The notes beneath the pieces are model-generated. The model had not been told where the DNA came from, made no database searches, and saw only the letters and a list, made by a program, of their open reading frames with translations. This document shows positions 1 to 64,000 of a stretch of DNA of 64,000 nt, one piece after another. The first letter of the stretch is position 1, and each line of letters begins with the position of its first letter. The translations under genes were made by a program, and so were the position numbers. This stretch comes from Aurantibacillus circumpalustris (GTDB taxonomy: Bacteria > Bacteroidota > Bacteroidia > B-17B0 > Aurantibacillaceae): contig NZ_CP121197.1 of NCBI RefSeq assembly GCF_029625215.1, forward strand, positions 2,790,001 through 2,854,000, read 5' to 3'.

Positions 1-816
1 AGCTTTTTCATGAGGATTAATAGAATAGTGGAGGCCTTTTTCTTGGATATAAGTCATTAGTTCTTGTTTTGTTTCTCCATCACCAATGATAAACGCTTTA
101 ATTTTTTTGCTGGTATTTTTTACAACATACTCAATCGCATCTATAAATAAATAATGATTTTTAATGGGAGCAAGTCGTCCTATAATCCCAATTGCAATTT
201 CATCTTCCCCTAAAAAATACTTTGTACGAAAAGTTAACCTCTTTTCGTTTTTACTTTCCATGAACCTGTTTAAGTCAAACCCTAATGGAATTACCACCAT
301 TTTATTCGCGTCACAAATTTTGTGCAAGTCGCACAATTCCTTTTTTTGCACAGCACTTATAGCAACAATAGCTGTACTTTTTTTTGCTAAGTAACGTTCA
401 ATGTATTTAAAAATACCAGTTTTAAAACTTCCAAAATAACCATGAAAAACATGTCCGTGAAAAGTGTGAACCAATATTGGTACTTTACAATGAAAGGCTG
501 CCAATCTACCAATTGCCCCTGCTTTGCTAGCATGGGTATGAACAATGTCAGGCTTAAATTCTTTAATTATTTTTTTAATTTTTCTATAAGCAAAGTAATC
601 ACCAAAAGGATTTATACTTCTTCTGAGTTCGTAAATAATTTCCGGCTTAAGTTCTAACGAATGAGGTATGAATAGAGAACTTTCTTCTCCTTCTTCTTCA
701 GGACCACCTATCAAAAGAGTTTCGTATTTGTTAGGCAAATATTTACTCAGATAAGAAACATTATAACTAATTCCACCAAGGTTAAATCGATTTATAATAC
801 GAAGAACTTTTGTCAT
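1..816 (-). CDS. GT4-family glycosyltransferase, 3' end missing
   Basis: Reading the minus strand from the ATG at 816 gives 272 codons without a stop, ending at the window edge, so the C-terminus is missing. The N-terminal acceptor domain starts MTKVLRIINRFNLGG, with a glycine-rich loop typical of GT-B folds. HTHASKAGAIGRLAA follows, and the segment GIIGRLAPIKNH is the usual beginning of the GT4 donor-sugar domain. The EX7E nucleotide-sugar motif would lie outside the window. The family transfers sugars from activated donors during polysaccharide, LPS or glycoprotein assembly at the cytoplasmic face of the membrane. Substrate cannot be told. Plus-strand frames across this stretch are antisense shadows. 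Confidence 0.88.
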   Translation of the reverse strand, partial: MTKVLRIINRFNLGGISYNVSYLSKYLPNKYETLLIGGPEEEGEESSLFIPHSLELKPEIIYELRRSINPFGDYFAYRKIKKIIKEFKPDIVHTHASKAGAIGRLAAFHCKVPILVHTFHGHVFHGYFGSFKTGIFKYIERYLAKKSTAIVAISAVQKKELCDLHKICDANKMVVIPLGFDLNRFMESKNEKRLTFRTKYFLGEDEIAIGIIGRLAPIKNHYLFIDAIEYVVKNTSKKIKAFIIGDGETKQELMTYIQEKGLHYSINPHEKA

Positions 817-849
817 GAAGCTATTTTTAAAACAATTTAAAGAATCAAT

Positions 850-885
850 GGCTCTATTTAATCGATGAAGAGCCGTTTTTCGGCT
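850..885. other. Overlapping inverted repeats in leader region
   Basis: GGCTCT at 850-855 pairs with AGAGCC at 869-874, while AGCCG at 871-875 pairs with CGGCT at 881-885. The two stems share bases, so only one can form at a time. They lie in the untranslated leader of the minus-strand glycosyltransferase if the promoter at 907-914 is real. The 3' stem followed by T residues could also be a weak terminator. Confidence 0.35.
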
Positions 886-906
886 ATTAAAATAATTAAA
901 CTACTT

Positions 907-914
907 CAAACTTA
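907..914 (-). promoter_or_regulatory. Putative -7 box of glycosyltransferase gene
   Basis: On the minus strand these bases read TAAGTTTG, matching the Bacteroidota TAnnTTTG -7 consensus. It would give a leader of roughly 80 nt before the ATG at 816. No clear TTTG -33 element is at the expected distance. Confidence 0.35.
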
Positions 915-982
915 TTTTTTGTAAATATACTTTATTAGGTTGTTTAAATAATAATTAACTTAGACTTTCTTTTTTTTTGAAT

Positions 983-3900
983 ATGATTAAACAGATATAC
1001 TTCTTACTTTTAGCTTTGATCTTAAATCCACTAGTAGCTCAGCAACTAAGATTTAAGCACATTACTAACGAAGAGGGGCTTAGCACCAACTTTGTAAGAA
1101 CAATAACCCAAGATGAACTTGGATTTATGTGGTTCGGAACCCAAGATGGTTTAAACAAATATGATGGGAATCAAATAAAGGTTTTTAAAAATGATCCTAC
1201 AAATGAATATGCGCTTTCTTGCTCAGATGTTACTGCGCTTAGTGTTATAAAACCAAACCTTATGCTAGTTGGTACCCGCGAGGGTCTCAATTTTTTTGAT
1301 CCGGTAACTGAGAAATTCTCAAGTCTTCAAAAGGTGGATAGGCGTTTAAATTCGCATATAAACTCAATTTATAAATTAAACGAAAATAGTGCTTTAGTGG
1401 GAACTGAGGGAGGATTATTTATTCTTAATTTTTCTGATAAGTCTATCAAAAATCCTTATTTCAAAGTAGAAGAAAAAGTTAATGTCACATGCATCGAAAA
1501 AGTTAACGACGAGGTTTATGTGGGCACAATTAATCAAGGTTTATGGAAGCTCAAAAAAAATAATACTTTGGAAAGAGTAGAGTTCATTTCTCCTGATTAT
1601 TTAGATGTAGATATTAAAAAGCTAGAATCTATTACACACATTGGTAGTTATGCTGGAAAAATGTATATCGGAACTAACGGACAGGGTATTTTTAAAATTG
1701 ACAGACAGTTTGAGATTGAATCCAAGATTTCTTTTTCTAAACAGAATGAAGCCGCAAATCATATTAAAGATTTTGTAGTTCGTGATAATAAAATTTTCGC
1801 GTCAACAGGTTTTGGTATTATAGTCTACAATTTACTTAACGAAAGAGTAGATTTTTACACAAAACAAGATGCTCCTTTGTCATTAAACTCAAATATAACT
1901 AATTGTATTTTTAGTGATAATGAAAATAATTTTTGGATTGGTACAGATCAAGGCGGCATTAACATTTCATTTTTTAGATCACAAAAGTTTCCCAACTCAA
2001 CTTACAAATACGAAACCAATTTTGATAACATATACTCTTTTTGTGAAGATCACAAGGGATCAGTATTGCTTGGCGGTGCAAAAACCTTTCATGAACTTAA
2101 TCTTGAAACTGGCACCATAGTGCAACACAATAAAACATTCGAAAATTATACTATTCTATGTATAGCTAAAGAGTCAGAAAATATTTATTGGTTAGGCACA
2201 TCTGGAAATGGCTTACTTCGATATGATAAGTCTACAAAAAAAGCAAAAACAATTGTAAACAGTGATGTAGCTAAAACCTTACTTTGTCTAATGATAAAAG
2301 GCGAAAATCTTTACGCAGGTTCGGCTGGTGATGGCCTCTTTATTATAAATTTAAAATCACTCGAACTGCAGCAATTTACTGAGAAGGATGGTTTACCCGG
2401 AATTAGAATCAATACAATTTTTTCAGACTCTAAAAATAATGTTTGGTTAGGTTTTACTGATGTTGGATTAGTTAAAATGAAAGGTTTTGACCAAGACGGT
2501 AAATTAACAATCCTAAAAACCTATACAAATAAAGGAAAGCTTGGCGATATTACTTCCAATATGGTTCTTGGTATTAATGAGGATAAAGGAGGGAACATAT
2601 GGGCAGCTACATCAACAGGTCTAAGTAAATTATTACCGAACAATACTTTTTATAATTTTTATTCAAAAGACGGTCTTGCGAGCACATACCTCCATTCAAT
2701 TTTAAAGGATAGCGTTAATAATTTTTGGATGAGTTCAAACGCCGGCATAATTCGCTTTAATCCAATGTTACCCGAAAAAGAAATCGCCTTTAAAAACTAT
2801 AATATTAAAGATGGTTTACTAAATACAGAATACAACAGGGGTGCTGCCTATGTTTCGGAATCAGGATTGATGTATTTTGGAGGAAACAAAGGGTTTAATG
2901 TATTCAGACCCTCAAGCATTAAAGACAATTTGCATGTGCCGCAAGCTTATGTAATTGGATATAAAAGATCGGGTACTGATGTTATTATGGATACCCTCAT
3001 TACCTACAAAAAGTACTTAAATCTAGATTGGAGAGAAAATTATTTTCAATTTGAACTTGTGGCAATGGATTATAGCGATCCAACTAAAAATAAATTTAGA
3101 TATATGTTGGAAGGTTACGATAATGATTGGTCAGCGCCAACTAATGTTCGTTATGTTTCATATACGCAGCTGCCAGGCGGAGAGTATACATTTAAATTAA
3201 AAGCAGCAAACAACGATGGTATTTGGAATGATAAAGCCTTTGAGATAGGAATTAAAATTATCCCTCCATTTTGGAAAACCAAAGCGTTTTATCTCATGAT
3301 ACTGATTGTTAGTCTTGGATTAATTTATTTCTACACCCAGTATAGAACTCGGGCGATGAAAAAGGAAAATAAAATACTTGAAAATAAAGTCGCAGAGCGT
3401 ACCAAAGAATTGGAAGAAAAAAATCGGGATATTATGGGCAGTATTCAATATGCTAAACGTATTCAAGAAGCCATTTTACCGTCAAAGGATAATATTTATA
3501 AAAAACTGAAAAAAGTGTTTATTCTCTACCAGCCTAAGGATATTGTTAGTGGTGATTTTTATTGGTTTGCTGAAGAAAATGGCTTTAAAATATTTGCAGT
3601 AGTAGATTGCACGGGTCACGGAGTGCCAGGTGCATTTATGAGCATGATCGGTCATAATCTTTTGCATCAAATCGTTTTAGAAAAAGGTGTCACAGATCCT
3701 GGAGCCATATTAGATCATCTTCATAAAGGTGTTCAGGAAGCTCTTCGTCAGGGTCATAATGAAGTTACTACCAATGATGGAATGGATGTATCCATAATAG
3801 CCATCAATGATATTAAAAGAGAAATCAGATGGGCGGGAGCTAACCGGCCATTGGTTTTGGTTAACGCGAATGGAGAACTTTCAAGATTTGAAGGAAACAA

Positions 3901-4186
3901 ATTCCCTATCGGAGGAGCGCAATATGATGTTGATAGAAAGTTTACAACGCATTCAGTAAATCCCGAGAAAGTATCTATGGCCTATATGTTTTCAGATGGT
4001 TATGCAGATCAATTTGGAGGTGAAAAGGGTAAAAAATTCATGGTAAAACGCTTTCATGATCTTTTAGGGAATATTCATTTGAAAGATGCAGAACAACAAA
4101 GAAATGAGCTAAAAAACAATTTTGAACAATGGAGATTAAATCACGAACAAGTCGATGATGTTTTAATCGTAGGAATCGAAATTTAA
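983..4186 (+). CDS. Sensor protein: two-component propeller, Y_Y_Y, SpoIIE phosphatase
   Basis: 1067 residues. A TTG lies two codons upstream, but ATG 983 gives a clean signal peptide (MIKQIYFLLLALILNPLVAQ). About residues 20-640 hold repeated propeller blades of the two-component-regulator type (GFMWFGTQDGLNKYDG, NNFWIGTDQGG). A Y_Y_Y domain follows (about 660-755), then one membrane helix (about 768-788), a coiled coil, the segment SIQYAKRIQEAILPS, and a cytoplasmic SpoIIE/PP2C serine phosphatase domain (about 845-1067). The metal-binding aspartates lie in DIVSGDFYW, DCTGHGVPGAF, NDGMDV and FSDGYADQFGG. Such proteins pass an envelope signal to a cytoplasmic phosphatase. The SiaB- and SiaC-like genes downstream suggest phospho-SiaC as substrate (inference). 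The ligand is unknown. Confidence 0.9.
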   Translation: MIKQIYFLLLALILNPLVAQQLRFKHITNEEGLSTNFVRTITQDELGFMWFGTQDGLNKYDGNQIKVFKNDPTNEYALSCSDVTALSVIKPNLMLVGTREGLNFFDPVTEKFSSLQKVDRRLNSHINSIYKLNENSALVGTEGGLFILNFSDKSIKNPYFKVEEKVNVTCIEKVNDEVYVGTINQGLWKLKKNNTLERVEFISPDYLDVDIKKLESITHIGSYAGKMYIGTNGQGIFKIDRQFEIESKISFSKQNEAANHIKDFVVRDNKIFASTGFGIIVYNLLNERVDFYTKQDAPLSLNSNITNCIFSDNENNFWIGTDQGGINISFFRSQKFPNSTYKYETNFDNIYSFCEDHKGSVLLGGAKTFHELNLETGTIVQHNKTFENYTILCIAKESENIYWLGTSGNGLLRYDKSTKKAKTIVNSDVAKTLLCLMIKGENLYAGSAGDGLFIINLKSLELQQFTEKDGLPGIRINTIFSDSKNNVWLGFTDVGLVKMKGFDQDGKLTILKTYTNKGKLGDITSNMVLGINEDKGGNIWAATSTGLSKLLPNNTFYNFYSKDGLASTYLHSILKDSVNNFWMSSNAGIIRFNPMLPEKEIAFKNYNIKDGLLNTEYNRGAAYVSESGLMYFGGNKGFNVFRPSSIKDNLHVPQAYVIGYKRSGTDVIMDTLITYKKYLNLDWRENYFQFELVAMDYSDPTKNKFRYMLEGYDNDWSAPTNVRYVSYTQLPGGEYTFKLKAANNDGIWNDKAFEIGIKIIPPFWKTKAFYLMILIVSLGLIYFYTQYRTRAMKKENKILENKVAERTKELEEKNRDIMGSIQYAKRIQEAILPSKDNIYKKLKKVFILYQPKDIVSGDFYWFAEENGFKIFAVVDCTGHGVPGAFMSMIGHNLLHQIVLEKGVTDPGAILDHLHKGVQEALRQGHNEVTTNDGMDVSIIAINDIKREIRWAGANRPLVLVNANGELSRFEGNKFPIGGAQYDVDRKFTTHSVNPEKVSMAYMFSDGYADQFGGEKGKKFMVKRFHDLLGNIHLKDAEQQRNELKNNFEQWRLNHEQVDDVLIVGIEI

Positions 4187-4196
4187 ATTTATTTAT

Positions 4197-4204
4197 TATA
4201 TTTG
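4197..4204 (+). promoter_or_regulatory. -7 box (TATATTTG)
   Basis: Exact match to TAnnTTTG, 41 nt before the ATG of the lipoprotein gene at 4246. It suggests the lipoprotein-siaB-siaC stretch can be transcribed independently of the upstream sensor gene. Confidence 0.5.
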
Positions 4205-4245
4205 TCGATATAATTCCTACTTTAGTCTGTTAAAAAGCCCATTTG

Positions 4246-5004
4246 ATGATAAAATCCCCTCAGATTATCTTATTTTTAGGAAGTTTAGTAACCTTAATTT
4301 TCACCAACTGTAGCAAAAAGGAAACATTGGAAGTAGATAATGAATCTCAGTCTGTTGTTGATTATGCAATTGCAGATCAGGAATTCATGGGCTTGATTTC
4401 TGCAGCCTCAATAGGTGCATTGCAATTTACAGTTACAGGTGTGCAAAATTTCACGCATATCATTAATGCCCAGTCAATGCCCGACGGAAAAGAAAGATCT
4501 GGTAGAATTAATATCAGTCGCATTACGCAGTCAAAAACACCAGGTTCACAAATGGTCTTTAAAATGGACAACTGTTGGGCTTCTGCAATTAATTATACCT
4601 GTGATAGCATCATCGTAACAACAACCGAATCGAATAATGATTTCACAAACTTTCATGTAGTATTAGTAAATGGTAGCTGTAAAACCTCCGACTTCACTAT
4701 AAAGTATAAATTCGACAGAACATTTATCCTTTACGCAAATGGCGACTCTGGCGGTTCCTATCCCTTAACGTATGTATATGGAAGTGCTTCAGGAACGAAT
4801 CGAAGTAATGGCGGTTTTTCTACAAGTGTTGCACAAGGCACTTGGTTGGTAAAGCGCGCAAATTGTGCATATATTAATTCGGGTACAATGGAATTAACCC
4901 CTGATGGCTTTAAAACGAGGACTATTAATTTTGGAGATGGTACTTGTGATGATCAAGCAACTTTTACTGTTAAAGAAAATACTGTGGCATTTAAATTAAA
5001 ATAA
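4246..5004 (+). CDS. Hypothetical lipoprotein
   Basis: 252 residues. ATG 4246 is preferred to the TTG one codon upstream. A hydrophobic signal peptide ends in IFTNC followed by SKKE, a signal-peptidase-II type site, so the mature protein should be a lipidated envelope protein. The remainder is predicted mostly beta strand with four or more cysteines and no recognised domain. It shares a loose plan with the lipoproteins at 19702 and 20786 (KK-rich start after the lipid cysteine, beta-rich body, Cys near the C-terminus), but no convincing alignment can be claimed by eye. It lies between the sensor phosphatase and the SiaB-like kinase, so it could be an envelope partner of that pathway. Confidence 0.75.
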   Translation: MIKSPQIILFLGSLVTLIFTNCSKKETLEVDNESQSVVDYAIADQEFMGLISAASIGALQFTVTGVQNFTHIINAQSMPDGKERSGRINISRITQSKTPGSQMVFKMDNCWASAINYTCDSIIVTTTESNNDFTNFHVVLVNGSCKTSDFTIKYKFDRTFILYANGDSGGSYPLTYVYGSASGTNRSNGGFSTSVAQGTWLVKRANCAYINSGTMELTPDGFKTRTINFGDGTCDDQATFTVKENTVAFKLK

Positions 5005-5039
5005 TATATTTACAGCAAATTAAAACTAACTATTCCATA

Positions 5040-5588
5040 GTGGACGTTTTCGATATATACGATAAGATGGAACGCAATAATATTTTGCTATCCTTCAAAG
5101 GAGAAATTACATCTGATTTATTAACGTCTATTCTTCAAATAATGGAGAATAAAATGGATAATATGCAGGAAGAGCCTAAGATGAAGAAAAAGGTTTACAA
5201 TGTTTTAGTTGAATGCCTTCAAAATTTATATCATCACCTCGATGAGATCACTGAAGTAGACTCCGAAAAAATTAGATCAGCAATTTTCACTATAGGTAAA
5301 ATCGATAATAAATATTCAATCATTACTGGAAATTATATTTTGAATGAAAATATAAATGGTCTAAGAGCCAGACTTGACGAGGTTAACTCACTAAGTAAAG
5401 AAGAACTGAAAGAATATTACAAAAGGGTTTTAAATAACGGTGAAATGTCGCTTAAAGGTGGGGGTGGTTTAGGCATGATAGATATTGCGAGAAAAACAGG
5501 AGAAAAATTAGAATATAATTTTTTGGAAATTGACAATAAAGTTTCTTTCTTTACACTTAATATAAAAGTATCAAATCAACAAAATTAA
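5040..5588 (+). CDS. SiaB-like protein kinase
   Basis: 182 residues from a GTG start, giving MDVFDIYDKMERNNILLSFK, which fits the usual N-terminus of the family; the next ATG (5067) would remove it. KKKVYNVLVECLQNLYHH resembles the N-box helix of GHKL ATPases and GGGGLGMIDIARKTG the glycine-rich ATP-lid region. In Pseudomonas, SiaB is a GHKL-type kinase that phosphorylates SiaC, opposed by the SpoIIE-type phosphatase SiaA. The SiaC-like gene starts 12 nt after this stop and a SpoIIE sensor lies upstream, so the same three roles are present. A diguanylate cyclase (SiaD) is not visible here. Confidence 0.82.
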   Translation: MDVFDIYDKMERNNILLSFKGEITSDLLTSILQIMENKMDNMQEEPKMKKKVYNVLVECLQNLYHHLDEITEVDSEKIRSAIFTIGKIDNKYSIITGNYILNENINGLRARLDEVNSLSKEELKEYYKRVLNNGEMSLKGGGGLGMIDIARKTGEKLEYNFLEIDNKVSFFTLNIKVSNQQN

Positions 5589-5600
5589 AAATTTATAATT

Positions 5601-5981
5601 ATGGAAAAATATTCTATTGAAGGCACACCAAAAACACCAAGCATTAACTTTGACTTGAATGGTGGGGTTCTAGAAGTAAAAGGGCGTTCAATTCCAGAAA
5701 ATTCGATTGAATTTTACAAGCCTTTGGTTGATGCATTAGACAAGTATGCTAGCGCTGCAAAGCCTGCAACTACTGTTAATGTTCAATTGGAATATTTTAA
5801 CACCTCCTCTTCAAAATGTATTCTTGATGTTTTCAAAAAATTAGAAGGTATTAATAAAGGTGGAAGTGCTGTTACTATTAATTGGCATTATGAGGAAGAT
5901 GATGAAGATATGTTGGAAGCTGGTGAAGACTATCAAGCCATTATAAATGTGCCATTCAAAATGATTATGGTTAACGAATAA
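5601..5981 (+). CDS. SiaC-like regulatory phosphoprotein (DUF1987 family)
   Basis: 126 residues, the usual family length. It starts with [12 protein letters not shown], typical of DUF1987/SiaC proteins, and has the central segment [14 protein letters not shown]. In P. aeruginosa SiaC the phosphorylated residue is Thr68 in the equivalent YFNTSS motif. Here the threonine is also residue 68, so the phospho-acceptor appears kept. It is probably phosphorylated by the adjacent SiaB-like kinase and dephosphorylated by a SpoIIE protein. The partner it controls is unknown, as no siaD lies nearby. A terminator follows within 20 nt of the stop, so this is the last gene of the unit. Confidence 0.88.
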
Positions 5982-6000
5982 AAATTTATTTTTCATATTT

Positions 6001-6028
6001 AAACCCTGCCTTTTGGCGGGGTTTTTTT
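6001..6028 (+). terminator. Rho-independent terminator after siaC-like gene
   Basis: AAACCCTGCC and GGCGGGGTTT form a 10-bp stem with one G-T pair and a TTTT loop, followed by T residues. The T-rich tail runs into the -7 box of fbaB. Confidence 0.85.
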
Positions 6029-6030
6029 AT

Positions 6031-6038
6031 TATATTTG
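6031..6038 (+). promoter_or_regulatory. -7 box of fbaB (TATATTTG)
   Basis: Exact TAnnTTTG match, 23 nt before the fbaB ATG. A start site about 7 nt downstream would lie after an upstream in-frame ORF start at 6013, which rules out that earlier start. Confidence 0.6.
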
Positions 6039-6060
6039 TCTCCCTTTTAAAAGTAAAAAC

Positions 6061-7116
6061 ATGTCAACCAAAATATCAGAATTATTAGGCTCTAATGCCG
6101 ATAACTTATTAAATCATACTTGTAAAACAATTTCAAAAGACCTAATTCATTTGCCGGGCAACGACTTTGTAGATCGCATGTTTGCGCCTTCTAACCGCAA
6201 TCCGCAGGTATTAAGAAGTTTAAATCAATTATATAATACAGGAAGATTAGCTGGTACAGGTTACATGAGTATTTTACCAGTTGATCAAGGAATAGAGCAT
6301 AGTGCAGGAGCAAGCTTTGCTCCAAACCCACTTTATTTTGATAGCGAAAATATTGTTAAACTTGCTTTAGAAGGTGGTTGTAATGCAGTTGCATCTACTT
6401 TTGGAGTACTAGGATCTGTGGCAAGAAAGTATGCGCATAAAATCCCTTTTATTGTGAAAATTAATCACAACGAATTTCTTTCTTATCCAAACAAATTTGA
6501 TCAAATTATGTTTGGTTCTGTTGAAGATGCCTGGAATATGGGTGCTGTTGCGATAGGAGCGACAATTTATTTTGGTTCACCTGAATCTGGAAGACAAATT
6601 GTTGAAGTAGCGCAAGCTTTTGATCGCGCCCATGAACTAGGAATGGCAACAATACTTTGGTGTTATACACGTAACAATGCCTTTAAAAAAGATGGAGTTG
6701 ATTACCATACTGCGGCAGACTTATCTTCTCAAGCAAATCATTTAGGAGTAACTATACAAGCAGATATTATTAAACAAAAGCTTTCAGATAAAAATGGTGG
6801 TTACACAGCACTAAATTTTGGTAAAACTCACCCAAAAGTATATTCAGAATTAACAACCGATCACCCTATTGATCTTTGCCGTTATCAAGTAGCCAACTGC
6901 TACATGGGACGCATGGGATTAATTAATAGTGGCGGTGAAAGTAAAGGTGCAAGCGATCTTGCAGAAGCTGTAACAACAGCAGTAATTAATAAGCGTGCCG
7001 GTGGACAGGGGTTGATAAGTGGACGAAAAGCTTTTCAAAAACCAGTTAAAGAAGGCGTAACTTTACTAAATACAATTCAAGACGTTTACTTAGATAAGAA
7101 AATTACAATAGCTTAA
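6061..7116 (+). CDS. fbaB: Class I fructose-bisphosphate aldolase
   Basis: 351 residues and colinear with E. coli FbaB from start to end: [19 protein letters not shown], then [31 protein letters not shown] and the C-terminal [12 protein letters not shown]. FbaB cleaves fructose 1,6-bisphosphate to dihydroxyacetone phosphate and glyceraldehyde 3-phosphate through a Schiff base; Lys238 in ADIIKQK is the likely Schiff-base lysine. The enzyme is cytoplasmic and acts in glycolysis and gluconeogenesis. ATG 6061 is chosen because the upstream extension overlaps the terminator and promoter and is not conserved. Confidence 0.95.
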
Positions 7117-7125
7117 GAAATGTTA

Positions 7126-7181
7126 ATCCGACAGCTATCGGATGAGAAATTATAAATGTTGAATCAAAACATTTATAATTT
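7126..7181. repeat. Two inverted repeats between fbaB and accD
   Basis: ATCCGA (7126-7131) pairs with TCGGAT (7138-7143). A second perfect 14-bp inverted repeat has arms at 7147-7160 and 7168-7181 around a 7-nt loop. The following bases repeat the word ATTTATAATTT. They may act as a weak terminator or processing site; no T-run typical of an intrinsic terminator follows. Confidence 0.5.
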
Positions 7182-7207
7182 ACAATTTATAATTTATAAT
7201 TTCAAAG

Positions 7208-8053
7208 ATGGGTTGGTTTAAAAGACTTAAAGAAGGTATAACAACATCTACCAAAGAGAAGAAGGAAACACCAGAAGGCCTTTGGTATAAATGCCCTTCT
7301 TGTAAAAAAATTCACACAGTTCAAGATCATACAGCAAATAAATATGTTTGTTCTGATTGTGGATACCACGAAAAAATAGGAAGTAAAGAATATTTCGAGG
7401 TTATTTTCGACGATAATCAATTCACTGAGCTTAACGAAAATCTAGTAAGTGGCGATCCCCTTGATTTTTCAGACACTAAAAAATACACGGATAGGTTAAC
7501 TGACACAATCAGAAAAACAAATTTAAAAGATGCTCTTCGTAGTGCATATGGTAAAGTAAATGGTCAGGATTTGGTTATTTGCTGTATGGATTTCGGTTTT
7601 ATAGGAGGTAGCATGGGTAGTGTAGTTGGAGAAAAAATTTCGAGATCAATAGACTACTGTATAAAAACAAAAACACCCTTGCTCATTATTTCAAAAAGCG
7701 GTGGTGCACGAATGATGGAAGCTGCCTTCTCACTTATGCAAATGGCAAAAACATCCGCTAAATTAAGTCAATTAGCACAGCATAAAATACCTTACATTTC
7801 TTTATTAACTGATCCAACAACGGGTGGTGTAACTGCGAGCTATGCCATGTTAGGCGATCTTAATATAGCTGAACCAGGCTCTCTTATTGGATTTGCCGGA
7901 CCGCGTGTCGTTAAAGAAACAATTGGCAAAGATCTCCCGAAAGGCTTTCAAACTGCTGAGTTTGTGCTTGAACACGGTTTTTTAGACAAAATTATTTCTC
8001 GCGGAGAACTCAAAGAAAAGCTTTCGGCTCTTCTTAAAATGTTCAAAGACTAA
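7208..8053 (+). CDS. accD: Acetyl-CoA carboxylase carboxyltransferase subunit beta
   Basis: 281 residues, normal for AccD. The N-terminal zinc ribbon has Cys29, Cys32, Cys48 and Cys51 (CPSC...CSDC). The crotonase-fold carboxyltransferase core includes [20 protein letters not shown], then [16 protein letters not shown] and [12 protein letters not shown]. With AccA it transfers the carboxyl group from biotin-BCCP to acetyl-CoA to make malonyl-CoA, the first step of fatty-acid synthesis, in the cytoplasm. accA is not in the window. The gene lies 91 nt after fbaB, separated by inverted repeats. Confidence 0.97.
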
Positions 8054-8078
8054 CAACTATTTCCGGTTTTTAGTTAAT

Positions 8079-8095
8079 TTATTGAATTTCAATAA
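8079..8095. repeat. Palindrome upstream of the ECF sigma promoter
   Basis: TTATTGAA, one T, then TTCAATAA: perfect 8-bp arms, about 30 bp upstream of the -7 box of the sigma gene. It could be an operator or part of the accD 3' end; nothing decides between these. Confidence 0.4.
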
Positions 8096-8126
8096 GGTAG
8101 ATCTATTTATTTACCCAACTTTTGCT

Positions 8127-8134
8127 TATCTTTA
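8127..8134 (+). promoter_or_regulatory. Putative -7 box of ECF sigma operon (TATCTTTA)
   Basis: TAnnTTTA variant of the Bacteroidota -7 consensus, 30 nt before the ATG at 8165. Confidence 0.45.
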
Positions 8135-8164
8135 TTCGTATAAGTTTAAAGATACTAAGTAATT

Positions 8165-8716
8165 ATGGATATTCAGCCTAAACTCATTGCATTGTGCATT
8201 AAGCAGGACCGAAAGGCTGAGTATGAGCTGTATAAAATTACCTATAGTTATTTAATGAGTATTTGTATGCGTTATTCTAGAGACAAAGATATTGCCTCTG
8301 AATCGCTAAATATGGGCTTCCTTAAAATATTAAAAAATCTAACAAGTTATAAACCTGAAGTTCCTTTCAAATCATGGATTCGCCGGGTAATGGTGAATAC
8401 ACTTATTGATGAGTATAGAAAGAATAAAAAAGAACGTGAAAGAATAACCTACGTTGAGAATTATTACGATAACTCTGATTTTTCAGATGTAAACGAAGCC
8501 TTAAGTCGAATAAATTATAAGCAGATTTTAGTACAAATTAATCTGTTACCAGAGGCTACAAAAAAAGTATTTAATCTATTTGCTATTGATGGTTATTCGC
8601 ATAAGGAGATAGGTGAAATGCTTGGTATTAGTGAGGGAACCTCGAAATGGCACTTAAATGCTGCGAGGCAAAAATTAAAAGAATATATTGAAAATAGTGT
8701 ATTAACTAGAATATAA
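8165..8716 (+). CDS. ECF-type RNA polymerase sigma factor
   Basis: 183 residues. Region 2 spans about residues 10-90 (YLMSICMRYSRDKDIASES, then FKSWIRRVMVNTLIDEYRK). Region 4 spans about 115-178 and ends in a helix-turn-helix, YSHKEIGEMLGISEGTSKWH. There is no sigma region 1 or 3, as usual for ECF factors. It would direct RNA polymerase to a small set of promoters. The next gene starts 4 nt after its stop and encodes a protein with an anti-sigma-like N-terminus, so the pair should form a signalling unit. The signal and regulon are unknown. Confidence 0.92.
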   Translation: MDIQPKLIALCIKQDRKAEYELYKITYSYLMSICMRYSRDKDIASESLNMGFLKILKNLTSYKPEVPFKSWIRRVMVNTLIDEYRKNKKERERITYVENYYDNSDFSDVNEALSRINYKQILVQINLLPEATKKVFNLFAIDGYSHKEIGEMLGISEGTSKWHLNAARQKLKEYIENSVLTRI

Positions 8717-8720
8717 AAAC

Positions 8721-10238
8721 ATGAGCTTCGAAGAAGAGTTTGATAAGATAATAAGACGAAAGGCAGAGGAAGAGAACTATCCTTTTGATGAACAGAACTG
8801 GAACAAGACCAACAGTATTTTGGATGCAGAAAGAAAAGTTGCGTCTATAAATAAATTGAAAAGATTTTATTTGCCTGTTGCGTATACTGTAATTCTCAGT
8901 TCTATTGGATTTGTTGCTTATAACGTTTTTAAGACTGAAAATGCAAACACTCCAGATAATGTTGTTTCCCATAAGACTATTTTGGAGAATAAAATGGATC
9001 AACCTAAAAACTCAAACACAGAGAATGAGCAAATGATTGAAAATAGTTTAAGTTCTCTAATAATTGAATCACCAGAACGTTTAAACAATACAAAACCTAT
9101 TCTAGTTGCTGAATCTGAAATTAAAACTCAATCTGCTGACTTAAAAAGTAATTCTGAAAAATTTGTTGAGTCTGGTTCTGCAAAAACGAAAACAATTCCA
9201 AACACTTCTGAAATTAGCAATTCCGGACAAGAAATAAACTTAAAAGGTGCTGAAGTAACTTCGAGTAAGAGTGATTTGTCTGGTTTAAGTGCAGAGCCAA
9301 TTAACTCTGACGATCCAACTACCAGTAATTCTAAAAGCGATGTTAGTAAGGATGATGGTGAAATAACCCAAGCTAGAACTAGCACCGGTGAATTAAGCAC
9401 TGCTTCGATAAATAAAGAACAATCGCTTTCAAAAAGCAAGAGTGATGTTCAAGCTAATTTTTCTGGTATAGAAGAAACTACTTTGAAAATAGAATTCCTA
9501 TCAGCAGTTCACTCCTTTATTCCTCTAGAACAAAATGAGTCTGATTTAGTTTCTACTCCATTTACTTTTTTAAAGCGTTATGACGACGATTACTACGAAA
9601 AAAACATAAAACGAAAAATACATTATTTCAATCTTGAAGCAGGAGCGGCTTATCTCTTAGGTTGGAAAGCAAAAGAGGGTAGCGATGGACAAGGTTTTAA
9701 TTGGTTCGCAGGCGTTAATTACGGTCGTTACCTCACAAATAAAACAAGTATTAGTTTTGGTATTCAGGCATATTCGATAACTAATATTAAACAACCATTC
9801 TATCAAATTGCTCAAAAAGAATATGGCTTCGGATCGGTTAGTATTTATACAAAAATAACTACAAGTCAATTGTATTATATTGCTGTACCTTTAAAATTTA
9901 ACTATCATATTAATGCTACTAATGAAGTAGGATTGGGGCTGAACGCTGCGTATTTAATAAGCGCAAAAAGCAACAAATCAAAATATTATGTGCTTGATGG
10001 TGAAGAAAAAAGTATCGGTTCTGACAATGGTAATAGTAATTCTATATATGAAGGAACAAATACTATTAACCTTATGTTAACAGCGCAATACAAAGCAACA
10101 CTTAGCAAACGTCTTGGCTTAAGTCTTGAACTTAATTATGGAATCACTGATATTTTTAAAAACATGGGTGATATAAAAACTTCTGAAACACCAGTTGGTA
10201 TTCGTTTAGGATTAAACTATACCTTATTTGATAAATAA
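8721..10238 (+). CDS. Anti-sigma-like, transmembrane and outer-membrane barrel fusion protein
   Basis: 505 residues. Residues 1-48 are charged and presumably cytoplasmic (FEEEFDKIIRRKAEEE, a conserved Trp at 27, then ILDAE), like the short N-termini of Bacteroidota anti-sigma proteins. One helix spans about 49-70. Residues 71-265 form a Ser/Asn/Glu/Thr-rich low-complexity linker. About 290-505 is a beta-strand-rich domain resembling the PorT/OMP_b-brl porin-like family, ending NYTLFDK. No cleavable signal peptide is seen. The predicted topology runs cytoplasm, inner membrane, periplasm, outer membrane in one chain. It follows the ECF sigma gene by 4 nt and probably controls it (inference). 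Confidence 0.8.
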   Translation: MSFEEEFDKIIRRKAEEENYPFDEQNWNKTNSILDAERKVASINKLKRFYLPVAYTVILSSIGFVAYNVFKTENANTPDNVVSHKTILENKMDQPKNSNTENEQMIENSLSSLIIESPERLNNTKPILVAESEIKTQSADLKSNSEKFVESGSAKTKTIPNTSEISNSGQEINLKGAEVTSSKSDLSGLSAEPINSDDPTTSNSKSDVSKDDGEITQARTSTGELSTASINKEQSLSKSKSDVQANFSGIEETTLKIEFLSAVHSFIPLEQNESDLVSTPFTFLKRYDDDYYEKNIKRKIHYFNLEAGAAYLLGWKAKEGSDGQGFNWFAGVNYGRYLTNKTSISFGIQAYSITNIKQPFYQIAQKEYGFGSVSIYTKITTSQLYYIAVPLKFNYHINATNEVGLGLNAAYLISAKSNKSKYYVLDGEEKSIGSDNGNSNSIYEGTNTINLMLTAQYKATLSKRLGLSLELNYGITDIFKNMGDIKTSETPVGIRLGLNYTLFDK

Positions 10239-10244
10239 ACAACA

Positions 10245-11387
10245 ATGAAAAAAATTGTAATTTATATTTCATTTTTTCCACTAATATTTTCTTTTTGTAG
10301 AAAACAAGAAAATTTACCTGAGCCTGAAATTACAGACCCTCATTTCTTTGTTAAATGTGTTATGGATGGTCAAGCTTTAGATCTTGAGGCGGGGAATGAA
10401 GAGTATTATATGAATTCATCTTGGTACCATCAAGACTCAGATTACGTTTTTGTTTATAAGGCTAATTTGGCTAAACAAATTGGAGTTGGTTATCAAATAA
10501 CTATTTTATTTAATGATAACAAATATTCAGACCCAAATGATAAGATGAGTCCCGATAGTGCATTAATAATTGGAACCCATTTATACAATGATCAAAACTT
10601 ATCAGATGCTACTCAAATGATAAAATTTGAACCGGTAAAATCTGAGGTTTCTAATTCTTCATACTCTTGGTTAATTAATGATGGATCTACTATAACTACC
10701 TATGGTGTCCCTGGAATTGAGGATAGGTATTCAATTTCAGAAATTTTAAATGTGGGGAAAACATATTCTGTTACTTTTAATTATGATGATCCTTCTGGTG
10801 TTTGTAGCGCCCCACCTTTAACAAATGTGTTTAAAATGGGTAGCAGCTTACAAGCCACAGTTAATTCTGTTCGTGATATCAATACCCCTGATTTAAAGTA
10901 TACATTAAGTTATTCACTACTGGATTCAAATAAAAATCTTGAATGCACATGGACCTTACCGGATGCAACAAATGAAACCACACCGACGTTTAGCAGAATA
11001 TTTACTCCTGGAGTACATCTAATTAACCTGAAATTAAGGGATAAGAATTCTGGTGAGGTTTGTAGTACTGTATATCAATTAGATGCTTCTGGAAACAATT
11101 GTACTGCTAATTATAATGCTGTTTTTTCTCCAATTCATAATAAGAGATTGTACGCTTCTATAACCATCCTGTTAACTGATCCAAATGGCATTGTATATAG
11201 CTCAAAAAATCTTGTTCAACCAAATGAAAGTAATTTTGAAATTACTTCTGTTATTGATTATAAAGTCAATGAAAAAAACGAAAAAACTAAAAGTATTGGA
11301 GTTCGATTTAATTGTGTAGTAAAGAACGGTAATAATGAAATTAGTCTGAAAAACGGAACTGCTAAGGTAGCCGTCGCATACAAATAA
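10245..11387 (+). CDS. Hypothetical lipoprotein, third gene of ECF operon
   Basis: 380 residues, starting 6 nt after the barrel-fusion gene. The signal peptide ends FFPLIFSFC with RKQ after the cysteine, a lipoprotein-type site. The body is predicted beta-rich; around residues 205-275 (YSLLDSNKNLECTWTLPD, then FTPGVHLINLKLRD) it resembles an Ig/PKD-like fold. No catalytic motif is visible. Its place suggests a periplasmic or surface partner of the sigma/anti-sigma pair, or a target co-expressed with it. A strong bidirectional terminator follows. Confidence 0.8.
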   Translation: MKKIVIYISFFPLIFSFCRKQENLPEPEITDPHFFVKCVMDGQALDLEAGNEEYYMNSSWYHQDSDYVFVYKANLAKQIGVGYQITILFNDNKYSDPNDKMSPDSALIIGTHLYNDQNLSDATQMIKFEPVKSEVSNSSYSWLINDGSTITTYGVPGIEDRYSISEILNVGKTYSVTFNYDDPSGVCSAPPLTNVFKMGSSLQATVNSVRDINTPDLKYTLSYSLLDSNKNLECTWTLPDATNETTPTFSRIFTPGVHLINLKLRDKNSGEVCSTVYQLDASGNNCTANYNAVFSPIHNKRLYASITILLTDPNGIVYSSKNLVQPNESNFEITSVIDYKVNEKNEKTKSIGVRFNCVVKNGNNEISLKNGTAKVAVAYK

Positions 11388-11410
11388 GGAATTGAAAAGA
11401 TTTTTCAAAA

Positions 11411-11447
11411 AGAAACCCCGCCTTTAGAAAAGGCGGGGTTTCTTTTT
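11411..11447. terminator. Bidirectional intrinsic terminator
   Basis: Perfect 15-bp stem (arms 11411-11425 and 11429-11443) with a 3-nt loop and T/A tracts on both sides. It sits between the convergent lipoprotein and DUF2911 genes and can serve both. Confidence 0.93.
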
Positions 11448-11461
11448 ATTTAAAGAATAAT

Positions 11462-12313
11462 TTACTTCTTGTTCTCTGCAATTAATTTCTGAGCTTGAGC
11501 AACATAATCATCGTTTTTAGCTTCTGTCGCTATCGTAATTACTTTTTCAGCACTTGCAACCGCGCCTTTAATGTCTTTTTGCTTTACCTGTATTTTTGCT
11601 TTCAACATAACCATCCAAAAACCTTTTGGATTAGCGGCAATTGCCTTATCAACCCATTCACCTGCTTTTACAAGGTCTTTTCCGCTTTCGTAATAATAAC
11701 TTGCAGCTTGAAAGTACGGACGATTATCGTTCACGACTTTAGCTTCAATGTCTTTCATTATTTTTGAATCAATATCTGCCACAACAGCAAAAGTAACACT
11801 CGTTTTTTCCCAGTTAAGTTCAACGTTAACGGTACTTGATGTTATATCGGCAAAATTAATGGTTAACGTTTCTACTTTATCATTTAATGCCCTAGGCTTA
11901 ACAGTAAAATGAGCAACATCGTTTTCCTTTTTGTAATCTGCTACATTACCACCTAGTGTTAAATCTTTATAGATAATTATTTCCCAATTATCTTTTCCTG
12001 GTACAGTATATAAAGCGTAAGTTCCTGCAGGTATTGCATTTCCTTCTACTTTTACATCATCACCAAAAGTTATTTTTGTTGAAGCATTAGCTCCTGTGCG
12101 CCACACTTTACCAAAAGGTACAACATCACCGTAAACTAGACGGCCTTTTGCGCCTGGGCGAGAATATTCGATTGAAATATCTGATAAAGCAAAAGCTTGT
12201 TTAACAGTTTGTAATGGGCTTGGCGCAGGCACTTTTAATTGTGCGTTTAAAGTGGTGCTTGATATCGCAGCAATTGCAACACCAACTGAAAATAATTTTA
12301 ATTTTTGAATCAT
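11462..12313 (-). CDS. DUF2911 domain protein with TPR-like C-terminus
   Basis: 283 residues. The signal peptide ends around TTLNAQ. DUF2911 covers about residues 30-185: SDISIEYSRPGAKGRLVYG, then VVPFGKVWRTGANASTKI and GNAIPAGTYALYTVPG. Residues about 195-283 are helical with repeats resembling tetratricopeptide repeats (AASYYYESGKDLVKAGEW, AIAANPKG). It should be exported to the periplasm or beyond; the family has no known biochemical role. It has its own promoter and is probably monocistronic. Confidence 0.9.
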   Translation of the reverse strand: MIQKLKLFSVGVAIAAISSTTLNAQLKVPAPSPLQTVKQAFALSDISIEYSRPGAKGRLVYGDVVPFGKVWRTGANASTKITFGDDVKVEGNAIPAGTYALYTVPGKDNWEIIIYKDLTLGGNVADYKKENDVAHFTVKPRALNDKVETLTINFADITSSTVNVELNWEKTSVTFAVVADIDSKIMKDIEAKVVNDNRPYFQAASYYYESGKDLVKAGEWVDKAIAANPKGFWMVMLKAKIQVKQKDIKGAVASAEKVITIATEAKNDDYVAQAQKLIAENKK

Positions 12314-12350
12314 GGTTTTAGAAATTAGTTTAATATTAATTTTAAGTGGC

Positions 12351-12358
12351 TAAAGATA
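12351..12358 (-). promoter_or_regulatory. -7 box of DUF2911 gene (TATCTTTA on minus)
   Basis: Minus-strand TAnnTTTA match, 37 nt before the ATG at 12313. Confidence 0.45.
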
Positions 12359-12450
12359 AAAATTTATGATACTATTAAGTTTAACAAATAACCATTAAAC
12401 ATTTTTTACCATTTGTATTTAGACAAAATGGCGTAAATACTATAAATCTT

Positions 12451-15400
12451 TTAAAATGATTTATTAATTCCAAGCATCCATCTGAATTGAAAATAATCTT
12501 TTTCAGCAAATGGTAATCGGCTAATAAAAAATGGACAATCAAAACGAATAGTAAGTGGTTTTATTCCATATAACTTGCCCCATCGAACAATACTCAAGGT
12601 AGTTCCAATGCCGGCATCACCCATAACGTCACTCATAGCAATGGCCCTATCTGGAGAGTTTGTATTAATGCTACCAACATCACCGAATAAATAAGGTTGA
12701 ATTTTAATACTGTTTTTCAAAAATTTTGGATTAAAGCGTTTGAAAAATTCTCCAAATTCTATTTCTGTATTAATTGAAATGCCGGTTGTGCCTTTGTAAT
12801 TATAGCTTAGTGATCCGTTTGAGTTTTGCTGCGCAAGTAAATACCCTGAGAAACCTCTTAAATTTAAGCCACCACCTGCAGTAAAATGATTTGTTGTAAC
12901 CCCATAACCGCCCCAGTCAGGCGGTATAATACCCATTGAACGTGTGTACTTATTACCCATAAGCTCTTCGTTATTTGCTCCGGCGGCAAATAACATCGAC
13001 TCAGATGGTAGTTTATTTCCAAAACCAATCTGTCCGAATACGCGTGTATTGATATTGATTTTGCCCAGATCGTTTTTGTTTACAACCGAAAGAGTTGCTG
13101 CTGAAAAATCGTAATCATTGGTAAATGCAGCTGTACGAACATTCAAGAGTATATTTCCTGTGCCTCGTCTATACCTGTAATCATGCTCTAACCCAATATG
13201 AATAGCACTGTTAAGTTTTTGATAACCCCATTCTTGCGGATTGATAAGATACACCATGTCCTGCGGAAGGTCCCGCCACATAGCCTTTAGATGTGTATAC
13301 ACTCTCGTTTTCTCATTATTACTTTTCTTTTCAAAACCTAGTGTTCCGCCGTCGAGTCCATCTAAAGATTTTGCTTGTAAATAAATATTAGATTTTTTTA
13401 TAAAACGATTGGTTGCGGTTTTGTAATCAAACCAAAATGAAATGGTATTGTATTTATTTTTAATTGTATTGTAATCATTTGTTATTTTTTTAAGATAAGC
13501 TTGGCCTAATCCGGAGCTAAAAAATAACCCAAATTCAAAAACATGTTTTGTTCTCAAATAATCACCACTTAATACAGCACCAATTTTAGCACCGTCATAA
13601 CCATTATACCAAATCCCAGGCCTTACACGCATGTCGTACCGTTTCCAGTTTGGCGGATTGTATACTTTTGAATCAAAACGTAAACTTATTCTGCCGTGTT
13701 TTGAATTATTTGTCATGTCTACATCAGCTAATCGATAAGATGGATCGATGATGACGTTCTTTATTTTAGTTCCAATATCGAGAGTTGCAGTATAAGTTGT
13801 TTTTAATTTTGGACCCCAGCCGATCCAGCGGGGTAGGGTAGTAGCTCTGGTAGGTCTTTCAAACCATGTATTTGGAATGTAAAAGTGGCGCGCAGAATCA
13901 TTTGCATCGATGACAGCAAAATCAATTGGCATTTGCATACTCCCTTTACGCTTAAAAGTAATTTCATATACACCCTTTTTTTTGCGCTTAATACGACCTA
14001 CTTTATAGTCAATAGTTTTTGAGGTTTCCAGCCATTCATCAAAGAACCAATTAAGATCAATGCCAGCGTACATAATAATTGAATTTCTAAAATCTTCGGG
14101 ATAGGGATGGGCAAATTTCCATTGATCGAAATAATGTTGCATGGATTTGTCGAACAGGGCGCGACCTAAAACATATTCTAAATTTTTCAACATGGCTGCG
14201 GTTTTTGTGTAGGATTGTCCGTAACCACCACCATGTCTTATCGCTCCATTGAAGTCATCTGCATGAGTATTAAGTGGAGTCTCTTCACCCTTTATAACAG
14301 CGTTGTTATAAAAAGAATTATAAATTTGATCATCAAGGATTCTTGAAGGCTCTGTAAAACGCTCAATGTATTTGCTTTTTGGTTTTGGTTCTATGGTTAA
14401 TGGACCATCAATAAACTGATAGGTATCTGCTGTGTAAAATTGCGTAAAACCTTCGTCCATATATGCTCTATAGTTTTCATTCGTGCCAAGCATTCCTTGA
14501 AACCAGTTGTGAGTCATTTCATGAATCAATAAAGTTCTGTAGTCTGGATCAAATCCCCCACATAGCACGAGCATTGGGTACTCCATCCCATCTTGAGCAT
14601 CAGCTACAATCATTTTTGGATGATGATATGGGCCAATATTATAAGAATTAACATCAAGTGTTTTTGCAATGTACTGTGGTGCGTTATACCAGCCGGCTGC
14701 ATGCGGTTCTTGCACAAGGGCAATGCAGCGCACGCCATTCCAATTTGTTTCACCAATGCGGTAATTGGGATCTGCCGTGAATGCGAAATCATGCACATTA
14801 ATCGCAGAAAACTTCCATGTTTTTTTACTACCGTCTTTTTTAATAATGGTTGAAGGGGTCGAATTAAAAGGCTTTTTAAGGAAGTTAGCAAGGTTGAGCT
14901 TCCTTTTTAAAGTGTCAGGTAAAACTTCTTTTTCATTTATTAATGTTCCAGTGCCATCCGCAACATAGTCGTTAGGCATGGTCATTTCCACATAAAAAGA
15001 ACCAAAGTCACCATAAAACTCATGGTCCATATGTTGATCAGTATTCCAACCAAATTTTCGATCTATAACTGTAATGCGCGGATACCAGTGCACCACATCG
15101 TAGTGTTTCTTTCCAAACGAATTAAACATCTTCATTCGGTTACGGATTGCTTCCTTATCAAAATATGTTTTAAAATTTAACTTAAATGTTGTAGACTCGC
15201 CCGACTTTAAAACTTTAGGTAGATAAACTTTTAAGATTGTATTGTCTAGTTCTGTTTTTAATTCTTGACCATTTACGGTGATCGTTTCAACTTCTGTACC
15301 GAGATTTTTTCCGCGGTATTTTCCAAATTTTAAATTGTAGTTGTTGTTTTTGTAAAGATCAGCGCTGTAGGAATCTTTTGTATTTCCGTTACTGTAAAGA

Positions 15401-15684
15401 TGAAAATAAACGTATGAAATATCGAAAGGCGAATTGTTCCAGTAGATAAGTTCTTCAACACCACTTAAAATATCAGAGCTGTCGTTAATTTCTGCCTTAA
15501 TGTTATAATGTACATCCTGCTGCCAGTATCCTTCATAAGGCTTTCTGTTTTTCCAGTAGAGTGGGTTAGTGGCAGAACGAAAGTCGAGATATTCAGTTTG
15601 AGAAGATAAACTGAAGCACTGAAAAATAAATAAAAATAGAATATACTTTAGCAACGAGATTTTTATGCTGTATTTTAAGATCAT
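12451..15684 (-). CDS. M1-family metallopeptidase with C-terminal barrel-like domain
   Basis: 1077 residues from ATG 15684. A TTG 21 codons upstream lies before the likely -7 box and spoils the signal peptide. An M1 N-terminal domain precedes the catalytic domain, with exopeptidase motif GMEYP (about 366-370; GxMEN-like) and zinc site HEMTH (388-392) plus Glu411, the M1 HExxH-X18-E signature. From about residue 690 the protein is beta-strand-rich with alternating aromatics; about 942-945 reads LRGF, followed by strands ending in a C-terminal Phe (GINKSF). This resembles the C-terminal half of an Omp85/surface-antigen barrel. The protein may be an aminopeptidase held in the outer membrane. The barrel assignment is inference. 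Confidence 0.88.
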   Translation of the reverse strand: MILKYSIKISLLKYILFLFIFQCFSLSSQTEYLDFRSATNPLYWKNRKPYEGYWQQDVHYNIKAEINDSSDILSGVEELIYWNNSPFDISYVYFHLYSNGNTKDSYSADLYKNNNYNLKFGKYRGKNLGTEVETITVNGQELKTELDNTILKVYLPKVLKSGESTTFKLNFKTYFDKEAIRNRMKMFNSFGKKHYDVVHWYPRITVIDRKFGWNTDQHMDHEFYGDFGSFYVEMTMPNDYVADGTGTLINEKEVLPDTLKRKLNLANFLKKPFNSTPSTIIKKDGSKKTWKFSAINVHDFAFTADPNYRIGETNWNGVRCIALVQEPHAAGWYNAPQYIAKTLDVNSYNIGPYHHPKMIVADAQDGMEYPMLVLCGGFDPDYRTLLIHEMTHNWFQGMLGTNENYRAYMDEGFTQFYTADTYQFIDGPLTIEPKPKSKYIERFTEPSRILDDQIYNSFYNNAVIKGEETPLNTHADDFNGAIRHGGGYGQSYTKTAAMLKNLEYVLGRALFDKSMQHYFDQWKFAHPYPEDFRNSIIMYAGIDLNWFFDEWLETSKTIDYKVGRIKRKKKGVYEITFKRKGSMQMPIDFAVIDANDSARHFYIPNTWFERPTRATTLPRWIGWGPKLKTTYTATLDIGTKIKNVIIDPSYRLADVDMTNNSKHGRISLRFDSKVYNPPNWKRYDMRVRPGIWYNGYDGAKIGAVLSGDYLRTKHVFEFGLFFSSGLGQAYLKKITNDYNTIKNKYNTISFWFDYKTATNRFIKKSNIYLQAKSLDGLDGGTLGFEKKSNNEKTRVYTHLKAMWRDLPQDMVYLINPQEWGYQKLNSAIHIGLEHDYRYRRGTGNILLNVRTAAFTNDYDFSAATLSVVNKNDLGKININTRVFGQIGFGNKLPSESMLFAAGANNEELMGNKYTRSMGIIPPDWGGYGVTTNHFTAGGGLNLRGFSGYLLAQQNSNGSLSYNYKGTTGISINTEIEFGEFFKRFNPKFLKNSIKIQPYLFGDVGSINTNSPDRAIAMSDVMGDAGIGTTLSIVRWGKLYGIKPLTIRFDCPFFISRLPFAEKDYFQFRWMLGINKSF

Positions 15685-15702
15685 AGTTAATAATATAGAG
15701 CC

Positions 15703-15710
15703 TAAATATA
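15703..15710 (-). promoter_or_regulatory. -7 box of M1 peptidase gene (TATATTTA on minus)
   Basis: Minus-strand TAnnTTTA match, 18 nt before ATG 15684. It supports that start over the TTG at 15747. Confidence 0.45.
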
Positions 15711-15773
15711 AGAAACTGTTTGCGCTCAAGGACACTAAATTCCCCAATTTATATGCTAAATCTGAATTTTTAA

Positions 15774-15791
15774 ATACTATTTTTATAGTAT
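15774..15791. repeat. Hairpin in divergent intergenic region
   Basis: ATACTAT, TTTT, ATAGTAT: perfect 7-bp arms, ending 15 nt before the DUF1028 gene. It may be an operator or leader hairpin. Confidence 0.4.
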
Positions 15792-15806
15792 CAAACCCTA
15801 TGAATT

Positions 15807-16820
15807 ATGAGAATTAGGAATGTTTATGTCGCAGTAATCTTATCGTGTAATGTTTTTTCAAATGCACAAGATACCTTTTCAATTTTAGCATTTGATTCAA
15901 TTACCGGCGAAGTTGGAGCAGCTGGAGCATCATGTGTTGACCTATTCCCGTTTCCAGCATACTCAAACCATTTTATTGCGGAAATTTTTCCAGGTGAAGG
16001 AGCAATTGCAACACAGGCAGCTTATATAGCTGCCAACCAAATTAATGCCAAAAATCGCTTTACAGCTGGTGATAGTCCAACTCAAATAATAAATTGGCTT
16101 CAGGCAAATGACGCGCAATCCACAATTGATGCACAAACGAGGCAATATGGAGTCGTGCGTATGAACACCAGCAATCCGAAATCTGCTGGTTTTACAGGAG
16201 CGAACTGCATGAATTATAAAAATCATATTACAGGACCTAATTATTCCATTCAAGGAAATATTTTATTAGGCCAGATGGTTTTGGATTCGATGGAGGCTAG
16301 GTTTAACAGGGAACCTGGTGATTTGGCCTGTAAATTAATGGCAGCAATGGAAGGCGCAAAAATGATTGGTGCTGATTCAAGATGCACTTCCAATGGATCA
16401 TCGTCTTTGTTTGCTTTTTTAAAAGTTGCTCAACCTGGCGATTTGTTTGGACAACCCTCTTTGCTTGTTTCGCTTAAAACACCAGCCAATTCTGGTATTG
16501 AACCAATTGATTCATTACAAATATTATTCAATGCAGAAAGAACATGCACCTACACAGCAGTGGGATTAGAAGAACATATCGAACAGCTTATAAATTTTCA
16601 ACTTTTTCCTAATCCAAGTAGCGATAAAGTTGTTTTGCGTTCCAATAACCCATACAAGGAGTATACTTGGCTTATTCGAAATATACTTGGAGCCAAAATA
16701 GAATCTGGCACAGATAAGGGACAAATAGAAATCAATACTTTAGGTTGGAAAAAAGGCTTGTATACGATTGAAATTAGAGTTGAGAAGACCAGAATTATTA
16801 AAAAATTTACTGTGAATTGA
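15807..16820 (+). CDS. DUF1028 domain protein with T9SS type A sorting domain
   Basis: 337 residues. The signal peptide ends near SNAQ. Residues about 22-245 match DUF1028 (DTFSILAFDSITGEVGAAGA, then GEGAIATQAAYIAAN). This family resembles Ntn hydrolases, but its activity is not established. The C-terminal ~75 residues form a T9SS type A sorting domain: FPNPSSDKVVLRS, then KGLYTIEIRVE and the KKFTVN end. The protein is therefore predicted to cross the outer membrane by T9SS and be anchored or released at the surface. Transcribed divergently from the M1 peptidase gene. Confidence 0.9.
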   Translation: MRIRNVYVAVILSCNVFSNAQDTFSILAFDSITGEVGAAGASCVDLFPFPAYSNHFIAEIFPGEGAIATQAAYIAANQINAKNRFTAGDSPTQIINWLQANDAQSTIDAQTRQYGVVRMNTSNPKSAGFTGANCMNYKNHITGPNYSIQGNILLGQMVLDSMEARFNREPGDLACKLMAAMEGAKMIGADSRCTSNGSSSLFAFLKVAQPGDLFGQPSLLVSLKTPANSGIEPIDSLQILFNAERTCTYTAVGLEEHIEQLINFQLFPNPSSDKVVLRSNNPYKEYTWLIRNILGAKIESGTDKGQIEINTLGWKKGLYTIEIRVEKTRIIKKFTVN

Positions 16821-16900
16821 TGTTTTGCCAAACTTGGACAAAAATGACTGAAAATATCTGTGCTATTATGCCTGATTTTCAACAAAATGTGTCCTTTTTT

Positions 16901-16930
16901 TTTGCCTTTTCAATTAATTGAGTATATTTG
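16901..16930 (+). promoter_or_regulatory. Promoter of rpsF-rpsR-rplI
   Basis: TTTG at 16901-16904, 18 nt spacer, TATATTTG at 16923-16930. This fits the Bacteroidota two-box promoter well, 23 nt before the rpsF ATG. Confidence 0.7.
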
Positions 16931-16953
16931 CACCCCTATTTAAAAAATAAACA

Positions 16954-17325
16954 ATGGAAAAACGCTATGAGACGGTCTTCATTTTAACTCCCGTTTTGTC
17001 TGATGATCAGGCAAAGGAGGCCGCAAAAAAAATTAAAAAAACCATCACAGATCTGGGAGGCAAGATTGTGAATGAAGAGAACTGGGGCCTAAAAAAATTG
17101 GCTTACCCTATTCAAAAGAAAACAACTGGATTCTATCACTTACTTGAGTTTGCAGGTGAAGGACAAGAAATTATCAACGCGCTTGAATTAACTTTCAAAC
17201 GTGATGAGCGTATTCTTCGTTTCTTAACTGTGGCTTTAGACAAGCACGCTATGGCTTATGCTGACAAACGTAAAGGTTTAGTTGCTGACGGTAAGATTAA
17301 GAAAAAAGAAACAGCAACTTCTTAA
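16954..17325 (+). CDS. rpsF: 30S ribosomal protein bS6
   Basis: 123 residues. [19 protein letters not shown], the central [21 protein letters not shown] and the [14 protein letters not shown] segment are diagnostic of bS6. It binds bS18 on the platform of the small subunit. First gene of rpsF-rpsR-rplI, under its own promoter. In Bacteroidota, bS6, bS18 and bS21 have been shown to help hold the anti-Shine-Dalgarno end of 16S rRNA, which matters for the SD seen before rplI. Confidence 0.97.
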
Positions 17326-17353
17326 TGGTTTAATTAATTAAAGTTTAAAAAAA

Positions 17354-17620
17354 ATGGCAGCACCAAAAGATATAAGATATCTAAACCCTCCAACAGCGGA
17401 GGCAAAAAAGAAAAAATATTGCCGCTTCAAAAAAAGTGGAATTAAGTATATTGATTACAAAGACCCTGATTTTCTATTGAAATTCGTTAACGAACAAGGT
17501 AAATTGTTACCACGTCGTTTAACTGGTACTTCTTTGAAATTTCAGCGTAAAGTGGCACAAGCTGTAAAACGTGCCCGTCACTTATCATTAATGCCTTACG
17601 TGGCCGATTTAATGAAATAA
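17354..17620 (+). CDS. rpsR: 30S ribosomal protein bS18
   Basis: 88 residues. [19 protein letters not shown], then [20 protein letters not shown] and [12 protein letters not shown] are the standard bS18 core. It pairs with bS6 at the 30S platform, next to the 3' end of 16S rRNA. It begins 28 nt after rpsF with an A-rich leader and no Shine-Dalgarno sequence. Confidence 0.97.
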
Positions 17621-17702
17621 TAATCAACTCTAAAAAGTAAAAAATATTATTATTCGGTATGGCATTAGCATCAAATAAAAGAACACATGCCAAATAATCA
17701 AT

Positions 17703-17710
17703 TAAGGAGG
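17703..17710 (+). promoter_or_regulatory. Strong Shine-Dalgarno before rplI
   Basis: TAAGGAGG followed by 8 nt and the rplI ATG. A full-strength SD is exceptional here; rpsF and rpsR have none. Its use may depend on whether the anti-SD is free. Confidence 0.75.
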
Positions 17711-17718
17711 AAAACAAA

Positions 17719-18165
17719 ATGGAAGTTATTTTAAAACAAGATATCAAAGGTTTAGGATACAAAGACGATAAAGTTACCGTTGCAAACGGATACGGACGTA
17801 ACTTTTTATTACCTAAGGGCATGGCTACATTAGCCACCGAAAGCGCTAAAAAAATGCATGCTGAAATACTTAAGCAACGTGCGTTTAAAGAAGATAAATT
17901 ACGCAAAGAAGCAACTGCAAACTCTGAAAAATTAGCAGATGTGAGCATTAAAGTTGGAGCAAAAGCTGGCGAAAGCGGAAAAATATTTGGTTCGGTTACT
18001 ACTATCCAAATCGCAGAAGCTCTTCAAAAAGCAGGTTATGCTGTTGAACGTAAAAACATCGAAATTACTGAAGATTCAATCAAACAATTAGGTACCTATA
18101 CTGCTAAAGTACGTTTGTACAAAGAAGTTGCGGCTACTGTAACGTTTGAAGTTGTATCTGAATAA
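17719..18165 (+). CDS. rplI: 50S ribosomal protein bL9
   Basis: 148 residues. The N-terminal domain reads MEVILKQDIKGLGYKDDKV, then GYGRNFLLPKGMA; a long helix connects to the C-terminal rRNA-binding domain (GKIFGSVTTIQIAEAL). bL9 extends from the L1 stalk base of the large subunit. It lies 98 nt after rpsR, and its leader carries an AAGGAGG Shine-Dalgarno sequence unlike its neighbours, suggesting separate translational control. A terminator follows. Confidence 0.97.
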   Translation: MEVILKQDIKGLGYKDDKVTVANGYGRNFLLPKGMATLATESAKKMHAEILKQRAFKEDKLRKEATANSEKLADVSIKVGAKAGESGKIFGSVTTIQIAEALQKAGYAVERKNIEITEDSIKQLGTYTAKVRLYKEVAATVTFEVVSE

Positions 18166-18181
18166 TTTTTCAAATTTTAAG

Positions 18182-18214
18182 AAACCCACATCACCAAGTG
18201 TTGTGGGTTTTTTT
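18182..18214 (+). terminator. Intrinsic terminator after rplI
   Basis: AAACCCACA (18182-18190) pairs with TGTGGGTTT (18202-18210), with further T residues after the stem. Confidence 0.88.
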
Positions 18215-18275
18215 GTGCCCGAACAGGTCATTTCTTTAGGAATCTAAACTTTATTAAGATATTTACTTTATAGAA

Positions 18276-19637
18276 ATGTCGCACGGTCTACTTTACATTT
18301 TTTTCCTGGCTTTTGCTGCGCTTGTGAGCGTGGCCATGTGGCTCGATTATTTTAGGCAGATAGACGTTTTTGAAAAAGAAAATGTTTTTTCACTCATTCT
18401 AGCCGTTAGTATTGGAGGCTTAACCCCTTCACTGAGTTTATACATTTATAGAGTTCTTGAAGAATTTAATTTTGCAGAAAATGGAGAATTTATAAATGAC
18501 GCTCTTTTTTCAATTCTTGGAATTGGTTTAAATGAAGAACTCTGCAAATTATTAGGAGTTCTTTTTGTGTTTTTTCTTTTAAAAAAACGGATAAATGAAC
18601 CCATTGATTACCTGATATATGCTGGTGTTACAGCCTTAGGCTTTTCTTTGGTTGAAAATTATAATTACTTCTATAATCACGGTGTTACCATTCTCACCTC
18701 TCGCACCTTTTATTCTGCCTTAGAACACATTATTAATTCTACCATTATTATTTACGGTTTATATCGAAAGAAAATTTTCAGAAAAGGTAATCTACTTTTG
18801 AATTCAATAACAGGCATCCTCCTTGCAGTAACGTCTCATGGACTATTTGATTTTTTTCTCACAGATGGTTTTTTAGGAATCTTTACCTCTTTACTTTCTC
18901 TTATAATTTATTTAATTGGGATTAATTTTTGGATTCAGATGTTAAACAACGCAAATAATTATTCTTCATTTTTTGATTATCACAAAGTGAATTTTACACC
19001 TAATTTAGTTTTTCGGTTGTTCTATTGGTATTTTCTCACATTGGTTATAGCATTTACAAATAATTATGTGATGACAGGTTTAAACACCTCAATAATTACA
19101 TTTTTAAAAGGTCTGTTTTCAGATGGGATCTTATTTTGGATAGTGATACTAAGAGTTAGCAGGTTTAAAATTTTTAAAATGAAGTATTTCAAAGTTACAC
19201 CTGCATTACCTTTTTACATTACAAAAAACAATGATGAAGATTTCTTAATACCAATTTTAAATATTGGGATCAAAATAAGAGGAGAAAATTTTCGGGAACA
19301 TTTGCTTACGAAATTCTTACAACGAAAGATAGAGTTGCATCCAGTGAACGAAAAAAATAATTTGATTAAAAAAACTGTAAATGCGATAATTACTGACAAA
19401 AAATTACTGCATGATGATGTTATCGTTTATCCGGTATCAATTGAAGGATTTTCAAATACTAATTTGTATGTTTTAAAACCAAAAACGAGTGGAATAAAGG
19501 AGATAGGCAATCGTTATCCAATTGAAGGTTTGTACAGTATTGAAGGATTAAGTGAGACCCAAAAGTTAGAATTAATCAATCATAATAAGTTAAAATTTGT
19601 GGAGTGGATTTACCTAAAAATAGATTACAAATTATAA
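18276..19637 (+). CDS. PrsW-family intramembrane metalloprotease
   Basis: 453 residues with about eight hydrophobic helices in the first 300. The PrsW motifs are present in order: GLNEELCKLLG (Glu-Glu), then FSLVENYNYF (Glu-Asn), FYSALEHIINS (His), and TSHGLFDFFLTD (His and Asp). In Bacillus, PrsW cleaves the anti-sigma factor RsiW; family members are CPBP/ABI-related membrane proteases. The ~150 C-terminal residues are soluble and unrecognised. No RsiW-like gene is adjacent. The ECF/anti-sigma pair at 8.1-10.2 kb is in the same region but there is no direct evidence of a link. Confidence 0.85.
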   Translation: MSHGLLYIFFLAFAALVSVAMWLDYFRQIDVFEKENVFSLILAVSIGGLTPSLSLYIYRVLEEFNFAENGEFINDALFSILGIGLNEELCKLLGVLFVFFLLKKRINEPIDYLIYAGVTALGFSLVENYNYFYNHGVTILTSRTFYSALEHIINSTIIIYGLYRKKIFRKGNLLLNSITGILLAVTSHGLFDFFLTDGFLGIFTSLLSLIIYLIGINFWIQMLNNANNYSSFFDYHKVNFTPNLVFRLFYWYFLTLVIAFTNNYVMTGLNTSIITFLKGLFSDGILFWIVILRVSRFKIFKMKYFKVTPALPFYITKNNDEDFLIPILNIGIKIRGENFREHLLTKFLQRKIELHPVNEKNNLIKKTVNAIITDKKLLHDDVIVYPVSIEGFSNTNLYVLKPKTSGIKEIGNRYPIEGLYSIEGLSETQKLELINHNKLKFVEWIYLKIDYKL

Positions 19638-19654
19638 AAAGTGTCTTTTTTTTG

Positions 19655-19662
19655 TATCTTTA
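19655..19662 (+). promoter_or_regulatory. Putative -7 box (TATCTTTA)
   Basis: TAnnTTTA match 40 nt before the lipoprotein ATG at 19702. Confidence 0.4.
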
Positions 19663-19701
19663 TTCGATAAGTTACGTATATAGAGATTAAAACCAAACAA
19701 C

Positions 19702-20655
19702 ATGAGCGCAAAAAAAATAATTTATAGCATTGCTTTGATAAGTTTTTCTTCTATTTTGATATTTTCTGCTTGTAAGAAAAAAAAAGACCCTGAGCCAATT
19801 GCTGTTCAAACACCAGATGCCCAGGGTGGTACAGACAGTAGAGAGGCTCAGGGTGAAAATGATGCTGCTGTTAATGAAATAAATGAGGTAATAAGTAATT
19901 CGAAAAGAGCTTCAGGAAGAAGCTCATCAACCGAAGCAACTACCGGTATATGTGGATTTGATGTAGATTCTGTTAAAATAACTCAAGATACCATTTTACT
20001 TAAATATAATGGGGTAACGTGTTTAAATCGCAAACGTACAGGTGTTATCAGACTTACATGGCAACATGGGACCAAATGGAAAAATATTGGAGCAGTCATT
20101 AAAGTGGAATATCTTAATTATAAGGTTTTAAGACCTTCTGATCAGAAATCTGTTATGCTCAATGGAACTCAGAATTTAACCAATGTGTCAGGCGGAACTT
20201 GGATTGATTTAGTGTTTTTTAATCAGGCTTTAATTACTACTGTAACTGGCAGTAATTTGCAGGTTACTTTTGAAGATAGTAAAACTGCGATATATAATAT
20301 CAATCGGAAACTAACCTATACTTTCCCTAATGGAATAATAACAGCAAAAGCAGAGGGCATTGGAAATAATGGAACGGCCGCTAATCTTGAAAATTATGGA
20401 ACTACAAGAAATGGCGATGTTTTTATTAGCCAAGTAACCACACCGATTATTTGGAATATAACCTGTGGTGGAGCTGTTTTGCAGGGCGCTGTAACTGTTA
20501 GTAATACTACAAAAAATGTAGATCTTAAATTTTTGTACGGTGTTGACGCAAGTGGTAATATTCAAACAGTAGCAGCTAATGATTGTCCTTACGGCTGGAA
20601 ATTGGAATGGACATTCAATGGGAATAGTAATTCAAAAGTGATTAGTTATAAATAA
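19702..20655 (+). CDS. Hypothetical lipoprotein, paralog A
   Basis: 317 residues. The signal peptide ends LIFSAC followed by a KKKK run, typical of Bacteroidota lipoproteins; a Gly/Glu/Asp/Gln-rich stretch follows. The body is beta-rich with the recurring words GVIRLTW, KVEYLNYKV, TAIYNINRKLTYTF, NLENYGTTRNG and NDCPYGWKLEW. Each has a counterpart at the same place in the next gene, so the two are tandem duplicates. No known domain is recognised. Expected to be an outer-membrane lipoprotein. A terminator separates it from its paralog. Confidence 0.8.
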   Translation: MSAKKIIYSIALISFSSILIFSACKKKKDPEPIAVQTPDAQGGTDSREAQGENDAAVNEINEVISNSKRASGRSSSTEATTGICGFDVDSVKITQDTILLKYNGVTCLNRKRTGVIRLTWQHGTKWKNIGAVIKVEYLNYKVLRPSDQKSVMLNGTQNLTNVSGGTWIDLVFFNQALITTVTGSNLQVTFEDSKTAIYNINRKLTYTFPNGIITAKAEGIGNNGTAANLENYGTTRNGDVFISQVTTPIIWNITCGGAVLQGAVTVSNTTKNVDLKFLYGVDASGNIQTVAANDCPYGWKLEWTFNGNSNSKVISYK

Positions 20656-20672
20656 ATGAGAAAACAGTTTCG

Positions 20673-20700
20673 AACCCGCGGTTTTTCTGCGGGTTTTTTT
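20673..20700 (+). terminator. Intrinsic terminator between the two paralogs
   Basis: AACCCGC pairs with GCGGGTT around a 9-nt loop, followed by a T run. Confidence 0.88.
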
Positions 20701-20752
20701 TGTTTAAAGGTTTAGCAATCGATTTTTAAATATTTCATTTCTTTATTTTTTA

Positions 20753-20760
20753 TATCTTTA
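20753..20760 (+). promoter_or_regulatory. Putative -7 box (TATCTTTA)
   Basis: TAnnTTTA match. A start site about 7 nt downstream leaves almost no leader before a GTG at 20771 and favours the ATG at 20786. Confidence 0.45.
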
Positions 20761-20785
20761 GCTTTAAATAGTGCTGAGATATTGC

Positions 20786-21736
20786 ATGAGTATGGAGAAA
20801 TTTTATTTAAGAATTGTGCTTATTTGCATTCCACTTTTGCTGTTTACATTGGCGTGTAAAAAGAAAAAGGCATTCGATGAGGAAAACGGGCAGGCTGCCG
20901 AGGATGTGAGACGATCACAAGAACAGAATGACGAAGCAGTGAGTGATGTTAATATTGCAATAATGGAACAATCTCTTCTTCGTGGTGGAGTTTCATCGAC
21001 AACTTCAACTAAAACGGAATTGTGTGGTTTGGATATAGATAGTTTAGAGATTTATAGTGGCATATTGCAATTAAAATACAACGGAACTGTATGTAAGGGA
21101 CTGAAGAAGACTGGCACTATTAGAATTACTTTACTTGATTACCCTATAAAAAAATGGAAAAATCAAGAATGTAGAATCCAATTAGAGTTTATTAATTATA
21201 AAGTAAGTCATAATGACGGAAGGACTGTGCAATTTGACGGTGCCGCAAGTTTGACCAACCAGACAGGCAATACCTGGTACGAGATGAAATATCTAAATGC
21301 CTCAAACCTTATCCAAATACAAACTGCATCAGGAGTGAAGGTAACGATTGATGAAAGTAACACTGCTATTTTCAATATTAATAGAAGCTTGACGTTTAAT
21401 TATAATTCTGTGGGAAAATTTACGAGCTGTAAAATTGAGGGTTTAGGTGTATCCAATGGGATCAATAATCTTGAAAATTGGGGACAGAATAGAGATGGAA
21501 ATAATTATACTTCACAAGTGAATGTTCCTATAGTATGGAAAAGTACTTGTGGAAGTGTTTCACCTTCTGAAGGCGAGGTTAGTATAAAAGTGGATGAAAA
21601 AGATTTCGCAATGATTTGCAATTATGGGGTAAATAGTGAAGGACTGAATTCAACCGCCAGTGACTGTCCTTATGGTTGGAAAGTGAGTTGGTCTTACAAG
21701 AGTGATACCAATACGAGGGTATTTGCCTACAATTAA
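20786..21736 (+). CDS. Hypothetical lipoprotein, paralog B
   Basis: 316 residues, almost the same length as paralog A. The signal peptide ends LLFTLAC followed by KKKK. Matching blocks to the upstream gene: KTGTIRIT, RIQLEFINYKV, TAIFNINRSLTFNY, NLENWGQNRDG, then TSQVNVPIVWKSTCG and SDCPYGWKVSW. ATG 20786 aligns best with the start of paralog A (both begin MS). It has its own promoter and terminator-bounded unit, so the copies may be expressed under different conditions. Function unknown. Confidence 0.8.
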   Translation: MSMEKFYLRIVLICIPLLLFTLACKKKKAFDEENGQAAEDVRRSQEQNDEAVSDVNIAIMEQSLLRGGVSSTTSTKTELCGLDIDSLEIYSGILQLKYNGTVCKGLKKTGTIRITLLDYPIKKWKNQECRIQLEFINYKVSHNDGRTVQFDGAASLTNQTGNTWYEMKYLNASNLIQIQTASGVKVTIDESNTAIFNINRSLTFNYNSVGKFTSCKIEGLGVSNGINNLENWGQNRDGNNYTSQVNVPIVWKSTCGSVSPSEGEVSIKVDEKDFAMICNYGVNSEGLNSTASDCPYGWKVSWSYKSDTNTRVFAYN

Positions 21737-21775
21737 GTCAGATTGATTTGCAGAATCAAAGTTATTTTGGTTTTG

Positions 21776-21783
21776 TATATTTA
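21776..21783 (+). promoter_or_regulatory. Putative -7 box (TATATTTA)
   Basis: TAnnTTTA match immediately before an in-frame ATG at 21785. Transcription would start after that ATG, so translation must begin at 21809 or 21827. Confidence 0.45.
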
Positions 21784-21826
21784 AATGTATAGTTTTATAT
21801 TTATATCTATGTTTAAGGGTTTGCAA

Positions 21827-22147
21827 ATGTTCCGTACTTTTTTAGTTCTAAGTATCATTTTTGTGTTAATTTCTGGCTGCGGTAAGTTGGGCGGTGTAAA
21901 GTGGCTGCATTACGACGAGACATTTTGCGCTGATAAATGGGAAAAGAATGTTAATAATGAAAAATTAAAAAATAATATTACTGAATATCTTGATAAGAAA
22001 GGAATAAAGGTTTTTGAAATAGAAATATTTAGTGACATTACGCCCGACAGCTGCACGGAATGCGCTTGTAAAACAGGACGTAGAATAAAGTGCAAGGTAA
22101 GTAGCGGAGATGTTAGCGAGCTAAAAAATGAGAAATTTTACGAGTAA
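21827..22147 (+). CDS. Small hypothetical lipoprotein
   Basis: 106 residues from ATG 21827; ATGs at 21809 and 21785 are alternatives, the latter unlikely because of promoter position. The signal peptide MFRTFLVLSIIFVLISGC has a good lipobox. The mature part is short, charged and has cysteines in SCTECACKTGRRIKCK, a possible metal or disulfide cluster. No family recognised. It is followed by a perfect palindromic terminator. Confidence 0.65.
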   Translation: MFRTFLVLSIIFVLISGCGKLGGVKWLHYDETFCADKWEKNVNNEKLKNNITEYLDKKGIKVFEIEIFSDITPDSCTECACKTGRRIKCKVSSGDVSELKNEKFYE

Positions 22148-22163
22148 ATTCTTTCACTCAAAA

Positions 22164-22207
22164 CAATTAAAAAGCCTGATTGCTTAAGCAATCAGGCTTT
22201 TTAATTG
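22164..22207. terminator. Bidirectional terminator, 44-bp perfect palindrome
   Basis: The two 22-nt halves are exact reverse complements, centred between 22185 and 22186, with A-tract and T-tract ends. It lies between the convergent small lipoprotein and acyl-CoA dehydrogenase genes. Confidence 0.93.
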
Positions 22208-22220
22208 TAAAAGAATTGTC

Positions 22221-23405
22221 CTATCCAAAAGCGTTGAAGCCCGTAACATCCATTCCTGTTATCAATAAGTGAATGTCGTGTGTACCTTCATAAGTTATTA
22301 CACTTTCTAAATTCATCATGTGACGCATGATTGGATATTCACCTGTAATACCCATTCCACCATGTATTTGACGAGCCTCACGCGCAATGGTTATTGCCAT
22401 ATGAACGTTGTTACGCTTTGCCATACTTATTTGAGCGGGAGTAGCGCGGTGTTCGTTTTTTAAAACACCTAATCTCCAAGTTAATAACTGAGCTTTTGTA
22501 ATTTCAGTTATCATTTCAGCCAATTTTTTTTGAGTTAATTGAAAAGCACCTATCGGTTTACCAAACTGAATACGTTCTTTACTATAACGCAATGCGCTAT
22601 CGTAACAATCCATCGCAGCACCAATAACTCCCCATGAAATACCATATCTAGCGCTATTCAAGCAACCGAGCGGTCCTTTAAGTCCTTTTATATTTGGAAA
22701 AATATTTTCCCTCGGAACTTTTACATTATCAAAAACTAATTCTCCGGTTGCACTGGCTCTTAAACTCCATTTGCCATGGGTTTCAGGAGTAGTAAATCCT
22801 TTCATGCCACGCTCAACAACTAAACCACGAATATCTCCCGCTTCGTCTTTCGCCCAAACTACTGCAATATCAGCAAAAGGTGAATTGCTGATCCACATTT
22901 TTGCACCGTTTAAAATAACATGTTTACCGTCACCTGCATCTTTAAAATTCGTAATCATACCATTTGGATTACTACCATGATCAGGTTCAGTTAAACCAAA
23001 ACATCCCATCATATCTCCACTAGCCAACTTCGGTAAATATTTTTTCTTTTGCTCTTCGCTGCCATAAGTATAAATTGGAAACATTACAAGAGAACTTTGA
23101 ACAGATGCAGTAGATCTTAAACCACTATCCCCACGTTCCAATTCTTGCATAATTAAACCATAAGATATTTGATCTAATCCTGCACCTCCATATTCTGTGG
23201 GAATATATGGACCAAATGCTCCAATCTCAGCCAAACCTTTAATCCATTGTTTCGGGAACTCAGCTTTCTGACACGCATCTTCTACGATAGGAGATACTTC
23301 TTTTTTTACCCATGCTCGGGCTGTTTCACGTATTAACTTATGCTCATCACTTAAAAGTTCATCCATTAAATAATAATCGTGTGCTTGAAAATTGTCGCTT
23401 GCCAT
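22221..23405 (-). CDS. Acyl-CoA dehydrogenase, glutaryl-CoA dehydrogenase-like
   Basis: 394 residues from ATG 23405; a TTG ten codons upstream lies before the -7 box. Conserved acyl-CoA dehydrogenase segments are CFGLTEPDHGSNPNGM (FAD/substrate loop) and ARQIHGGMGITGEYP. The catalytic base is Glu373 in TYEGTHDIH, the position and context used by glutaryl-CoA dehydrogenases. GcdH-type enzymes oxidise and decarboxylate glutaryl-CoA to crotonyl-CoA in lysine/tryptophan breakdown, using FAD and electron-transfer flavoprotein. No other pathway gene is adjacent, so a related acyl-CoA substrate is possible. Confidence 0.93.
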   Translation of the reverse strand: MASDNFQAHDYYLMDELLSDEHKLIRETARAWVKKEVSPIVEDACQKAEFPKQWIKGLAEIGAFGPYIPTEYGGAGLDQISYGLIMQELERGDSGLRSTASVQSSLVMFPIYTYGSEEQKKKYLPKLASGDMMGCFGLTEPDHGSNPNGMITNFKDAGDGKHVILNGAKMWISNSPFADIAVVWAKDEAGDIRGLVVERGMKGFTTPETHGKWSLRASATGELVFDNVKVPRENIFPNIKGLKGPLGCLNSARYGISWGVIGAAMDCYDSALRYSKERIQFGKPIGAFQLTQKKLAEMITEITKAQLLTWRLGVLKNEHRATPAQISMAKRNNVHMAITIAREARQIHGGMGITGEYPIMRHMMNLESVITYEGTHDIHLLITGMDVTGFNAFG

Positions 23406-23423
23406 ATTTTTGAAATTGAATTG

Positions 23424-23431
23424 CAAATTTA
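23424..23431 (-). promoter_or_regulatory. -7 box of acyl-CoA dehydrogenase gene (TAAATTTG on minus)
   Basis: Minus-strand TAnnTTTG match 19 nt before ATG 23405, supporting that start. Confidence 0.5.
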
Positions 23432-23622
23432 ACAATTAAACCCCAAACAAATAAATTATGCCGCATTTTCAGAAATGCATAGATGAGAAAGACAAAATAA
23501 AAAGAAAAGAAACTCCAAAGTTATTTCTAATAGCAAGCGAATAGACCTTCTCTGCTTTTTTAAGTGAAAAAAGTAATCTATTTCTTTAACCTCAATGATT
23601 TCTATTCCTCACAACATTTTGT

Positions 23623-23630
23623 TATATTTG
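23623..23630 (+). promoter_or_regulatory. -7 box of porP-like operon (TATATTTG)
   Basis: Exact TAnnTTTG match 15 nt before the TTG start at 23645. The leader would be very short. Confidence 0.55.
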
Positions 23631-23644
23631 TTTATAGCACTTAA

Positions 23645-24661
23645 TTGAGATTTGTACATTATATATTTTTTTGCATTGCTCTTGGAATGTCCTTTGAGTC
23701 TTTAGGTCAGGATATCCATTTTTCTCAATTTAATTCCTCGCTTTTAAATCTTAGTCCTGGGTATACCGGTATGTTTAATGGCGATTACCGTATTGGTGCC
23801 GTTTACAGGAGTCAATGGCAAAGTGTACCAGTTTCTTACTCAACATTTGGTATAAGCGGCGAAAAGCGCTTTAAACCCAAACAATTGGAGCGGGATATGA
23901 TTGGAGTTGGCATTATGTTTAATAATGATAAAGCTGGCGATTCTCGTTATGGAACAACTCAGCTTTACGCAAGTGGTTCTTATATTTTTTTAGGAAAGCA
24001 AGATAGTACATTAATTGTAACTGTTGGAGCCAATGTTGGTTGGTGTAGGGTGGGGTTTGATTTTAGTAAAATGACTTTTGAAAATCAGTTTGATGGTTTA
24101 GCTTACAATAGTAGTTTAGAAACGGGTGAACAATTTGGTTTTACGAGTGTAAACTTTGCCGATATCAGCCTCGGTTCTGTTGTGCAATATATTCATAAAG
24201 AAAAACATCGCTTTAGTTATGGTTTAGGATTACAACATTTAACAACACCATCAATAAGTTATCAGGGAGATAATGCAAGCCGTCTTGATTTTAAATTCAC
24301 CAACTGTTTGAGTTATTCAACTCCTATTTCTGAAAAGACAGATATTATTGCAGAGGCCTTATTTACTAATCAGGGAAAATACTATGAGTTAATTCCACAC
24401 GTGTCATTTAAATATTTTTTCGATCGAGATGATAATAAAGCAATTTTAGCTGGTGCTTGTTTTAGAGCTAGAGACGCAGTAGTTTTTAGACTTGGCTATA
24501 CTAACAAAACGCTGCAGAGTGGAATTTCTTATGACATTAATGTGAGTCGTTTTAATCGCGCATCAAATTTTAGAGGTGGATTTGAAATTTTTATAAATTA
24601 TATTATTAAGGTAAAACCAGGCTTTATCGCTAGAAAACGCTATTGTCCGGTATTTATGTGA
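23645..24661 (+). CDS. PorP/SprF-family type IX secretion membrane protein
   Basis: 338 residues from a TTG start; the first in-frame ATG (residue 15) would cut the signal peptide. After the signal peptide it reads QDIHFSQFNSSLLNLSPGYTGMFNGDYRIG, split here as QDIHFSQFNSSLLNLSPG and YTGMFNGDYRIG, the hallmark PorP/SprF N-terminus. The rest is an outer-membrane barrel (GVGIMFNNDKAGDSRYG, SYDINVSRFNRAS). PorP binds PorK/N-ring components of T9SS; SprF serves type B substrates such as SprB. The next gene starts one base after this stop, so the two are co-translated. Confidence 0.93.
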   Translation: MRFVHYIFFCIALGMSFESLGQDIHFSQFNSSLLNLSPGYTGMFNGDYRIGAVYRSQWQSVPVSYSTFGISGEKRFKPKQLERDMIGVGIMFNNDKAGDSRYGTTQLYASGSYIFLGKQDSTLIVTVGANVGWCRVGFDFSKMTFENQFDGLAYNSSLETGEQFGFTSVNFADISLGSVVQYIHKEKHRFSYGLGLQHLTTPSISYQGDNASRLDFKFTNCLSYSTPISEKTDIIAEALFTNQGKYYELIPHVSFKYFFDRDDNKAILAGACFRARDAVVFRLGYTNKTLQSGISYDINVSRFNRASNFRGGFEIFINYIIKVKPGFIARKRYCPVFM

Positions 24662-24662
24662 T

Positions 24663-26642
24663 ATGAAGAAAATTAAGTTATATTTTATTCTGTTAAGTTG
24701 TTTGTGCAGTTTTCTTGCAAAGTCACAAACAAATGCAATGCTTCGTTCGCAAGCCTTGCAAGCAGAGAAAAATAAAGATTGGTACAGCGCCAGTCAATAT
24801 TACAATAGATTATACTCAAGTGATAGTTTAAATCTTAAATTACAATATGCCTTTGCAGAGGCTTGCAGGTTAAGTTATGATTTAGATCTTGCACTAAGAC
24901 TATACTATAAAACAGCCGCAATAGATAATGGTAGAAGATTCCCACTAACATTTTTTTGGATAGGGCAGCTATTGAAAAATAAAGAACAATATAAAGAAGC
25001 AAAAAAATGGTTTGCGAAATTTTACAAACTTAAGTTTAGAAAGGACAAGTATCACTACTATACGGTTAAATCAAAAATTGAAATTGAGGCTTGTGAACTG
25101 GCGCAAATATATATGAATAACCCCATCATGGATGCGCCCGAGCATCTTAACAGTACTGTAAATAGCAAACTAAGTGAATATGGTGCATTTGAAAAAGATA
25201 GCGCACTGTATTTTTCTTCCATCAGAACTATTGATGTTAAACCCAGAGACGCAGAAGAGGCTAGGGAATATGCGAATATGGTCACTTACTCTAAGGTTTA
25301 CCGTTCAGAAATTAGAAATGAAAAATTCAAAAAAATAAAAGTGTTAGATACTTTAATTAATTCGAAAGTATATCACAGCGCCAATACTTGCTTTAACGAA
25401 GATGAAACGCAAATGATTGTTTCTCGTTGCACAGCTTTGAATGCAAGTGATTACACCTGCGAATTGTATTCTAGTAATTTGATAAATAAAAAGTGGAAAC
25501 AGTCTGTTCGCATGAACGAACCTGTGAATCAAGCTTCTGTGAGCACAACACAACCAAATTTTGGAATAATGAACGGGAAAACAGTTTTGTTTTTTGCAAG
25601 CAATCGCCCAGGTGGTGAAGGCGGATTAGACATCTGGTATTCTATAAAAAACGACAAAGGTGAATATGAAAAACCTATCAATGCCGGAAGAAATATAAAC
25701 TCCCCAGATGATGACATTACGCCTTGGTATGTGAATAGTGAAAACACTTTGTACTTCAGTAGTACTTGGCATAAAGGTTTAGGAGGATTTGATATTTTTA
25801 AAAGTAAATTTGTAAATGGTGAATTTCAAGAACCAGTAAATGCAGGTGTTAACATTAACAGTAGTTACAACGATGTTTATTATTCAGAGAGTAAAGATGG
25901 TAAACGAATTTATTTATCCAGTAACAGAAAAGGTTCATTCTTCGAGACGAAACTTAATTGCTGCAATGATATTTATCGTTTTAGTTTAAAAGTAGACAGT
26001 ATGCAAGTACAACCTGCTATTTTGCTAGATACGATGCTGATTGTAAAAGAACAATTAAAACTTCTAGTACCACTTACTTTGTACTTTCATAACGATGAAC
26101 CAGACCCTAAACGTATGGATACCACAACAGTTAAAAATTATGAAACAACTTACAGTGAATACAGATTGTTAGAACCACAATACGAACTCGAATATTCTAA
26201 GGATTTAAAGGGTAAGGAGCGCTCTCTTGCTAAAAATAAAATAGCTAATTTTTTTAGTGATAGTCTGGAAGCTGGTTTAGATGATCTTAAGCGCTTCTCA
26301 AATATGCTTGAAAAAGTTTTGGAAAGCGGGGAGATTGTGAAAATTACTTTGAAAGGATATTGCAGTCCATTAGCAAGCAGTGCATACAATATTAACCTTG
26401 CAAAAAGAAGGATAAGTAGTTTAAAAATGTTTTTTAAACAGTACAATAACGGTGTATTTTATAAATACATAAATAATGGGCATTTGGGTGAGGGAAAAAT
26501 TATTTTTGAATACGTTGAGGTTGGTGAATTACCAGCAAGTAAAGTGAGCGATAATTTAAAAGATAAACGAAATTCAGTTTATAGTCCTTATGCAGCATCC
26601 GAAAGGAAGATTCAAATTATTGCAATAAGTTACGGAAAGTGA
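24663..26642 (+). CDS. TPR, PD40 and OmpA-like envelope protein (PorE-like)
   Basis: 659 residues. A signal peptide is followed by tetratricopeptide-like helices (about 25-150: KNKDWYSASQYYNRLYSSD, QYKEAKKWFAKFY). Beta-propeller PD40 repeats lie about 165-450 (FFASNRPGGEGGLDIWYS, then YFSSTWHKGLGGFDIFKS and IYLSSNRKGS). A weakened OmpA-like domain is at about 545-659, with NINLAKRRISSLKMF in place of the peptidoglycan-binding N..L..R..V motif. The order TPR, propeller, OmpA matches PorE-type proteins that link T9SS to peptidoglycan. The PorP/SprF gene directly upstream supports a T9SS role. Confidence 0.85.
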   Translation: MKKIKLYFILLSCLCSFLAKSQTNAMLRSQALQAEKNKDWYSASQYYNRLYSSDSLNLKLQYAFAEACRLSYDLDLALRLYYKTAAIDNGRRFPLTFFWIGQLLKNKEQYKEAKKWFAKFYKLKFRKDKYHYYTVKSKIEIEACELAQIYMNNPIMDAPEHLNSTVNSKLSEYGAFEKDSALYFSSIRTIDVKPRDAEEAREYANMVTYSKVYRSEIRNEKFKKIKVLDTLINSKVYHSANTCFNEDETQMIVSRCTALNASDYTCELYSSNLINKKWKQSVRMNEPVNQASVSTTQPNFGIMNGKTVLFFASNRPGGEGGLDIWYSIKNDKGEYEKPINAGRNINSPDDDITPWYVNSENTLYFSSTWHKGLGGFDIFKSKFVNGEFQEPVNAGVNINSSYNDVYYSESKDGKRIYLSSNRKGSFFETKLNCCNDIYRFSLKVDSMQVQPAILLDTMLIVKEQLKLLVPLTLYFHNDEPDPKRMDTTTVKNYETTYSEYRLLEPQYELEYSKDLKGKERSLAKNKIANFFSDSLEAGLDDLKRFSNMLEKVLESGEIVKITLKGYCSPLASSAYNINLAKRRISSLKMFFKQYNNGVFYKYINNGHLGEGKIIFEYVEVGELPASKVSDNLKDKRNSVYSPYAASERKIQIIAISYGK

Positions 26643-26891
26643 GAAGTCTCAATTGCTCACACAATGACACTACTCAAAAAATTTTGTCGTTTTTCATTAA
26701 AAAAAACACTTGCCTGTTTTAACGCCAACTAAAAACTAAAGATTGAAGCCAGAATATTTGAAGCGAAGCTTCAAATCCTATGTATACTTAGATGGAATAA
26801 AAACATTTTCCTATGCAAACTATGTACCTATGTGGTTTATTTACCTATGCTCCGAGTCGATCTAACGCTCACGCTGTGTTGAGAGAAAAGA
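26643..26891. other. Intergenic region with hairpin and repeated CCTATG words
   Basis: ATTTGAAGC (26756-26764), GAA, GCTTCAAAT (26768-26776) forms a perfect 9-bp hairpin. From about 26777 to 26855 the word CCTATG occurs four times, including CTATGTACCTATGTGGTTTA, which looks like decayed interspersed-repeat text. No ORF is supported. Confidence 0.45.
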
Positions 26892-28130
26892 TCATTCAAA
26901 TCTTAAACTATCAATTGGATCTAAACGTGAAGCACGCTTTGCCGGAAGATAACCACTTAACAAACCAACAACTATACAAATGATAACGCCAGCAATTATC
27001 CAAAACCATGGAATAAAAAATCCCGTGCTTAAAGCAAAGCTAATGAGATTGCCGATTATAATCCCAAAAAGAATTCCAATTAAGCCGCCCATAACACAGA
27101 TAACAACGCTTTCAATTAAAAATTGATTTTTTATTATTGCTTGTGTTGCACCCATTGCCTTGCGTATGCCGATCTCGCGAGTTCTTTCTGTAACACTCAC
27201 AAGCATGATATTCATAAGCCCAATGGCCGCACCAAGCAAGGTTATTAAACCAATTATGGTTGCTCCCATAGTAACTTTCTCTAAATCATCAATTAGCATT
27301 GTTGCCAGATTATCAGATTTTACAATATCAAAATCAGAGTTTCCAGTAATCGGAATTTTTCTAATTTTTCGAAATAAACCTTCTGCTTCAAATAATAATA
27401 AATTTAAAAGTTTGATATCTTTTGTAAGAACGTTTATTGTAAAGCTCATCTCTGGACTCCCAAAATACTGCCGTGCTGTGTTAAGCGGAATGACTGAGAT
27501 TTTATCTCCACCAAATCCAGAGCTATTCCCTTTTGGCTTTAACACACCAATCACTTTGTATCGACCCGAACCAATTTTAATAAATTTATGAAGTGCGTCT
27601 CCCTTAGCACCGAACAGTGCTTTCTCCACATCTTTGCCAATAAGCGTTATATGAGACCCTCCTTCAATATCTTGTAGTGTAAAATTTCTGCCTTTTTCGA
27701 GTTCGTAACCAGAGGTGAGAATGTAATTTTCATCGCCACCAAACACCTGAATATTTGGATTGGTTTTTTCATTCTCAAATTTTAATCGTGCTGAAAAGCT
27801 TGCTAGGGTTGAGACAGAGGTCAATGCTGGAAAATTAAATTCTTTTTTAAATCGCGCTGCTTCTTTGTACGTAATAGACTCGTATGTCTTAGGTCTATGA
27901 CCTTTGCGACCTACACGAATATTTACATCTGCATTTCGAATAGTAAAAGTATTAGCACCCATACTCGTGAAATTATCGTTAATGCCATTCTTAATTGCGT
28001 CAATGGCTGATAAAATACCTACCAAAGCCATAATACCAATGCTAATGATAAGCATTGTGATGATAGCTCTTAAACGGTTCGCTTTGATAGAATCAATAGC
28101 GATAGAAATATTTTCTTTTAGAAAGCTCAT
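26892..28130 (-). CDS. MacB/FtsX-type ABC transporter permease
   Basis: 412 residues. One helix near residues 20-42 is followed by a large periplasmic MacB_PCD domain (about 45-285), then three helices of the FtsX domain (about 287-400). The cytoplasmic loop TERTREIGIRKAMGATQAII is the family signature, and the end reads GYLPAKRASRLDPIDSLRFE. Such permeases work with a MacB/LolD-type ATPase in export or lipoprotein/mechanotransmission functions. No ATPase gene lies next to it, so it probably uses one encoded elsewhere. Confidence 0.93.
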   Translation of the reverse strand: MSFLKENISIAIDSIKANRLRAIITMLIISIGIMALVGILSAIDAIKNGINDNFTSMGANTFTIRNADVNIRVGRKGHRPKTYESITYKEAARFKKEFNFPALTSVSTLASFSARLKFENEKTNPNIQVFGGDENYILTSGYELEKGRNFTLQDIEGGSHITLIGKDVEKALFGAKGDALHKFIKIGSGRYKVIGVLKPKGNSSGFGGDKISVIPLNTARQYFGSPEMSFTINVLTKDIKLLNLLLFEAEGLFRKIRKIPITGNSDFDIVKSDNLATMLIDDLEKVTMGATIIGLITLLGAAIGLMNIMLVSVTERTREIGIRKAMGATQAIIKNQFLIESVVICVMGGLIGILFGIIIGNLISFALSTGFFIPWFWIIAGVIICIVVGLLSGYLPAKRASRLDPIDSLRFE

Positions 28131-28284
28131 TGTGTGCCTAAAAATAAAGAAATAGCCTTTTGGTTTTTAAGCTAACTATACAAACTGTTTTAATTGAGGT
28201 TAAACGGTAATTTGATAAGTAAAATTTTGAATTTTCTTTTTTTTCTTTATTTTAGTTTCATATTAACAAACTAAAACATTAAAA

Positions 28285-28728
28285 ATGGAACCAAACATTC
28301 ACATTAATTACATTGCGATTCTTATCGCAGTTGTTGCAAATTTTGTTCTCGGTTTTCTTTGGTACACGCCGTTATTTGGTAAAACCTGGGGTAAAGAAAT
28401 GGGTTTTAATATGGAAGAGAAGCCTGATCCATCCATCATGATTAAAGGCATGGTTTTTATGGTTATTGGAAATTTTTTAATGGCTTATGTATTTGCACAT
28501 AACATGGCCGTTTGGAATCCAGTGACCTGGGGCTTGGAGCCTTCGACAGCATCGCCTTCAGCGGTTGCAACAATGGCTGCAATATTTACATGGCTGGGTT
28601 TTTATTTTCCTAATGATCTTGGAAGCACTGTTTGGGAAAAGAAATCATGGAAATTATTCTGGATTAACACAGGTTACCATTTCTTTTGCCTATTTGTTGC
28701 AGCGATGATATTGGCAAATATGGCTTAA
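28285..28728 (+). CDS. DUF1761 membrane protein
   Basis: 147 residues with four hydrophobic helices. HINYIAILIAVVANFVLGFL, WYTPLFGKTWGKEMG and the C-terminal NTGYHFFCLFVAAMILA are typical of DUF1761. It should sit in the inner membrane. No function is known for the family. Single gene, transcribed divergently from the ABC permease. Confidence 0.88.
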   Translation: MEPNIHINYIAILIAVVANFVLGFLWYTPLFGKTWGKEMGFNMEEKPDPSIMIKGMVFMVIGNFLMAYVFAHNMAVWNPVTWGLEPSTASPSAVATMAAIFTWLGFYFPNDLGSTVWEKKSWKLFWINTGYHFFCLFVAAMILANMA

Positions 28729-28746
28729 TGTGTTAACAAAATATTT

Positions 28747-28779
28747 AAAGCCTGCAATGGATAATCTGTTGCGGGTTTT
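28747..28779 (+). terminator. Imperfect terminator after DUF1761 gene
   Basis: Arms 28747-28757 and 28769-28779 pair over 11 positions with two G-T pairs, with an 11-nt loop and a T-rich 3' side. Confidence 0.5.
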
Positions 28780-28857
28780 AATTTTTTGAGTCTTTCTGTT
28801 TTTCTATAATAAAATGCTTTTAAAACACTGAAAATTAGAGTTTTAGTTATATGATTG

Positions 28858-28956
28858 ATGTTTTTAGATTTCGTACCAACCGTAGATAACTTTTTTACAT
28901 ACCCAGACAATAAATCAAAACTTAGAGCGTTATTCAATAAACTAAAAACAAATTAA
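28858..28956 (+). CDS. Possible 32-residue micro-ORF
   Basis: ATG 28858 to TAA 28956 gives MFLDFVPTVDNFFTYPDN followed by KSKLRALFNKLKTN. It ends 9 nt before the next small gene. Length is too short to prove coding; amino-acid composition looks protein-like. It may be a leader peptide, or noise. Confidence 0.25.
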   Translation: MFLDFVPTVDNFFTYPDNKSKLRALFNKLKTN

Positions 28957-28965
28957 TATAAGCCT

Positions 28966-29151
28966 ATGACACAAACATTTACTCTGGACCTTGATTTTAC
29001 TGCAATAAATACTAAAAGAGAACAAAAAAATGCTTTTTTAGAGATTGCAGAACCATGTGAAAACACCTTGCAAAACATCCTTAACTTCAGTAAAAATCTT
29101 GAAGTGAAAAAGTCAAATTTGATCAAATCGATTGATTTTTTAAGAAGTTAG
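28966..29151 (+). CDS. Small hypothetical protein
   Basis: 61 residues, no signal peptide or membrane helix. Near the end, TLQNILNFSKNLEVKKSN resembles a recurring small-protein motif in Bacteroidota, but I cannot name the family. A well-formed terminator lies 25 nt after the stop, which supports a transcript ending here. Confidence 0.55.
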   Translation: MTQTFTLDLDFTAINTKREQKNAFLEIAEPCENTLQNILNFSKNLEVKKSNLIKSIDFLRS

Positions 29152-29175
29152 AGGGATTTGTTAATCACTAACATT

Positions 29176-29203
29176 AAAAAGCGGACTAGCGTCCGCTTTT
29201 TTT
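29176..29203 (+). terminator. Intrinsic terminator
   Basis: AAAAAGCGGAC, TAGC loop, GTCCGCTTTTT: perfect 11-bp stem and T run, after the 61-residue gene. Confidence 0.92.
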
Positions 29204-29494
29204 ATTTAAAGTGTTGTTTATTAGTTAATTACGAGTAATTCTATAAATGCTTTGATCGTTTTATGTCTAATTTCAGTAAGAGACGCTGAATTTTAACAAA
29301 ATCACTTAAAGGTGGTTTTAAGATTTTTTCCCCATGCAATTTAATTCAAATTTTTCGTAATTTTACCTTCCTATTTTTAAGAGAAAAGTTTCAAAATTTG
29401 AAAGAAAAAAATCCTTTCATAGAGGCAGTTTGAGTTAAAAAAGAGCCTTCTTAAAAATAATTACGCACAAATTCAAAAATAATTGGTAAAAATC
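29204..29494. other. Intergenic region before the str operon
   Basis: About 290 bp of AT-rich DNA without a supported gene. No repeat or RNA structure stands out; distal regulatory sites for rpsL could lie here. Confidence 0.5.
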
Positions 29495-29525
29495 GTTGGA
29501 GGATAAAATTATTTTCCTATCTTTG
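29495..29525 (+). promoter_or_regulatory. Promoter of the str operon (rpsL)
   Basis: GTTG at 29495-29498, 19 nt spacer, TATCTTTG at 29518-29525, matching the Bacteroidota -33/-7 arrangement. The leader to the rpsL ATG is about 57 nt. Confidence 0.7.
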
Positions 29526-29588
29526 CCGTCCCGTAAAAGGAAATATAGCTGAAATACCAATAAAATCAAGTAATACAAAGGATTTAAA

Positions 29589-29993
29589 ATGCCTACAATA
29601 TCGCAATTAGTAAGAAAAGGTCGCACTAAACCGACCAACAAAAGCAAATCGGCCGCTTTGGACTCATGTCCACAACGCCGTGGTGTTTGTACCAAAGTGT
29701 ACACAACAACCCCTAAGAAGCCTAACTCTGCAATGCGCAAGGTGGCTAAAGTTCGTTTAACGAACAAGCAAGAGATAATTGCCTACATTCCGGGTGAAGG
29801 TCATAATTTGCAAGAGCACTCTATCGTTTTGGTACGTGGTGGTCGTGTAAAGGATTTACCAGGTGTACGTTATCACATTGTCCGTGGAAGCCTTGACACC
29901 GCAGGTGTTGAAGGACGTAAACAACAACGTTCGAAATATGGTACTAAACGTCCTAAAGCGGGTGCTGCTGCGGCTCCGGCTAAGAAAAAATAA
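29589..29993 (+). CDS. rpsL: 30S ribosomal protein uS12
   Basis: 134 residues. [10 protein letters not shown], then [20 protein letters not shown] and [20 protein letters not shown] are diagnostic. uS12 lies at the decoding centre; the lysines where streptomycin-resistance changes classically occur (in TTPKKPNS and VKDLPG) are unchanged. An AAAGGA lies 6 nt before the ATG, a partial Shine-Dalgarno. First gene of the long ribosomal cluster. The C-terminus has an extra Ala/Pro/Lys tail. Confidence 0.98.
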
Positions 29994-30021
29994 TTGTAAA
30001 TATTCGTAATTAGTAGAAATA

Positions 30022-30489
30022 ATGAGAAAAGCCAGAGCAAAAAAGCGCGTGTTGTTACCTGATCCAATTTATAATGATACTTTGGTAACCCGTTTTTTAA
30101 ATAATTTAATGTACGACGGTAAAAAGAATACCGCTTCAACTATTTTCCACGACGCTATTGGTATCGTTGCCCAACGTACTAGCGAAGATGGATTAGAAGT
30201 TTTCAAAAAAGCCCTTGCAAACGTAACCCCTCAGGTTGAGGTGCGTTCACGTCGTGTAGGTGGTTCTACTTTCCAAATTCCAACTGAAATTCGCCCTGAT
30301 CGTAAAATATCAATGGCAATGAAATGGTTAATATCCTATTCACGTAAACGTAACGAAAAATCAATGGCTCAGAAATTAGCCGGTGAAATCGTGGCAGCTG
30401 CTAAAGAAGAAGGTGCTTCATTCAAAAAGAAAGAAGATATCCATAAAATGGCAGAAGCAAACAAAGCATTTTCACACTTTAGATTCTAA
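30022..30489 (+). CDS. rpsG: 30S ribosomal protein uS7
   Basis: 155 residues. [18 protein letters not shown], then [20 protein letters not shown] and [16 protein letters not shown] are the uS7 landmarks. It nucleates assembly of the 30S head by binding the 3' domain of 16S rRNA. Second gene of the str operon; 28 nt after rpsL. In E. coli uS7 represses its own operon; no equivalent site can be claimed here. Confidence 0.98.
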
Positions 30490-30497
30490 TTTACAAA

Positions 30498-32609
30498 ATG
30501 GACTTACGTTATACAAGAAATATTGGAATCGCAGCGCACATTGATGCTGGTAAAACTACCACCACTGAGCGTATTCTTTATTATACAGGAGTTAATCACA
30601 AAATTGGTGAAGTACACGATGGTGCTGCAACAATGGACTGGATGGCTCAGGAACAAGAGCGTGGTATTACAATTACCTCTGCAGCTACAACTTGTTTCTG
30701 GAAATATAGAGATAACCAATACAAAATTAATATCATTGACACTCCAGGTCACGTGGATTTTACGGTTGAGGTAAATCGTTCTTTACGTGTTCTTGATGGT
30801 TTAGTATTTTTATTTTCAGCTGTTGATGGTGTTGAGCCTCAATCTGAAACTAACTGGCGTTTAGCCGATAATTATAATGTTACCCGTTTAGGTTTCGTTA
30901 ATAAAATGGATCGTCAAGGCGCTGACTTCTTAAACGTTGTTAAGCAAACTCGTGAAATTTTAGGTGGTAATGCCGTTCCTTTGCAATTACCAATTGGTGC
31001 TGAAGAAACTTTCGTAGGTGTAGTTGACTTGATCAATAATCGCGGAATGGTATGGAACGAGGAAGATAAAGGTATGACTTATAAAGTTGTTCCGATTCCT
31101 GAAGACATGAAAGAAGAAGTTGCAGAGTGGAGAGAGAAAATGTTAGAAGCAGTTTCAGAATTTGATGATAACATCATGCAAAAATTCTTTGATGCTCCTG
31201 AAACTATTACAGAAAGAGAAGTATTAGATGCATTGCGTAAAGCTTGCGTTGCAAATAAAATTGTTCCAATGGTATGTGGTTCATCTTTCAAAAATAAAGG
31301 TGTTCAAACAATGTTGGATTTAGTAATGGAATTAATGCCTTGTCCTTTAGATAAAGAAGTGACAAAAGGAATTAATCCTGATACTGAGCAAGAAGTTACA
31401 CGTAAACCAGATGTTAAGGATCCATTTACAGCTTTAGCTTTTAAAATTGCAACTGATCCATTCGTTGGTCGTTTGTGTTTTATCCGTGCTTATTCTGGAC
31501 GTTTAGATGCAGGTTCTTACGTGTTAAATACACGTTCTGGCAATAAAGAACGTATTTCTCGTATTTTCCAAATGCATGCTAACAAACAAAATCCTGTTGA
31601 ATTTTTAGAGGCAGGTGATATTGGAGCTGTTGTTGGATTTAAAGATATCCGTACTGGTGATACTTTGTGTGAGGAAAAGCATCCAATTGTGTTAGAAGCA
31701 ATGAATTTCCCTGAGCCTGTAATCGGTATCGCTATTGAGCCTAAAACTCAAGGTGACTTAGATCGTTTAGGGGTAGGTTTAAATAAATTAGCTGAAGAAG
31801 ATCCAACTTTCCGTGTTAAAACGGACGAAGATTCTGGTCAAACTATTATCTCAGGAATGGGAGAGTTGCACTTAGAAATTATTGTTGATCGTTTAAAGCG
31901 TGAATTTAAAGTAGAGGTTAATCAAGGCGCACCTCAAGTAGCTTATAAAGAGTCAATTACTACCTCCGTTGAACACCGTGAAGTTTACAAAAAACAGTCA
32001 GGTGGTCGTGGTAAGTTTGCCGATATTAAATTTACAGTTGGTCCAATGGACGCTGATTTTGATACAACGAAAACGAATTTACAGTTTGTGAATGAAATTA
32101 CTGGTGGTAACATTCCTCGTGAATTTATTCCAGCAGTTGAAAAGGGCTTTAAAGCATCTTTAAATAACGGTGTATTAGCAGGTTATCCATTAGTAGGTAT
32201 GAAAGTTGTGTTAACAGATGGTTCTTACCACGCAGTTGACTCGGACGCATTATCTTTTGAGATTGCAGCTAAAACAGCGTACCGTGAGGCTTTACCAAAA
32301 TGTAAGCCTGTATTACTTGAGCCAATCATGAAAGTTGAGGTTTTAACACCTGAACAAAACATGGGTGATGTAGTAGGTGACTTAAACCGTCGTCGTGGAC
32401 AAATTGAAGGGATGGATTCTAAAGGTAACTCACAAGTTATCAAAGCAAAAGTTCCACTTTCTGAAATGTTTGGTTATGTAACTCAGTTACGTACTTTAAC
32501 ATCTGGTCGTGCTACTTCTACAATGGAATTCAGTCATTACAATGAAGCTCCGAACAACGTTGCACAAGATGTAATTTCGAAAGCAAAAGGTAAAGCAGAA
32601 AAAGTTTAA
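30498..32609 (+). CDS. fusA: Elongation factor G
   Basis: 703 residues. GTPase motifs appear in order: G1 [11 protein letters not shown]2/G3 around [11 protein letters not shown] and [10 protein letters not shown]4 NKMDRQGAD. Domains II-V follow, ending with [23 protein letters not shown] drives tRNA-mRNA translocation and, with RRF, ribosome recycling. Starts 8 nt after rpsG. In many bacteria tuf follows fusA; here rpsJ follows directly. Confidence 0.98.
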
Positions 32610-32649
32610 TACACAACTAACTATAACAATAAAAGCCGTTCTTTTAAAC

Positions 32650-32955
32650 ATGAGCCAGAGAATCAGAATAAAACTAAAATCATACGATTTTAACCTAGTT
32701 GACAAGTCAGCAGAAAAAATCGTAAAAACTGTAAAAGCTACAGGAGCAGTGGTAAACGGACCAATTCCTTTACCTACAAACAAACGTATTTTCACGGTAT
32801 TAAAATCGCCACACGTTAATAAAAAAGCGCGTGATCAGTTTCAGTTATGTGCTTATAAGCGTCTTTTAGACATTTATAGCTCATCTTCTAAAACTGTTGA
32901 TGCTTTAATGAAGTTAGAATTACCTAGCGGTGTTGAAGTAGAAATTAAAGTTTAG
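32650..32955 (+). CDS. rpsJ: 30S ribosomal protein uS10
   Basis: 101 residues. [20 protein letters not shown] and [20 protein letters not shown] are diagnostic; the flexible loop binds the 30S head. It also acts as NusE in antitermination complexes in other bacteria. Starts 40 nt after fusA with no promoter seen between, so str and S10 clusters are probably joined. Confidence 0.98.
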
Positions 32956-33031
32956 GTTTCGGTGTTCATTGCACTTAAAATCAATGCAGAAAATAAATAG
33001 TAAAAAAAGTAATAATTAATAAAAAACAAAA

Positions 33032-33655
33032 ATGTCAGGATTAATTGGTAAAAAAGTAGGAATGACTAGTTTCTTCGATGCCAAGGGTAAGTATTTACCA
33101 TGCACAGTTATTGAAGCAGGTCCTTGCGTTGTTACGCAAGTAAAAACCAATGAAAAAGACGGTTACACAGCTGTACAGTTGTCATTTGATGAGAAAAAAG
33201 AAAAAAACACATCAGGTGCAATGAAAGGTCATTTTGAATTAGCAAAAACGACCCCAAAACGTAAAGTAGTAGAATTTCGTCATTTCGAGGAAGAAAAAAA
33301 TTTAGGTGAAGTATTAACTGTAGATTTATTTGCAGAAGGTGATTTCGTAGATGTAGTAGGAACAAGCAAAGGTAAAGGTTTTCAAGGTGTTGTAAAACGT
33401 CATGGATTTGCCGGAGTTGGTCACGCTAATAAATCTCACGGACAACACGATCGTGAAAGAGCTCCTGGTTCGTTAGGTGCTTCATCTGATCCTTCACGTG
33501 TAATGCCAGGTATGCGCATGGCCGGAAGAATGGGTGGTAACCGTAAAAAAATTCAGAACATGGTGATTGTAAAAATCATGCCTGAAAAGAATTTGATTCT
33601 TGTAAAAGGATCTGTACCAGGTGCAAAAGGGTCTTACGTTTTAATTGAGAAATAA
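33032..33655 (+). CDS. rplC: 50S ribosomal protein uL3
   Basis: 207 residues. [19 protein letters not shown], then [16 protein letters not shown] and [20 protein letters not shown] are conserved uL3 segments; the latter loop reaches towards the peptidyl-transferase centre. An early assembly protein of the 50S subunit. Seventy-six nt separate it from rpsJ, with only a weak 5-bp stem-loop visible in the gap. Confidence 0.98.
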
Positions 33656-33657
33656 TC

Positions 33658-34290
33658 ATGCAAGTAGAAATATTAAATATAAGTGGTAAAAAAACAGCTA
33701 AAAAGGTTGATCTTGTAGATTCAATTTTTGCAGCAGAGCCAAATGATCATTGTATATACCTAGATGTTAAGCAGTTTTTAGCTAACCAACGTCAAGGTAC
33801 ACACAAATCAAAAGAACGTGCAGAAATCTCACGTACCACAAAGAAATTAAAGCGTCAAAAAGGAACCGGCGGTGCTCGTGCAGGTTCAATGAAATCTCCT
33901 TTGTTTATAGGAGGTGGTCGTGCTTTCGGTCCTAGACCACACGAATACGGATTTAAATTAAATAAAAAAGTAAAAGCTTTAGCTCGTGTTTCAGCCTTAA
34001 CTTATAAAGCAAAAGATAACGCAATTACTGTATTGGAAGATTTTAACTTCGAAGCTCCAAAAACAAAAAGCTTTATCGATTTGATGAAAAATTTAAACCT
34101 AAGTGACAAAAAGACACTTTTGGTGTTAGGTGATACGAATAAAAACGTATATTTGTCGTCCCGTAATATACAGGGTGCTAAAGTTGTAAAAGCTTCTGAT
34201 TTAAATACTTACGATATTTTAAATGCAGAGAATTTAATTTTAGCAGAAAGTTCAGTTAAGGTTATTGAAACAATATTAAATAGAGAGTAA
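33658..34290 (+). CDS. rplD: 50S ribosomal protein uL4
   Basis: 210 residues. [20 protein letters not shown], then [16 protein letters not shown] and [13 protein letters not shown] form the conserved extended loop that lines the exit tunnel. Starts 2 nt after rplC. In E. coli uL4 also represses the S10 operon by attenuation; no such leader is recognised upstream of rpsJ here. Confidence 0.98.
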
Positions 34291-34291
34291 G

Positions 34292-34582
34292 ATGGATATT
34301 TTAATAAAGCCAATCATCACAGAAAAGATGACCGCACAAGCCGAAAAATTAAATCGCTATGGCTTCGTGGTGGCAAAAGAGGCTAACAAGTTAGAGATTA
34401 AAGCAGCAGTTGAGAAAATGTACAGCGTAAAAGTTGATTCAGTAAATACTCAACAGTATGTTGGAAAAGTTAAGACTCGTAACACTACACGTGGTGTAGC
34501 TGTTGGACGTGTTAACCGCAACAAAAAAGCTATCGTAACTTTAAAACAAGGCGAAGTAATTGATTTTTACGCAAGTATATAA
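34292..34582 (+). CDS. rplW: 50S ribosomal protein uL23
   Basis: 96 residues. ILIKPIITEKMTAQAEKLNR, then ANKLEIKAAVEKMYSVKVDS and NTTRGVAVGRVNRNKKAIVT match uL23. It lies at the tunnel exit and forms the docking site for trigger factor and SRP. One base after the rplD stop. Confidence 0.97.
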   Translation: MDILIKPIITEKMTAQAEKLNRYGFVVAKEANKLEIKAAVEKMYSVKVDSVNTQQYVGKVKTRNTTRGVAVGRVNRNKKAIVTLKQGEVIDFYASI

Positions 34583-34598
34583 ATTGGAGAATTAACGA

Positions 34599-34641
34599 TT
34601 GTTGAATTTTTAAAATCAACAAATCCGAAACTCAACAAATC
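34599..34641 (+). other. Competing hairpins between rplW and rplB
   Basis: TTGTTGA at 34599-34605 can pair with TCAACAA at 34616-34622 or with the second copy at 34632-34638; the ten bases TCAACAAATC are directly repeated. Two exclusive stems upstream of rplB are possible. Confidence 0.4.
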
Positions 34642-34656
34642 AAAAAATTAGAAAAA

Positions 34657-35484
34657 ATGGCATTAAAAAAATATAGACCACTTACACCTACGTTAAGATA
34701 CAAACTTTCTTCAAGCTTCGAGGAGATAACCGCGAGCAAACCAGAAAAAAGCTTAATCGTAAAAACAAATTATTCTTCCGGAGGTCGTAATAATTCAGGT
34801 AAAATGACTATGCGCTATATTGGCGGTGGTCACAAAAAAGTTATTCGTTTAATCGACTTCAAACGTGATAAAGACGGTATTGAAGGAACTGTTAAATCGG
34901 TAGAGTATGATCCAAATCGTTCAGCTCGTATTGCGCTTATTTTTTACAAAGACGGTGAAAAACGTTACATCATTGCCCCACAAGGTATTGCTGTTGACCA
35001 AAAAATCATGTCTGGTAAAGGTGCAGCTCCAGAAATAGGAAATGCATTATTATTATCTGAGATTCCTTTAGGAACAATCATTCATAATATCGAGTTACGT
35101 CCAGGTCAAGGTGCTGTTTTAGCACGTAGTGCTGGTTCATACGCTCAGCTTTCTGCTCGTGATGGTAAATATGCAATCCTAAAAATGCCTTCAGGTGAGG
35201 TACGTATGATCCTTATTACTTGTAAAGCAACAATTGGAGCGGTATCAAATCCTGATCACAATCAAGAAGTAGCAGGTAAAGCAGGTAAAAGTCGTTGGTT
35301 AGGGATACGTCCACGTACTAGACCAGTAGTAATGAACCCGGTAGATCACCCTATGGGTGGTGGTGAAGGTCGTGCTTCAGGTGGACACCCACGTTCTCGT
35401 AAAGGTATTCCTGCTAAAGGATACAAAACACGTTACAAAGCAAAAGCGTCTAACAAACACATTATCGAAAGAAGAAAAAAATAA
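34657..35484 (+). CDS. rplB: 50S ribosomal protein uL2
   Basis: 275 residues. [19 protein letters not shown], then [13 protein letters not shown] and the C-terminal [20 protein letters not shown] are diagnostic. The His in the last loop lies near the peptidyl-transferase centre; uL2 is needed for subunit joining. Gap of 74 nt after rplW contains competing hairpins. Confidence 0.98.
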
Positions 35485-35510
35485 TATAATATAAACGTTT
35501 AATGGTTCAG

Positions 35511-35536
35511 TCATCCTGAGCATAGTCGAAGGATGA
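35511..35536. repeat. Short palindromic interspersed-type repeat
   Basis: TCATCCT (35511-35517), 12-nt loop GAGCATAGTCGA, AGGATGA (35530-35536). The loop and stem closely resemble the short CATTCTGAGC...GTCGAAGAATG palindromes often scattered in Bacteroidota intergenic DNA (recalled, not searched). It is inserted in the S10 operon between rplB and rpsS. Confidence 0.65.
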
Positions 35537-35563
35537 GTGGATTTCAAAACCAAAAACAAAACA

Positions 35564-35833
35564 ATGGCAAGATCATTAAAAAAAGGTCCCTTTATCGATT
35601 ACAACCTTGAAGGTAAGGTTGAAAAGATGAACGCAAGCGGCAAGAAGTCTGCAATTAAGACTTGGGCACGTCGTTCAACAATTCCACCAGAGTTTGTAGG
35701 GCATACATTTGCTGTACACAACGGTGCAAAATTTATTCCGGTTTATGTAACTGAGAACATGGTTGGTCACAAATTAGGAGAATTTTCACCAACTCGCGTA
35801 TTTAAAGGTCACGCTGGCCATAACAAGAAATAA
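35564..35833 (+). CDS. rpsS: 30S ribosomal protein uS19
   Basis: 89 residues from ATG 35564; an in-frame GTG nine codons earlier overlaps the palindromic repeat and is rejected. [20 protein letters not shown], then [20 protein letters not shown] and [18 protein letters not shown] are standard. Works with uS13 in the 30S head. Confidence 0.98.
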
Positions 35834-35842
35834 GATAGAGCC

Positions 35843-36238
35843 ATGGGAAAAAGAAAAAGATTAGTAGCCGAGAAACGTAAAGAAGAGAATAAAACTTCTT
35901 TCTTCGCTAAATTAAATAACTGTCCTACTTCGCCACGCAAAATGCGTCAAGTAGCTGATCTTGTTAGAGGTAAAGATGCTTACTTAGCTTTAAATATATT
36001 GAAATTCAATACTCGCGAAGCTTCAGGAAGATTAGAAAAATTATTAAAGTCTGCAATAGCTAATTACGAAGCTAAAAGCCAAACACGTGCCGAAGAGGGA
36101 ACATTGTTCGTTAAAGAGGTGATGGTAGATAGCGCTTTAATGGTGAAACGTTTACGTACAGCTCCGCAAGGACGTGGATACCGTATCCGTAAACGCACAA
36201 ATCATGTAACTTTAATTTTAGACACAAAAAATATTTAA
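35843..36238 (+). CDS. rplV: 50S ribosomal protein uL22
   Basis: 131 residues. [33 protein letters not shown] and the tunnel-hairpin segment [20 protein letters not shown] identify uL22, whose hairpin forms part of the exit tunnel and macrolide-binding surroundings. Starts 9 nt after rpsS. The N-terminus has a short basic extension ([14 protein letters not shown]). Confidence 0.97.
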
Positions 36239-36244
36239 TAAGAA

Positions 36245-37006
36245 ATGGGACAAAAAGTAAATCCAATTGGTATAAGATTAGGAATCATCAAAGGATGGGA
36301 TTCTAACTGGTTTGGTGGTCATAAATATGCTGATAAATTAATGGAGGATGATAAAATCCGTACATATTTAAAAGCACGTTTACCTAAAGGGAGCATTTCT
36401 AAAATCGTTATTGAAAGAACTCTAAAGTTAGTTACTGTAACTATCAATACTGCTCGTCCGGGTATCATTATCGGAAAAGGTGGTAAAGAAGTTGATAAAC
36501 TAAAAGAAGAATTAAAAAAATTAACAAAAAAGGAAATCCAAATTAACATTTTCGAGATTAAACGTCCTGAATTAGATGCTCGTTTAGTAGCAGATAGTAT
36601 CGCTCGTCAAATCGAAGGTCGTATTTCTTTCCGTCGTGCAGCAAAAATGTCAATGGCTTCAACCATGCGTTTAGGTGCAGAAGGAATCAAAATTAAAGTA
36701 TCAGGTCGTTTAGGTGGTGCTGAGATGGCTCGTACTGAAGGGTATAAAGAAGGAAGAACTCCTTTACACACTTTACGTGCAGATATCGATTACGCAATCG
36801 CTGAAGCGCATACTTCGTATGGTCGTATTGGTGTAAAAGTATGGATTTGCCGTGGTGAGGTTTTCGGTAAACGTGATCTTTCTCCTAATGCAGGATTAAT
36901 GAAAGAAAAAGGTGGTCCTGGTGGTGGTGGAGATAGAGGAGATAGAAGAGAAGATCGTCCTAAATTCGCTGGTAAAAAAAGAAATACTAAAAGAGAAGAC
37001 AAGTAA
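36245..37006 (+). CDS. rpsC: 30S ribosomal protein uS3
   Basis: 253 residues. [19 protein letters not shown], the KH domain [20 protein letters not shown], then [20 protein letters not shown] are conserved. uS3 lies at the mRNA entry channel and has helicase activity with uS4. It ends with a Gly/Asp/Arg-rich tail of about 30 residues, longer than in E. coli. Confidence 0.98.
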
Positions 37007-37016
37007 TGAAAAACAA

Positions 37017-37046
37017 CAATGAAGTAGAGCATAGCGCACTTCATTG
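37017..37046 (+). other. Hairpin between rpsC and rplP
   Basis: CAATGAAGT (37017-37025) pairs perfectly with ACTTCATTG (37038-37046) around a 12-nt loop. No T run follows, so it is not an intrinsic terminator; possible regulatory or processing structure. Confidence 0.5.
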
Positions 37047-37069
37047 CTAACAAGATAAAAAATTAAGTC

Positions 37070-37504
37070 ATGTTACAACCAAAAAGATCAAAATATAGAA
37101 AATCACATAAAATGAAGATCAAGGGTGACGCAAAACGTGGTCACGAGTTAGCCTTTGGTTCATTTGGTATTAAGGCTATGGACGAGTGTCGTATGACTGG
37201 TCGCCAGTTAGAAGCTGCCCGTATTGCTATTACCCGTTTTATGAAACGTGAAGGTCAGGTTTGGATCCGTGTTTTCCCGGATCGTCCTGTAACTTCTAAG
37301 CCTGCAGAGGTACGTATGGGTAAGGGTAAAGGTGCTCCAGAATATTGGATGGCTCCTGTAAAACGCGGACGTATTATTTTTGAAGCTGAAGGAGTTCCTC
37401 TGGAGGTTGCAAAAGAAGCTTTACGTTTAGCGGCTCAAAAATTACCTATCGTTACTAAATTTATAGTACGTAGAGATTATGTTGAAGCAGCAGCAGTTAA
37501 GTAG
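37070..37504 (+). CDS. rplP: 50S ribosomal protein uL16
   Basis: 144 residues. [19 protein letters not shown], then [20 protein letters not shown] and [20 protein letters not shown] are diagnostic. uL16 helps place A-site tRNA; the arginine hydroxylated in E. coli uL16 lies in the KGKGAPEYW region context. Separated from rpsC by a 63-nt gap with a strong hairpin. Confidence 0.98.
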
Positions 37505-37604
37505 TTAAAAATAAATAACATAACCGAATTTTAATTAAACCGTTACTTTAATTAAAGCGAAGTAAAATAGGTGTAAGGTACACCGTAATTAAAACAAATA
37601 AACA
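37505..37604 (+). other. Intergenic region rplP-rpmC with small hairpin
   Basis: GGTGTA (37570-37575), AGG, TACACC (37579-37584) is a perfect 6-bp hairpin; TTTAATTAAA occurs twice upstream of it. No promoter box is evident. Confidence 0.4.
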
Positions 37605-37802
37605 ATGGCAACCAAAGAAATAAAAGGTTTATCTGATCAGGAATTAAATGAGAAGATAACTGCTGAAAAGGCGGATTTAAATAAGGTAACTTTAAATCAT
37701 GCAATCTCTCCTGTTGAAAATCCGGCTAAGATTCGTATTGCTCGCAGAAACATTGCAGTCATGTTAACCGAAGTGAATAACCGTAAAAAGGCAGCCAAAT
37801 AA
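37605..37802 (+). CDS. rpmC: 50S ribosomal protein uL29
   Basis: 65 residues, all helical. IKGLSDQELNEKITAEKADL and the basic helix PAKIRIARRNIAVMLTEVNN fit uL29, which binds near the tunnel exit beside uL23. Position between rplP and rpsQ is universal. The sequence is diverged at the N-terminus, as often in this small protein. Confidence 0.95.
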   Translation: MATKEIKGLSDQELNEKITAEKADLNKVTLNHAISPVENPAKIRIARRNIAVMLTEVNNRKKAAK

Positions 37803-37817
37803 TTATCGCTTTAAATC

Positions 37818-38075
37818 ATGGAAGATAGAAATTTAAGAAAAGAAAAAATCGGTATCGTAAAAAGTAACAAGATGGATAAAAGCATCGTTGTTTCTGTAAT
37901 GCGTAAAGTAAAACATCCGAAATACGGAAAGTTCCTTAACAAAACTAGTCATTTCGTTGCTCATGATGAGAAAAACGAATGCAGTATTGGGGATACCGTT
38001 GTAATCGCTGAAACTCGTCCTTTGAGTAAAACAAAGAACTGGCGTTTAGTTGAAGTACTAGAAAAAGTTAAATAA
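37818..38075 (+). CDS. rpsQ: 30S ribosomal protein uS17
   Basis: 85 residues. [19 protein letters not shown], then [20 protein letters not shown] and [18 protein letters not shown] form the OB-fold typical of uS17, an early 16S rRNA-binding protein. Fifteen nt after rpmC. Confidence 0.98.
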
Positions 38076-38105
38076 TTAGTGTTAATCGTATAAGAATATT
38101 ACAAG

Positions 38106-38474
38106 ATGATACAGAACGAATCCAGATTAACAGTAGCAGATAACAGTGGCGCTAAAGAGGTGTTAGTTATCCGCGTATTGGGTGGAACTAAAAAACGTTA
38201 CGCTTCAATAGGCGATAAAGTGGTAGTTACAGTAAAACATGCTATGCCTAGCGGAAACGTAAAAAAAGGTACAGTACACAAGGCTGTAATTGTAAGAACA
38301 AGAAAAGAGATTAGCCGTCCAGACGGTTCATATATTCGTTTTGATGATAATGCCGCGGTATTATTAAACACAACTGACGAAATTCGTGGTACCCGTATTT
38401 TTGGGCCAGTTGCTCGTGAGTTGCGTGAAAAACAATTTATGAAGATTATTTCATTAGCACCAGAAGTGCTTTAA
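38106..38474 (+). CDS. rplN: 50S ribosomal protein uL14
   Basis: 122 residues. [20 protein letters not shown], then [20 protein letters not shown] and [20 protein letters not shown] are diagnostic. It lies at the subunit interface and is the target of the silencing factor RsfS. No variation from the normal family is seen. Confidence 0.98.
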
Positions 38475-38492
38475 TATTTAGAGTTAATAAAC

Positions 38493-38810
38493 ATGTCTAA
38501 GATAAAATTAAAAAAAGGCGATACCGTAAAAGTGATTTCTGGAGAAGCTAGAGGTCAGCAAGGTAAGATCATTACCATAGACGCAAAAAAAATGCGTGCT
38601 ATCGTTGAAGGTGTAAACATGATTAGCAAAAGCGAAAAGCCAAATGCTAAAAACACTAACGGAGGTATTGTAAAAAAAGAAGGTGCTATTCACATTTCAA
38701 ACTTAATGTTTTTAGAAGGTGGTAAAACTATTCGTATTGGTCGTAAAATAAATGAGAAAACTCAAAAACTAGAGCGCATCTCTTCAAAAACTAAGGAGGC
38801 AGTTAAATAA
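38493..38810 (+). CDS. rplX: 50S ribosomal protein uL24
   Basis: 105 residues. The KOW motif [18 protein letters not shown] is followed by [20 protein letters not shown] and a basic C-terminus. uL24 initiates 50S assembly. Its last codons contain AAGGAGG, which serves as a Shine-Dalgarno position for rplE, and its stop overlaps the rplE start by one base. Confidence 0.97.
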
Positions 38811-39376
38811 TGGCAACAAAAACCTATCAACCTCGATTAAAAGGTAAGTACAGCGAAGAAGTTATTCCTGCGCTACAAAAGCAATTTCAGTATACCTCTG
38901 CTATGCAAGTACCTAAATTGACTAAAATATGTATCAATCAAGGAATTGGTGATGCAGTTTCTGATAAAAAAATGATTGAATCAGCAGTAAAAGAAATGTC
39001 AACCATTTCTGGACAAAAAGCTGTTCCAACATATTCAACAAAAGATATCTCTAACTTTAAATTACGTAAAGGTGTTGCTATTGGTGTACGTGTTACATTG
39101 CGTGGCGATAAAATGTATGAATTTTTAGATCGTTTGATCGCTTCTGCATTACCTCGTATTCGTGATTTTAAAGGTGTGAATGATAAAGGATTTGATGGCC
39201 GTGGTAACTACACATTAGGTGTTACTGAGCAAATCATTTTCCCTGAAATTGATATCGACAAGGTGACTAAAATACAAGGTATGGATATTACTTTTGTAAC
39301 TACAGCTCCTACCGATAAAGAGGCACACGCATTATTAACTGAATTTGGTATTCCTTTCAAAAAGAAACAAGCATAA
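38810..39376 (+). CDS. rplE: 50S ribosomal protein uL5
   Basis: 188 residues. [17 protein letters not shown], then [20 protein letters not shown] and [20 protein letters not shown] identify uL5, which carries 5S rRNA with uL18. The start overlaps the rplX stop (TAATG). TAAGGAGG lies at 38792-38799, 10 nt before the ATG, so it is one of few SD-led genes here and may be translationally coupled. Confidence 0.98.
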
Positions 39377-39379
39377 CAC

Positions 39380-39649
39380 ATGGCAAAAGAATCAATGAAG
39401 GCCCGTGAGGTCAAACGTAAAAGATTAGTAGAAAAATACGCAGCTAAACGCGAAGAGCTTAAAAAAGCTGGCGATTCAGTCGGTTTGCAAAAGTTACCAC
39501 GTAACTCATCAAAAGTGCGTATGCGTAACCGTTGCAACCTTACCGGTCGTCCACGTGGATATATGCGTGATTTCGGTGTTAGCCGTGTAACTTTCCGTGA
39601 AATGGTTCTTTTCGGATTGATACCAGGCTTAACAAAATCGAGCTGGTAA
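39380..39649 (+). CDS. rpsN: 30S ribosomal protein uS14, zinc-free type
   Basis: 89 residues. [20 protein letters not shown], then [20 protein letters not shown] and [13 protein letters not shown]. The CxxC...CxxC zinc motif is absent, so this is the long C-minus form. It binds in the 30S head beside uS3 and uS10. Three nt after rplE. Confidence 0.98.
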
Positions 39650-39807
39650 TATTCTCTAAGATTCCAAAGAGTAGAGGGAAACAAAGAGAATACTAAAATA
39701 AAACTTGGAGGTACGGGAAATATTCGTATATTTGCCCCCTCAAAAAAATAAATAATTGTTTCATATAATTATTCTGTTTTGGCGGAATAACATATAAACT
39801 TAAAAAA
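39650..39807 (+). promoter_or_regulatory. Internal promoter region before rpsH
   Basis: CTTG at 39704-39707, 19 nt spacer, then TATATTTG at 39727-39734, the same spacing as the rpsL promoter. The leader to the rpsH ATG is about 67 nt. It probably gives extra transcription of rpsH onward. Confidence 0.65.
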
Positions 39808-40206
39808 ATGACAGATACAGTATCAGATTATTTAACTCGTGTTAGAAACGCGATTAAAGCAAACCACCGCGTGGTAGAGGTTCCAGCCTCAAATCTCAAA
39901 AAAGAAATCACAAAAATTCTTTTCGAAAAAGGTTACATTTTAAACTACAAGTTTGAAGAAACCGAAAACAAACAAGGTTCAATTAAAATCGCCTTGAAGT
40001 ATCATCCTGTAACAAAGATTTCCGCAATACGTTCATTAGACCGCGTGTCGTCACCAGGTTTACGTAAGTACACAGGTGCTACAAAAATGCCACGTGTATT
40101 AAATGGATTAGGAATCGCCATCGTTTCAACTTCTAAAGGTGTAATTACTGATAAAGAAGCTAAGAAATTAAATGTTGGTGGAGAAGTTCTATGTTATATT
40201 TCATAA
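39808..40206 (+). CDS. rpsH: 30S ribosomal protein uS8
   Basis: 132 residues. TDTVSDYLTRVRNAIKANHR, then RVSSPGLRKYTGATKMPRVL and GLGIAIVSTSKGVITDKEA are diagnostic. In E. coli uS8 represses the spc operon by binding near the uL5 start; here it is preceded by an apparent promoter, so the second half of the cluster may be regulated separately. Confidence 0.98.
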   Translation: MTDTVSDYLTRVRNAIKANHRVVEVPASNLKKEITKILFEKGYILNYKFEETENKQGSIKIALKYHPVTKISAIRSLDRVSSPGLRKYTGATKMPRVLNGLGIAIVSTSKGVITDKEAKKLNVGGEVLCYIS

Positions 40207-40208
40207 TT

Positions 40209-40217
40209 TAAAGGAGG
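40209..40217 (+). promoter_or_regulatory. Strong Shine-Dalgarno before rplF
   Basis: TAAAGGAGG ends 9 nt before the rplF ATG. Unlike the rplE case it is in noncoding DNA, so it is not explained by codon choice. Confidence 0.75.
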
Positions 40218-40226
40218 AAAATTAAC

Positions 40227-40781
40227 ATGTCACGTATAGGAAAATCGCCAATCGCATTACCAAAAGGAGTAGAGGTAAAAATTGCTAATGGTTTAGTAAC
40301 CGTTAAAGGCGCCAAAGGAGAATTAACTCAGAAAGTAGATACAGATATCACCGTTGCTGTTGAAGAAGGAAATGTTGTTGTAACACGTCCTACAGATCAA
40401 AAACGTCACAAAGCTTTACATGGCTTATACCGTTCTTTAATCTCTAATATGGTTAAAGGTGTAAGTGAAGGTTTTAAAACAGAACAAGAGCTTGTTGGTG
40501 TAGGTTACCGTGCATCTAACAAGGGGCAAATGTTGGAAATGTCTTTAGGATATTCACACAATATTAATTTTGAAATACCGAAAGAAATTAAAATTACTAC
40601 CGCTACAGAAAAAGGTCAAAACCCTAAAGTAATACTTGAAAGTGCTGATAAACAGCTTATTGGAATGGTTGCTGCAAAAATACGCAGTTTGCGTAAACCT
40701 GAGCCATACAAAGGAAAAGGTATTAAGTTTGCTGGCGAACAATTAAGAAGAAAAGCTGGTAAATCTGCTTCTAAGAAATAA
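40227..40781 (+). CDS. rplF: 50S ribosomal protein uL6
   Basis: 184 residues. SRIGKSPIALPKGVEVKIAN, then GLYRSLISNMVKGVSEGF and PEPYKGKGIKFAGEQLRRKA are diagnostic. uL6 binds near the sarcin-ricin loop and factor-binding site. It is one of three genes in this cluster with a full AGGAGG leader. Confidence 0.98.
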   Translation: MSRIGKSPIALPKGVEVKIANGLVTVKGAKGELTQKVDTDITVAVEEGNVVVTRPTDQKRHKALHGLYRSLISNMVKGVSEGFKTEQELVGVGYRASNKGQMLEMSLGYSHNINFEIPKEIKITTATEKGQNPKVILESADKQLIGMVAAKIRSLRKPEPYKGKGIKFAGEQLRRKAGKSASKK

Positions 40782-40840
40782 TTAAGAAGCAAAACAATAA
40801 AGTTCAATAAATTATAAATCATCTTTAAAAAATTGCAAAG

Positions 40841-41197
40841 ATGGCAGGAAGTAAACAAGATAGAAGAACAAAAATAAAATTAAAGCTACGTAAAACCATT
40901 AAAGGTACAACGCAAGCTCCTCGTTTAAGTGTATATCGCAGTAATGCTGAGATATACGCACAATTAATCGACGATAAGGGTGGAAAAACCTTATTAGCTG
41001 TTGGTTCAGTTGATAAATCAATTTCAACTTCTAAAGTTAACAAAATTGAAAAAGCGAAACTGGTAGGAAAATTAATCGCTGAAAAAGCTGTTGCAAGTGG
41101 AATAACTGCTGTAGTTTTTGACCGTAACGGATTTTTGTACCACGGTAGAGTAAAATCGTTGGCCGAAGGTGCCCGCGAAGGAGGTTTAAAATTCTAA
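40841..41197 (+). CDS. rplR: 50S ribosomal protein uL18
   Basis: 118 residues. [20 protein letters not shown], then [18 protein letters not shown] and [20 protein letters not shown] identify uL18, a 5S rRNA-binding protein of the central protuberance. Fifty-nine nt after rplF. Confidence 0.98.
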
Positions 41198-41210
41198 AAA
41201 ACGGATTAAG

Positions 41211-41729
41211 ATGTCAAAAGAAGTAGTAAAGCGCGTTAAATCGAGCGATATAGAATTAAAAGATAAATTAGTTGCCATTCAACGTGTAACTAAAGTTACT
41301 AAAGGTGGTCGTCACTTCAGTTTTTCAGCTATTGTTGTAGTTGGAAATGAAAAAGGTGTTATTGGTCAAGGTTTAGGTAAAGCAAATGAGGTTACAGATG
41401 CTATTACTAAAGGAATCGAAGATGCTAAGAAAAGCCTTGTGAAAGTAGCTATTCTTAATGGAACGGTTCCTCACGAGCAATTAGGGAAATTTGGTGGCGC
41501 TCGCGTTTTCTTGAAACCAGCAGCTCATGGTACAGGTGTAATTGCCGGTGGTGCGATGCGTGCAGTTTTAGAAAGTGTTGGTGTTACAGATGTACTTGCT
41601 AAATCAAAAGGTTCTTCTAATCCGCACAATGTGGTTAAAGCAACTTTAGATGCGTTAATGAAAATGCGTGATCCTATCACCATTGCTCAACAACGTGGTA
41701 TTAAATTAACGAATGTGTTTAACGGATAA
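41211..41729 (+). CDS. rpsE: 30S ribosomal protein uS5
   Basis: 172 residues. [20 protein letters not shown], then [20 protein letters not shown] and [20 protein letters not shown] are diagnostic. uS5 contributes to mRNA-entry helicase function and decoding accuracy. Thirteen nt after rplR; ordinary length. Confidence 0.98.
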
Positions 41730-41739
41730 AATTAATACA

Positions 41740-41919
41740 ATGGGAAAAGTAAAATTAACATTAGTAAAAAGCACCGCTAAACGTTCACCTGCTCAAAAGG
41801 CTACTTTAGTTGCTTTAGGTTTAGGTAAAACTAATAGTTCAGTGGAGAAAAACACAAATCCTGCAATTGATGGCATGATTAACAAAGTGAAACACGTATT
41901 AAAAGTTGAAAATATATAA
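41740..41919 (+). CDS. rpmD: 50S ribosomal protein uL30
   Basis: 59 residues from ATG 41740; an in-frame ATG nine codons earlier lies inside rpsE and is rejected. GKVKLTLVKSTAKRSPAQKA and ALGLGKTNSSVEKNTNPAI match uL30. Usual place between rpsE and rplO. Confidence 0.97.
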   Translation: MGKVKLTLVKSTAKRSPAQKATLVALGLGKTNSSVEKNTNPAIDGMINKVKHVLKVENI

Positions 41920-41924
41920 CAACG

Positions 41925-42398
41925 ATGAAATTAAATGAATTAAAACCAGCAAATGGTTCAGTAAAATCAAACTACCGTCGTGGTCGTGGACAAGGTTCAG
42001 GTGGCGGTGGTACAGCTACACGTGGACATAAAGGAGCTCAATCTCGTTCAGGTCACTCTAAAAAGCGTGGATTTGAAGGTGGTCAAATGCCTTTACAACG
42101 TCGTTTACCTAAGTTTGGTTTCAAAAACATTAACCGTATCGAGCACCATGGTATTAATTTGGATGCTATTCAAAAATTGGTTGATGCTATTAAGGTTACG
42201 GATATTACATTAGAAGTACTTGTGCAGAATGGTTTGGCTCATAAAAATGATTTAGTAAAAATTATGGGTCGTGGCGAATTAACTGCTAAAGTTAACATCA
42301 CTGTTGATGCTTTTACTGCATCAGCTAAAAAAGCAATTGAAGAAAAAGGCGGTACTGTAACAAGTACTAAAATCACCGCAAAAACTGAGACTAAATAA
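41925..42398 (+). CDS. rplO: 50S ribosomal protein uL15
   Basis: 157 residues. MKLNELKPANGSVKSNYRRG, the Gly-rich GRGQGSGGGGTATRGHKGAQ and GFEGGQMPLQRRLPKFGF are diagnostic. A late 50S assembly protein. Five nt after rpmD, 3 nt before secY. Confidence 0.98.
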   Translation: MKLNELKPANGSVKSNYRRGRGQGSGGGGTATRGHKGAQSRSGHSKKRGFEGGQMPLQRRLPKFGFKNINRIEHHGINLDAIQKLVDAIKVTDITLEVLVQNGLAHKNDLVKIMGRGELTAKVNITVDAFTASAKKAIEEKGGTVTSTKITAKTETK

Positions 42399-42401
42399 TA
42401 T

Positions 42402-43733
42402 ATGAAGCGTTTTTTTGATACCCTTCGGAATATCTGGACCATTGAGGAACTAAGACAACGAATCTTAGTGACTTTAGGCTTAATATTGATTTATCGTCTG
42501 GGATCCTATGTGGTTCTTCCAGGTGTTAATGTTGATGCTCTAGCTGCGGCAGGTAATGCCAACCAAACCGGTGGAATTGTCGGTTTAATTAATATGTTCG
42601 CGGGTGGTGCGTTTTTACGCGCTTCCATCTTCGGCTTAGGAATTATGCCATACATTACTGCATCCATTATTATTCAATTAATGGGTATGGCTGTACCTTA
42701 TTTTCAAAAAATGCAAAGAGAAGGAGAAAGTGGACGTAAAAAAATTAATCAATACACGCGTTTCTTAACAATTGCTGTTACAGCAGTTCAGGCTCCGGGT
42801 TATATTGCTTCTATTAAGTCTTCAGCACCAAATGCTTTTCCTGATATGACTTCTTTCTGGTGGATTCAATCCATTTTTATTTTAGTAACCGGAACCATGT
42901 TTGTAATGTGGTTGGGTGAAAGAATTACGGATAAAGGTCTAGGAAACGGTATCTCTTTAATCATTATGATTGGAATTATCTCTCGTTTGCCTTTTGCGTT
43001 CTTATCTGAGGTAAAATCAAGAACTGCAGGAAATGGTGGTTTAATTATTTTCTTAATTGAGATTGTGATATTACTACTCGTAATTGTTGGTTCTATCTTG
43101 TTAGTTCAGGGCACACGACGAATACCAGTGCAATTTGCCAAGAAAATTGTAGGAAACAAACAATATGGTGGTGTGCGTCAGTATATCCCACTGAAAGTGA
43201 ATGCTGCAGGTGTTATGCCAATTATCTTTGCTCAAGCTATCATGTTTATTCCTTATGCTATTAACAGTGCAATGGGTAATGCAGGTGGTGTGTTTCAAGA
43301 AAGATACGGTTTCTGGTACAACTTCATTTTTGCTGTAATGATTATTCTTTTTACGTATTTCTACACTGCAATTATGGTTAATCCTAACCAGTTAGCGGAT
43401 GATATGAAACGTAATGGCGGTTTTATTCCAGGTGTGAAGCCAGGTAAGAAAACAGCTGAGTTTATCGATCAAGTAATGAGTAGAATTACTTTGCCGGGAT
43501 CTATTTTCTTAGCAGCCGTGGCAGTTATGCCAGCATTTGCTCAGAAATTAGGAATAAACAGTGCATTTGCTGATTTCTACGGAGGAACTTCCTTGTTGAT
43601 CCTTGTAGGTGTGGTTTTAGATACATTGCAACAAATAGAAACTTACTTATTGAATCGCCATTATGATGGTCTGATGAAATCGGGCAGAATTAAAGGAAGA
43701 GGCGCTAATGCCATGATGGTTCAACAAGGTTAA
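42402..43733 (+). CDS. secY: Protein translocase subunit SecY
   Basis: 443 residues with ten predicted membrane helices. [20 protein letters not shown] opens the protein; [20 protein letters not shown] and [20 protein letters not shown] are conserved. The C5 loop contains [20 protein letters not shown]. SecY is the channel of the Sec translocon, used by all the signal-peptide proteins in this window. It is followed directly by infA; map and adk are not between them. Confidence 0.98.
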
Positions 43734-43741
43734 TTTCATAT

Positions 43742-43960
43742 ATGGCGAAACAATCAAATATTGAAATTGACGGTACTATTGTTGAAGCACTAAGTAACGC
43801 AATGTTCAGGGTAGAATTAGAAAATGGACACATAGTAACGGCTCATATTTCAGGTAAAATGAGAATGCACTATATTAAAATTTTACCAGGCGATAAAGTG
43901 AAGTTGGAAATGAGTCCATATGATTTAACAAAAGCAAGAATTACATTCAGATACAAATAA
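43742..43960 (+). CDS. infA: Translation initiation factor IF-1
   Basis: 72 residues, standard length. [20 protein letters not shown], then [20 protein letters not shown] and ITFRYK at the C-terminus are the IF-1 OB-fold. It occupies the ribosomal A site during initiation. Eight nt after secY. Confidence 0.98.
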
Positions 43961-43978
43961 GAGTTTAAAATAAAGGAC

Positions 43979-44095
43979 ATGAAAGTTAGAGCATCCATAA
44001 AAAAAAGAAGCGTTGATTGTAAGATCGTACGTCGTAAGGGTAAATTGTTCGTAATCAACAAAAAAAACCCGAAATTTAAACAAAGACAAAAGTAA
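43979..44095 (+). CDS. rpmJ: 50S ribosomal protein bL36, zinc-free form
   Basis: 38 residues read directly: [20 protein letters not shown], then [18 protein letters not shown]. The length and ends are those of bL36, but only one cysteine remains where the zinc-binding form has CxxC plus Cys/His, so this is the C-minus type. AAAGG lies just before the ATG. It sits between infA and rpsM as usual. Confidence 0.95.
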
Positions 44096-44099
44096 TTTT

Positions 44100-44107
44100 T
44101 ATCTTTG
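44100..44107 (+). promoter_or_regulatory. Putative internal -7 box before rpsM (TATCTTTG)
   Basis: Exact TAnnTTTG match 33 nt before the rpsM ATG, directly after rpmJ. It could start an alpha-operon transcript. No clear -33 element at 19 nt. Confidence 0.5.
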
Positions 44108-44139
44108 CAAACGTTTTTTAATAATTATATTTAATAGAA

Positions 44140-44517
44140 ATGGCACGTATAGCTGGTATTGATTTACCTAAAAACAAAAGAGGCGTAATAGGTTTAACCT
44201 ATATTTACGGTATTGGAAGCAGTAGAGCTTCTAAAATCCTTAGTGAGGCTGGTATTCACGAAGACAAGAAAGTAACTGATTGGACTGACGAAGAGCAAAA
44301 TGCAATTCGTAACCTTATCAATAATAACTTTAAAATTGAAGGTGCTTTACGTTCAGAAACTCAGCTAAACATTAAGCGTTTAACTGATATCAATAGCTAC
44401 CGTGGAATCCGCCACCGTAACAGTCTTCCTGTTCGTGGTCAACGTTCTAAAACAAATGCACGTACACGTAAGGGTAAACGTAAGACAATTGCCAACAAGA
44501 AAATGGCAACTAAATAA
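44140..44517 (+). CDS. rpsM: 30S ribosomal protein uS13
   Basis: 125 residues. [34 protein letters not shown] and the basic end [20 protein letters not shown] followed by RTRKGKRKT are diagnostic. uS13 contacts P-site tRNA and the large subunit. First gene of the alpha group, with a probable promoter upstream. Confidence 0.98.
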
Positions 44518-44546
44518 TAAATAAATTACAATAGATTTAGATAAAA

Positions 44547-44957
44547 ATGGCAAAACAACCAACAGCCGCTAACAACGCAAAAGCTACTCAACGTAAACGT
44601 ACTGTAAAGGTAGAAGCGATCGGTGAGGCTCACATTAGCGCTACATTTAATAACATTATTATTTCATTAACCAACATGAGCGGGCAAGTAATTTCTTGGA
44701 GCAGTGCTGGTAAAATGGGATTCCGTGGTTCTAAAAAGAACACGCCTTACGCAGCACAAATGGCAGCGCAAGATTGCAGTAAAGTTGCTCATGAGGCAGG
44801 TTTGCGCAAAGTAAAAGTTTACGTTAAAGGACCAGGTGGTGGAAGAGAAAGTGCTATCAGAACGATTGCAGCTTCTGGAATCGAAGTTTCTGAGATCATG
44901 GATATTACTCCAATTCCTCACAACGGTTGTCGTCCTCCAAAACGTCGTAGAGTTTAA
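44547..44957 (+). CDS. rpsK: 30S ribosomal protein uS11
   Basis: 136 residues. [20 protein letters not shown], then [20 protein letters not shown] and [17 protein letters not shown] are diagnostic. It forms part of the mRNA exit channel on the platform. Twenty-nine nt after rpsM. Confidence 0.98.
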
Positions 44958-45090
44958 ACAATAAAAGCCGGTCCTTCCAGTTATGGGAGGATTTGGAGTT
45001 GATAATCTATAGGGTTTTCAACTTAAATAATAACCCGACTGAATTAGGTCCATTGATCATTTCAGTCACAATAAAAAACAATTATTTAAA
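44958..45090 (+). promoter_or_regulatory. Structured leader before rpsD
   Basis: Three stems can be drawn. TCCTTCC (44972-44978) pairs with GGGAGGA (44985-44991). AGTTGA (44997-45002) pairs with TCAACT (45018-45023). GACTGAA (45037-45043) pairs with TTCAGTC (45061-45067). GGGTT at 45012-45016, in the loop of stem 2, can pair with AACCC at 45032-45036, which would make an H-type pseudoknot. uS4 represses its own synthesis through a pseudoknotted leader in E. coli, so this is a candidate uS4-response element (inference). Confidence 0.5.
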
Positions 45091-45696
45091 ATGGCAAGGT
45101 ACACAGGTCCAAAATCAAAAATCGCGCGTAAATTCAGAGAGCCAATCTTTGGCCCGGATAAAGCGTTAGAAAAGAAAAATTACCCTCCGGGGCAACACGG
45201 TAACACCAAAAAACGTTCAAAACAATCTGAATACGCAATTCAGTTGATGGAAAAGCAAAAAGCTAAGTATACTTATGGTATCTTGGAAAAACAATTTGCT
45301 AGAACTTTTGATAAAGCAGCTCGTACGCACGGAATTACTGGTGAAATCTTATTACAATTAATTGAAAGTCGTTTAGACAACGTAGTTTACCGTTTAGGAA
45401 TTGCTCCTTCACGTCGTGGTGCACGTCAATTAGTTTCTCACGCGCATATTACCGTTAACGGTTCTATCGTTAATATTGCTTCTTATACACTTAAACCAGG
45501 TGATGTAATTGGGGTACGTGAAAAATCACAATCAATGGAAATTATTACAAATTCTATATCTGGTGCTGTTAACAAACACGCTTGGTTAGATTTCGATAAG
45601 GCAACTTTGAGCGGAAAGTTTATTTCTCGCCCTGAGCGTTCACAGATTCCTGAAAATATCAAGGAACAGTTGATTGTGGAGTTGTACTCTAAATAA
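45091..45696 (+). CDS. rpsD: 30S ribosomal protein uS4
   Basis: 201 residues. [20 protein letters not shown], then [20 protein letters not shown] and the S4 RNA-binding domain [20 protein letters not shown] are clear. No N-terminal zinc cysteines. uS4 starts 30S assembly and is an autoregulator in E. coli and Bacillus. The 133-nt structured gap before it is the largest in this part of the cluster. Confidence 0.98.
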
Positions 45697-45732
45697 TAAA
45701 ATAATTTAATAAACTTAATACAAGCTAAAGAT

Positions 45733-46725
45733 ATGGCAATTTTAAATTTCGTAAAACCTGATAAGGTTATTATGATTAACTCAACCGAAACAACAGGCCA
45801 ATTTGAGTTTAGACCACTTGAGCCGGGTTTTGGTATTACAATAGGAAACTCTTTACGTCGTATTTTGTTATCTTCATTAGAAGGTTACGCAATTACTTCT
45901 TTACGTGTTGAAGGTGTTGATCATGAGTTTTCAACCATCAAAGGTGTTGTTGAAGACGTTACGGAGATAGTGTTGAACTTAAAACAAGTTCGTTTCAAAA
46001 AACAATTAGATAATCACGATAACGAAAAAATTACTGTTCATTTTGCTGGTGCTGATAAATTCACAGCCGGTGATATTGGAAAATATGTAAATGGATTTCA
46101 GATTTTAAATCCAGACTTAGTAATTTTCAATTGTGATCCTTCTGTTCGTTTGAAAATGGAATTAACAGTTGAGCGTGGCCGTGGTTACGTTCCTGCTGAA
46201 GAAAACAAAAGTAACAGTGCTCCAATTGGTACAATTTTCATCGATTCAATTTACACTCCAATTAAGAATGTAAAATATACCATCGAAAACTACCGTGTTG
46301 AACAAAAAACAGATTACGAACGTCTTATTTTAGATATCGTTACTGATGGTTCTGTTCACCCTAAGGATGCATTAAAAGAAGCTGCTAAGATTCTTATTTT
46401 CCACTTCATGTTATTCTCTGACGAAAAAATTACTTTGGATGCAGAAGAAAAACGTAATGAAGAAGAATTTGACGAAACAAGCCTTCACATGCGTCAATTA
46501 TTAAAAACCAAGTTAGTAGACATGGATCTTTCAGTTCGTGCTCTAAACTGCTTAAAAGCGGCTGACGTTGAAACTTTAGGAGAACTTGTTTCTTTTAACA
46601 AGAACGACTTATTGAAATTCAGAAACTTTGGTAAAAAATCATTAACAGAATTAGAAGACTTAGTACAAGCTAAAACACTTCAATTCGGTATGAATGTTGC
46701 AAAATATAAATTAGATAAAGACTAA
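45733..46725 (+). CDS. rpoA: RNA polymerase subunit alpha
   Basis: 330 residues. N-terminal assembly domain with [20 protein letters not shown] and [20 protein letters not shown]-terminal domain about 255-330 with [20 protein letters not shown] and [19 protein letters not shown], which binds UP-elements and activators. Located between rpsD and rplQ as in most bacteria. Confidence 0.98.
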
Positions 46726-46745
46726 AATTGATTGACAATTGAAAA

Positions 46746-46771
46746 GATTTACAATGTGCAATTTGTAAATC
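46746..46771. repeat. Inverted repeat between rpoA and rplQ
   Basis: GATTTACAA (46746-46754) pairs with TTGTAAATC (46763-46771) around an 8-nt loop; related AAATTGTAAATTACAAA words follow. No T run, so not a classical terminator. Confidence 0.45.
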
Positions 46772-46803
46772 GTAAATTGTAAATTACAAAATCGAAAATT
46801 AAA

Positions 46804-47304
46804 ATGAGACACGGAGATAAAATAAATAATTTAGGTAGAAAAACCGCTCACCGTCATGCTTTGCTAATGAACTTAGCTATTGCTTTGATTGAAAACAAGC
46901 GTATTTTTACTACTCTAGCAAAAGCGAAAGCCTTACGTTTATACGTTGAGCCGCTTATTACAAAAAGTAAACAAGACACTACTCATAGCCGTCGTACTGC
47001 TTTCTCTTACTTAAGAAGTAAGGAAGCTGTTAGCACTTTATTTGGTGATATTGCTACTAAAGTTGCAGAGCGTAACGGTGGTTATACCCGTATCATTAAG
47101 ACGGGTAACCGTCAGGGTGATGCTGCTGAAATGGCAATGATTGAATTGGTAGATTTTAATGAGATCTACACAAACGGTAAAAAAGGTTCTACTACTGCTA
47201 AAGCTAAAACGACTCGTAGAAGTCGTGGTGCTAAAAAAACTGCACCAGCTAAAGGAGCTTCTGCTGACACTTCATCTGTTGAAGAAGCTACAGAAGAAAA
47301 CTAA
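46804..47304 (+). CDS. rplQ: 50S ribosomal protein bL17
   Basis: 166 residues. [20 protein letters not shown], then [20 protein letters not shown] and [20 protein letters not shown] are diagnostic. The last ~45 residues are a Lys/Ala/Thr-rich extension ending acidic, absent from E. coli but common in this phylum. Last gene of the ribosomal cluster; a terminator follows. Confidence 0.98.
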
Positions 47305-47322
47305 TCTTTGTTAAGTATATTT

Positions 47323-47357
47323 AAAAACCCGTTTCAGGATTCTGAGACGGGTTTTTT
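47323..47357 (+). terminator. Intrinsic terminator after rplQ
   Basis: AAAAACCCGTTTCAG (47323-47337) pairs with CTGAGACGGGTTTTT after a GATT loop, with one G-T pair and a T tail. Confidence 0.92.
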
Positions 47358-47409
47358 ATTTAGTGGTGAAAGCTAATTGTTAAATTGTAATTATGGTATT
47401 TTATTTTAT

Positions 47410-47417
47410 TATCTTTA
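47410..47417 (+). promoter_or_regulatory. Putative -7 box (TATCTTTA)
   Basis: TAnnTTTA match 49 nt before the TTG start of the large adhesin-like gene. Confidence 0.4.
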
Positions 47418-47465
47418 TTTAAGCAATATCATTTCAGTGCCCATTAGACAACTCAATTAACCATC

Positions 47466-50400
47466 TTGGTCGAATCCCTCAGATATCTTGTTTTTTTCCT
47501 GATAGTACAACACTGTTGTCTTTTAAATGCGCAATTAGAGACAAAAAAAAGATTTGTAAATAATTCAGATGTATTTGGGACGCGCAATTTTATTGAGAAT
47601 AAAGGGCAATTTTCTAATCCAGTGGGGAAAGAAAAAATTTTATTTGTGTACGATCATCTTGGAGAAAAAATTTCTTTTACCTCAAAGGGCTTGATATATG
47701 AATTTGTAAAGCCTCCTTTGCAGAAAAAAATTAATCCTAGTGAAGAAGAGGAGGAAGAAGAAAAAAATGAGGAAGAGTCTCTAGTCAAAGTTCGTGTTTT
47801 AATGAATTGGCTAGATGCAAACTCCAGTGTTGAAATAAATTCTTCAGCCAAACAAAGCCATTATTTTACTTACGGTGTAAAGGAATATAACTCTTCAACA
47901 TTTAAAAAGATTACCTATAAAAATATTTATAAAAATATAGATATAGAATATTGGATTCCAACCGATAAAACACACGGCATAAAGTATAACATTATCCTTC
48001 ACACTGGGGCAAAAGTGCAAGATATTAAGATGAAATACAGTGGTGCAATAAAAAACATGACTATTCTTGAGACTGGAGATTTGTTGGTTAAAACACGACT
48101 GGAAAATATCATGGAAAGAGCTCCTGTGAGTTTTTACGAGGATAAAACCCCTGTTGCCTCAAACTTTGTTCTTCATAAAAACATTGTAAGTTTCAGTTTA
48201 TCAGTTGCACCTGACGATTCAAGGGATTTAATCATTGATCCTTGGATTACCGCCATTACAACGCTGAGCAATAACAACTATGGATACGATGTTGACTATG
48301 ATGTGAATGGAAATACGTTTATTTATGGTGGAAATGTGGCTGGTGGATCTCGGTGCAAAGAGGCAATGTATAATTCTACTGGTACCCTTATTTGGACGTT
48401 TTCGGGTCTGCTAGTTACACCAGCACCAGTTTGGAATTCTGGAACGACTTGGTCAAGTAATTTTAAGGTACATAAATTAACTGGAAAAACATACGTTTCA
48501 AGAAACCAAGGTCTTCCAAACGTTATAAGACTTGATGTAAGTGGTAACTACGATAATTTTATAGGACCTGCTACTGGTAACATTCTCGAGGTATGGAATA
48601 TGGAGATTAATTGTAATGGAGATCTCATTATTTATGGAGGAGGAGCAACATCTGGTGAAATAATAAACACCAACACTGGGGTTATTTCTTTGTTGACAGG
48701 ATTTAATCCAACAGTAACTGGCTGCTGTCAGGATATTTTATCTAACGCTATTGATGATGCGGGCAATATTTTTGTTTGTTATTCGGGACACGCATCTTTA
48801 AATAATAATCTCGCGCAAATAAGTCCAACGTTTACAAACACACTATGGCTTGCGCCAAGTGGATTTAACGTGTTCACATATTTGCAAAGCAAAACTCTTT
48901 ATGTGGGAGCTACGGCAGGAAATGCTGTTGCCTTTAATGCCCTTGCTGTAAATGGTAATTATTTATACTATTATGATGGATCAAATTTAGCTGCGTATAA
49001 TAAAACAAACGGAAGTATACTTGGTTCAGTCACAATTACAGGGCTCACTGGGAGGGTGCAGGGTGGCATAGCGGTTGATGACTGTGATCATATTTATATT
49101 GGCGGAAACGGGTCTGTTTTATCCTATTCGTTTAGTGGTTCTACATTTAGCGTTATGCCGTCTATTTCTTTAGGAACCACGGTTACTAATCAGTATGTGT
49201 ACGACGTGCAACTTGATCGTATTAATAAAGTGTTACATGTAACAGGCAGTGGATTTGTCGGCACGTATTCTGCGATTAGCAGTCTCACTTGTAATTCAAA
49301 CTACTGTAACTGTATGCTACCTCTTATAACTTTGAATACAGCTTCGGTAACCTGCCCAAACATAGGAGCTTCAACTGTAAATATTGTGGGCATTCCAGGC
49401 CCTTATACCTACTCGTGGACACCAACTAGTCAGACCACTTCGATAGCCACTGGCCTTAGTCCTGGAACATACACTGTAGCAATAACAAGTTTGAGTTGTA
49501 ATACAAGTTATTCGGCAGAAACAACTTTCACAGCAGCTAATACTATTTCACTAACTATTAGCAGCACATCCATTACTTGCGCTAATCTTGGATCAGCAAC
49601 TTTAGTACCATTTGGGATTCTGCCTCCCTATTCCTACACGTGGATGCCCACTTCGCAAAATAGTTCTGTAGCTTCGGGTTTAAGTCCAGGAAATTATACC
49701 GTATCAGTTTTTAGTGGTGGGTGCAATTTTAACTACACTACAACAACCTACTTTAATTCATTAATACCATTAACAGGTAATTTTAGTAATTCCGATAGTG
49801 TTACCTGCTTTGGTGCTGCAACAGGTACAGGAAATATTACTGGTATCGCAGGAGGCTCGGGTAACGAATTTTACTTTTGGGGAAACGGACTTAATACATA
49901 TACAACCGCATATACCAATAGTTTAACTGCCGGTATTTGGTCAGTTAGCGCTACCGATGTATTAACGGGTTGCAAGATCTTTCAAACATTTTATGTATCG
50001 CAACCGCCTCAACTTGTGTTGCAGCTTTCATCTAATACGCCGACCAATTGTGTTGGAACTACGATTGTTTTAACTGGCACTAATGCCGGCGGGAGGCAGT
50101 TTACTAGCGGGCCTGCCTATAATTACACTTGGACAGGAGGTCCGGCAATTAACACACACAGTGTAAGTGAAATTGTTGCCGGTGTACATATGTACACTTT
50201 GAGTAGTTCAGATGCAAATAATTGTTTAACGAGTAACAGTATTCCAGTGGACTTTATCCCCAACCCAACATTGAGCGTAAGTAACGTGTCTATATGTCCA
50301 TTAGAAACTGCGACATTAATCGCCGGAGGGGCTAGCTCCTACACCTGGAATTCTACTTTTGTGGGTGCAAATTTTTCGGCATCGCCTCTGGCAAATCAAC

Positions 50401-52706
50401 AATTCACTGTTGTAGGGTCTGCTCTTTCCTGCACTGCGTCTGCCACAGCAAGTGTGATTTTAAAACCGGTGCCGGTTCCGTTCATACAAAGTAATAGTCC
50501 TAGATGTAACGGTGATAATCTTACATTACTTGGTATTGGTGGTGTTTCTTATAATTGGGTTGGTCCAACAAGCTATACTTCAGTAAACCAGAGTAATACC
50601 ATTGGGCTGGTAGCACCTATCAATGCAGGGGTTTATAACTTAACGGTCACTGCCGCAAACACTTGTTCAGCATCAACATCTGCAACTGTGGTTGTAAACC
50701 CTACGCCAACACTCTCTGCAACGGGAAGTACGGTATGCACTACGCAAACATTAAATTTTTCTGTAATGGCTTTAACAGGTTCTAGTTACAAATGGACAGG
50801 TCCTCAGAATTATAATTCGGTGCTTCAAAATCCATCTATTATAAATCCAGCAACAAACACAAGTGGAACTTACACTATTAAAATAACAAGTATAGAAGGT
50901 TGTACTAATACCGCTATTACTCATGCAAGTGTTGTAAGTCCACCATCACTTAGTATTTCTTTGAGCAGTGGAAGCATTTGTTCGCAAGGATTTAATGGTT
51001 CGACAACTAGTCTTACTTTAAACACTTCAGGTGCTAATACGTATACACTGATTACTCCAAGCAATGTTTCGAATTCTAATCCTGCGGGTCCTTCTGCAAC
51101 ACTCACAAGCGTGGCTCCTTTTCTTTCTGGTGTAATAACGTTTACTTTAGAAGGTTCAAATGGGATTTGTACTTCAATCTCTACACGTAATTTTACAATC
51201 TTACCTAATCCGACAATAACGATAAGTTCTGGTTCACCAGCTATCTGTGCGAAGCAAAATTTTACCTACACAACTACCGGCGCAACAAATTATTTTTGGG
51301 GCTCCGATGTTACAGGACTTTCTCTATTAAATCAAGGACAACTGGCCATTGCTAGCCCTAGTGTAAGCTCGATTTATTCGGTTTATGGATCAAGTGTTGG
51401 TTGCAATAGCGAAACAAGGCACTCAACCATTACAGTTAATGCCATACCAGTTTTTAGCCTCAATCCAAGTACGCCTACCATTTGTTTGACTGGAAAAATT
51501 ACTTTAGAAGCACTGGGCACTGCTGATAATTATTTATGGAATCCTTTTGCTGGTTTAAATAATATTGTTGGGAGTACTGTAATTGCAAGCCCTAGTACAG
51601 AGCAAACCTATACTGTGGTGGGTTCATTAAATAGTTGTACGGCTTCAGCTGCTATTACTGTTAGTGTTTTTGCACTTCCTACGCCAATGATTAATGTTAT
51701 CAAAGATAAAGTTTGTGTAAATGAAACTATCACTCTTCAAGGCACAGGGGGAGAAAGATATGATTGGTACAGTCCTTTGGGTGCTTTACCAAACAATTCT
51801 AATATTGGTCAGAATGTGAGTTTCCTTGCAAATCACGCTGAGTTTAATGGTACTTATTCTTTGGTTGTTACAGATAAGAATGGATGTAAGGCGTTAGCAA
51901 CAACCTTAATTACAGTTTATAGTTTGCCAACTTCATATATAAATAGCACTATAACAAGAGTTTGTGTGCCATTTGGTGCAGACTTCAATTGGGGCTCTGT
52001 ATCAGACTCTAGTTTTAATATTGATATTAAATGGCGATTGGATACAAGTACTTTTTACGGCAAAAAATTCTCCTATCCTTTTACGAAACCGGGTAGTTAT
52101 GTTATTACTGGTTTTTTCAAAGATACAATTACTAGCTGCAGTAATACAGGAACGTTTTTAGTAACGGCGCATCCACAACCTAAAGCTGATTTTATTTATA
52201 ATCCTGAACATCCTGTGGAAGATGCAAATGAAGTGGTTTTTACAAATACTTCTGAGGGTGAACTTCAGCAAAAATGGAACTGGTATTTTATGAATAATGA
52301 TGGTTTAAAATCAGAAAAAGAAATTTGTTTTTACACCTTTAAGGAGGCCGGTATTTACCCGGTAGCGCTTGTAGTTAGTGATGTTTGGGGATGTTCCGAT
52401 ACGGTTGTAAAGAATATTGCGGTTGATGAAGATTTTAATTTATTTGTCCCAAATGTGTTTACTCCTAATGGTGATAACCAAAATGATATTTTCTTGCCTA
52501 TAATGAGAGGCGTAAAACTATATGAACTTACTATTTTTAACCGCTGGGGAGAGTTGATGTTTACTACAACAGATACACAGAGTGGTTGGAATGGCTATTA
52601 TAAAGGTCAAATTTGTCAAAACGCTGTGTACACTTGGAAAATAAGTCTGTCTACAAAGTCTGGACAAATGAAGCAGTTAAACGGACACATTACCATTAGC
52701 AAGTGA
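47466..52706 (+). CDS. Large T9SS type B surface protein (adhesin-like)
   Basis: 1746 residues from a TTG start; no ATG lies near and the TTG gives a signal peptide (YLVFFLIVQHCCLLNAQ). Residues about 35-260 resemble the DUF7948 head found in Bacteroidota surface proteins (NFIENKGQFSNPVGKEKILF). About 270-620 looks like a propeller/SBBP-type region. About 620-1500 is a series of Ig/PKD-like and SprB-type repeats (SVTCFGAATGTGNITGIAGG). The C-terminus is a CHU_C/type B sorting domain: VPNVFTPNGDNQNDIFLPIM, then LTIFNRWGELMFTT and GWNGYYKGQICQNAVYTWKI. It should be secreted by T9SS and displayed on the surface. An acidic EEEEEEEK run lies near residue 95. Confidence 0.88.
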   Translation: MVESLRYLVFFLIVQHCCLLNAQLETKKRFVNNSDVFGTRNFIENKGQFSNPVGKEKILFVYDHLGEKISFTSKGLIYEFVKPPLQKKINPSEEEEEEEKNEEESLVKVRVLMNWLDANSSVEINSSAKQSHYFTYGVKEYNSSTFKKITYKNIYKNIDIEYWIPTDKTHGIKYNIILHTGAKVQDIKMKYSGAIKNMTILETGDLLVKTRLENIMERAPVSFYEDKTPVASNFVLHKNIVSFSLSVAPDDSRDLIIDPWITAITTLSNNNYGYDVDYDVNGNTFIYGGNVAGGSRCKEAMYNSTGTLIWTFSGLLVTPAPVWNSGTTWSSNFKVHKLTGKTYVSRNQGLPNVIRLDVSGNYDNFIGPATGNILEVWNMEINCNGDLIIYGGGATSGEIINTNTGVISLLTGFNPTVTGCCQDILSNAIDDAGNIFVCYSGHASLNNNLAQISPTFTNTLWLAPSGFNVFTYLQSKTLYVGATAGNAVAFNALAVNGNYLYYYDGSNLAAYNKTNGSILGSVTITGLTGRVQGGIAVDDCDHIYIGGNGSVLSYSFSGSTFSVMPSISLGTTVTNQYVYDVQLDRINKVLHVTGSGFVGTYSAISSLTCNSNYCNCMLPLITLNTASVTCPNIGASTVNIVGIPGPYTYSWTPTSQTTSIATGLSPGTYTVAITSLSCNTSYSAETTFTAANTISLTISSTSITCANLGSATLVPFGILPPYSYTWMPTSQNSSVASGLSPGNYTVSVFSGGCNFNYTTTTYFNSLIPLTGNFSNSDSVTCFGAATGTGNITGIAGGSGNEFYFWGNGLNTYTTAYTNSLTAGIWSVSATDVLTGCKIFQTFYVSQPPQLVLQLSSNTPTNCVGTTIVLTGTNAGGRQFTSGPAYNYTWTGGPAINTHSVSEIVAGVHMYTLSSSDANNCLTSNSIPVDFIPNPTLSVSNVSICPLETATLIAGGASSYTWNSTFVGANFSASPLANQQFTVVGSALSCTASATASVILKPVPVPFIQSNSPRCNGDNLTLLGIGGVSYNWVGPTSYTSVNQSNTIGLVAPINAGVYNLTVTAANTCSASTSATVVVNPTPTLSATGSTVCTTQTLNFSVMALTGSSYKWTGPQNYNSVLQNPSIINPATNTSGTYTIKITSIEGCTNTAITHASVVSPPSLSISLSSGSICSQGFNGSTTSLTLNTSGANTYTLITPSNVSNSNPAGPSATLTSVAPFLSGVITFTLEGSNGICTSISTRNFTILPNPTITISSGSPAICAKQNFTYTTTGATNYFWGSDVTGLSLLNQGQLAIASPSVSSIYSVYGSSVGCNSETRHSTITVNAIPVFSLNPSTPTICLTGKITLEALGTADNYLWNPFAGLNNIVGSTVIASPSTEQTYTVVGSLNSCTASAAITVSVFALPTPMINVIKDKVCVNETITLQGTGGERYDWYSPLGALPNNSNIGQNVSFLANHAEFNGTYSLVVTDKNGCKALATTLITVYSLPTSYINSTITRVCVPFGADFNWGSVSDSSFNIDIKWRLDTSTFYGKKFSYPFTKPGSYVITGFFKDTITSCSNTGTFLVTAHPQPKADFIYNPEHPVEDANEVVFTNTSEGELQQKWNWYFMNNDGLKSEKEICFYTFKEAGIYPVALVVSDVWGCSDTVVKNIAVDEDFNLFVPNVFTPNGDNQNDIFLPIMRGVKLYELTIFNRWGELMFTTTDTQSGWNGYYKGQICQNAVYTWKISLSTKSGQMKQLNGHITISK

Positions 52707-52758
52707 TTTTAACTGATGTAGAATTTGGTTGGGCTTGCTAGAATAATCTTGATAATTT

Positions 52759-53178
52759 TTATTTTTTATCTGCAGTTTTAGAACTCAAAAGTTTATCTTC
52801 TTTAATATCAATTACCTCCTCTATAAATTTCATTAACAAAGCCTTTTCTTTTTTTACTATAGGAGGAAAACTATCTGCTACCTTTATAATTGTGCTTATA
52901 AAATGGCATTTCATATCAGTACTGAAATAGTGAGAATTTGCTTTAATCTCTTTAATAGCCCAATTCATAGCAGTTTGAGTATCTGTTAGATCTTTAGAGA
53001 AAAGTTTAAAAATAATTTCAGTTTCAATAATATCTTTTGAGATACTTTGGCTAAATTCTTTTTTTAAAATATCGCTTAACATGGTTCTTTCTTCAACTTG
53101 AATAGCACCATCGGCCATTGCCATGGCATAACAAGCCTCTCCCAAGGCATAATAAAGATTTTTTACAGCTGTTTCCAT
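52759..53178 (-). CDS. TerB-like protein
   Basis: 139 residues, mostly helical. ALGEACYAMAMADGAIQVEE resembles the TerB-fold N-terminus (helix, small residues, acidic metal site: MADGAIQVEE). TerB proteins occur with tellurite/stress operons or alone; the function of lone copies is unknown. Convergent with the adhesin gene, 52 nt apart, no clear terminator. Confidence 0.72.
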   Translation of the reverse strand: METAVKNLYYALGEACYAMAMADGAIQVEERTMLSDILKKEFSQSISKDIIETEIIFKLFSKDLTDTQTAMNWAIKEIKANSHYFSTDMKCHFISTIIKVADSFPPIVKKEKALLMKFIEEVIDIKEDKLLSSKTADKK

Positions 53179-53219
53179 TATTGTTTAATTAAAGAATTAT
53201 AAAAGTTATTTCACTTAAA

Positions 53220-53227
53220 CAAAGATA
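53220..53227 (-). promoter_or_regulatory. -7 box of terB-like gene (TATCTTTG on minus)
   Basis: Exact TAnnTTTG match on the minus strand, 41 nt before the ATG at 53178. Confidence 0.5.
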
Positions 53228-53379
53228 AAGCTATTTAGTATTTCTGAAAGTTTTATTGTGTTAAGATGGCTTAAAAGCTGTGTTCCTTGTGTTTAGCGGG
53301 CTTGTCTGATAAAGCGTGTTTAATTAATCTTTTTTATGTGCGTTTTTAAGCGTATTTTACATGGCTTAATTAAGTTTAT

Positions 53380-54501
53380 ATGACATCAGAAGGTATGAAG
53401 AAGTACCCGCGTTTTGTTGCGGTTGATAAGACAGTTTTTTTTCCAACATTGCAAAAAAGGGTAAGTGATTATTTCAAAGAGAATAATATCTCCAGAAATG
53501 CAAATGCTGCAATGGTTATAAAAACAATTGTATTGTTATCAGGGTTTGTTGTACCTCTTATTTTGATGATCGTATTGCACCTTAAACCATGGGCAGTATT
53601 AACATTATATACGGTTATGGGTTTTGCAAAAGCCGGAATTGGTATGTCGGTAATGCATGATGCGAATCATGGGGCCTATTCAAAAAACAAACAGGTGAAT
53701 ACTTGGTTAGGATATAGTCTCAACTTAATTGGAGGGATGGTTTTTAATTGGAAACTTCAACATAACGTACTTCACCATACTTACACGAATATTCATGGTA
53801 TGGACGATGATATTGAAGAAAAATTGGTTCTTCGTTTTTCTCCGCATTCTGCACCTCGTAAATTTCATAAGTTTCAATTTTTGTATGTGTTTTTCTTTTA
53901 CGGAATTCTTACTTTTTATTGGGTTTTAGCGAAAGATATAATTCAGTATTATAAATACAGGAAAAATGGCGTTAATCGTTTTAGTACCAGTGAAAACAGA
54001 TCTTATTTCTGGAGAATGATTTTTTTAAAATTATTTTATATCGCTTATGTGATTATTTTGCCTATTGTATTTCAAGATTATTCAATTGGATTAATAATAG
54101 GAGGTTTTTTACTTTCTCATTTTATTGGAGGTTTGGTATTGGGTATTGTTTTTCAACTGGCGCACTCTGTTCAGGAAGCAGAATTTCCATTACCAAATGA
54201 GTCTAACGTTATAGAAGAAGATTGGGCTGTACATCAAATGAAAACAACAGTTAATTTTGCTCGTGAGAACAAACTGTTATCTTGGTATGTGGGTGGCCTG
54301 AACTATCAGGTAGAGCATCATTTATTTCCGAATATTTGCCACGTGCATTATCCTGAAATATCCAAAATCGTTGAAGAAACCGCAAAGGAGTTTAATGTGC
54401 CTTATTTGTGTGCGGATACGCTTAAAAAGGCTCTGGGATCACATTTGAGGATGCTTAAAAAGTTTGGTTATACTTTTGAGTTGGATGTGGCGGCGATGTA
54501 A
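53380..54501 (+). CDS. Fatty-acid desaturase (acyl-lipid/acyl-CoA, delta-6-like)
   Basis: 373 residues with paired hydrophobic helices. The three histidine boxes are HDANH (93-97), HNVLHH (128-133) and QVEHH (310-314). The Q-x-x-H-H form of the third box is typical of front-end desaturases. The diiron enzyme inserts a double bond in membrane-bound acyl chains using reduced electron carriers. There is no fused cytochrome b5 domain, so an external ferredoxin or similar is needed. A terminator follows closely; single gene. Confidence 0.92.
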   Translation: MTSEGMKKYPRFVAVDKTVFFPTLQKRVSDYFKENNISRNANAAMVIKTIVLLSGFVVPLILMIVLHLKPWAVLTLYTVMGFAKAGIGMSVMHDANHGAYSKNKQVNTWLGYSLNLIGGMVFNWKLQHNVLHHTYTNIHGMDDDIEEKLVLRFSPHSAPRKFHKFQFLYVFFFYGILTFYWVLAKDIIQYYKYRKNGVNRFSTSENRSYFWRMIFLKLFYIAYVIILPIVFQDYSIGLIIGGFLLSHFIGGLVLGIVFQLAHSVQEAEFPLPNESNVIEEDWAVHQMKTTVNFARENKLLSWYVGGLNYQVEHHLFPNICHVHYPEISKIVEETAKEFNVPYLCADTLKKALGSHLRMLKKFGYTFELDVAAM

Positions 54502-54517
54502 AGAAATTAATGTAAAA

Positions 54518-54557
54518 CAAAAAAAACGAGTAAATACTTATTTACTCGTTTTTTTTG
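54518..54557. terminator. Intrinsic terminator after desaturase gene
   Basis: CGAGTAAA (54527-54534), 6-nt loop, TTTACTCG (54541-54548), with an A run before and T8 after; symmetric, so it could also serve the convergent J-domain gene. Confidence 0.9.
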
Positions 54558-54626
54558 TTTCTCCAACAGACTATGTTGGTTCTGTTTTTGTATGTTTTTG
54601 AAGGCCACTGCCAACGAGGGTTTAGT

Positions 54627-55076
54627 CTATACAGATACCGCAGTTTTACTCACTTGTCGGTAAAGAAAAGAAGTGCAAATATGTCTTCTTGCAAAACGCG
54701 CTTGAGAATCGGCATTGATAAATTTCGCATAGGTGTTTTCAGGAACGCCGATGTATTCATAAGCGCTTCCATCAGAAAAATCAATTCTTAAACGTTTTGT
54801 TTTGTATTGAATATCGGCTATTCCAGATGTACTAAATGTTTTGGTGTAGTTTTCAAGATTGGATTCAGCGGTTTCTTTAGAGATACTAACCAAGGTATGA
54901 TAAGCTTCAATAATCTGTTTGCTTTTTTCTTCTGCTAGAACTTTATTTTCGTCGTCATCTTGAAACTTATCAGGATGATATTCTTTCATGAAATTACGGT
55001 ACAGGGTTTTAAGGTCATTTAATGTAATGTCCTTGTCAGCACCCATTAATTTTCGGTATTCTATTATTTTTTTCAT
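54627..55076 (-). CDS. J-domain and KTSC-domain protein
   Basis: 149 residues. The N-terminal half is a small J-domain with HPD at 34-36 (LYRNFMKEYHPDKFQDDD). The C-terminal half (about 85-149) matches the KTSC domain (RLRIDFSDGSAYEYIGVPEN, then YAKFINADSQARFARRHI), a small fold named for lysyl-tRNA-synthetase-associated sequences. J-domains stimulate DnaK ATPase. The combination suggests a specialised co-chaperone or an adaptor; the KTSC ligand is unknown. Confidence 0.82.
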   Translation of the reverse strand: MKKIIEYRKLMGADKDITLNDLKTLYRNFMKEYHPDKFQDDDENKVLAEEKSKQIIEAYHTLVSISKETAESNLENYTKTFSTSGIADIQYKTKRLRIDFSDGSAYEYIGVPENTYAKFINADSQARFARRHICTSFLYRQVSKTAVSV

Positions 55077-55117
55077 GCCTGCTCTGTGTTCAATGTTTTG
55101 CGCTGCTTAAGCGGCCG

Positions 55118-55125
55118 CAAAGATA
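55118..55125 (-). promoter_or_regulatory. -7 box of J/KTSC gene (TATCTTTG on minus)
   Basis: Exact TAnnTTTG match on the minus strand, 41 nt before the ATG at 55076. Confidence 0.45.
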
Positions 55126-55223
55126 CTCTATTTATAGGTTCAAGACTGTTAAAAAGCCAGATATATCCAGTTTACGAGATCCGAATAGAATAATAATTAA
55201 GAGAGACAATTAAATCCTGCCAT

Positions 55224-58200
55224 CTAATCTTCTTTAATCACCTTAAAAGTTTGTAAATCCTTTTGAGCAATTGCTTTCACTAAATAAATGCCATTGCTAA
55301 ATTCGGTCAGATTAATAACATGTATGCCGTTTTGAAAAAAATCATGCAAAACAATACTGCCAAGTGTATTGTAAATATAAATTTCAGTGTACATAACGGT
55401 TTCCACAGTGAAGTAACCATTATTTGGATTTGGATATAATTTTAGAATTCCATTGTTGTGGAACAATTCTTCAATTTCAGTACAGTTTGAAACTTGTATA
55501 GTAATTACTTTATTATTCTTACATCCAGTTGTGTTGTCTGTTCCGCTAACAGTATAAGTGGTGGTTGAACCTGGTGAAAATACGGCAAGTGATCCAGTGG
55601 TTGTAGTCGGGTTCCAATTATAAACATTCGCACCGCTTGCTGTTAAGTTTGTAGTTTCACCAGTACAGATCGTAAAGCTACCTGTTACATTTATAGTTGG
55701 ATTGGAATAAATAGTGATGCTGCTTGTTGCCGTAGCAGTGCATGAATTAACATCAGATACAGTCATTGTATAAACACCGGAATTGTTTAGTGAAACCTGT
55801 GAAATTATCGGGTTCTGTAGACCCGAACTAAAACCAAACGGCCCGGTCCAAGAATAATTAATTCCACCAGTTCCGTTAATACTTAATGTTTGTCCAACAC
55901 AAAGCGATGCATTGCTGCTGATGCCTGCTATGGGCTTGGCTAAGACATTGACAGAAACTGAGTTTGTGGACATACAACCTAAGGCATCAGAGCCTGTTAC
56001 GCTATAAATTGCACTTGTCGTTGGACTGACGGTAAAGGTATTCCCCGCAATGTTTCCAGGCGACCAGTTATAGGAAATAGCGCCAGAGGTAGTAAGTGTC
56101 GCAATTGTCTGTGGGCAAATTGAAACGTTTGAAACAATTAGTATTGGTCCCATAACAAAATACACTGAAATTGTTGTCGTTCCCATACAGCCTTTAGAAT
56201 CTGTGGCAATCACAGTGTAAATATAATTTCCTGCCTGGCTCTCATTAACAACATTAAGATAAGCCGGCTGCCCATTGACCCATGTATATTGAAGAACCGG
56301 TGTGCCGCCAGACGAATTGGCGGCCATGGAAACTGCAGTACCAACGCAGGCTGTGGGTGATGAAACGGTTATTGTAGTAGTAATGGGTAATGGTTGAAGG
56401 ATCTGTAGCGTTTTTGTAACGGAGCACTGACTGGTAACATCCAGGATGCTAACTGAATAAAGCCCTGCTGCGAGGCTGTTTACTGTTGCTGAATTAAGAG
56501 GACTTCCGCTCCAGGTATAACTATAGGTTCCGGAACCGCCTGCTGGAAACACTGTTGCCCCTCCAGTAGCACTTCCGTAACAAGATGCGAGGAGTGTATT
56601 AACGGACGCTGAAATAACAGTATTACTAATTACAGTAGTTGTACTGAATATACAGCCATTACTGTTTCCATTATCTTTTATATCGACAGTATAGACCCCC
56701 TGACTTAAATTGGTTGCTGACTGCGTATTTTGCAGACCTGGACTCCATGTATAGGAATAAGGTCCAACCCCTCCGGTAACATTGGCTGTAGCAGAACTCG
56801 GTGCGCAGGTGGGTGGAGGTGAGAGAATCGAAACGGTAGGCATGTTGTTAATAACAATTGTTTGCCGCAAGGTATCTGATTTGCCGCAGAGATAATTTGA
56901 AACCAATTGAACAGTGAAAGTACCAGAACTGCTATATGAATGTGTAGGACTGGCGAGGGTAGAAGTATTAGCAGTGCCAGAAGACGGATCACCGAAATTC
57001 CAGGAACAGGTGCTAAGGGTATAGCCAGTAAATGGGCAGATAGAAGGCGTGTTATAAGCCAAGGTATTACAATTCACAAAAGGCACAAAGCTGAATGTAA
57101 AAGGAGATGGCGCCTGTTCAAAAAAATTGCTTACAAAATTTGGCAGTCCAAGCTGGCAGATATTGGTCCCCAAAGACTGGCCGTTGATAGAATAATTGCT
57201 TGCCGCACTAAAATTATTGGGATTGTTGATCACCCCAAGCGTCGTTTGGCCGGGCTTGGCTATATAAATTTTACCATCCACACCCAATTGCATGGTTCCT
57301 TTTGTTTTCGCAGTATCATTACTATTTTCACCAGGATCAAGAATTGTGCCTATGTAAACCAGTGGAGGCACACAAAAATTCATCTGAGCCACTGCTCCAT
57401 TATAGTTATAATAGAACCTTTTTCCATCAGGAGAGAATTCACAGCCATACGCCCAGGCGCGGCCCAGTGTATTAGTGCAACTGGTTACACCTGATATGAA
57501 GGCCTGAGGGTTACTTAGTATGCCGCTCGAATTGTCGAAATTAAATATCTCCCAAGTAAAATAGGATATCCACCCACTTTGGCATGATTCTGTGTAAACT
57601 GCCGCCAACTTTTTTCCATTGGGAGAGAATTTAAGCGTGCCACACCTGCTAGGGCCATTATTTGGTGTTGGCGTAAACGTGTTGGTCATTGGCGATACCA
57701 CAGCTGTGGTGCTAACGCCAGCGCTCGTGAGCAGGTATGCGCGAAAGTTGTCGCTGTTAATTTCATGCACCATCACCCAAACATCACTTTGATTACAAGC
57801 CTTTGTTGCGGCAATTTTTTCCTCGCAGGGTGCCGCGTATAACGTGGCATTTTTTACTGTTACTGATCCGTTGCCGGAAGCAAGGCTCATGTCAACAATT
57901 GAATAATTGAGTCCTGCATTACCGCCACCACCCTGCATTGTGAAAACATAATAGAGGTTTGCACTAGCTGGTCTTTTCGCAATAACGCTCGACTGGGCAG
58001 AATTCGTACCAGTTAACCCGCCGCCATTGGCCATCACCGAATGTGTTTGATCCCAAATGGTCATGCCATCGGTATAAAATAAAAGATTACCTGCCGCGTC
58101 AGAGATACTCGCATTCCCATACATGGCGTTTAACGCGCCATTGCTCAAGGTAGAAGGAGGTGTTGCCGAGAAAGAAAGCCCGGCATTGTTGCCAAAATAC

Positions 58201-58286
58201 CAATTTTTGGTTTCGTTTTGAGATTGTCCCGTCTGACTTAAGTGAATTAAGAACAAGACAAAGAAATATTTTAGCGAATTACGCAT
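55224..58286 (-). CDS. Large T9SS type A secreted protein with PKD/Ig-like repeats
   Basis: 1020 residues. After the signal peptide, residues about 25-390 form a propeller-like head (NWYFGNNAGLSFS, LLFYTDGMTIWDQ, LKFSPNGKKLAAVYTE). A PKD domain is near 400-480 (WNFGDPSSGTANTS, HSYSSSGTFTVQLVSNY). SprB-like and Ig-like repeats cover about 480-930. The C-terminal ~75 residues are a type A sorting domain (LYPNPNNGYFTVETV, then FSNGIYLVKAIAQ). Expected to be secreted through T9SS and anchored to the cell surface. It shares its repeat style with the type B protein at 47466, but uses the other sorting class. Function unknown; adhesion or carbohydrate contact is a guess. Confidence 0.88.
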   Translation of the reverse strand: MRNSLKYFFVLFLIHLSQTGQSQNETKNWYFGNNAGLSFSATPPSTLSNGALNAMYGNASISDAAGNLLFYTDGMTIWDQTHSVMANGGGLTGTNSAQSSVIAKRPASANLYYVFTMQGGGGNAGLNYSIVDMSLASGNGSVTVKNATLYAAPCEEKIAATKACNQSDVWVMVHEINSDNFRAYLLTSAGVSTTAVVSPMTNTFTPTPNNGPSRCGTLKFSPNGKKLAAVYTESCQSGWISYFTWEIFNFDNSSGILSNPQAFISGVTSCTNTLGRAWAYGCEFSPDGKRFYYNYNGAVAQMNFCVPPLVYIGTILDPGENSNDTAKTKGTMQLGVDGKIYIAKPGQTTLGVINNPNNFSAASNYSINGQSLGTNICQLGLPNFVSNFFEQAPSPFTFSFVPFVNCNTLAYNTPSICPFTGYTLSTCSWNFGDPSSGTANTSTLASPTHSYSSSGTFTVQLVSNYLCGKSDTLRQTIVINNMPTVSILSPPPTCAPSSATANVTGGVGPYSYTWSPGLQNTQSATNLSQGVYTVDIKDNGNSNGCIFSTTTVISNTVISASVNTLLASCYGSATGGATVFPAGGSGTYSYTWSGSPLNSATVNSLAAGLYSVSILDVTSQCSVTKTLQILQPLPITTTITVSSPTACVGTAVSMAANSSGGTPVLQYTWVNGQPAYLNVVNESQAGNYIYTVIATDSKGCMGTTTISVYFVMGPILIVSNVSICPQTIATLTTSGAISYNWSPGNIAGNTFTVSPTTSAIYSVTGSDALGCMSTNSVSVNVLAKPIAGISSNASLCVGQTLSINGTGGINYSWTGPFGFSSGLQNPIISQVSLNNSGVYTMTVSDVNSCTATATSSITIYSNPTINVTGSFTICTGETTNLTASGANVYNWNPTTTTGSLAVFSPGSTTTYTVSGTDNTTGCKNNKVITIQVSNCTEIEELFHNNGILKLYPNPNNGYFTVETVMYTEIYIYNTLGSIVLHDFFQNGIHVINLTEFSNGIYLVKAIAQKDLQTFKVIKED

Positions 58287-58495
58287 AAAATCGAGCTATA
58301 AATTCAGCACTAAGCAGAATTAATATAAATAAAGTAATTGTGGTTAAACACAACTCTTTTCCAGAATGGAACGTATGAACAAAAAGGAAAAAAATTGGTA
58401 AATCAAAACTAACGATTAAAATTGTTTACGAAAGTTATTTAACACTTGAAAAATAGAAAAACGGATTGCAAATTGTTTTGCCGCCCTTAAAATTT
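58287..58495. other. Intergenic region upstream of the type A protein gene
   Basis: About 210 bp, AT-rich, no ORF. It must hold the minus-strand promoter for the gene ending at 55224, but no good TAnnTTTG box is seen. Confidence 0.4.
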
Positions 58496-58532
58496 AAAAA
58501 CCCTGTAAACTTGCTGTTTACAGGGTTTTTTA
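58496..58532. terminator. Intrinsic terminator after tRNA-Asp
   Basis: Perfect 15-bp stem: AAAAACCCTGTAAAC (58496-58510), TTGCT loop, GTTTACAGGGTTTTT (58516-58530). It lies 13 nt beyond the 3' end of the tRNA gene. Confidence 0.92.
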
Positions 58533-58544
58533 GTGTTCTTCTTG

Positions 58545-58618
58545 CGGACTGGACGGGACTCGAACCCGCGACCTCCGCCGTGACAGGGCGGCATTCTAAC
58601 CAGCTGAACTACCAATCC
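58545..58618 (-). tRNA. tRNA-Asp (GTC anticodon)
   Basis: On the minus strand the 74-nt gene begins GGATTGG, pairing with CCAGTCC over seven positions including one G-T. The D-arm is AGCTGGTTAGAA, the anticodon loop CTGTCAC reads GTC, and the T-arm has GGTTCGAGTCC. The 3' CCA is not encoded. A -7 box and -33 box precede it and a terminator follows, so it is an independent transcript. Confidence 0.96.
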
Positions 58619-58643
58619 GTTTCCCGTGGTTAATTCGGGAGTG

Positions 58644-58674
58644 CAAATTTACTAGATTTATTTTATTTACCAAA
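58644..58674 (-). promoter_or_regulatory. Promoter of tRNA-Asp
   Basis: On the minus strand TTTG (58671-58674), 19 nt spacer, TAAATTTG (58644-58651): a full match to the Bacteroidota -33/-7 arrangement, about 26 nt before the tRNA 5' end. Confidence 0.7.
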
Positions 58675-58687
58675 ATTATTTTAGCAA

Positions 58688-59191
58688 TTAAATTGATAAA
58701 ATCTGGCCAACATGATTTTTGCTTTCCACATCCTTAATAACCTTTTTTATAAGACCATTTTGATCGATAAGAAAGCTCGTTCGCACAATACCATCATATA
58801 TCTTACCAAAAAGCATTTTAAGCCCCCATACATCATAAGACTGAATGATTTTCATATCAAAATCGGCCAAAAGTGGGAAGGGGAGAGCGTGTTTTTTTGC
58901 AAATTTTGCATGTGACTTTTCTGAATCAGCGCTTACACCCACAACTGCATAGTTTTTGTTAGACAGCAATGAAAATTCATCTCTTAAATTACACGCCTGT
59001 TTTGTACAAGTGGGAGTATCATCCTTGGGATAAAAATAAAGCACCAAATTTTTTCCAACGAAATCGTTTAAACGAATAGTACTTCCGTTTTGATCTTTCG
59101 CTTCAAAATCTGGTGCTTTGTCTCCAGCTTTTAATGAAGTGGAGTGGCCAATAAATTTATCTGTGCTATTCTTCTTCTTCGTTTCGTTCAT
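58688..59191 (-). CDS. bcp: Thioredoxin-dependent peroxiredoxin (BCP/PrxQ type)
   Basis: 167 residues. KAGDKAPDFEAKDQNG, then NLVLYFYPKDDTPTCTKQAC. Cys62 is the peroxidatic cysteine and Cys67 the resolving one, the C-x4-C arrangement of BCP/PrxQ. It reduces hydroperoxides using thioredoxin. The ATG at 59191 lies inside the end of the histone-like gene (26-bp overlap), with no later start that keeps the fold, so translation is probably coupled. Last gene of the nth - H1-like - bcp unit. Confidence 0.93.
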   Translation of the reverse strand: MNETKKKNSTDKFIGHSTSLKAGDKAPDFEAKDQNGSTIRLNDFVGKNLVLYFYPKDDTPTCTKQACNLRDEFSLLSNKNYAVVGVSADSEKSHAKFAKKHALPFPLLADFDMKIIQSYDVWGLKMLFGKIYDGIVRTSFLIDQNGLIKKVIKDVESKNHVGQILSI

Positions 59192-59837
59192 TCTGGTTGT
59201 CTCTCATGCTATCCTCGCCATCATTATCATCGTCATTGAACGAAGTCTGTTGATCGTTGTTTTCTCTGGTATAACTACTTACTTCAGAGTGGTTGTAATT
59301 ATTATTACTTGACTCTGCAGGTAATTCAGGACTTATCATTTCATTCTCTTTTTGATGAGTAGTAATGATAAAGTCCGAAACTGTTTCTGTAAAACTAATA
59401 CTTTCAGGAGCTATTTTTTTTACGGTTTTTATCACTTTAGAAACGGTAGGTTTTTTTCTAATTACTTTTTTTGTAGGTTTAGTGACAGCTTTTGTTACCG
59501 TTTTTTTAGCCAGAGAGGTTTTCTTTTTAGCGGCTTTCTTAATTACCTTTTTCGGAGAGTTTTTTTTAACAGCCACTTTTTTAATTACCTTTTTTTTAGC
59601 CACGGGCTTTTTTTTGATTGAAGGCTTGGCCTTTGCAGCGGTTTTCTTGACAGACTTCACTGTTTTTTTTGCTGTAATTTTTTTGCCACGCACAGCTACA
59701 GGTTTCTTTTTAGCCGCTGCTTTCTTTGCAGGTTTAGTTGCTTTTTTTACTGCCTTTTTTATTGGTTTCTTGGTTGATTTTTTTGATGATTTTTTTCCGC
59801 CTTTGGCGGATGTTTTTTTTACGATCTTCTTAGCCAT
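59166..59837 (-). CDS. Histone H1-like Lys/Ala-rich protein with acidic tail
   Basis: 223 residues. Residues 1-145 are made almost wholly of Lys, Ala, Thr, Pro and Val in short KKxAKK/KKPxxKK units, like eukaryotic H1 tails and bacterial Hc1/AlgP-like DNA-binding proteins. About 150-223 are instead polar and acidic (NDDDNDGEDSMRD, ending NERNEEEE). No folded domain is recognised. It probably binds DNA or RNA non-specifically, with the acidic tail modulating this (inference). It starts 11 nt after nth and overlaps bcp. Plus-strand Phe-rich frames here are antisense artefacts. Confidence 0.82.
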   Translation of the reverse strand: MAKKIVKKTSAKGGKKSSKKSTKKPIKKAVKKATKPAKKAAAKKKPVAVRGKKITAKKTVKSVKKTAAKAKPSIKKKPVAKKKVIKKVAVKKNSPKKVIKKAAKKKTSLAKKTVTKAVTKPTKKVIRKKPTVSKVIKTVKKIAPESISFTETVSDFIITTHQKENEMISPELPAESSNNNYNHSEVSSYTRENNDQQTSFNDDDNDGEDSMRDNQNERNEEEE

Positions 59838-59848
59838 AGGAATTGTTT

Positions 59849-60511
59849 TTAGTTGTTGATATTATTTTGTTTTATATAATTCTTTTCAAAATACTTACAA
59901 TGCAATTTTAGAGAACAGCCATCACACTTTGGATTACGTGCTAAGCAAACATACCGACCGTGTAAAATTAACCAATGGTGAGCTTTTGGCACAAGATGTT
60001 CTGGTATAAATTTAATTAATTGTTTTTCGGATTGCAAGGGGTTTTTAGCATTCGTTGTTAAACCTATTCGGTTACTGACTCTAAACACATGGGTGTCAAC
60101 AGCCATAGTTGGCTTGTCGAATATAACCGAAGCGATTACATTCGCCGTTTTTCTTCCAACTCCAGGTAGTTTTATTAATAGGTTAACGTCTGAAGGCACC
60201 AAACTTTTAAAATCTTTCACAAGCATAGTTGCCATCCCCACAAGGTGCTTTGCTTTGTTGTTGGGGTAACTAATACTTCTAATATAAGTAAATAGTGTTT
60301 CAGGTGAAGCCAAAGACATTGCTTGAGAAGTGGGGTAGTCTTTGAATAATTTAGGTGTTGTAAGGTTTACACGTTTATCGGTACACTGTGCACTTAAAAT
60401 TACAGCAACTAGAAGTTCAAAAGGATTTGAATAAGTTAATTCAGTTTGGGCGGGAGCCTCATTATTTTCGAAGTAAGCGAGTACTTTATCGTATCGTTCT
60501 TGTTTGGTCAT
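59849..60511 (-). CDS. nth: Endonuclease III
   Basis: 220 residues. The helix-hairpin-helix motif LPGVGRKTANV contains the catalytic Lys121, and Asp139 lies in AVDTHVFRVSNR. The [4Fe-4S] cluster cysteines are 189, 196, 199 and 205 (C-x6-C-x2-C-x5-C). It is a bifunctional DNA glycosylase/AP lyase removing oxidised pyrimidines in base excision repair. First gene of a unit with the H1-like and bcp genes, linking DNA repair, DNA packing and peroxide removal. Confidence 0.97.
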   Translation of the reverse strand: MTKQERYDKVLAYFENNEAPAQTELTYSNPFELLVAVILSAQCTDKRVNLTTPKLFKDYPTSQAMSLASPETLFTYIRSISYPNNKAKHLVGMATMLVKDFKSLVPSDVNLLIKLPGVGRKTANVIASVIFDKPTMAVDTHVFRVSNRIGLTTNAKNPLQSEKQLIKFIPEHLVPKAHHWLILHGRYVCLARNPKCDGCSLKLHCKYFEKNYIKQNNINN

Positions 60512-60597
60512 TTTGTAGTACCTTAGATTGAATGATTGGTTTTGTCATTAGGGAGTAAATTTAATTTATTTTCTATTTAGGACTATGAAGTAATGCT

Positions 60598-60605
60598 TAA
60601 TTTTG
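60598..60605 (+). promoter_or_regulatory. Putative -7 box (TAATTTTG)
   Basis: TAnnTTTG match 21 nt before the GldI-like ATG. Confidence 0.4.
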
Positions 60606-60618
60606 TTTAAAGTAAATT

Positions 60619-61155
60619 ATGTTTCGATCTTTTTTTAATACACTTGGTTTTTTAGTTCTTCTTCAAACCTCTTGCAAAGAACCATCATCAAATACAAATG
60701 ATAAAAGGGTGGATAATGCGCACACGGATAAGGTAATTAAAGAACAATTTATTAAGGCGAACCAGCAGCTTATGGTAAAGGAAAATGATGAAATGGATTA
60801 TTATGCAAAAAGTCATAAAATGCCCTTTCAAAAAACCACTTCAGGCATTAGGTTTTATGTATATAAACCATCTGCAAAAGGAGATAGTATTAGAGATAGT
60901 ATGCGGGTAAGTATTAATTTTGAGATTAAGTTACTTGATGGAACTCTTTGCTATTCATCAAAAACTCAGGGTCGTAGAGATTTCATGATAGGTCACGAAG
61001 ATATTGAAAGTGGTATTCACAAGGGTCTACAGTATTTAAAACGTGGTGATAAAGCACTTTTATTAATTCCTTCACCACTTGCACACGGTTTATTGGGGGA
61101 CTTTAATAAGATTCCTCCACAAATGCCTATTCTTTGTGATATAGAAGTTTTTTAG
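60619..61155 (+). CDS. FKBP-type peptidyl-prolyl isomerase lipoprotein, GldI-like
   Basis: 178 residues. The signal peptide ends LLQTSC followed by KEP, so it is a lipoprotein. From about residue 70 an FKBP-like fold is seen: TTSGIRFYVYKPSAKGDSIR, then DIESGIHKGLQYLKRGDKAL and IPSPLAHGLLGDFNKIPPQM. The same layout occurs in GldI, a PPIase lipoprotein needed for gliding in Flavobacterium and thought to fold T9SS/gliding proteins. Convergent with the next gene, only 2 nt between the stops. Confidence 0.8.
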   Translation: MFRSFFNTLGFLVLLQTSCKEPSSNTNDKRVDNAHTDKVIKEQFIKANQQLMVKENDEMDYYAKSHKMPFQKTTSGIRFYVYKPSAKGDSIRDSMRVSINFEIKLLDGTLCYSSKTQGRRDFMIGHEDIESGIHKGLQYLKRGDKALLLIPSPLAHGLLGDFNKIPPQMPILCDIEVF

Positions 61156-61157
61156 AT

Positions 61158-62936
61158 TTAAACTTTAACGCCTATAATTAACACATCATCCACCTGCTCA
61201 AGGCTCCCCTTCCATTTCTCAAAGCTTTCGTCAATAATTTCTTTTTGTCTATCAACATGTTTTTCTGCAACGTCAATAAATATTTTACGTAATTGCTTGT
61301 GCATAAATTTTTTACCATCTGGTCCACCAAATTGATCGCCATATCCATCTGTAAATGTATAAATCATGTCACCTTTTTCAAGATCAATTTCGTTGAATGT
61401 AAATAGTGCGTTATCATCATGAGATTTTCCAACCGGCATTTTATCGGCTTTACAGTTGATAATCGTATTCTTACGAATTATACAAAAACTATTGTTTGCA
61501 GCGGCAAATTGAAGTTTCATATTTTTGCGGTCAAGTTTGCATAAAATGGCATCCATGCCATCTTTACTTTCCTCGAGACTACCTTCAGGATTGAGAGCTC
61601 TGATAATTCCGCTTTTTACTTCGTTTAAAACAAGGTCAGGGCGAGTGATTTTTTGATTAACTGCATCATTTAATTTACTTATGTTTAACAGACTCATAAA
61701 GGCTCCCGGAACGCCGTGTCCGGTGCAATCAGCTGTAATGTATATGAAACTATCTTGATGTTTTGATGCCCAATAAAAATCACCGGCTACAATGTCTTTA
61801 GGTTTAAATAAAATGAAATGTTCGTCTAAGTTGGCGCTCATTAGGCTGCTGTTAGCCATTAAAGCGGTTTGTATTCGCTTAGCATAATTTATACTATCAA
61901 CAATTTCTTTTTGTTTTTCGTCGACCAGATGCTTTTGTTTTTCTATTTCATTTTTTTGTTCTGAAAGTAATTTATTTGCTTTTCTTCTTTGGTTATTGCT
62001 TCTAATTGAAAAGAAGAGAAGGAGGATACCAACTGCTGAAAGTACTGCAATAATAGAGATTACATTTTTTTGTTTGCCGATTGTTCCGGTTGCCTCATCA
62101 ATTTCAGTCTTTTTCTTTCGGATTTCAATATCTTGACTTTCCATTAAATTCTTTTGCTCCTGAATTCTTGTACTCACCTGATCATATTCGTGTTGTTTGG
62201 ACTTTAAAATTTCGAGTTTTACTTTAAGAGTATCTTCCATTTGTAAAATCATGGTTTCCTTAGCCTTTTTTTCCTCTTCTAAAGTTTTATAGCTTGTAAG
62301 AATTTTTTTAATGTCGTCTTTATCAACCCTTACTTCACCGTCTCCAGAAGAGGCAATAGCATCTAATTTATCAAAAATAGATTTCCATTCGCCTTCTTTC
62401 ACAATAGCAGATTCATAAAGTTGATCCTTTACGATTAAGTTTGATTCAACTAATTTTGGCTTATTAATAATATATTTTATTCTACCACCAGTTTCTGCAA
62501 ACGAGATCATAGACCTTTTAAAATCTGGTAGTTTTTCCGCAACCATTAAAATACCTTTACCTCTTATTTTAGAATAAGCAGACCATAAATTATCGTTACG
62601 TGACCCATCTACAACCAACATTTGGCAATCGGTTCTAATGTCGTTAATGCCGCGGCAATAAATCACTCTAATTGGAATTTTGTTTCTGAACTTCACAATG
62701 TTTTGAATTCCTTTTAACTGGTTATGCAAGTCTTCAGAACTCATAACACAAATAATAAACTCTGACATATTTTCTTCATTGGGCCATATTACATAATTGG
62801 TGAATTTATAAATGTATACAGCCTTGAGGCGAGCGCTTTTTTCTAAGTCTACTTTTGGTTTTGTTTGTGATGTAATAAAGAAGGGAATCAATAAGCTAAT
62901 GACTAGCAGCAATGTTATCTTAATTTTAATGGTCAC
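61158..62936 (-). CDS. YfiR-like sensor with SpoIIE phosphatase domain
   Basis: 592 residues. A signal-type N-terminus (1-24) precedes a YfiR/DUF4154 domain (about 33-190: ARLKAVYIYKFTNYVIWPNE, then FAETGGRIKYIINKPKLVES). A coiled coil (about 215-285), one membrane helix (291-311), a second coiled coil, SINYAKRIQTALM, and a SpoIIE/PP2C phosphatase (about 370-592) follow. Metal-binding aspartates are in DIVAGDFYW, DCTGHGVPGAF, KDGMDA and FTDGYGDQFGG. In Pseudomonas YfiR is a separate periplasmic repressor of a diguanylate cyclase; here it is fused to a phosphatase. Likely converges on SiaC-like or other anti-sigma-antagonist type targets. Confidence 0.9.
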   Translation of the reverse strand: MTIKIKITLLLVISLLIPFFITSQTKPKVDLEKSARLKAVYIYKFTNYVIWPNEENMSEFIICVMSSEDLHNQLKGIQNIVKFRNKIPIRVIYCRGINDIRTDCQMLVVDGSRNDNLWSAYSKIRGKGILMVAEKLPDFKRSMISFAETGGRIKYIINKPKLVESNLIVKDQLYESAIVKEGEWKSIFDKLDAIASSGDGEVRVDKDDIKKILTSYKTLEEEKKAKETMILQMEDTLKVKLEILKSKQHEYDQVSTRIQEQKNLMESQDIEIRKKKTEIDEATGTIGKQKNVISIIAVLSAVGILLLFFSIRSNNQRRKANKLLSEQKNEIEKQKHLVDEKQKEIVDSINYAKRIQTALMANSSLMSANLDEHFILFKPKDIVAGDFYWASKHQDSFIYITADCTGHGVPGAFMSLLNISKLNDAVNQKITRPDLVLNEVKSGIIRALNPEGSLEESKDGMDAILCKLDRKNMKLQFAAANNSFCIIRKNTIINCKADKMPVGKSHDDNALFTFNEIDLEKGDMIYTFTDGYGDQFGGPDGKKFMHKQLRKIFIDVAEKHVDRQKEIIDESFEKWKGSLEQVDDVLIIGVKV

Positions 62937-63305
62937 GTTTAAAATAATTTGATTATGATAAAGTTAATATAGTTGTGCTAATATACTTTTTCATTTTGAA
63001 TAAAAATAACTTTTCAAGCTTTTTCGAATTAATATGTCTAAAAAATTTAGTTTTCTATAGTTTTTTTACCAACTAGAGTATATTGAGAAGATTTTCGATA
63101 AATAAGTTTTTTTGTTCGATAAATAGAATTTATGATACTACGAAACAGATGTTTGTTTTTTTTGACTAGTATTTAACGGAGTTGCCCTAAAAAAGGAAGG
63201 AATATAGTTTAACCGTTACTCATTATTTTGGTTATTTTTGTCATGCGCAGTGGGATTGAGTTTATTTTATGAGCGTGTTACCCAGAAGTTACTTTCGAAG
63301 AGGAA
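62937..63305. other. Divergent intergenic region with direct repeat
   Basis: 369 bp without a gene. TTCGATAAATA occurs at 63094-63104 and 63115-63125, start-to-start 21 bp. A -7 box TAACTTTA (minus) at 62959-62966 may drive the YfiR-SpoIIE gene, and TATTTTTG at 63233-63240 could drive the plus-strand gene. Confidence 0.5.
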
Positions 63306-64000
63306 ATGATGAGTCAGAGATTTACTTTATTTTACGCCGGATTCACCGTTTATGCACCTGCATTATATTTTAGTAAGTTAGAGCTTGTTAATCTTCATAA
63401 ATCTGAAGAAAATGATTTATTGAAAGGAGTTATTTCTAAATTTTCAAATGATATAAGGGAGAGTGAACCTGAGAGTTTTTCCCATCTTAAAACGGCGATA
63501 AGTATTGCTAAACAATTAGAAATTGAAATTCCGCCAACCCCAATTAATTCTGAGAATTATTTTAGTTGGTTAGATTATTATATCGAGAGTATTGAGAAGG
63601 AATTTCCAATGGGGCGCATTGACCATTATTATTTTCTATATGCCAGGAAAATTTCAGAAGTTGTTTGCAATTTACAATTGTTGCGAACGTATATTAATCT
63701 CACTCAGTCTACAAATTCTTATTTTGATTTTTCAAAAAAGATTGAGAAATCTGATAAGGATATTGAGTTTATACTTTTTAAATTAATGCCTGCGGCGGCT
63801 TTGTTATCTGGTGAACCGCGACAAAATTATTTTAATATTTACTATAAAAATTTATGTACTGGGTATCAACCGATTAAGATAATGATATCTGAAAATCCTA
63901 AAGAGATTAATTTTTTGAAACTCGAAGCCTCTATTAGAGCTTACGAGACTGTAGTAATGGATGGTTTTAAGAAATGTATTTCCTTGTTGAAAGAATTGGG
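63306..64000 (+). CDS. Unrecognised protein, 3' end missing
   Basis: ATG 63306 opens 231 codons with no stop before the window edge; an in-frame TGA at 63270 bounds it upstream. The start reads MMSQRFTLFYAGFTVYAPAL. It looks cytoplasmic, predicted helical, rich in Lys, Glu, Phe and Tyr (YFSWLDYYIESIEKEFPMG, then HYYFLYARKISEVVCNLQ). No signal peptide or known motif is seen, and I do not recognise the family. AGAGGA lies a few bases before the start. Confidence 0.75.
   Translation, partial: MMSQRFTLFYAGFTVYAPALYFSKLELVNLHKSEENDLLKGVISKFSNDIRESEPESFSHLKTAISIAKQLEIEIPPTPINSENYFSWLDYYIESIEKEFPMGRIDHYYFLYARKISEVVCNLQLLRTYINLTQSTNSYFDFSKKIEKSDKDIEFILFKLMPAAALLSGEPRQNYFNIYYKNLCTGYQPIKIMISENPKEINFLKLEASIRAYETVVMDGFKKCISLLKEL

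Follow-up and report, generated by a model that had tools for sequence, protein, structure and literature searches.

A candidate trans-envelope sigma switch of the Dma class, encoded with a PKD lipoprotein in Aurantibacillus circumpalustris

Could a single protein encoded behind a sigma factor gene carry the state of the outer membrane directly to RNA polymerase? This question is raised by positions 8165-11387 of a 64,000-nucleotide stretch of Aurantibacillus circumpalustris DNA (contig NZ_CP121197.1, forward-strand positions 2,790,001 to 2,854,000; hereafter the window), in which an ECF sigma factor gene, a gene for a 505-aa protein (the middle protein) and a gene for a PKD lipoprotein form a tight cassette, with gaps of only 4 bp between the first and second genes and 6 bp between the second and third. 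An earlier sequence-only reading had described a sigma gene, a single multi-part gene and a lipoprotein gene in this order, and the open reading frames were found at the positions it gave. The reading that we favor, with a probability of roughly three in four, is that the cassette encodes a trans-envelope switch of the Dma class, one that is self-activating and passes its signal into a sigma cascade, with the lipoprotein as the partner of the barrel. The features of the locus, and the evidence for each, are as follows.

8115..8141, + strand: predicted ECF promoter CCAAC-N17-CGTAT, ~24 bp 5' of the sigma start codon (motif conservation)
8165..8716, + strand: ECF sigma factor, probably of the Das/ECF21-like clade, 183 aa (Pfam, TIGR02937, tree)
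8721..10238, + strand: middle gene, anti-sigma protein of the Dma (dual membrane-spanning) type, 505 aa (fold, hhalign homology)
8721..8864, + strand: middle protein residues 1-48, putative cytoplasmic sigma-binding domain with invariant Trp27 (conservation, homology to Dma N-termini)
8865..8930, + strand: middle protein residues 49-70, inner-membrane helix (AlphaFold2, hydropathy)
8931..9611, + strand: middle protein residues 71-297, disordered tether (pLDDT, alignment)
9612..10235, + strand: middle protein residues 298-505, 8-stranded OmpA-type outer-membrane barrel (Pfam, AlphaFold2, fold comparison)
10245..11387, + strand: third gene, PKD-domain lipoprotein, 380 aa, lipobox Cys18 (lipobox, PKD match, gene coupling)
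11407..11447, + strand: perfect inverted repeat with a T run at its end, 3' of the third gene (sequence reading)

The inverted repeat is likely a terminator; the terminator scanner listed none, by our reading because the T run pairs into the stem.

The sigma factor and the parts of the middle protein

The first gene product matched TIGR02937 at 1.4e-26, and its Pfam r2 and r4 matches were both above the cut-off. Tree placement suggests that it is Das/ECF21-like, since the window sigma and the Das2 orthologs shared a clade of 37 of the 75 rows with support of 100/98, in a tree whose program noted the bootstrap as not yet settled and from which six own and eight G294 rows (long or partial sigma-like sequences) had been left out. 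One module-linked sigma factor (L108) was placed outside this clade. The Das2 orthologs were recognized as such because their gene order, NMO-DUF4858-DUF4943-barrel protein-sigma, is the one given for BT_1555-1559 in the accessible text of PMC13088901.

The AlphaFold2 model of the middle protein, made with nine sequences, contained helices at residues 3-17 and 24-73. When the N-terminus and helix were aligned by hhalign with a 13-row profile of Dma and related N-termini, which contains two Dma2 orthologs, the match extended over 66 columns with a probability of 98.4 and an E-value of 5.1e-15, and its score of 75.6 compared with a best score of 23.5 among 100 column shuffles. Per-column identity among the aligned members was 0.37 in the N-terminus, 0.14 in the linker and 0.35 in the barrel, and Trp27 was invariant. 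The proposal that the N-terminus is of the anti-sigma type therefore gains support from profile homology to Dma N-termini; that residues 1-48 hold the sigma factor we infer from the same match, which is one of homology only. In an AlphaFold2 model of the sigma factor linked to the N-terminus in an ortholog (L115), in which the two are read through one TAA and for which the alignment consisted of sigma rows only, confidence was low, with a pTM of 0.40 and block means of 42-49 in the N-terminus. The idea that the N-terminus mimics the sigma linker was rejected, as the alignment recurred but had an hhalign probability of 0.3% and a P of 0.22.

The window copy has a mean hydropathy of 1.59 at residues 49-67, just under the cut of 1.6, and it is the only exception among the 18 aligned members, the other 17 of which exceed 1.6 in a segment at 40-72. 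Lys and Arg were more frequent in the 15 residues preceding the helix than in the 15 following it in 16 of the 17 proteins scored and equally frequent in the other (L063), and in one of the 11 proteins from other genera (L202) no segment passed the hydropathy cut applied for a helix. The single membrane helix proposed earlier thus agrees with both the predicted helix at 24-73 and the hydropathy. Residues 71-288 had pLDDT values below 50, and the linker had been correctly described as Ser-rich (17% Ser) and is predicted to be disordered, at a length of ~218 residues instead of the ~195 first suggested; among the 18 aligned members the tether ranges from 138 to 280 residues.

The C-terminal part was likewise predicted to fold as a barrel, of the small OmpA type instead of the porin type that had been suggested. 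It matched Pfam OMP_b-brl_2 at 1.1e-5 with 26.0 bits, just under the cut-off of 27, and our reading of the AlphaFold2 strand list gave eight main strands from ~301 to 504, with ten-residue block means of at least 85 in 16 of 21 blocks and a lowest mean of 69. The nearest solved folds were of the OmpA/NspA/OprF type, with a Z of 17.0 to 1p4t (rmsd 3.0 over 154), 16.4 to the OprF structure 4rlc, and about 16-17 over the OmpA, NspA and OprF barrels, which is a likeness of fold only. In addition, hhalign matched the barrel to three Bacteroides-type Dma-like proteins (probability 90.7, E 1.2e-6). By analogy with the work in Bacteroides, the barrel may be inserted in the outer membrane while tethered to the inner membrane.

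Coupling of the middle gene to its neighbors

A sigma gene lay directly 5' of the middle gene in 29 of 29 loci of the genus (two cut by contig ends), and the lipoprotein gene lay 3' of it in 28, the 29th being at a contig end; this adjacency is beyond chance. The same was true of the sigma gene for all three paralogs of the middle gene in the same genome and for all 11 loci in other genera of the family, and frequent occurrence of the gene without a sigma neighbor, which the sequence-only reading had named as evidence against itself, was therefore not observed. The middle protein was encoded by one open frame in all 29 genus loci (one runs off the contig end) and all 11 other-genus loci. The cassette was found in at least seven genera, with up to five copies per genome. 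In the phylum-wide sample, which comprised 44 non-own rows, 29 of them with loci examined, a sigma gene preceded the homolog of the N-terminus at each of 26 loci; three loci without the module (L102, L109 and L103) were set aside, and L085 was scored as sigma-upstream by eye, as the start called for it reaches into the sigma gene past the limit of the script. L102 and L109 encode plain secreted proteins and have no sigma gene 5'. The eight named relatives were all MAG records, and no relatives were found in viral contigs, plasmids or phages, the last searched by DNA.

The lipoprotein of the window gave a weak PKD match (0.0018), and 12 of 12 aligned members had such a match; neither DUF4943 nor NigD gave a Pfam match in the window lipoprotein. 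In 28 genomes, all 52 copies of its gene lay 0-70 bp 3' of a Dma gene, and both genes were undetected in four other genomes; the genome list omits genomes found by one search only, and the lipoprotein searches scored five candidates per genome. L085, which belongs to another family of the same class, also has a full-length lipoprotein relative. The lipoprotein is thus inseparable from the Dma gene, and together with the lipobox at Cys18 this is in line with the earlier suggestion that a lipoprotein might act with the middle protein. The combination looks new, and no report of a PKD lipoprotein with this type of sigma/anti-sigma pair was found in the open-licence PMC literature.

Cassettes of another kind had a T9SS-exported protein encoded 3' in 9 of 12 copies, compared with 0 of 8 for the kind in the window, and no T9SS gene was found behind the window copy. 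Seven of the ten genes in the downstream-gene sample had been chosen for a nearby PKD match, and the unbiased test of downstream genes covered 12 further copies, with the upstream neighbor checked in one only. In such cassettes, the lipoprotein may recognize the T9SS-exported protein.

A promoter-like motif conserved before three genes

The motif CCAAC-N17-CGTA was present in 28 of 28 regions 5' of the cassette, compared with a mean of 0.01 in composition shuffles, which overstate the significance because orthologous regions are not independent. This count omits three loci, L120 as a copy of L057 and both L068 and L082 because contig ends cut them, and the start codon used for L076 is 3 bases off. 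With a spacer of 17 or 18, the motif was also found before the ortholog of a second primary-type sigma factor in 27 of 30 genomes, the three without a match being G026 and G027, both without the cassette, and G036. It was further found before a gene with a LON-substrate domain in 21 of 27 genomes, the others being G001, G013, G014, G023, G036 and G672; three of 30 loci without an anchor (G015, G033 and G007) were unscored, and the LON genes of G026 and G027 were not included. Most of the genomes lacking the motif at the primary-type sigma gene (G036) or at the LON gene carry the cassette. The motif sites had unlike spacers.

As a control within the same genome, the motif was found before only the window's gene among 23 ECF sigma genes, and two paralogous primary-type sigma genes did not have it. 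Exact CCAAC-N17-CGTAT had nine matches in this genome compared with four for the control, six inside open reading frames and three before genes; two of these three targets rest on a search made after the motif was seen. A stricter pattern had 29 matches in 34 genomes of the genus, compared with three in the control, and 16 of the 29 were at the cassette. Across the phylum the motif type was conserved only in part: CAAC-N16-18-(C/T)GT occurred in 9 of 27 regions 5' of sigma genes of the Dma type, compared with a mean of 0.8 after shuffling, and before 3 of 51 other ECF genes, and was not found before two Bacteroides-type Dma operons. The conserved motif is a putative promoter, which the sigma factor of the cassette would read. 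Its conservation before the second primary-type sigma gene predicts a cascade by which the outer membrane would act on a global sigma factor.

Proposed switch, alternatives and known systems

In the switch that we propose, the ECF sigma factor would be kept in the cytoplasm by the N-terminal ~48 residues of the middle protein. The helix of this protein would serve as its inner-membrane anchor, the disordered tether would run across the periplasm, and the OmpA-type barrel would reside in the outer membrane, where the PKD lipoprotein would be its dedicated partner, most likely a ligand-binding or state-sensing subunit. A changed state of the outer membrane, or a ligand of the lipoprotein, would alter the barrel or the tether, and thereby release the sigma factor, which would transcribe from CCAAC-N17/18-CGTA its own cassette, the second primary-type sigma gene and the gene for the LON-substrate-domain protein. 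Where the cassette is of another kind, its products would include a T9SS-exported protein as a possible target of the lipoprotein. The location of the lipoprotein, the nature of the signal and the release step are thus proposals of the model.

It is possible, with odds of about one in three in our estimation, that the lipoprotein is a mere output of the sigma factor with no role in sensing and shares the operon in the way that DUF4943 does in Bacteroides. The third gene there, B. theta BT_1557 (DUF4943), is described as dispensable for the vesicle phenotype in the accessible text of PMC13088901, and lipobox-like starts are found on other genes 3' of the middle gene in phylum loci L090, L094, L104 and L110. 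However, across the whole family the lipoprotein gene equals the Dma gene in copy number and is missing together with it, which is more in keeping with a partner than with a generic output, though not decisively.

Alternatively, a protease could cut the helix or the tether, so that the barrel would act like any other outer-membrane protein, with the N-terminal fragment as a classic RseA-like anti-sigma factor. Canonical anti-sigma factors act via proteolysis, and a tether that is long, disordered and unconserved would be a good protease target. We nevertheless consider cleavage unlikely, since all genus and other-genus loci retain the fusion in a single open frame, and Dma is regarded as spanning both membranes in Bacteroides in the part of PMC13088901 available. 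Chance placement behind a sigma gene of an outer-membrane protein that is ordinary apart from its odd N-terminus would agree with the match to the common OMP_b-brl_2 family and with the two plain secreted proteins noted above, but is highly improbable given an N-terminus that is conserved at least as much as the barrel and is homologous phylum-wide to modules behind sigma genes.

A more elaborate form of the proposed switch, which we regard as doubtful, is a surface receptor in which the PKD lipoprotein would be docked onto the Dma barrel or threaded through it and, in some copies, would also recognize a T9SS-exported surface protein, so that one continuous polypeptide would act on the ECF sigma factor and, through it, on the second primary-type sigma factor, resetting global transcription by the state of the surface. 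The architecture and the anti-sigma action have already been published for Bacteroides (accessible text of PMC13088901). The coupling to a lipoprotein, the presence in at least seven genera, the T9SS-linked copies and the promoter motif with predicted control of a second sigma factor are seemingly new; with them, this class gains a candidate for a sensor subunit, the sequence of a promoter and a regulon, as predicted here. Dma sensing and the reach of its signal thereby become testable, with the lipoprotein as a specific partner and CCAAC-N17-CGTA as a reporter.

The cassette differs from FecI/FecR cell-surface signaling in that a Pfam search at E values of up to 1 found no FecR domain in the middle protein. 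With the OmpA family it has the 8-stranded barrel fold in common, whereas no OmpA-named Pfam domain, membrane or peptidoglycan-binding, matched the middle protein at E up to 1. In RcsF-OmpA, the state of the outer membrane is read via an OmpA-type barrel and the lipoprotein RcsF is the sensor. SigX-CfrX-OprF works alike in reading the outer membrane via such a barrel, as far as described in the accessible text of PMC8999054. In contrast to the cassette, both of these non-homologous systems consist of separate proteins, and Rcs adds a phosphorelay.

In an unusual Phocaeicola vulgatus pair, as in EcfO-Reo of B. fragilis (reportedly studied by Ndamukong et al. in 2013), the anti-sigma factor is predicted to span the periplasm and to end in an outer-membrane barrel, and both pairs likely respond to envelope stress; unlike for the cassette, a PKD lipoprotein partner does not appear in the passages available from PMC9308784.

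With Dma/Das of Bacteroides thetaiotaomicron, the cassette shares an adjoining sigma factor of the same clade and a three-gene operon. The pairs Dma1/Das1 and Dma2/Das2 were reportedly described by Pardue et al. (PNAS, 2024). The N-terminal anti-sigma domain, single helix, disordered tether and C-terminal barrel are also alike, and in B. theta the operon is induced upon deletion of the anti-sigma gene, with the dma2 deletion raising das2 (log2 4.54) and its operon (accessible text of PMC13088901). In contrast, the window protein is of another family of the class, its third gene encodes a PKD lipoprotein, its kind occurs in up to five copies per genome, some copies have a T9SS substrate behind them, and the cassette is predicted to control a primary-type sigma factor, whereas the vesicle phenotype is a feature of Bacteroides. 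A signaling class of gut Bacteroides is thereby extended to another family of the Bacteroidota.

Cassette composition, spread and surroundings

The window carries three closely spaced genes on one strand, the middle one encoding a protein of the Dma (dual membrane-spanning anti-sigma) type:

8165-8716, + strand, ECF sigma gene, 4 bp before the middle gene
8721-10238, + strand, middle gene (505 aa), 6 bp before the third gene
10245-11387, + strand, third gene (380 aa), PKD lipoprotein
11407-11447, 3' of the third gene, perfect inverted repeat with a T run at its end, read directly in the sequence

Three paralogs of the middle gene in the same genome are each preceded by a sigma gene and followed by a lipoprotein gene. 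A Dma-type protein is present in 31 of 37 genomes of the genus, and the position of a sigma gene before the middle gene, pointed out in the sequence-only reading, recurred in all 29 genus loci read out (two were cut by contig ends). The lipoprotein gene lay downstream in 28 of these 29, the last of which stops at a contig edge. Full-length copies were found in 30/34 genus genomes with a lipoprotein profile; among the 32 genomes covered by both searches, 28 had both genes, and neither was found in G003, G024, G026 and G027. Within the 28 genomes, each of the 52 lipoprotein genes (one partial) came after a Dma-type gene at a distance of 0-70 bp; conversely, a lipoprotein was present at 52 of the 53 Dma places, the last being cut by a contig end. 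The same cassette was found in six further genera of the family (11/11 loci). The lipoproteins have a lipobox cysteine with conserved flanks, and PKD_4 matched in 12/12 scanned. At locus L085 (G102, which belongs to a different family within the class) the three-gene order is accompanied by a full-length lipoprotein relative, and thus the cassette extends beyond its family.

The cassettes occur in two kinds of surroundings. That of the window is flanked 5' by an aldolase gene (Pfam DeoC/LacD) and a carboxyl-transferase gene (Pfam Carboxyl_trans), which we read as acetyl-CoA carboxylase beta, and 3' by DUF2911 and peptidase M1 genes in opposite orientation. On the same strand, each of the three paralog cassettes is followed by a gene whose 658-718-aa product has a T9SS type A sorting tail that scores above the NCBIfam cut-off. 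Seven additional similar genes had been selected for a nearby PKD hit. A tail model built from these first ten downstream proteins was applied to 12 further copies chosen without regard to downstream genes, each of them either the second copy of its genome or, in G007 and G033, the only one. The next gene had a T9SS-type tail in nine, lay on the opposite strand in two and was lost to a contig end in one. The same model found no such tail in the next genes of eight cassettes that, as in the window, adjoin the carboxyl-transferase gene.

Architecture of the middle protein

With nine sequences, AlphaFold2 predicted two helices (residues 3-17 and 24-73), a disordered stretch (71-288) and, with high confidence, a barrel with eight main strands (~301-504), which bears out the barrel proposed from sequence. 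Its closest folds are NspA, OprF and OmpA (Foldseek, VIA-align; Z 16-17); the OMP_b-brl_2 match was slightly under the Pfam cut-off, and that to OMP_b-brl weaker still. Among 18 members, conservation was 0.37 in the N-terminus, 0.35 in the barrel and 0.14 in the linker, whose length ranged from 138 to 280 residues. Lys/Arg was richer before the helix than after it in 16/17 scored members, as expected of an N-in inner-membrane helix.

The N-terminal module is more widespread than the barrel. It stood behind a sigma gene in 26/26 phylum-sample loci, but its C-terminal partner varies: some proteins have a barrel, some a short end of no recognised class (total length 225-263 aa), and others TonB plug or vWA domains. 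The short proteins (L084, L086, L096, L097, L106, L111, L112) follow sigma genes of the same clade; the genes after them were without a lipobox-like start, and Pfam scans of L084, L111 and L112 gave no match. On domain matches, L087 (G075:C8; CarboxypepD_reg, plug and vWF_A/VWA) and L107 (G333:C1; a plug match slightly under cut-off), both behind sigma genes, are putative fusions of the anti-sigma module to other envelope domains. The window's genome also encodes a divergent protein (L046:1073-2452; helix 41-59) behind a clade sigma gene at 2344570, with no Pfam barrel match.

Promoter motif and predicted regulon

ECF promoters typically have AAC at -35 and CGT at -10. A predicted promoter, CCAAC-N17-CGTA, lay ~14-63 bp from the sigma start codon in all 28 upstream regions scored (composition shuffles, 0.01), and CCAAC-N16-18-(C/T)GT preceded the sigma genes of the three paralogs. 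Since the spacers vary widely between sites, the conserved part is the two boxes. Among 23 ECF sigma genes of the window's genome, the motif was present before the window's only, and the two paralogous primary-type sigma genes were without it.

The form with CGTAT had nine matches in this genome (control, 4), of which six were within ORFs and the others preceded the cassette, a 288-aa sigma gene and a LON-substrate-domain gene. The 288-aa sigma factor has regions 1.2, 2, 3 and 4 and is of the primary type. The motif preceded its orthologs in 27/30 genomes (spacer 16-18; N17 in 25; shuffled mean 0.01-0.04) and was absent in G036, which has the cassette, and in G026 and G027, in which none was found. 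The match to this sigma factor was just 71-72% in G003 and G024 (no cassette found) and likewise in G028 and G033 (with cassette). The LON-domain gene had the motif in 21/27 scored genomes (N17 in 7, N18 in 14; shuffled mean 0.16); its true start is probably ~55 codons into the ORF, at the point where homology sets in. This stand-alone LON-substrate-domain protein (L207:726-1484; orthologs L271-L300) lies under the predicted promoter. In 7/30 orthologs the match extends across one or two stop codons, which probably reflects that the first ~55 codons of the query lie outside the gene.

PMC13088901 describes a rise of das2, the cognate sigma gene, and its operon upon dma2 deletion in B. theta (Bacteroides thetaiotaomicron). 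Together with the conserved motif sites, this suggests that the cassette activates itself and drives a cascade that leads to a second primary-type sigma factor. On the likeliest reading, the cassette would be a switch that acts directly across the envelope, has the lipoprotein as its partner, and transcribes its own operon and the second primary-type sigma gene. The lipoprotein is favoured as the sensor because of its strict coupling to the Dma gene, and from gene order one may guess that the T9SS protein is its ligand. Alternatively, but less probably, the lipoprotein might be an output of the sigma factor, given that in B. theta the vesicle effect does not require BT_1557.

Relation to known Dma systems

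As described in PMC13088901, Dma proteins of B. theta consist of an N-terminal anti-sigma domain, a helix, a disordered tether and a C-terminal barrel, adjoin ECF21 sigma factors and are restricted to Bacteroidota, and loss of Dma1 or Dma2 increases vesicle output via the cognate sigma. For Phocaeicola, PMC9308784 reports an identical architecture, with a citation of EcfO from B. fragilis. The central idea of the sequence-only reading, a sigma factor with a protein linking cytoplasm, inner membrane and outer membrane, had thus already been published in these sources.

Dma2 orthologs were identified through the published gene neighbours: the order in genome G294 (nitronate monooxygenase, DUF4858, DUF4943, barrel protein, sigma) is that of BT_1555-BT_1559, and the neighbourhood in G286 resembles it. 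In a sigma tree of 75 rows, one clade of 37 (support 100/98) held the cassette sigmas, the Das2 orthologs, one further G294 sigma, two more from the window's genome and 24/25 sigmas that precede similar proteins in other parts of the phylum; L108 and the remaining 37 ECF rows lay outside. Profiles of the N-terminus plus helix matched Dma-type profiles at E 5.1e-15, with a score of 75.6 where the highest of 100 column-shuffled controls reached 23.5, and barrel profiles matched Dma-type barrels at E 1.2e-6. Judged by sequence and predicted fold, the middle protein has every structural feature of Dma that could be tested, with sigma binding as its putative function.
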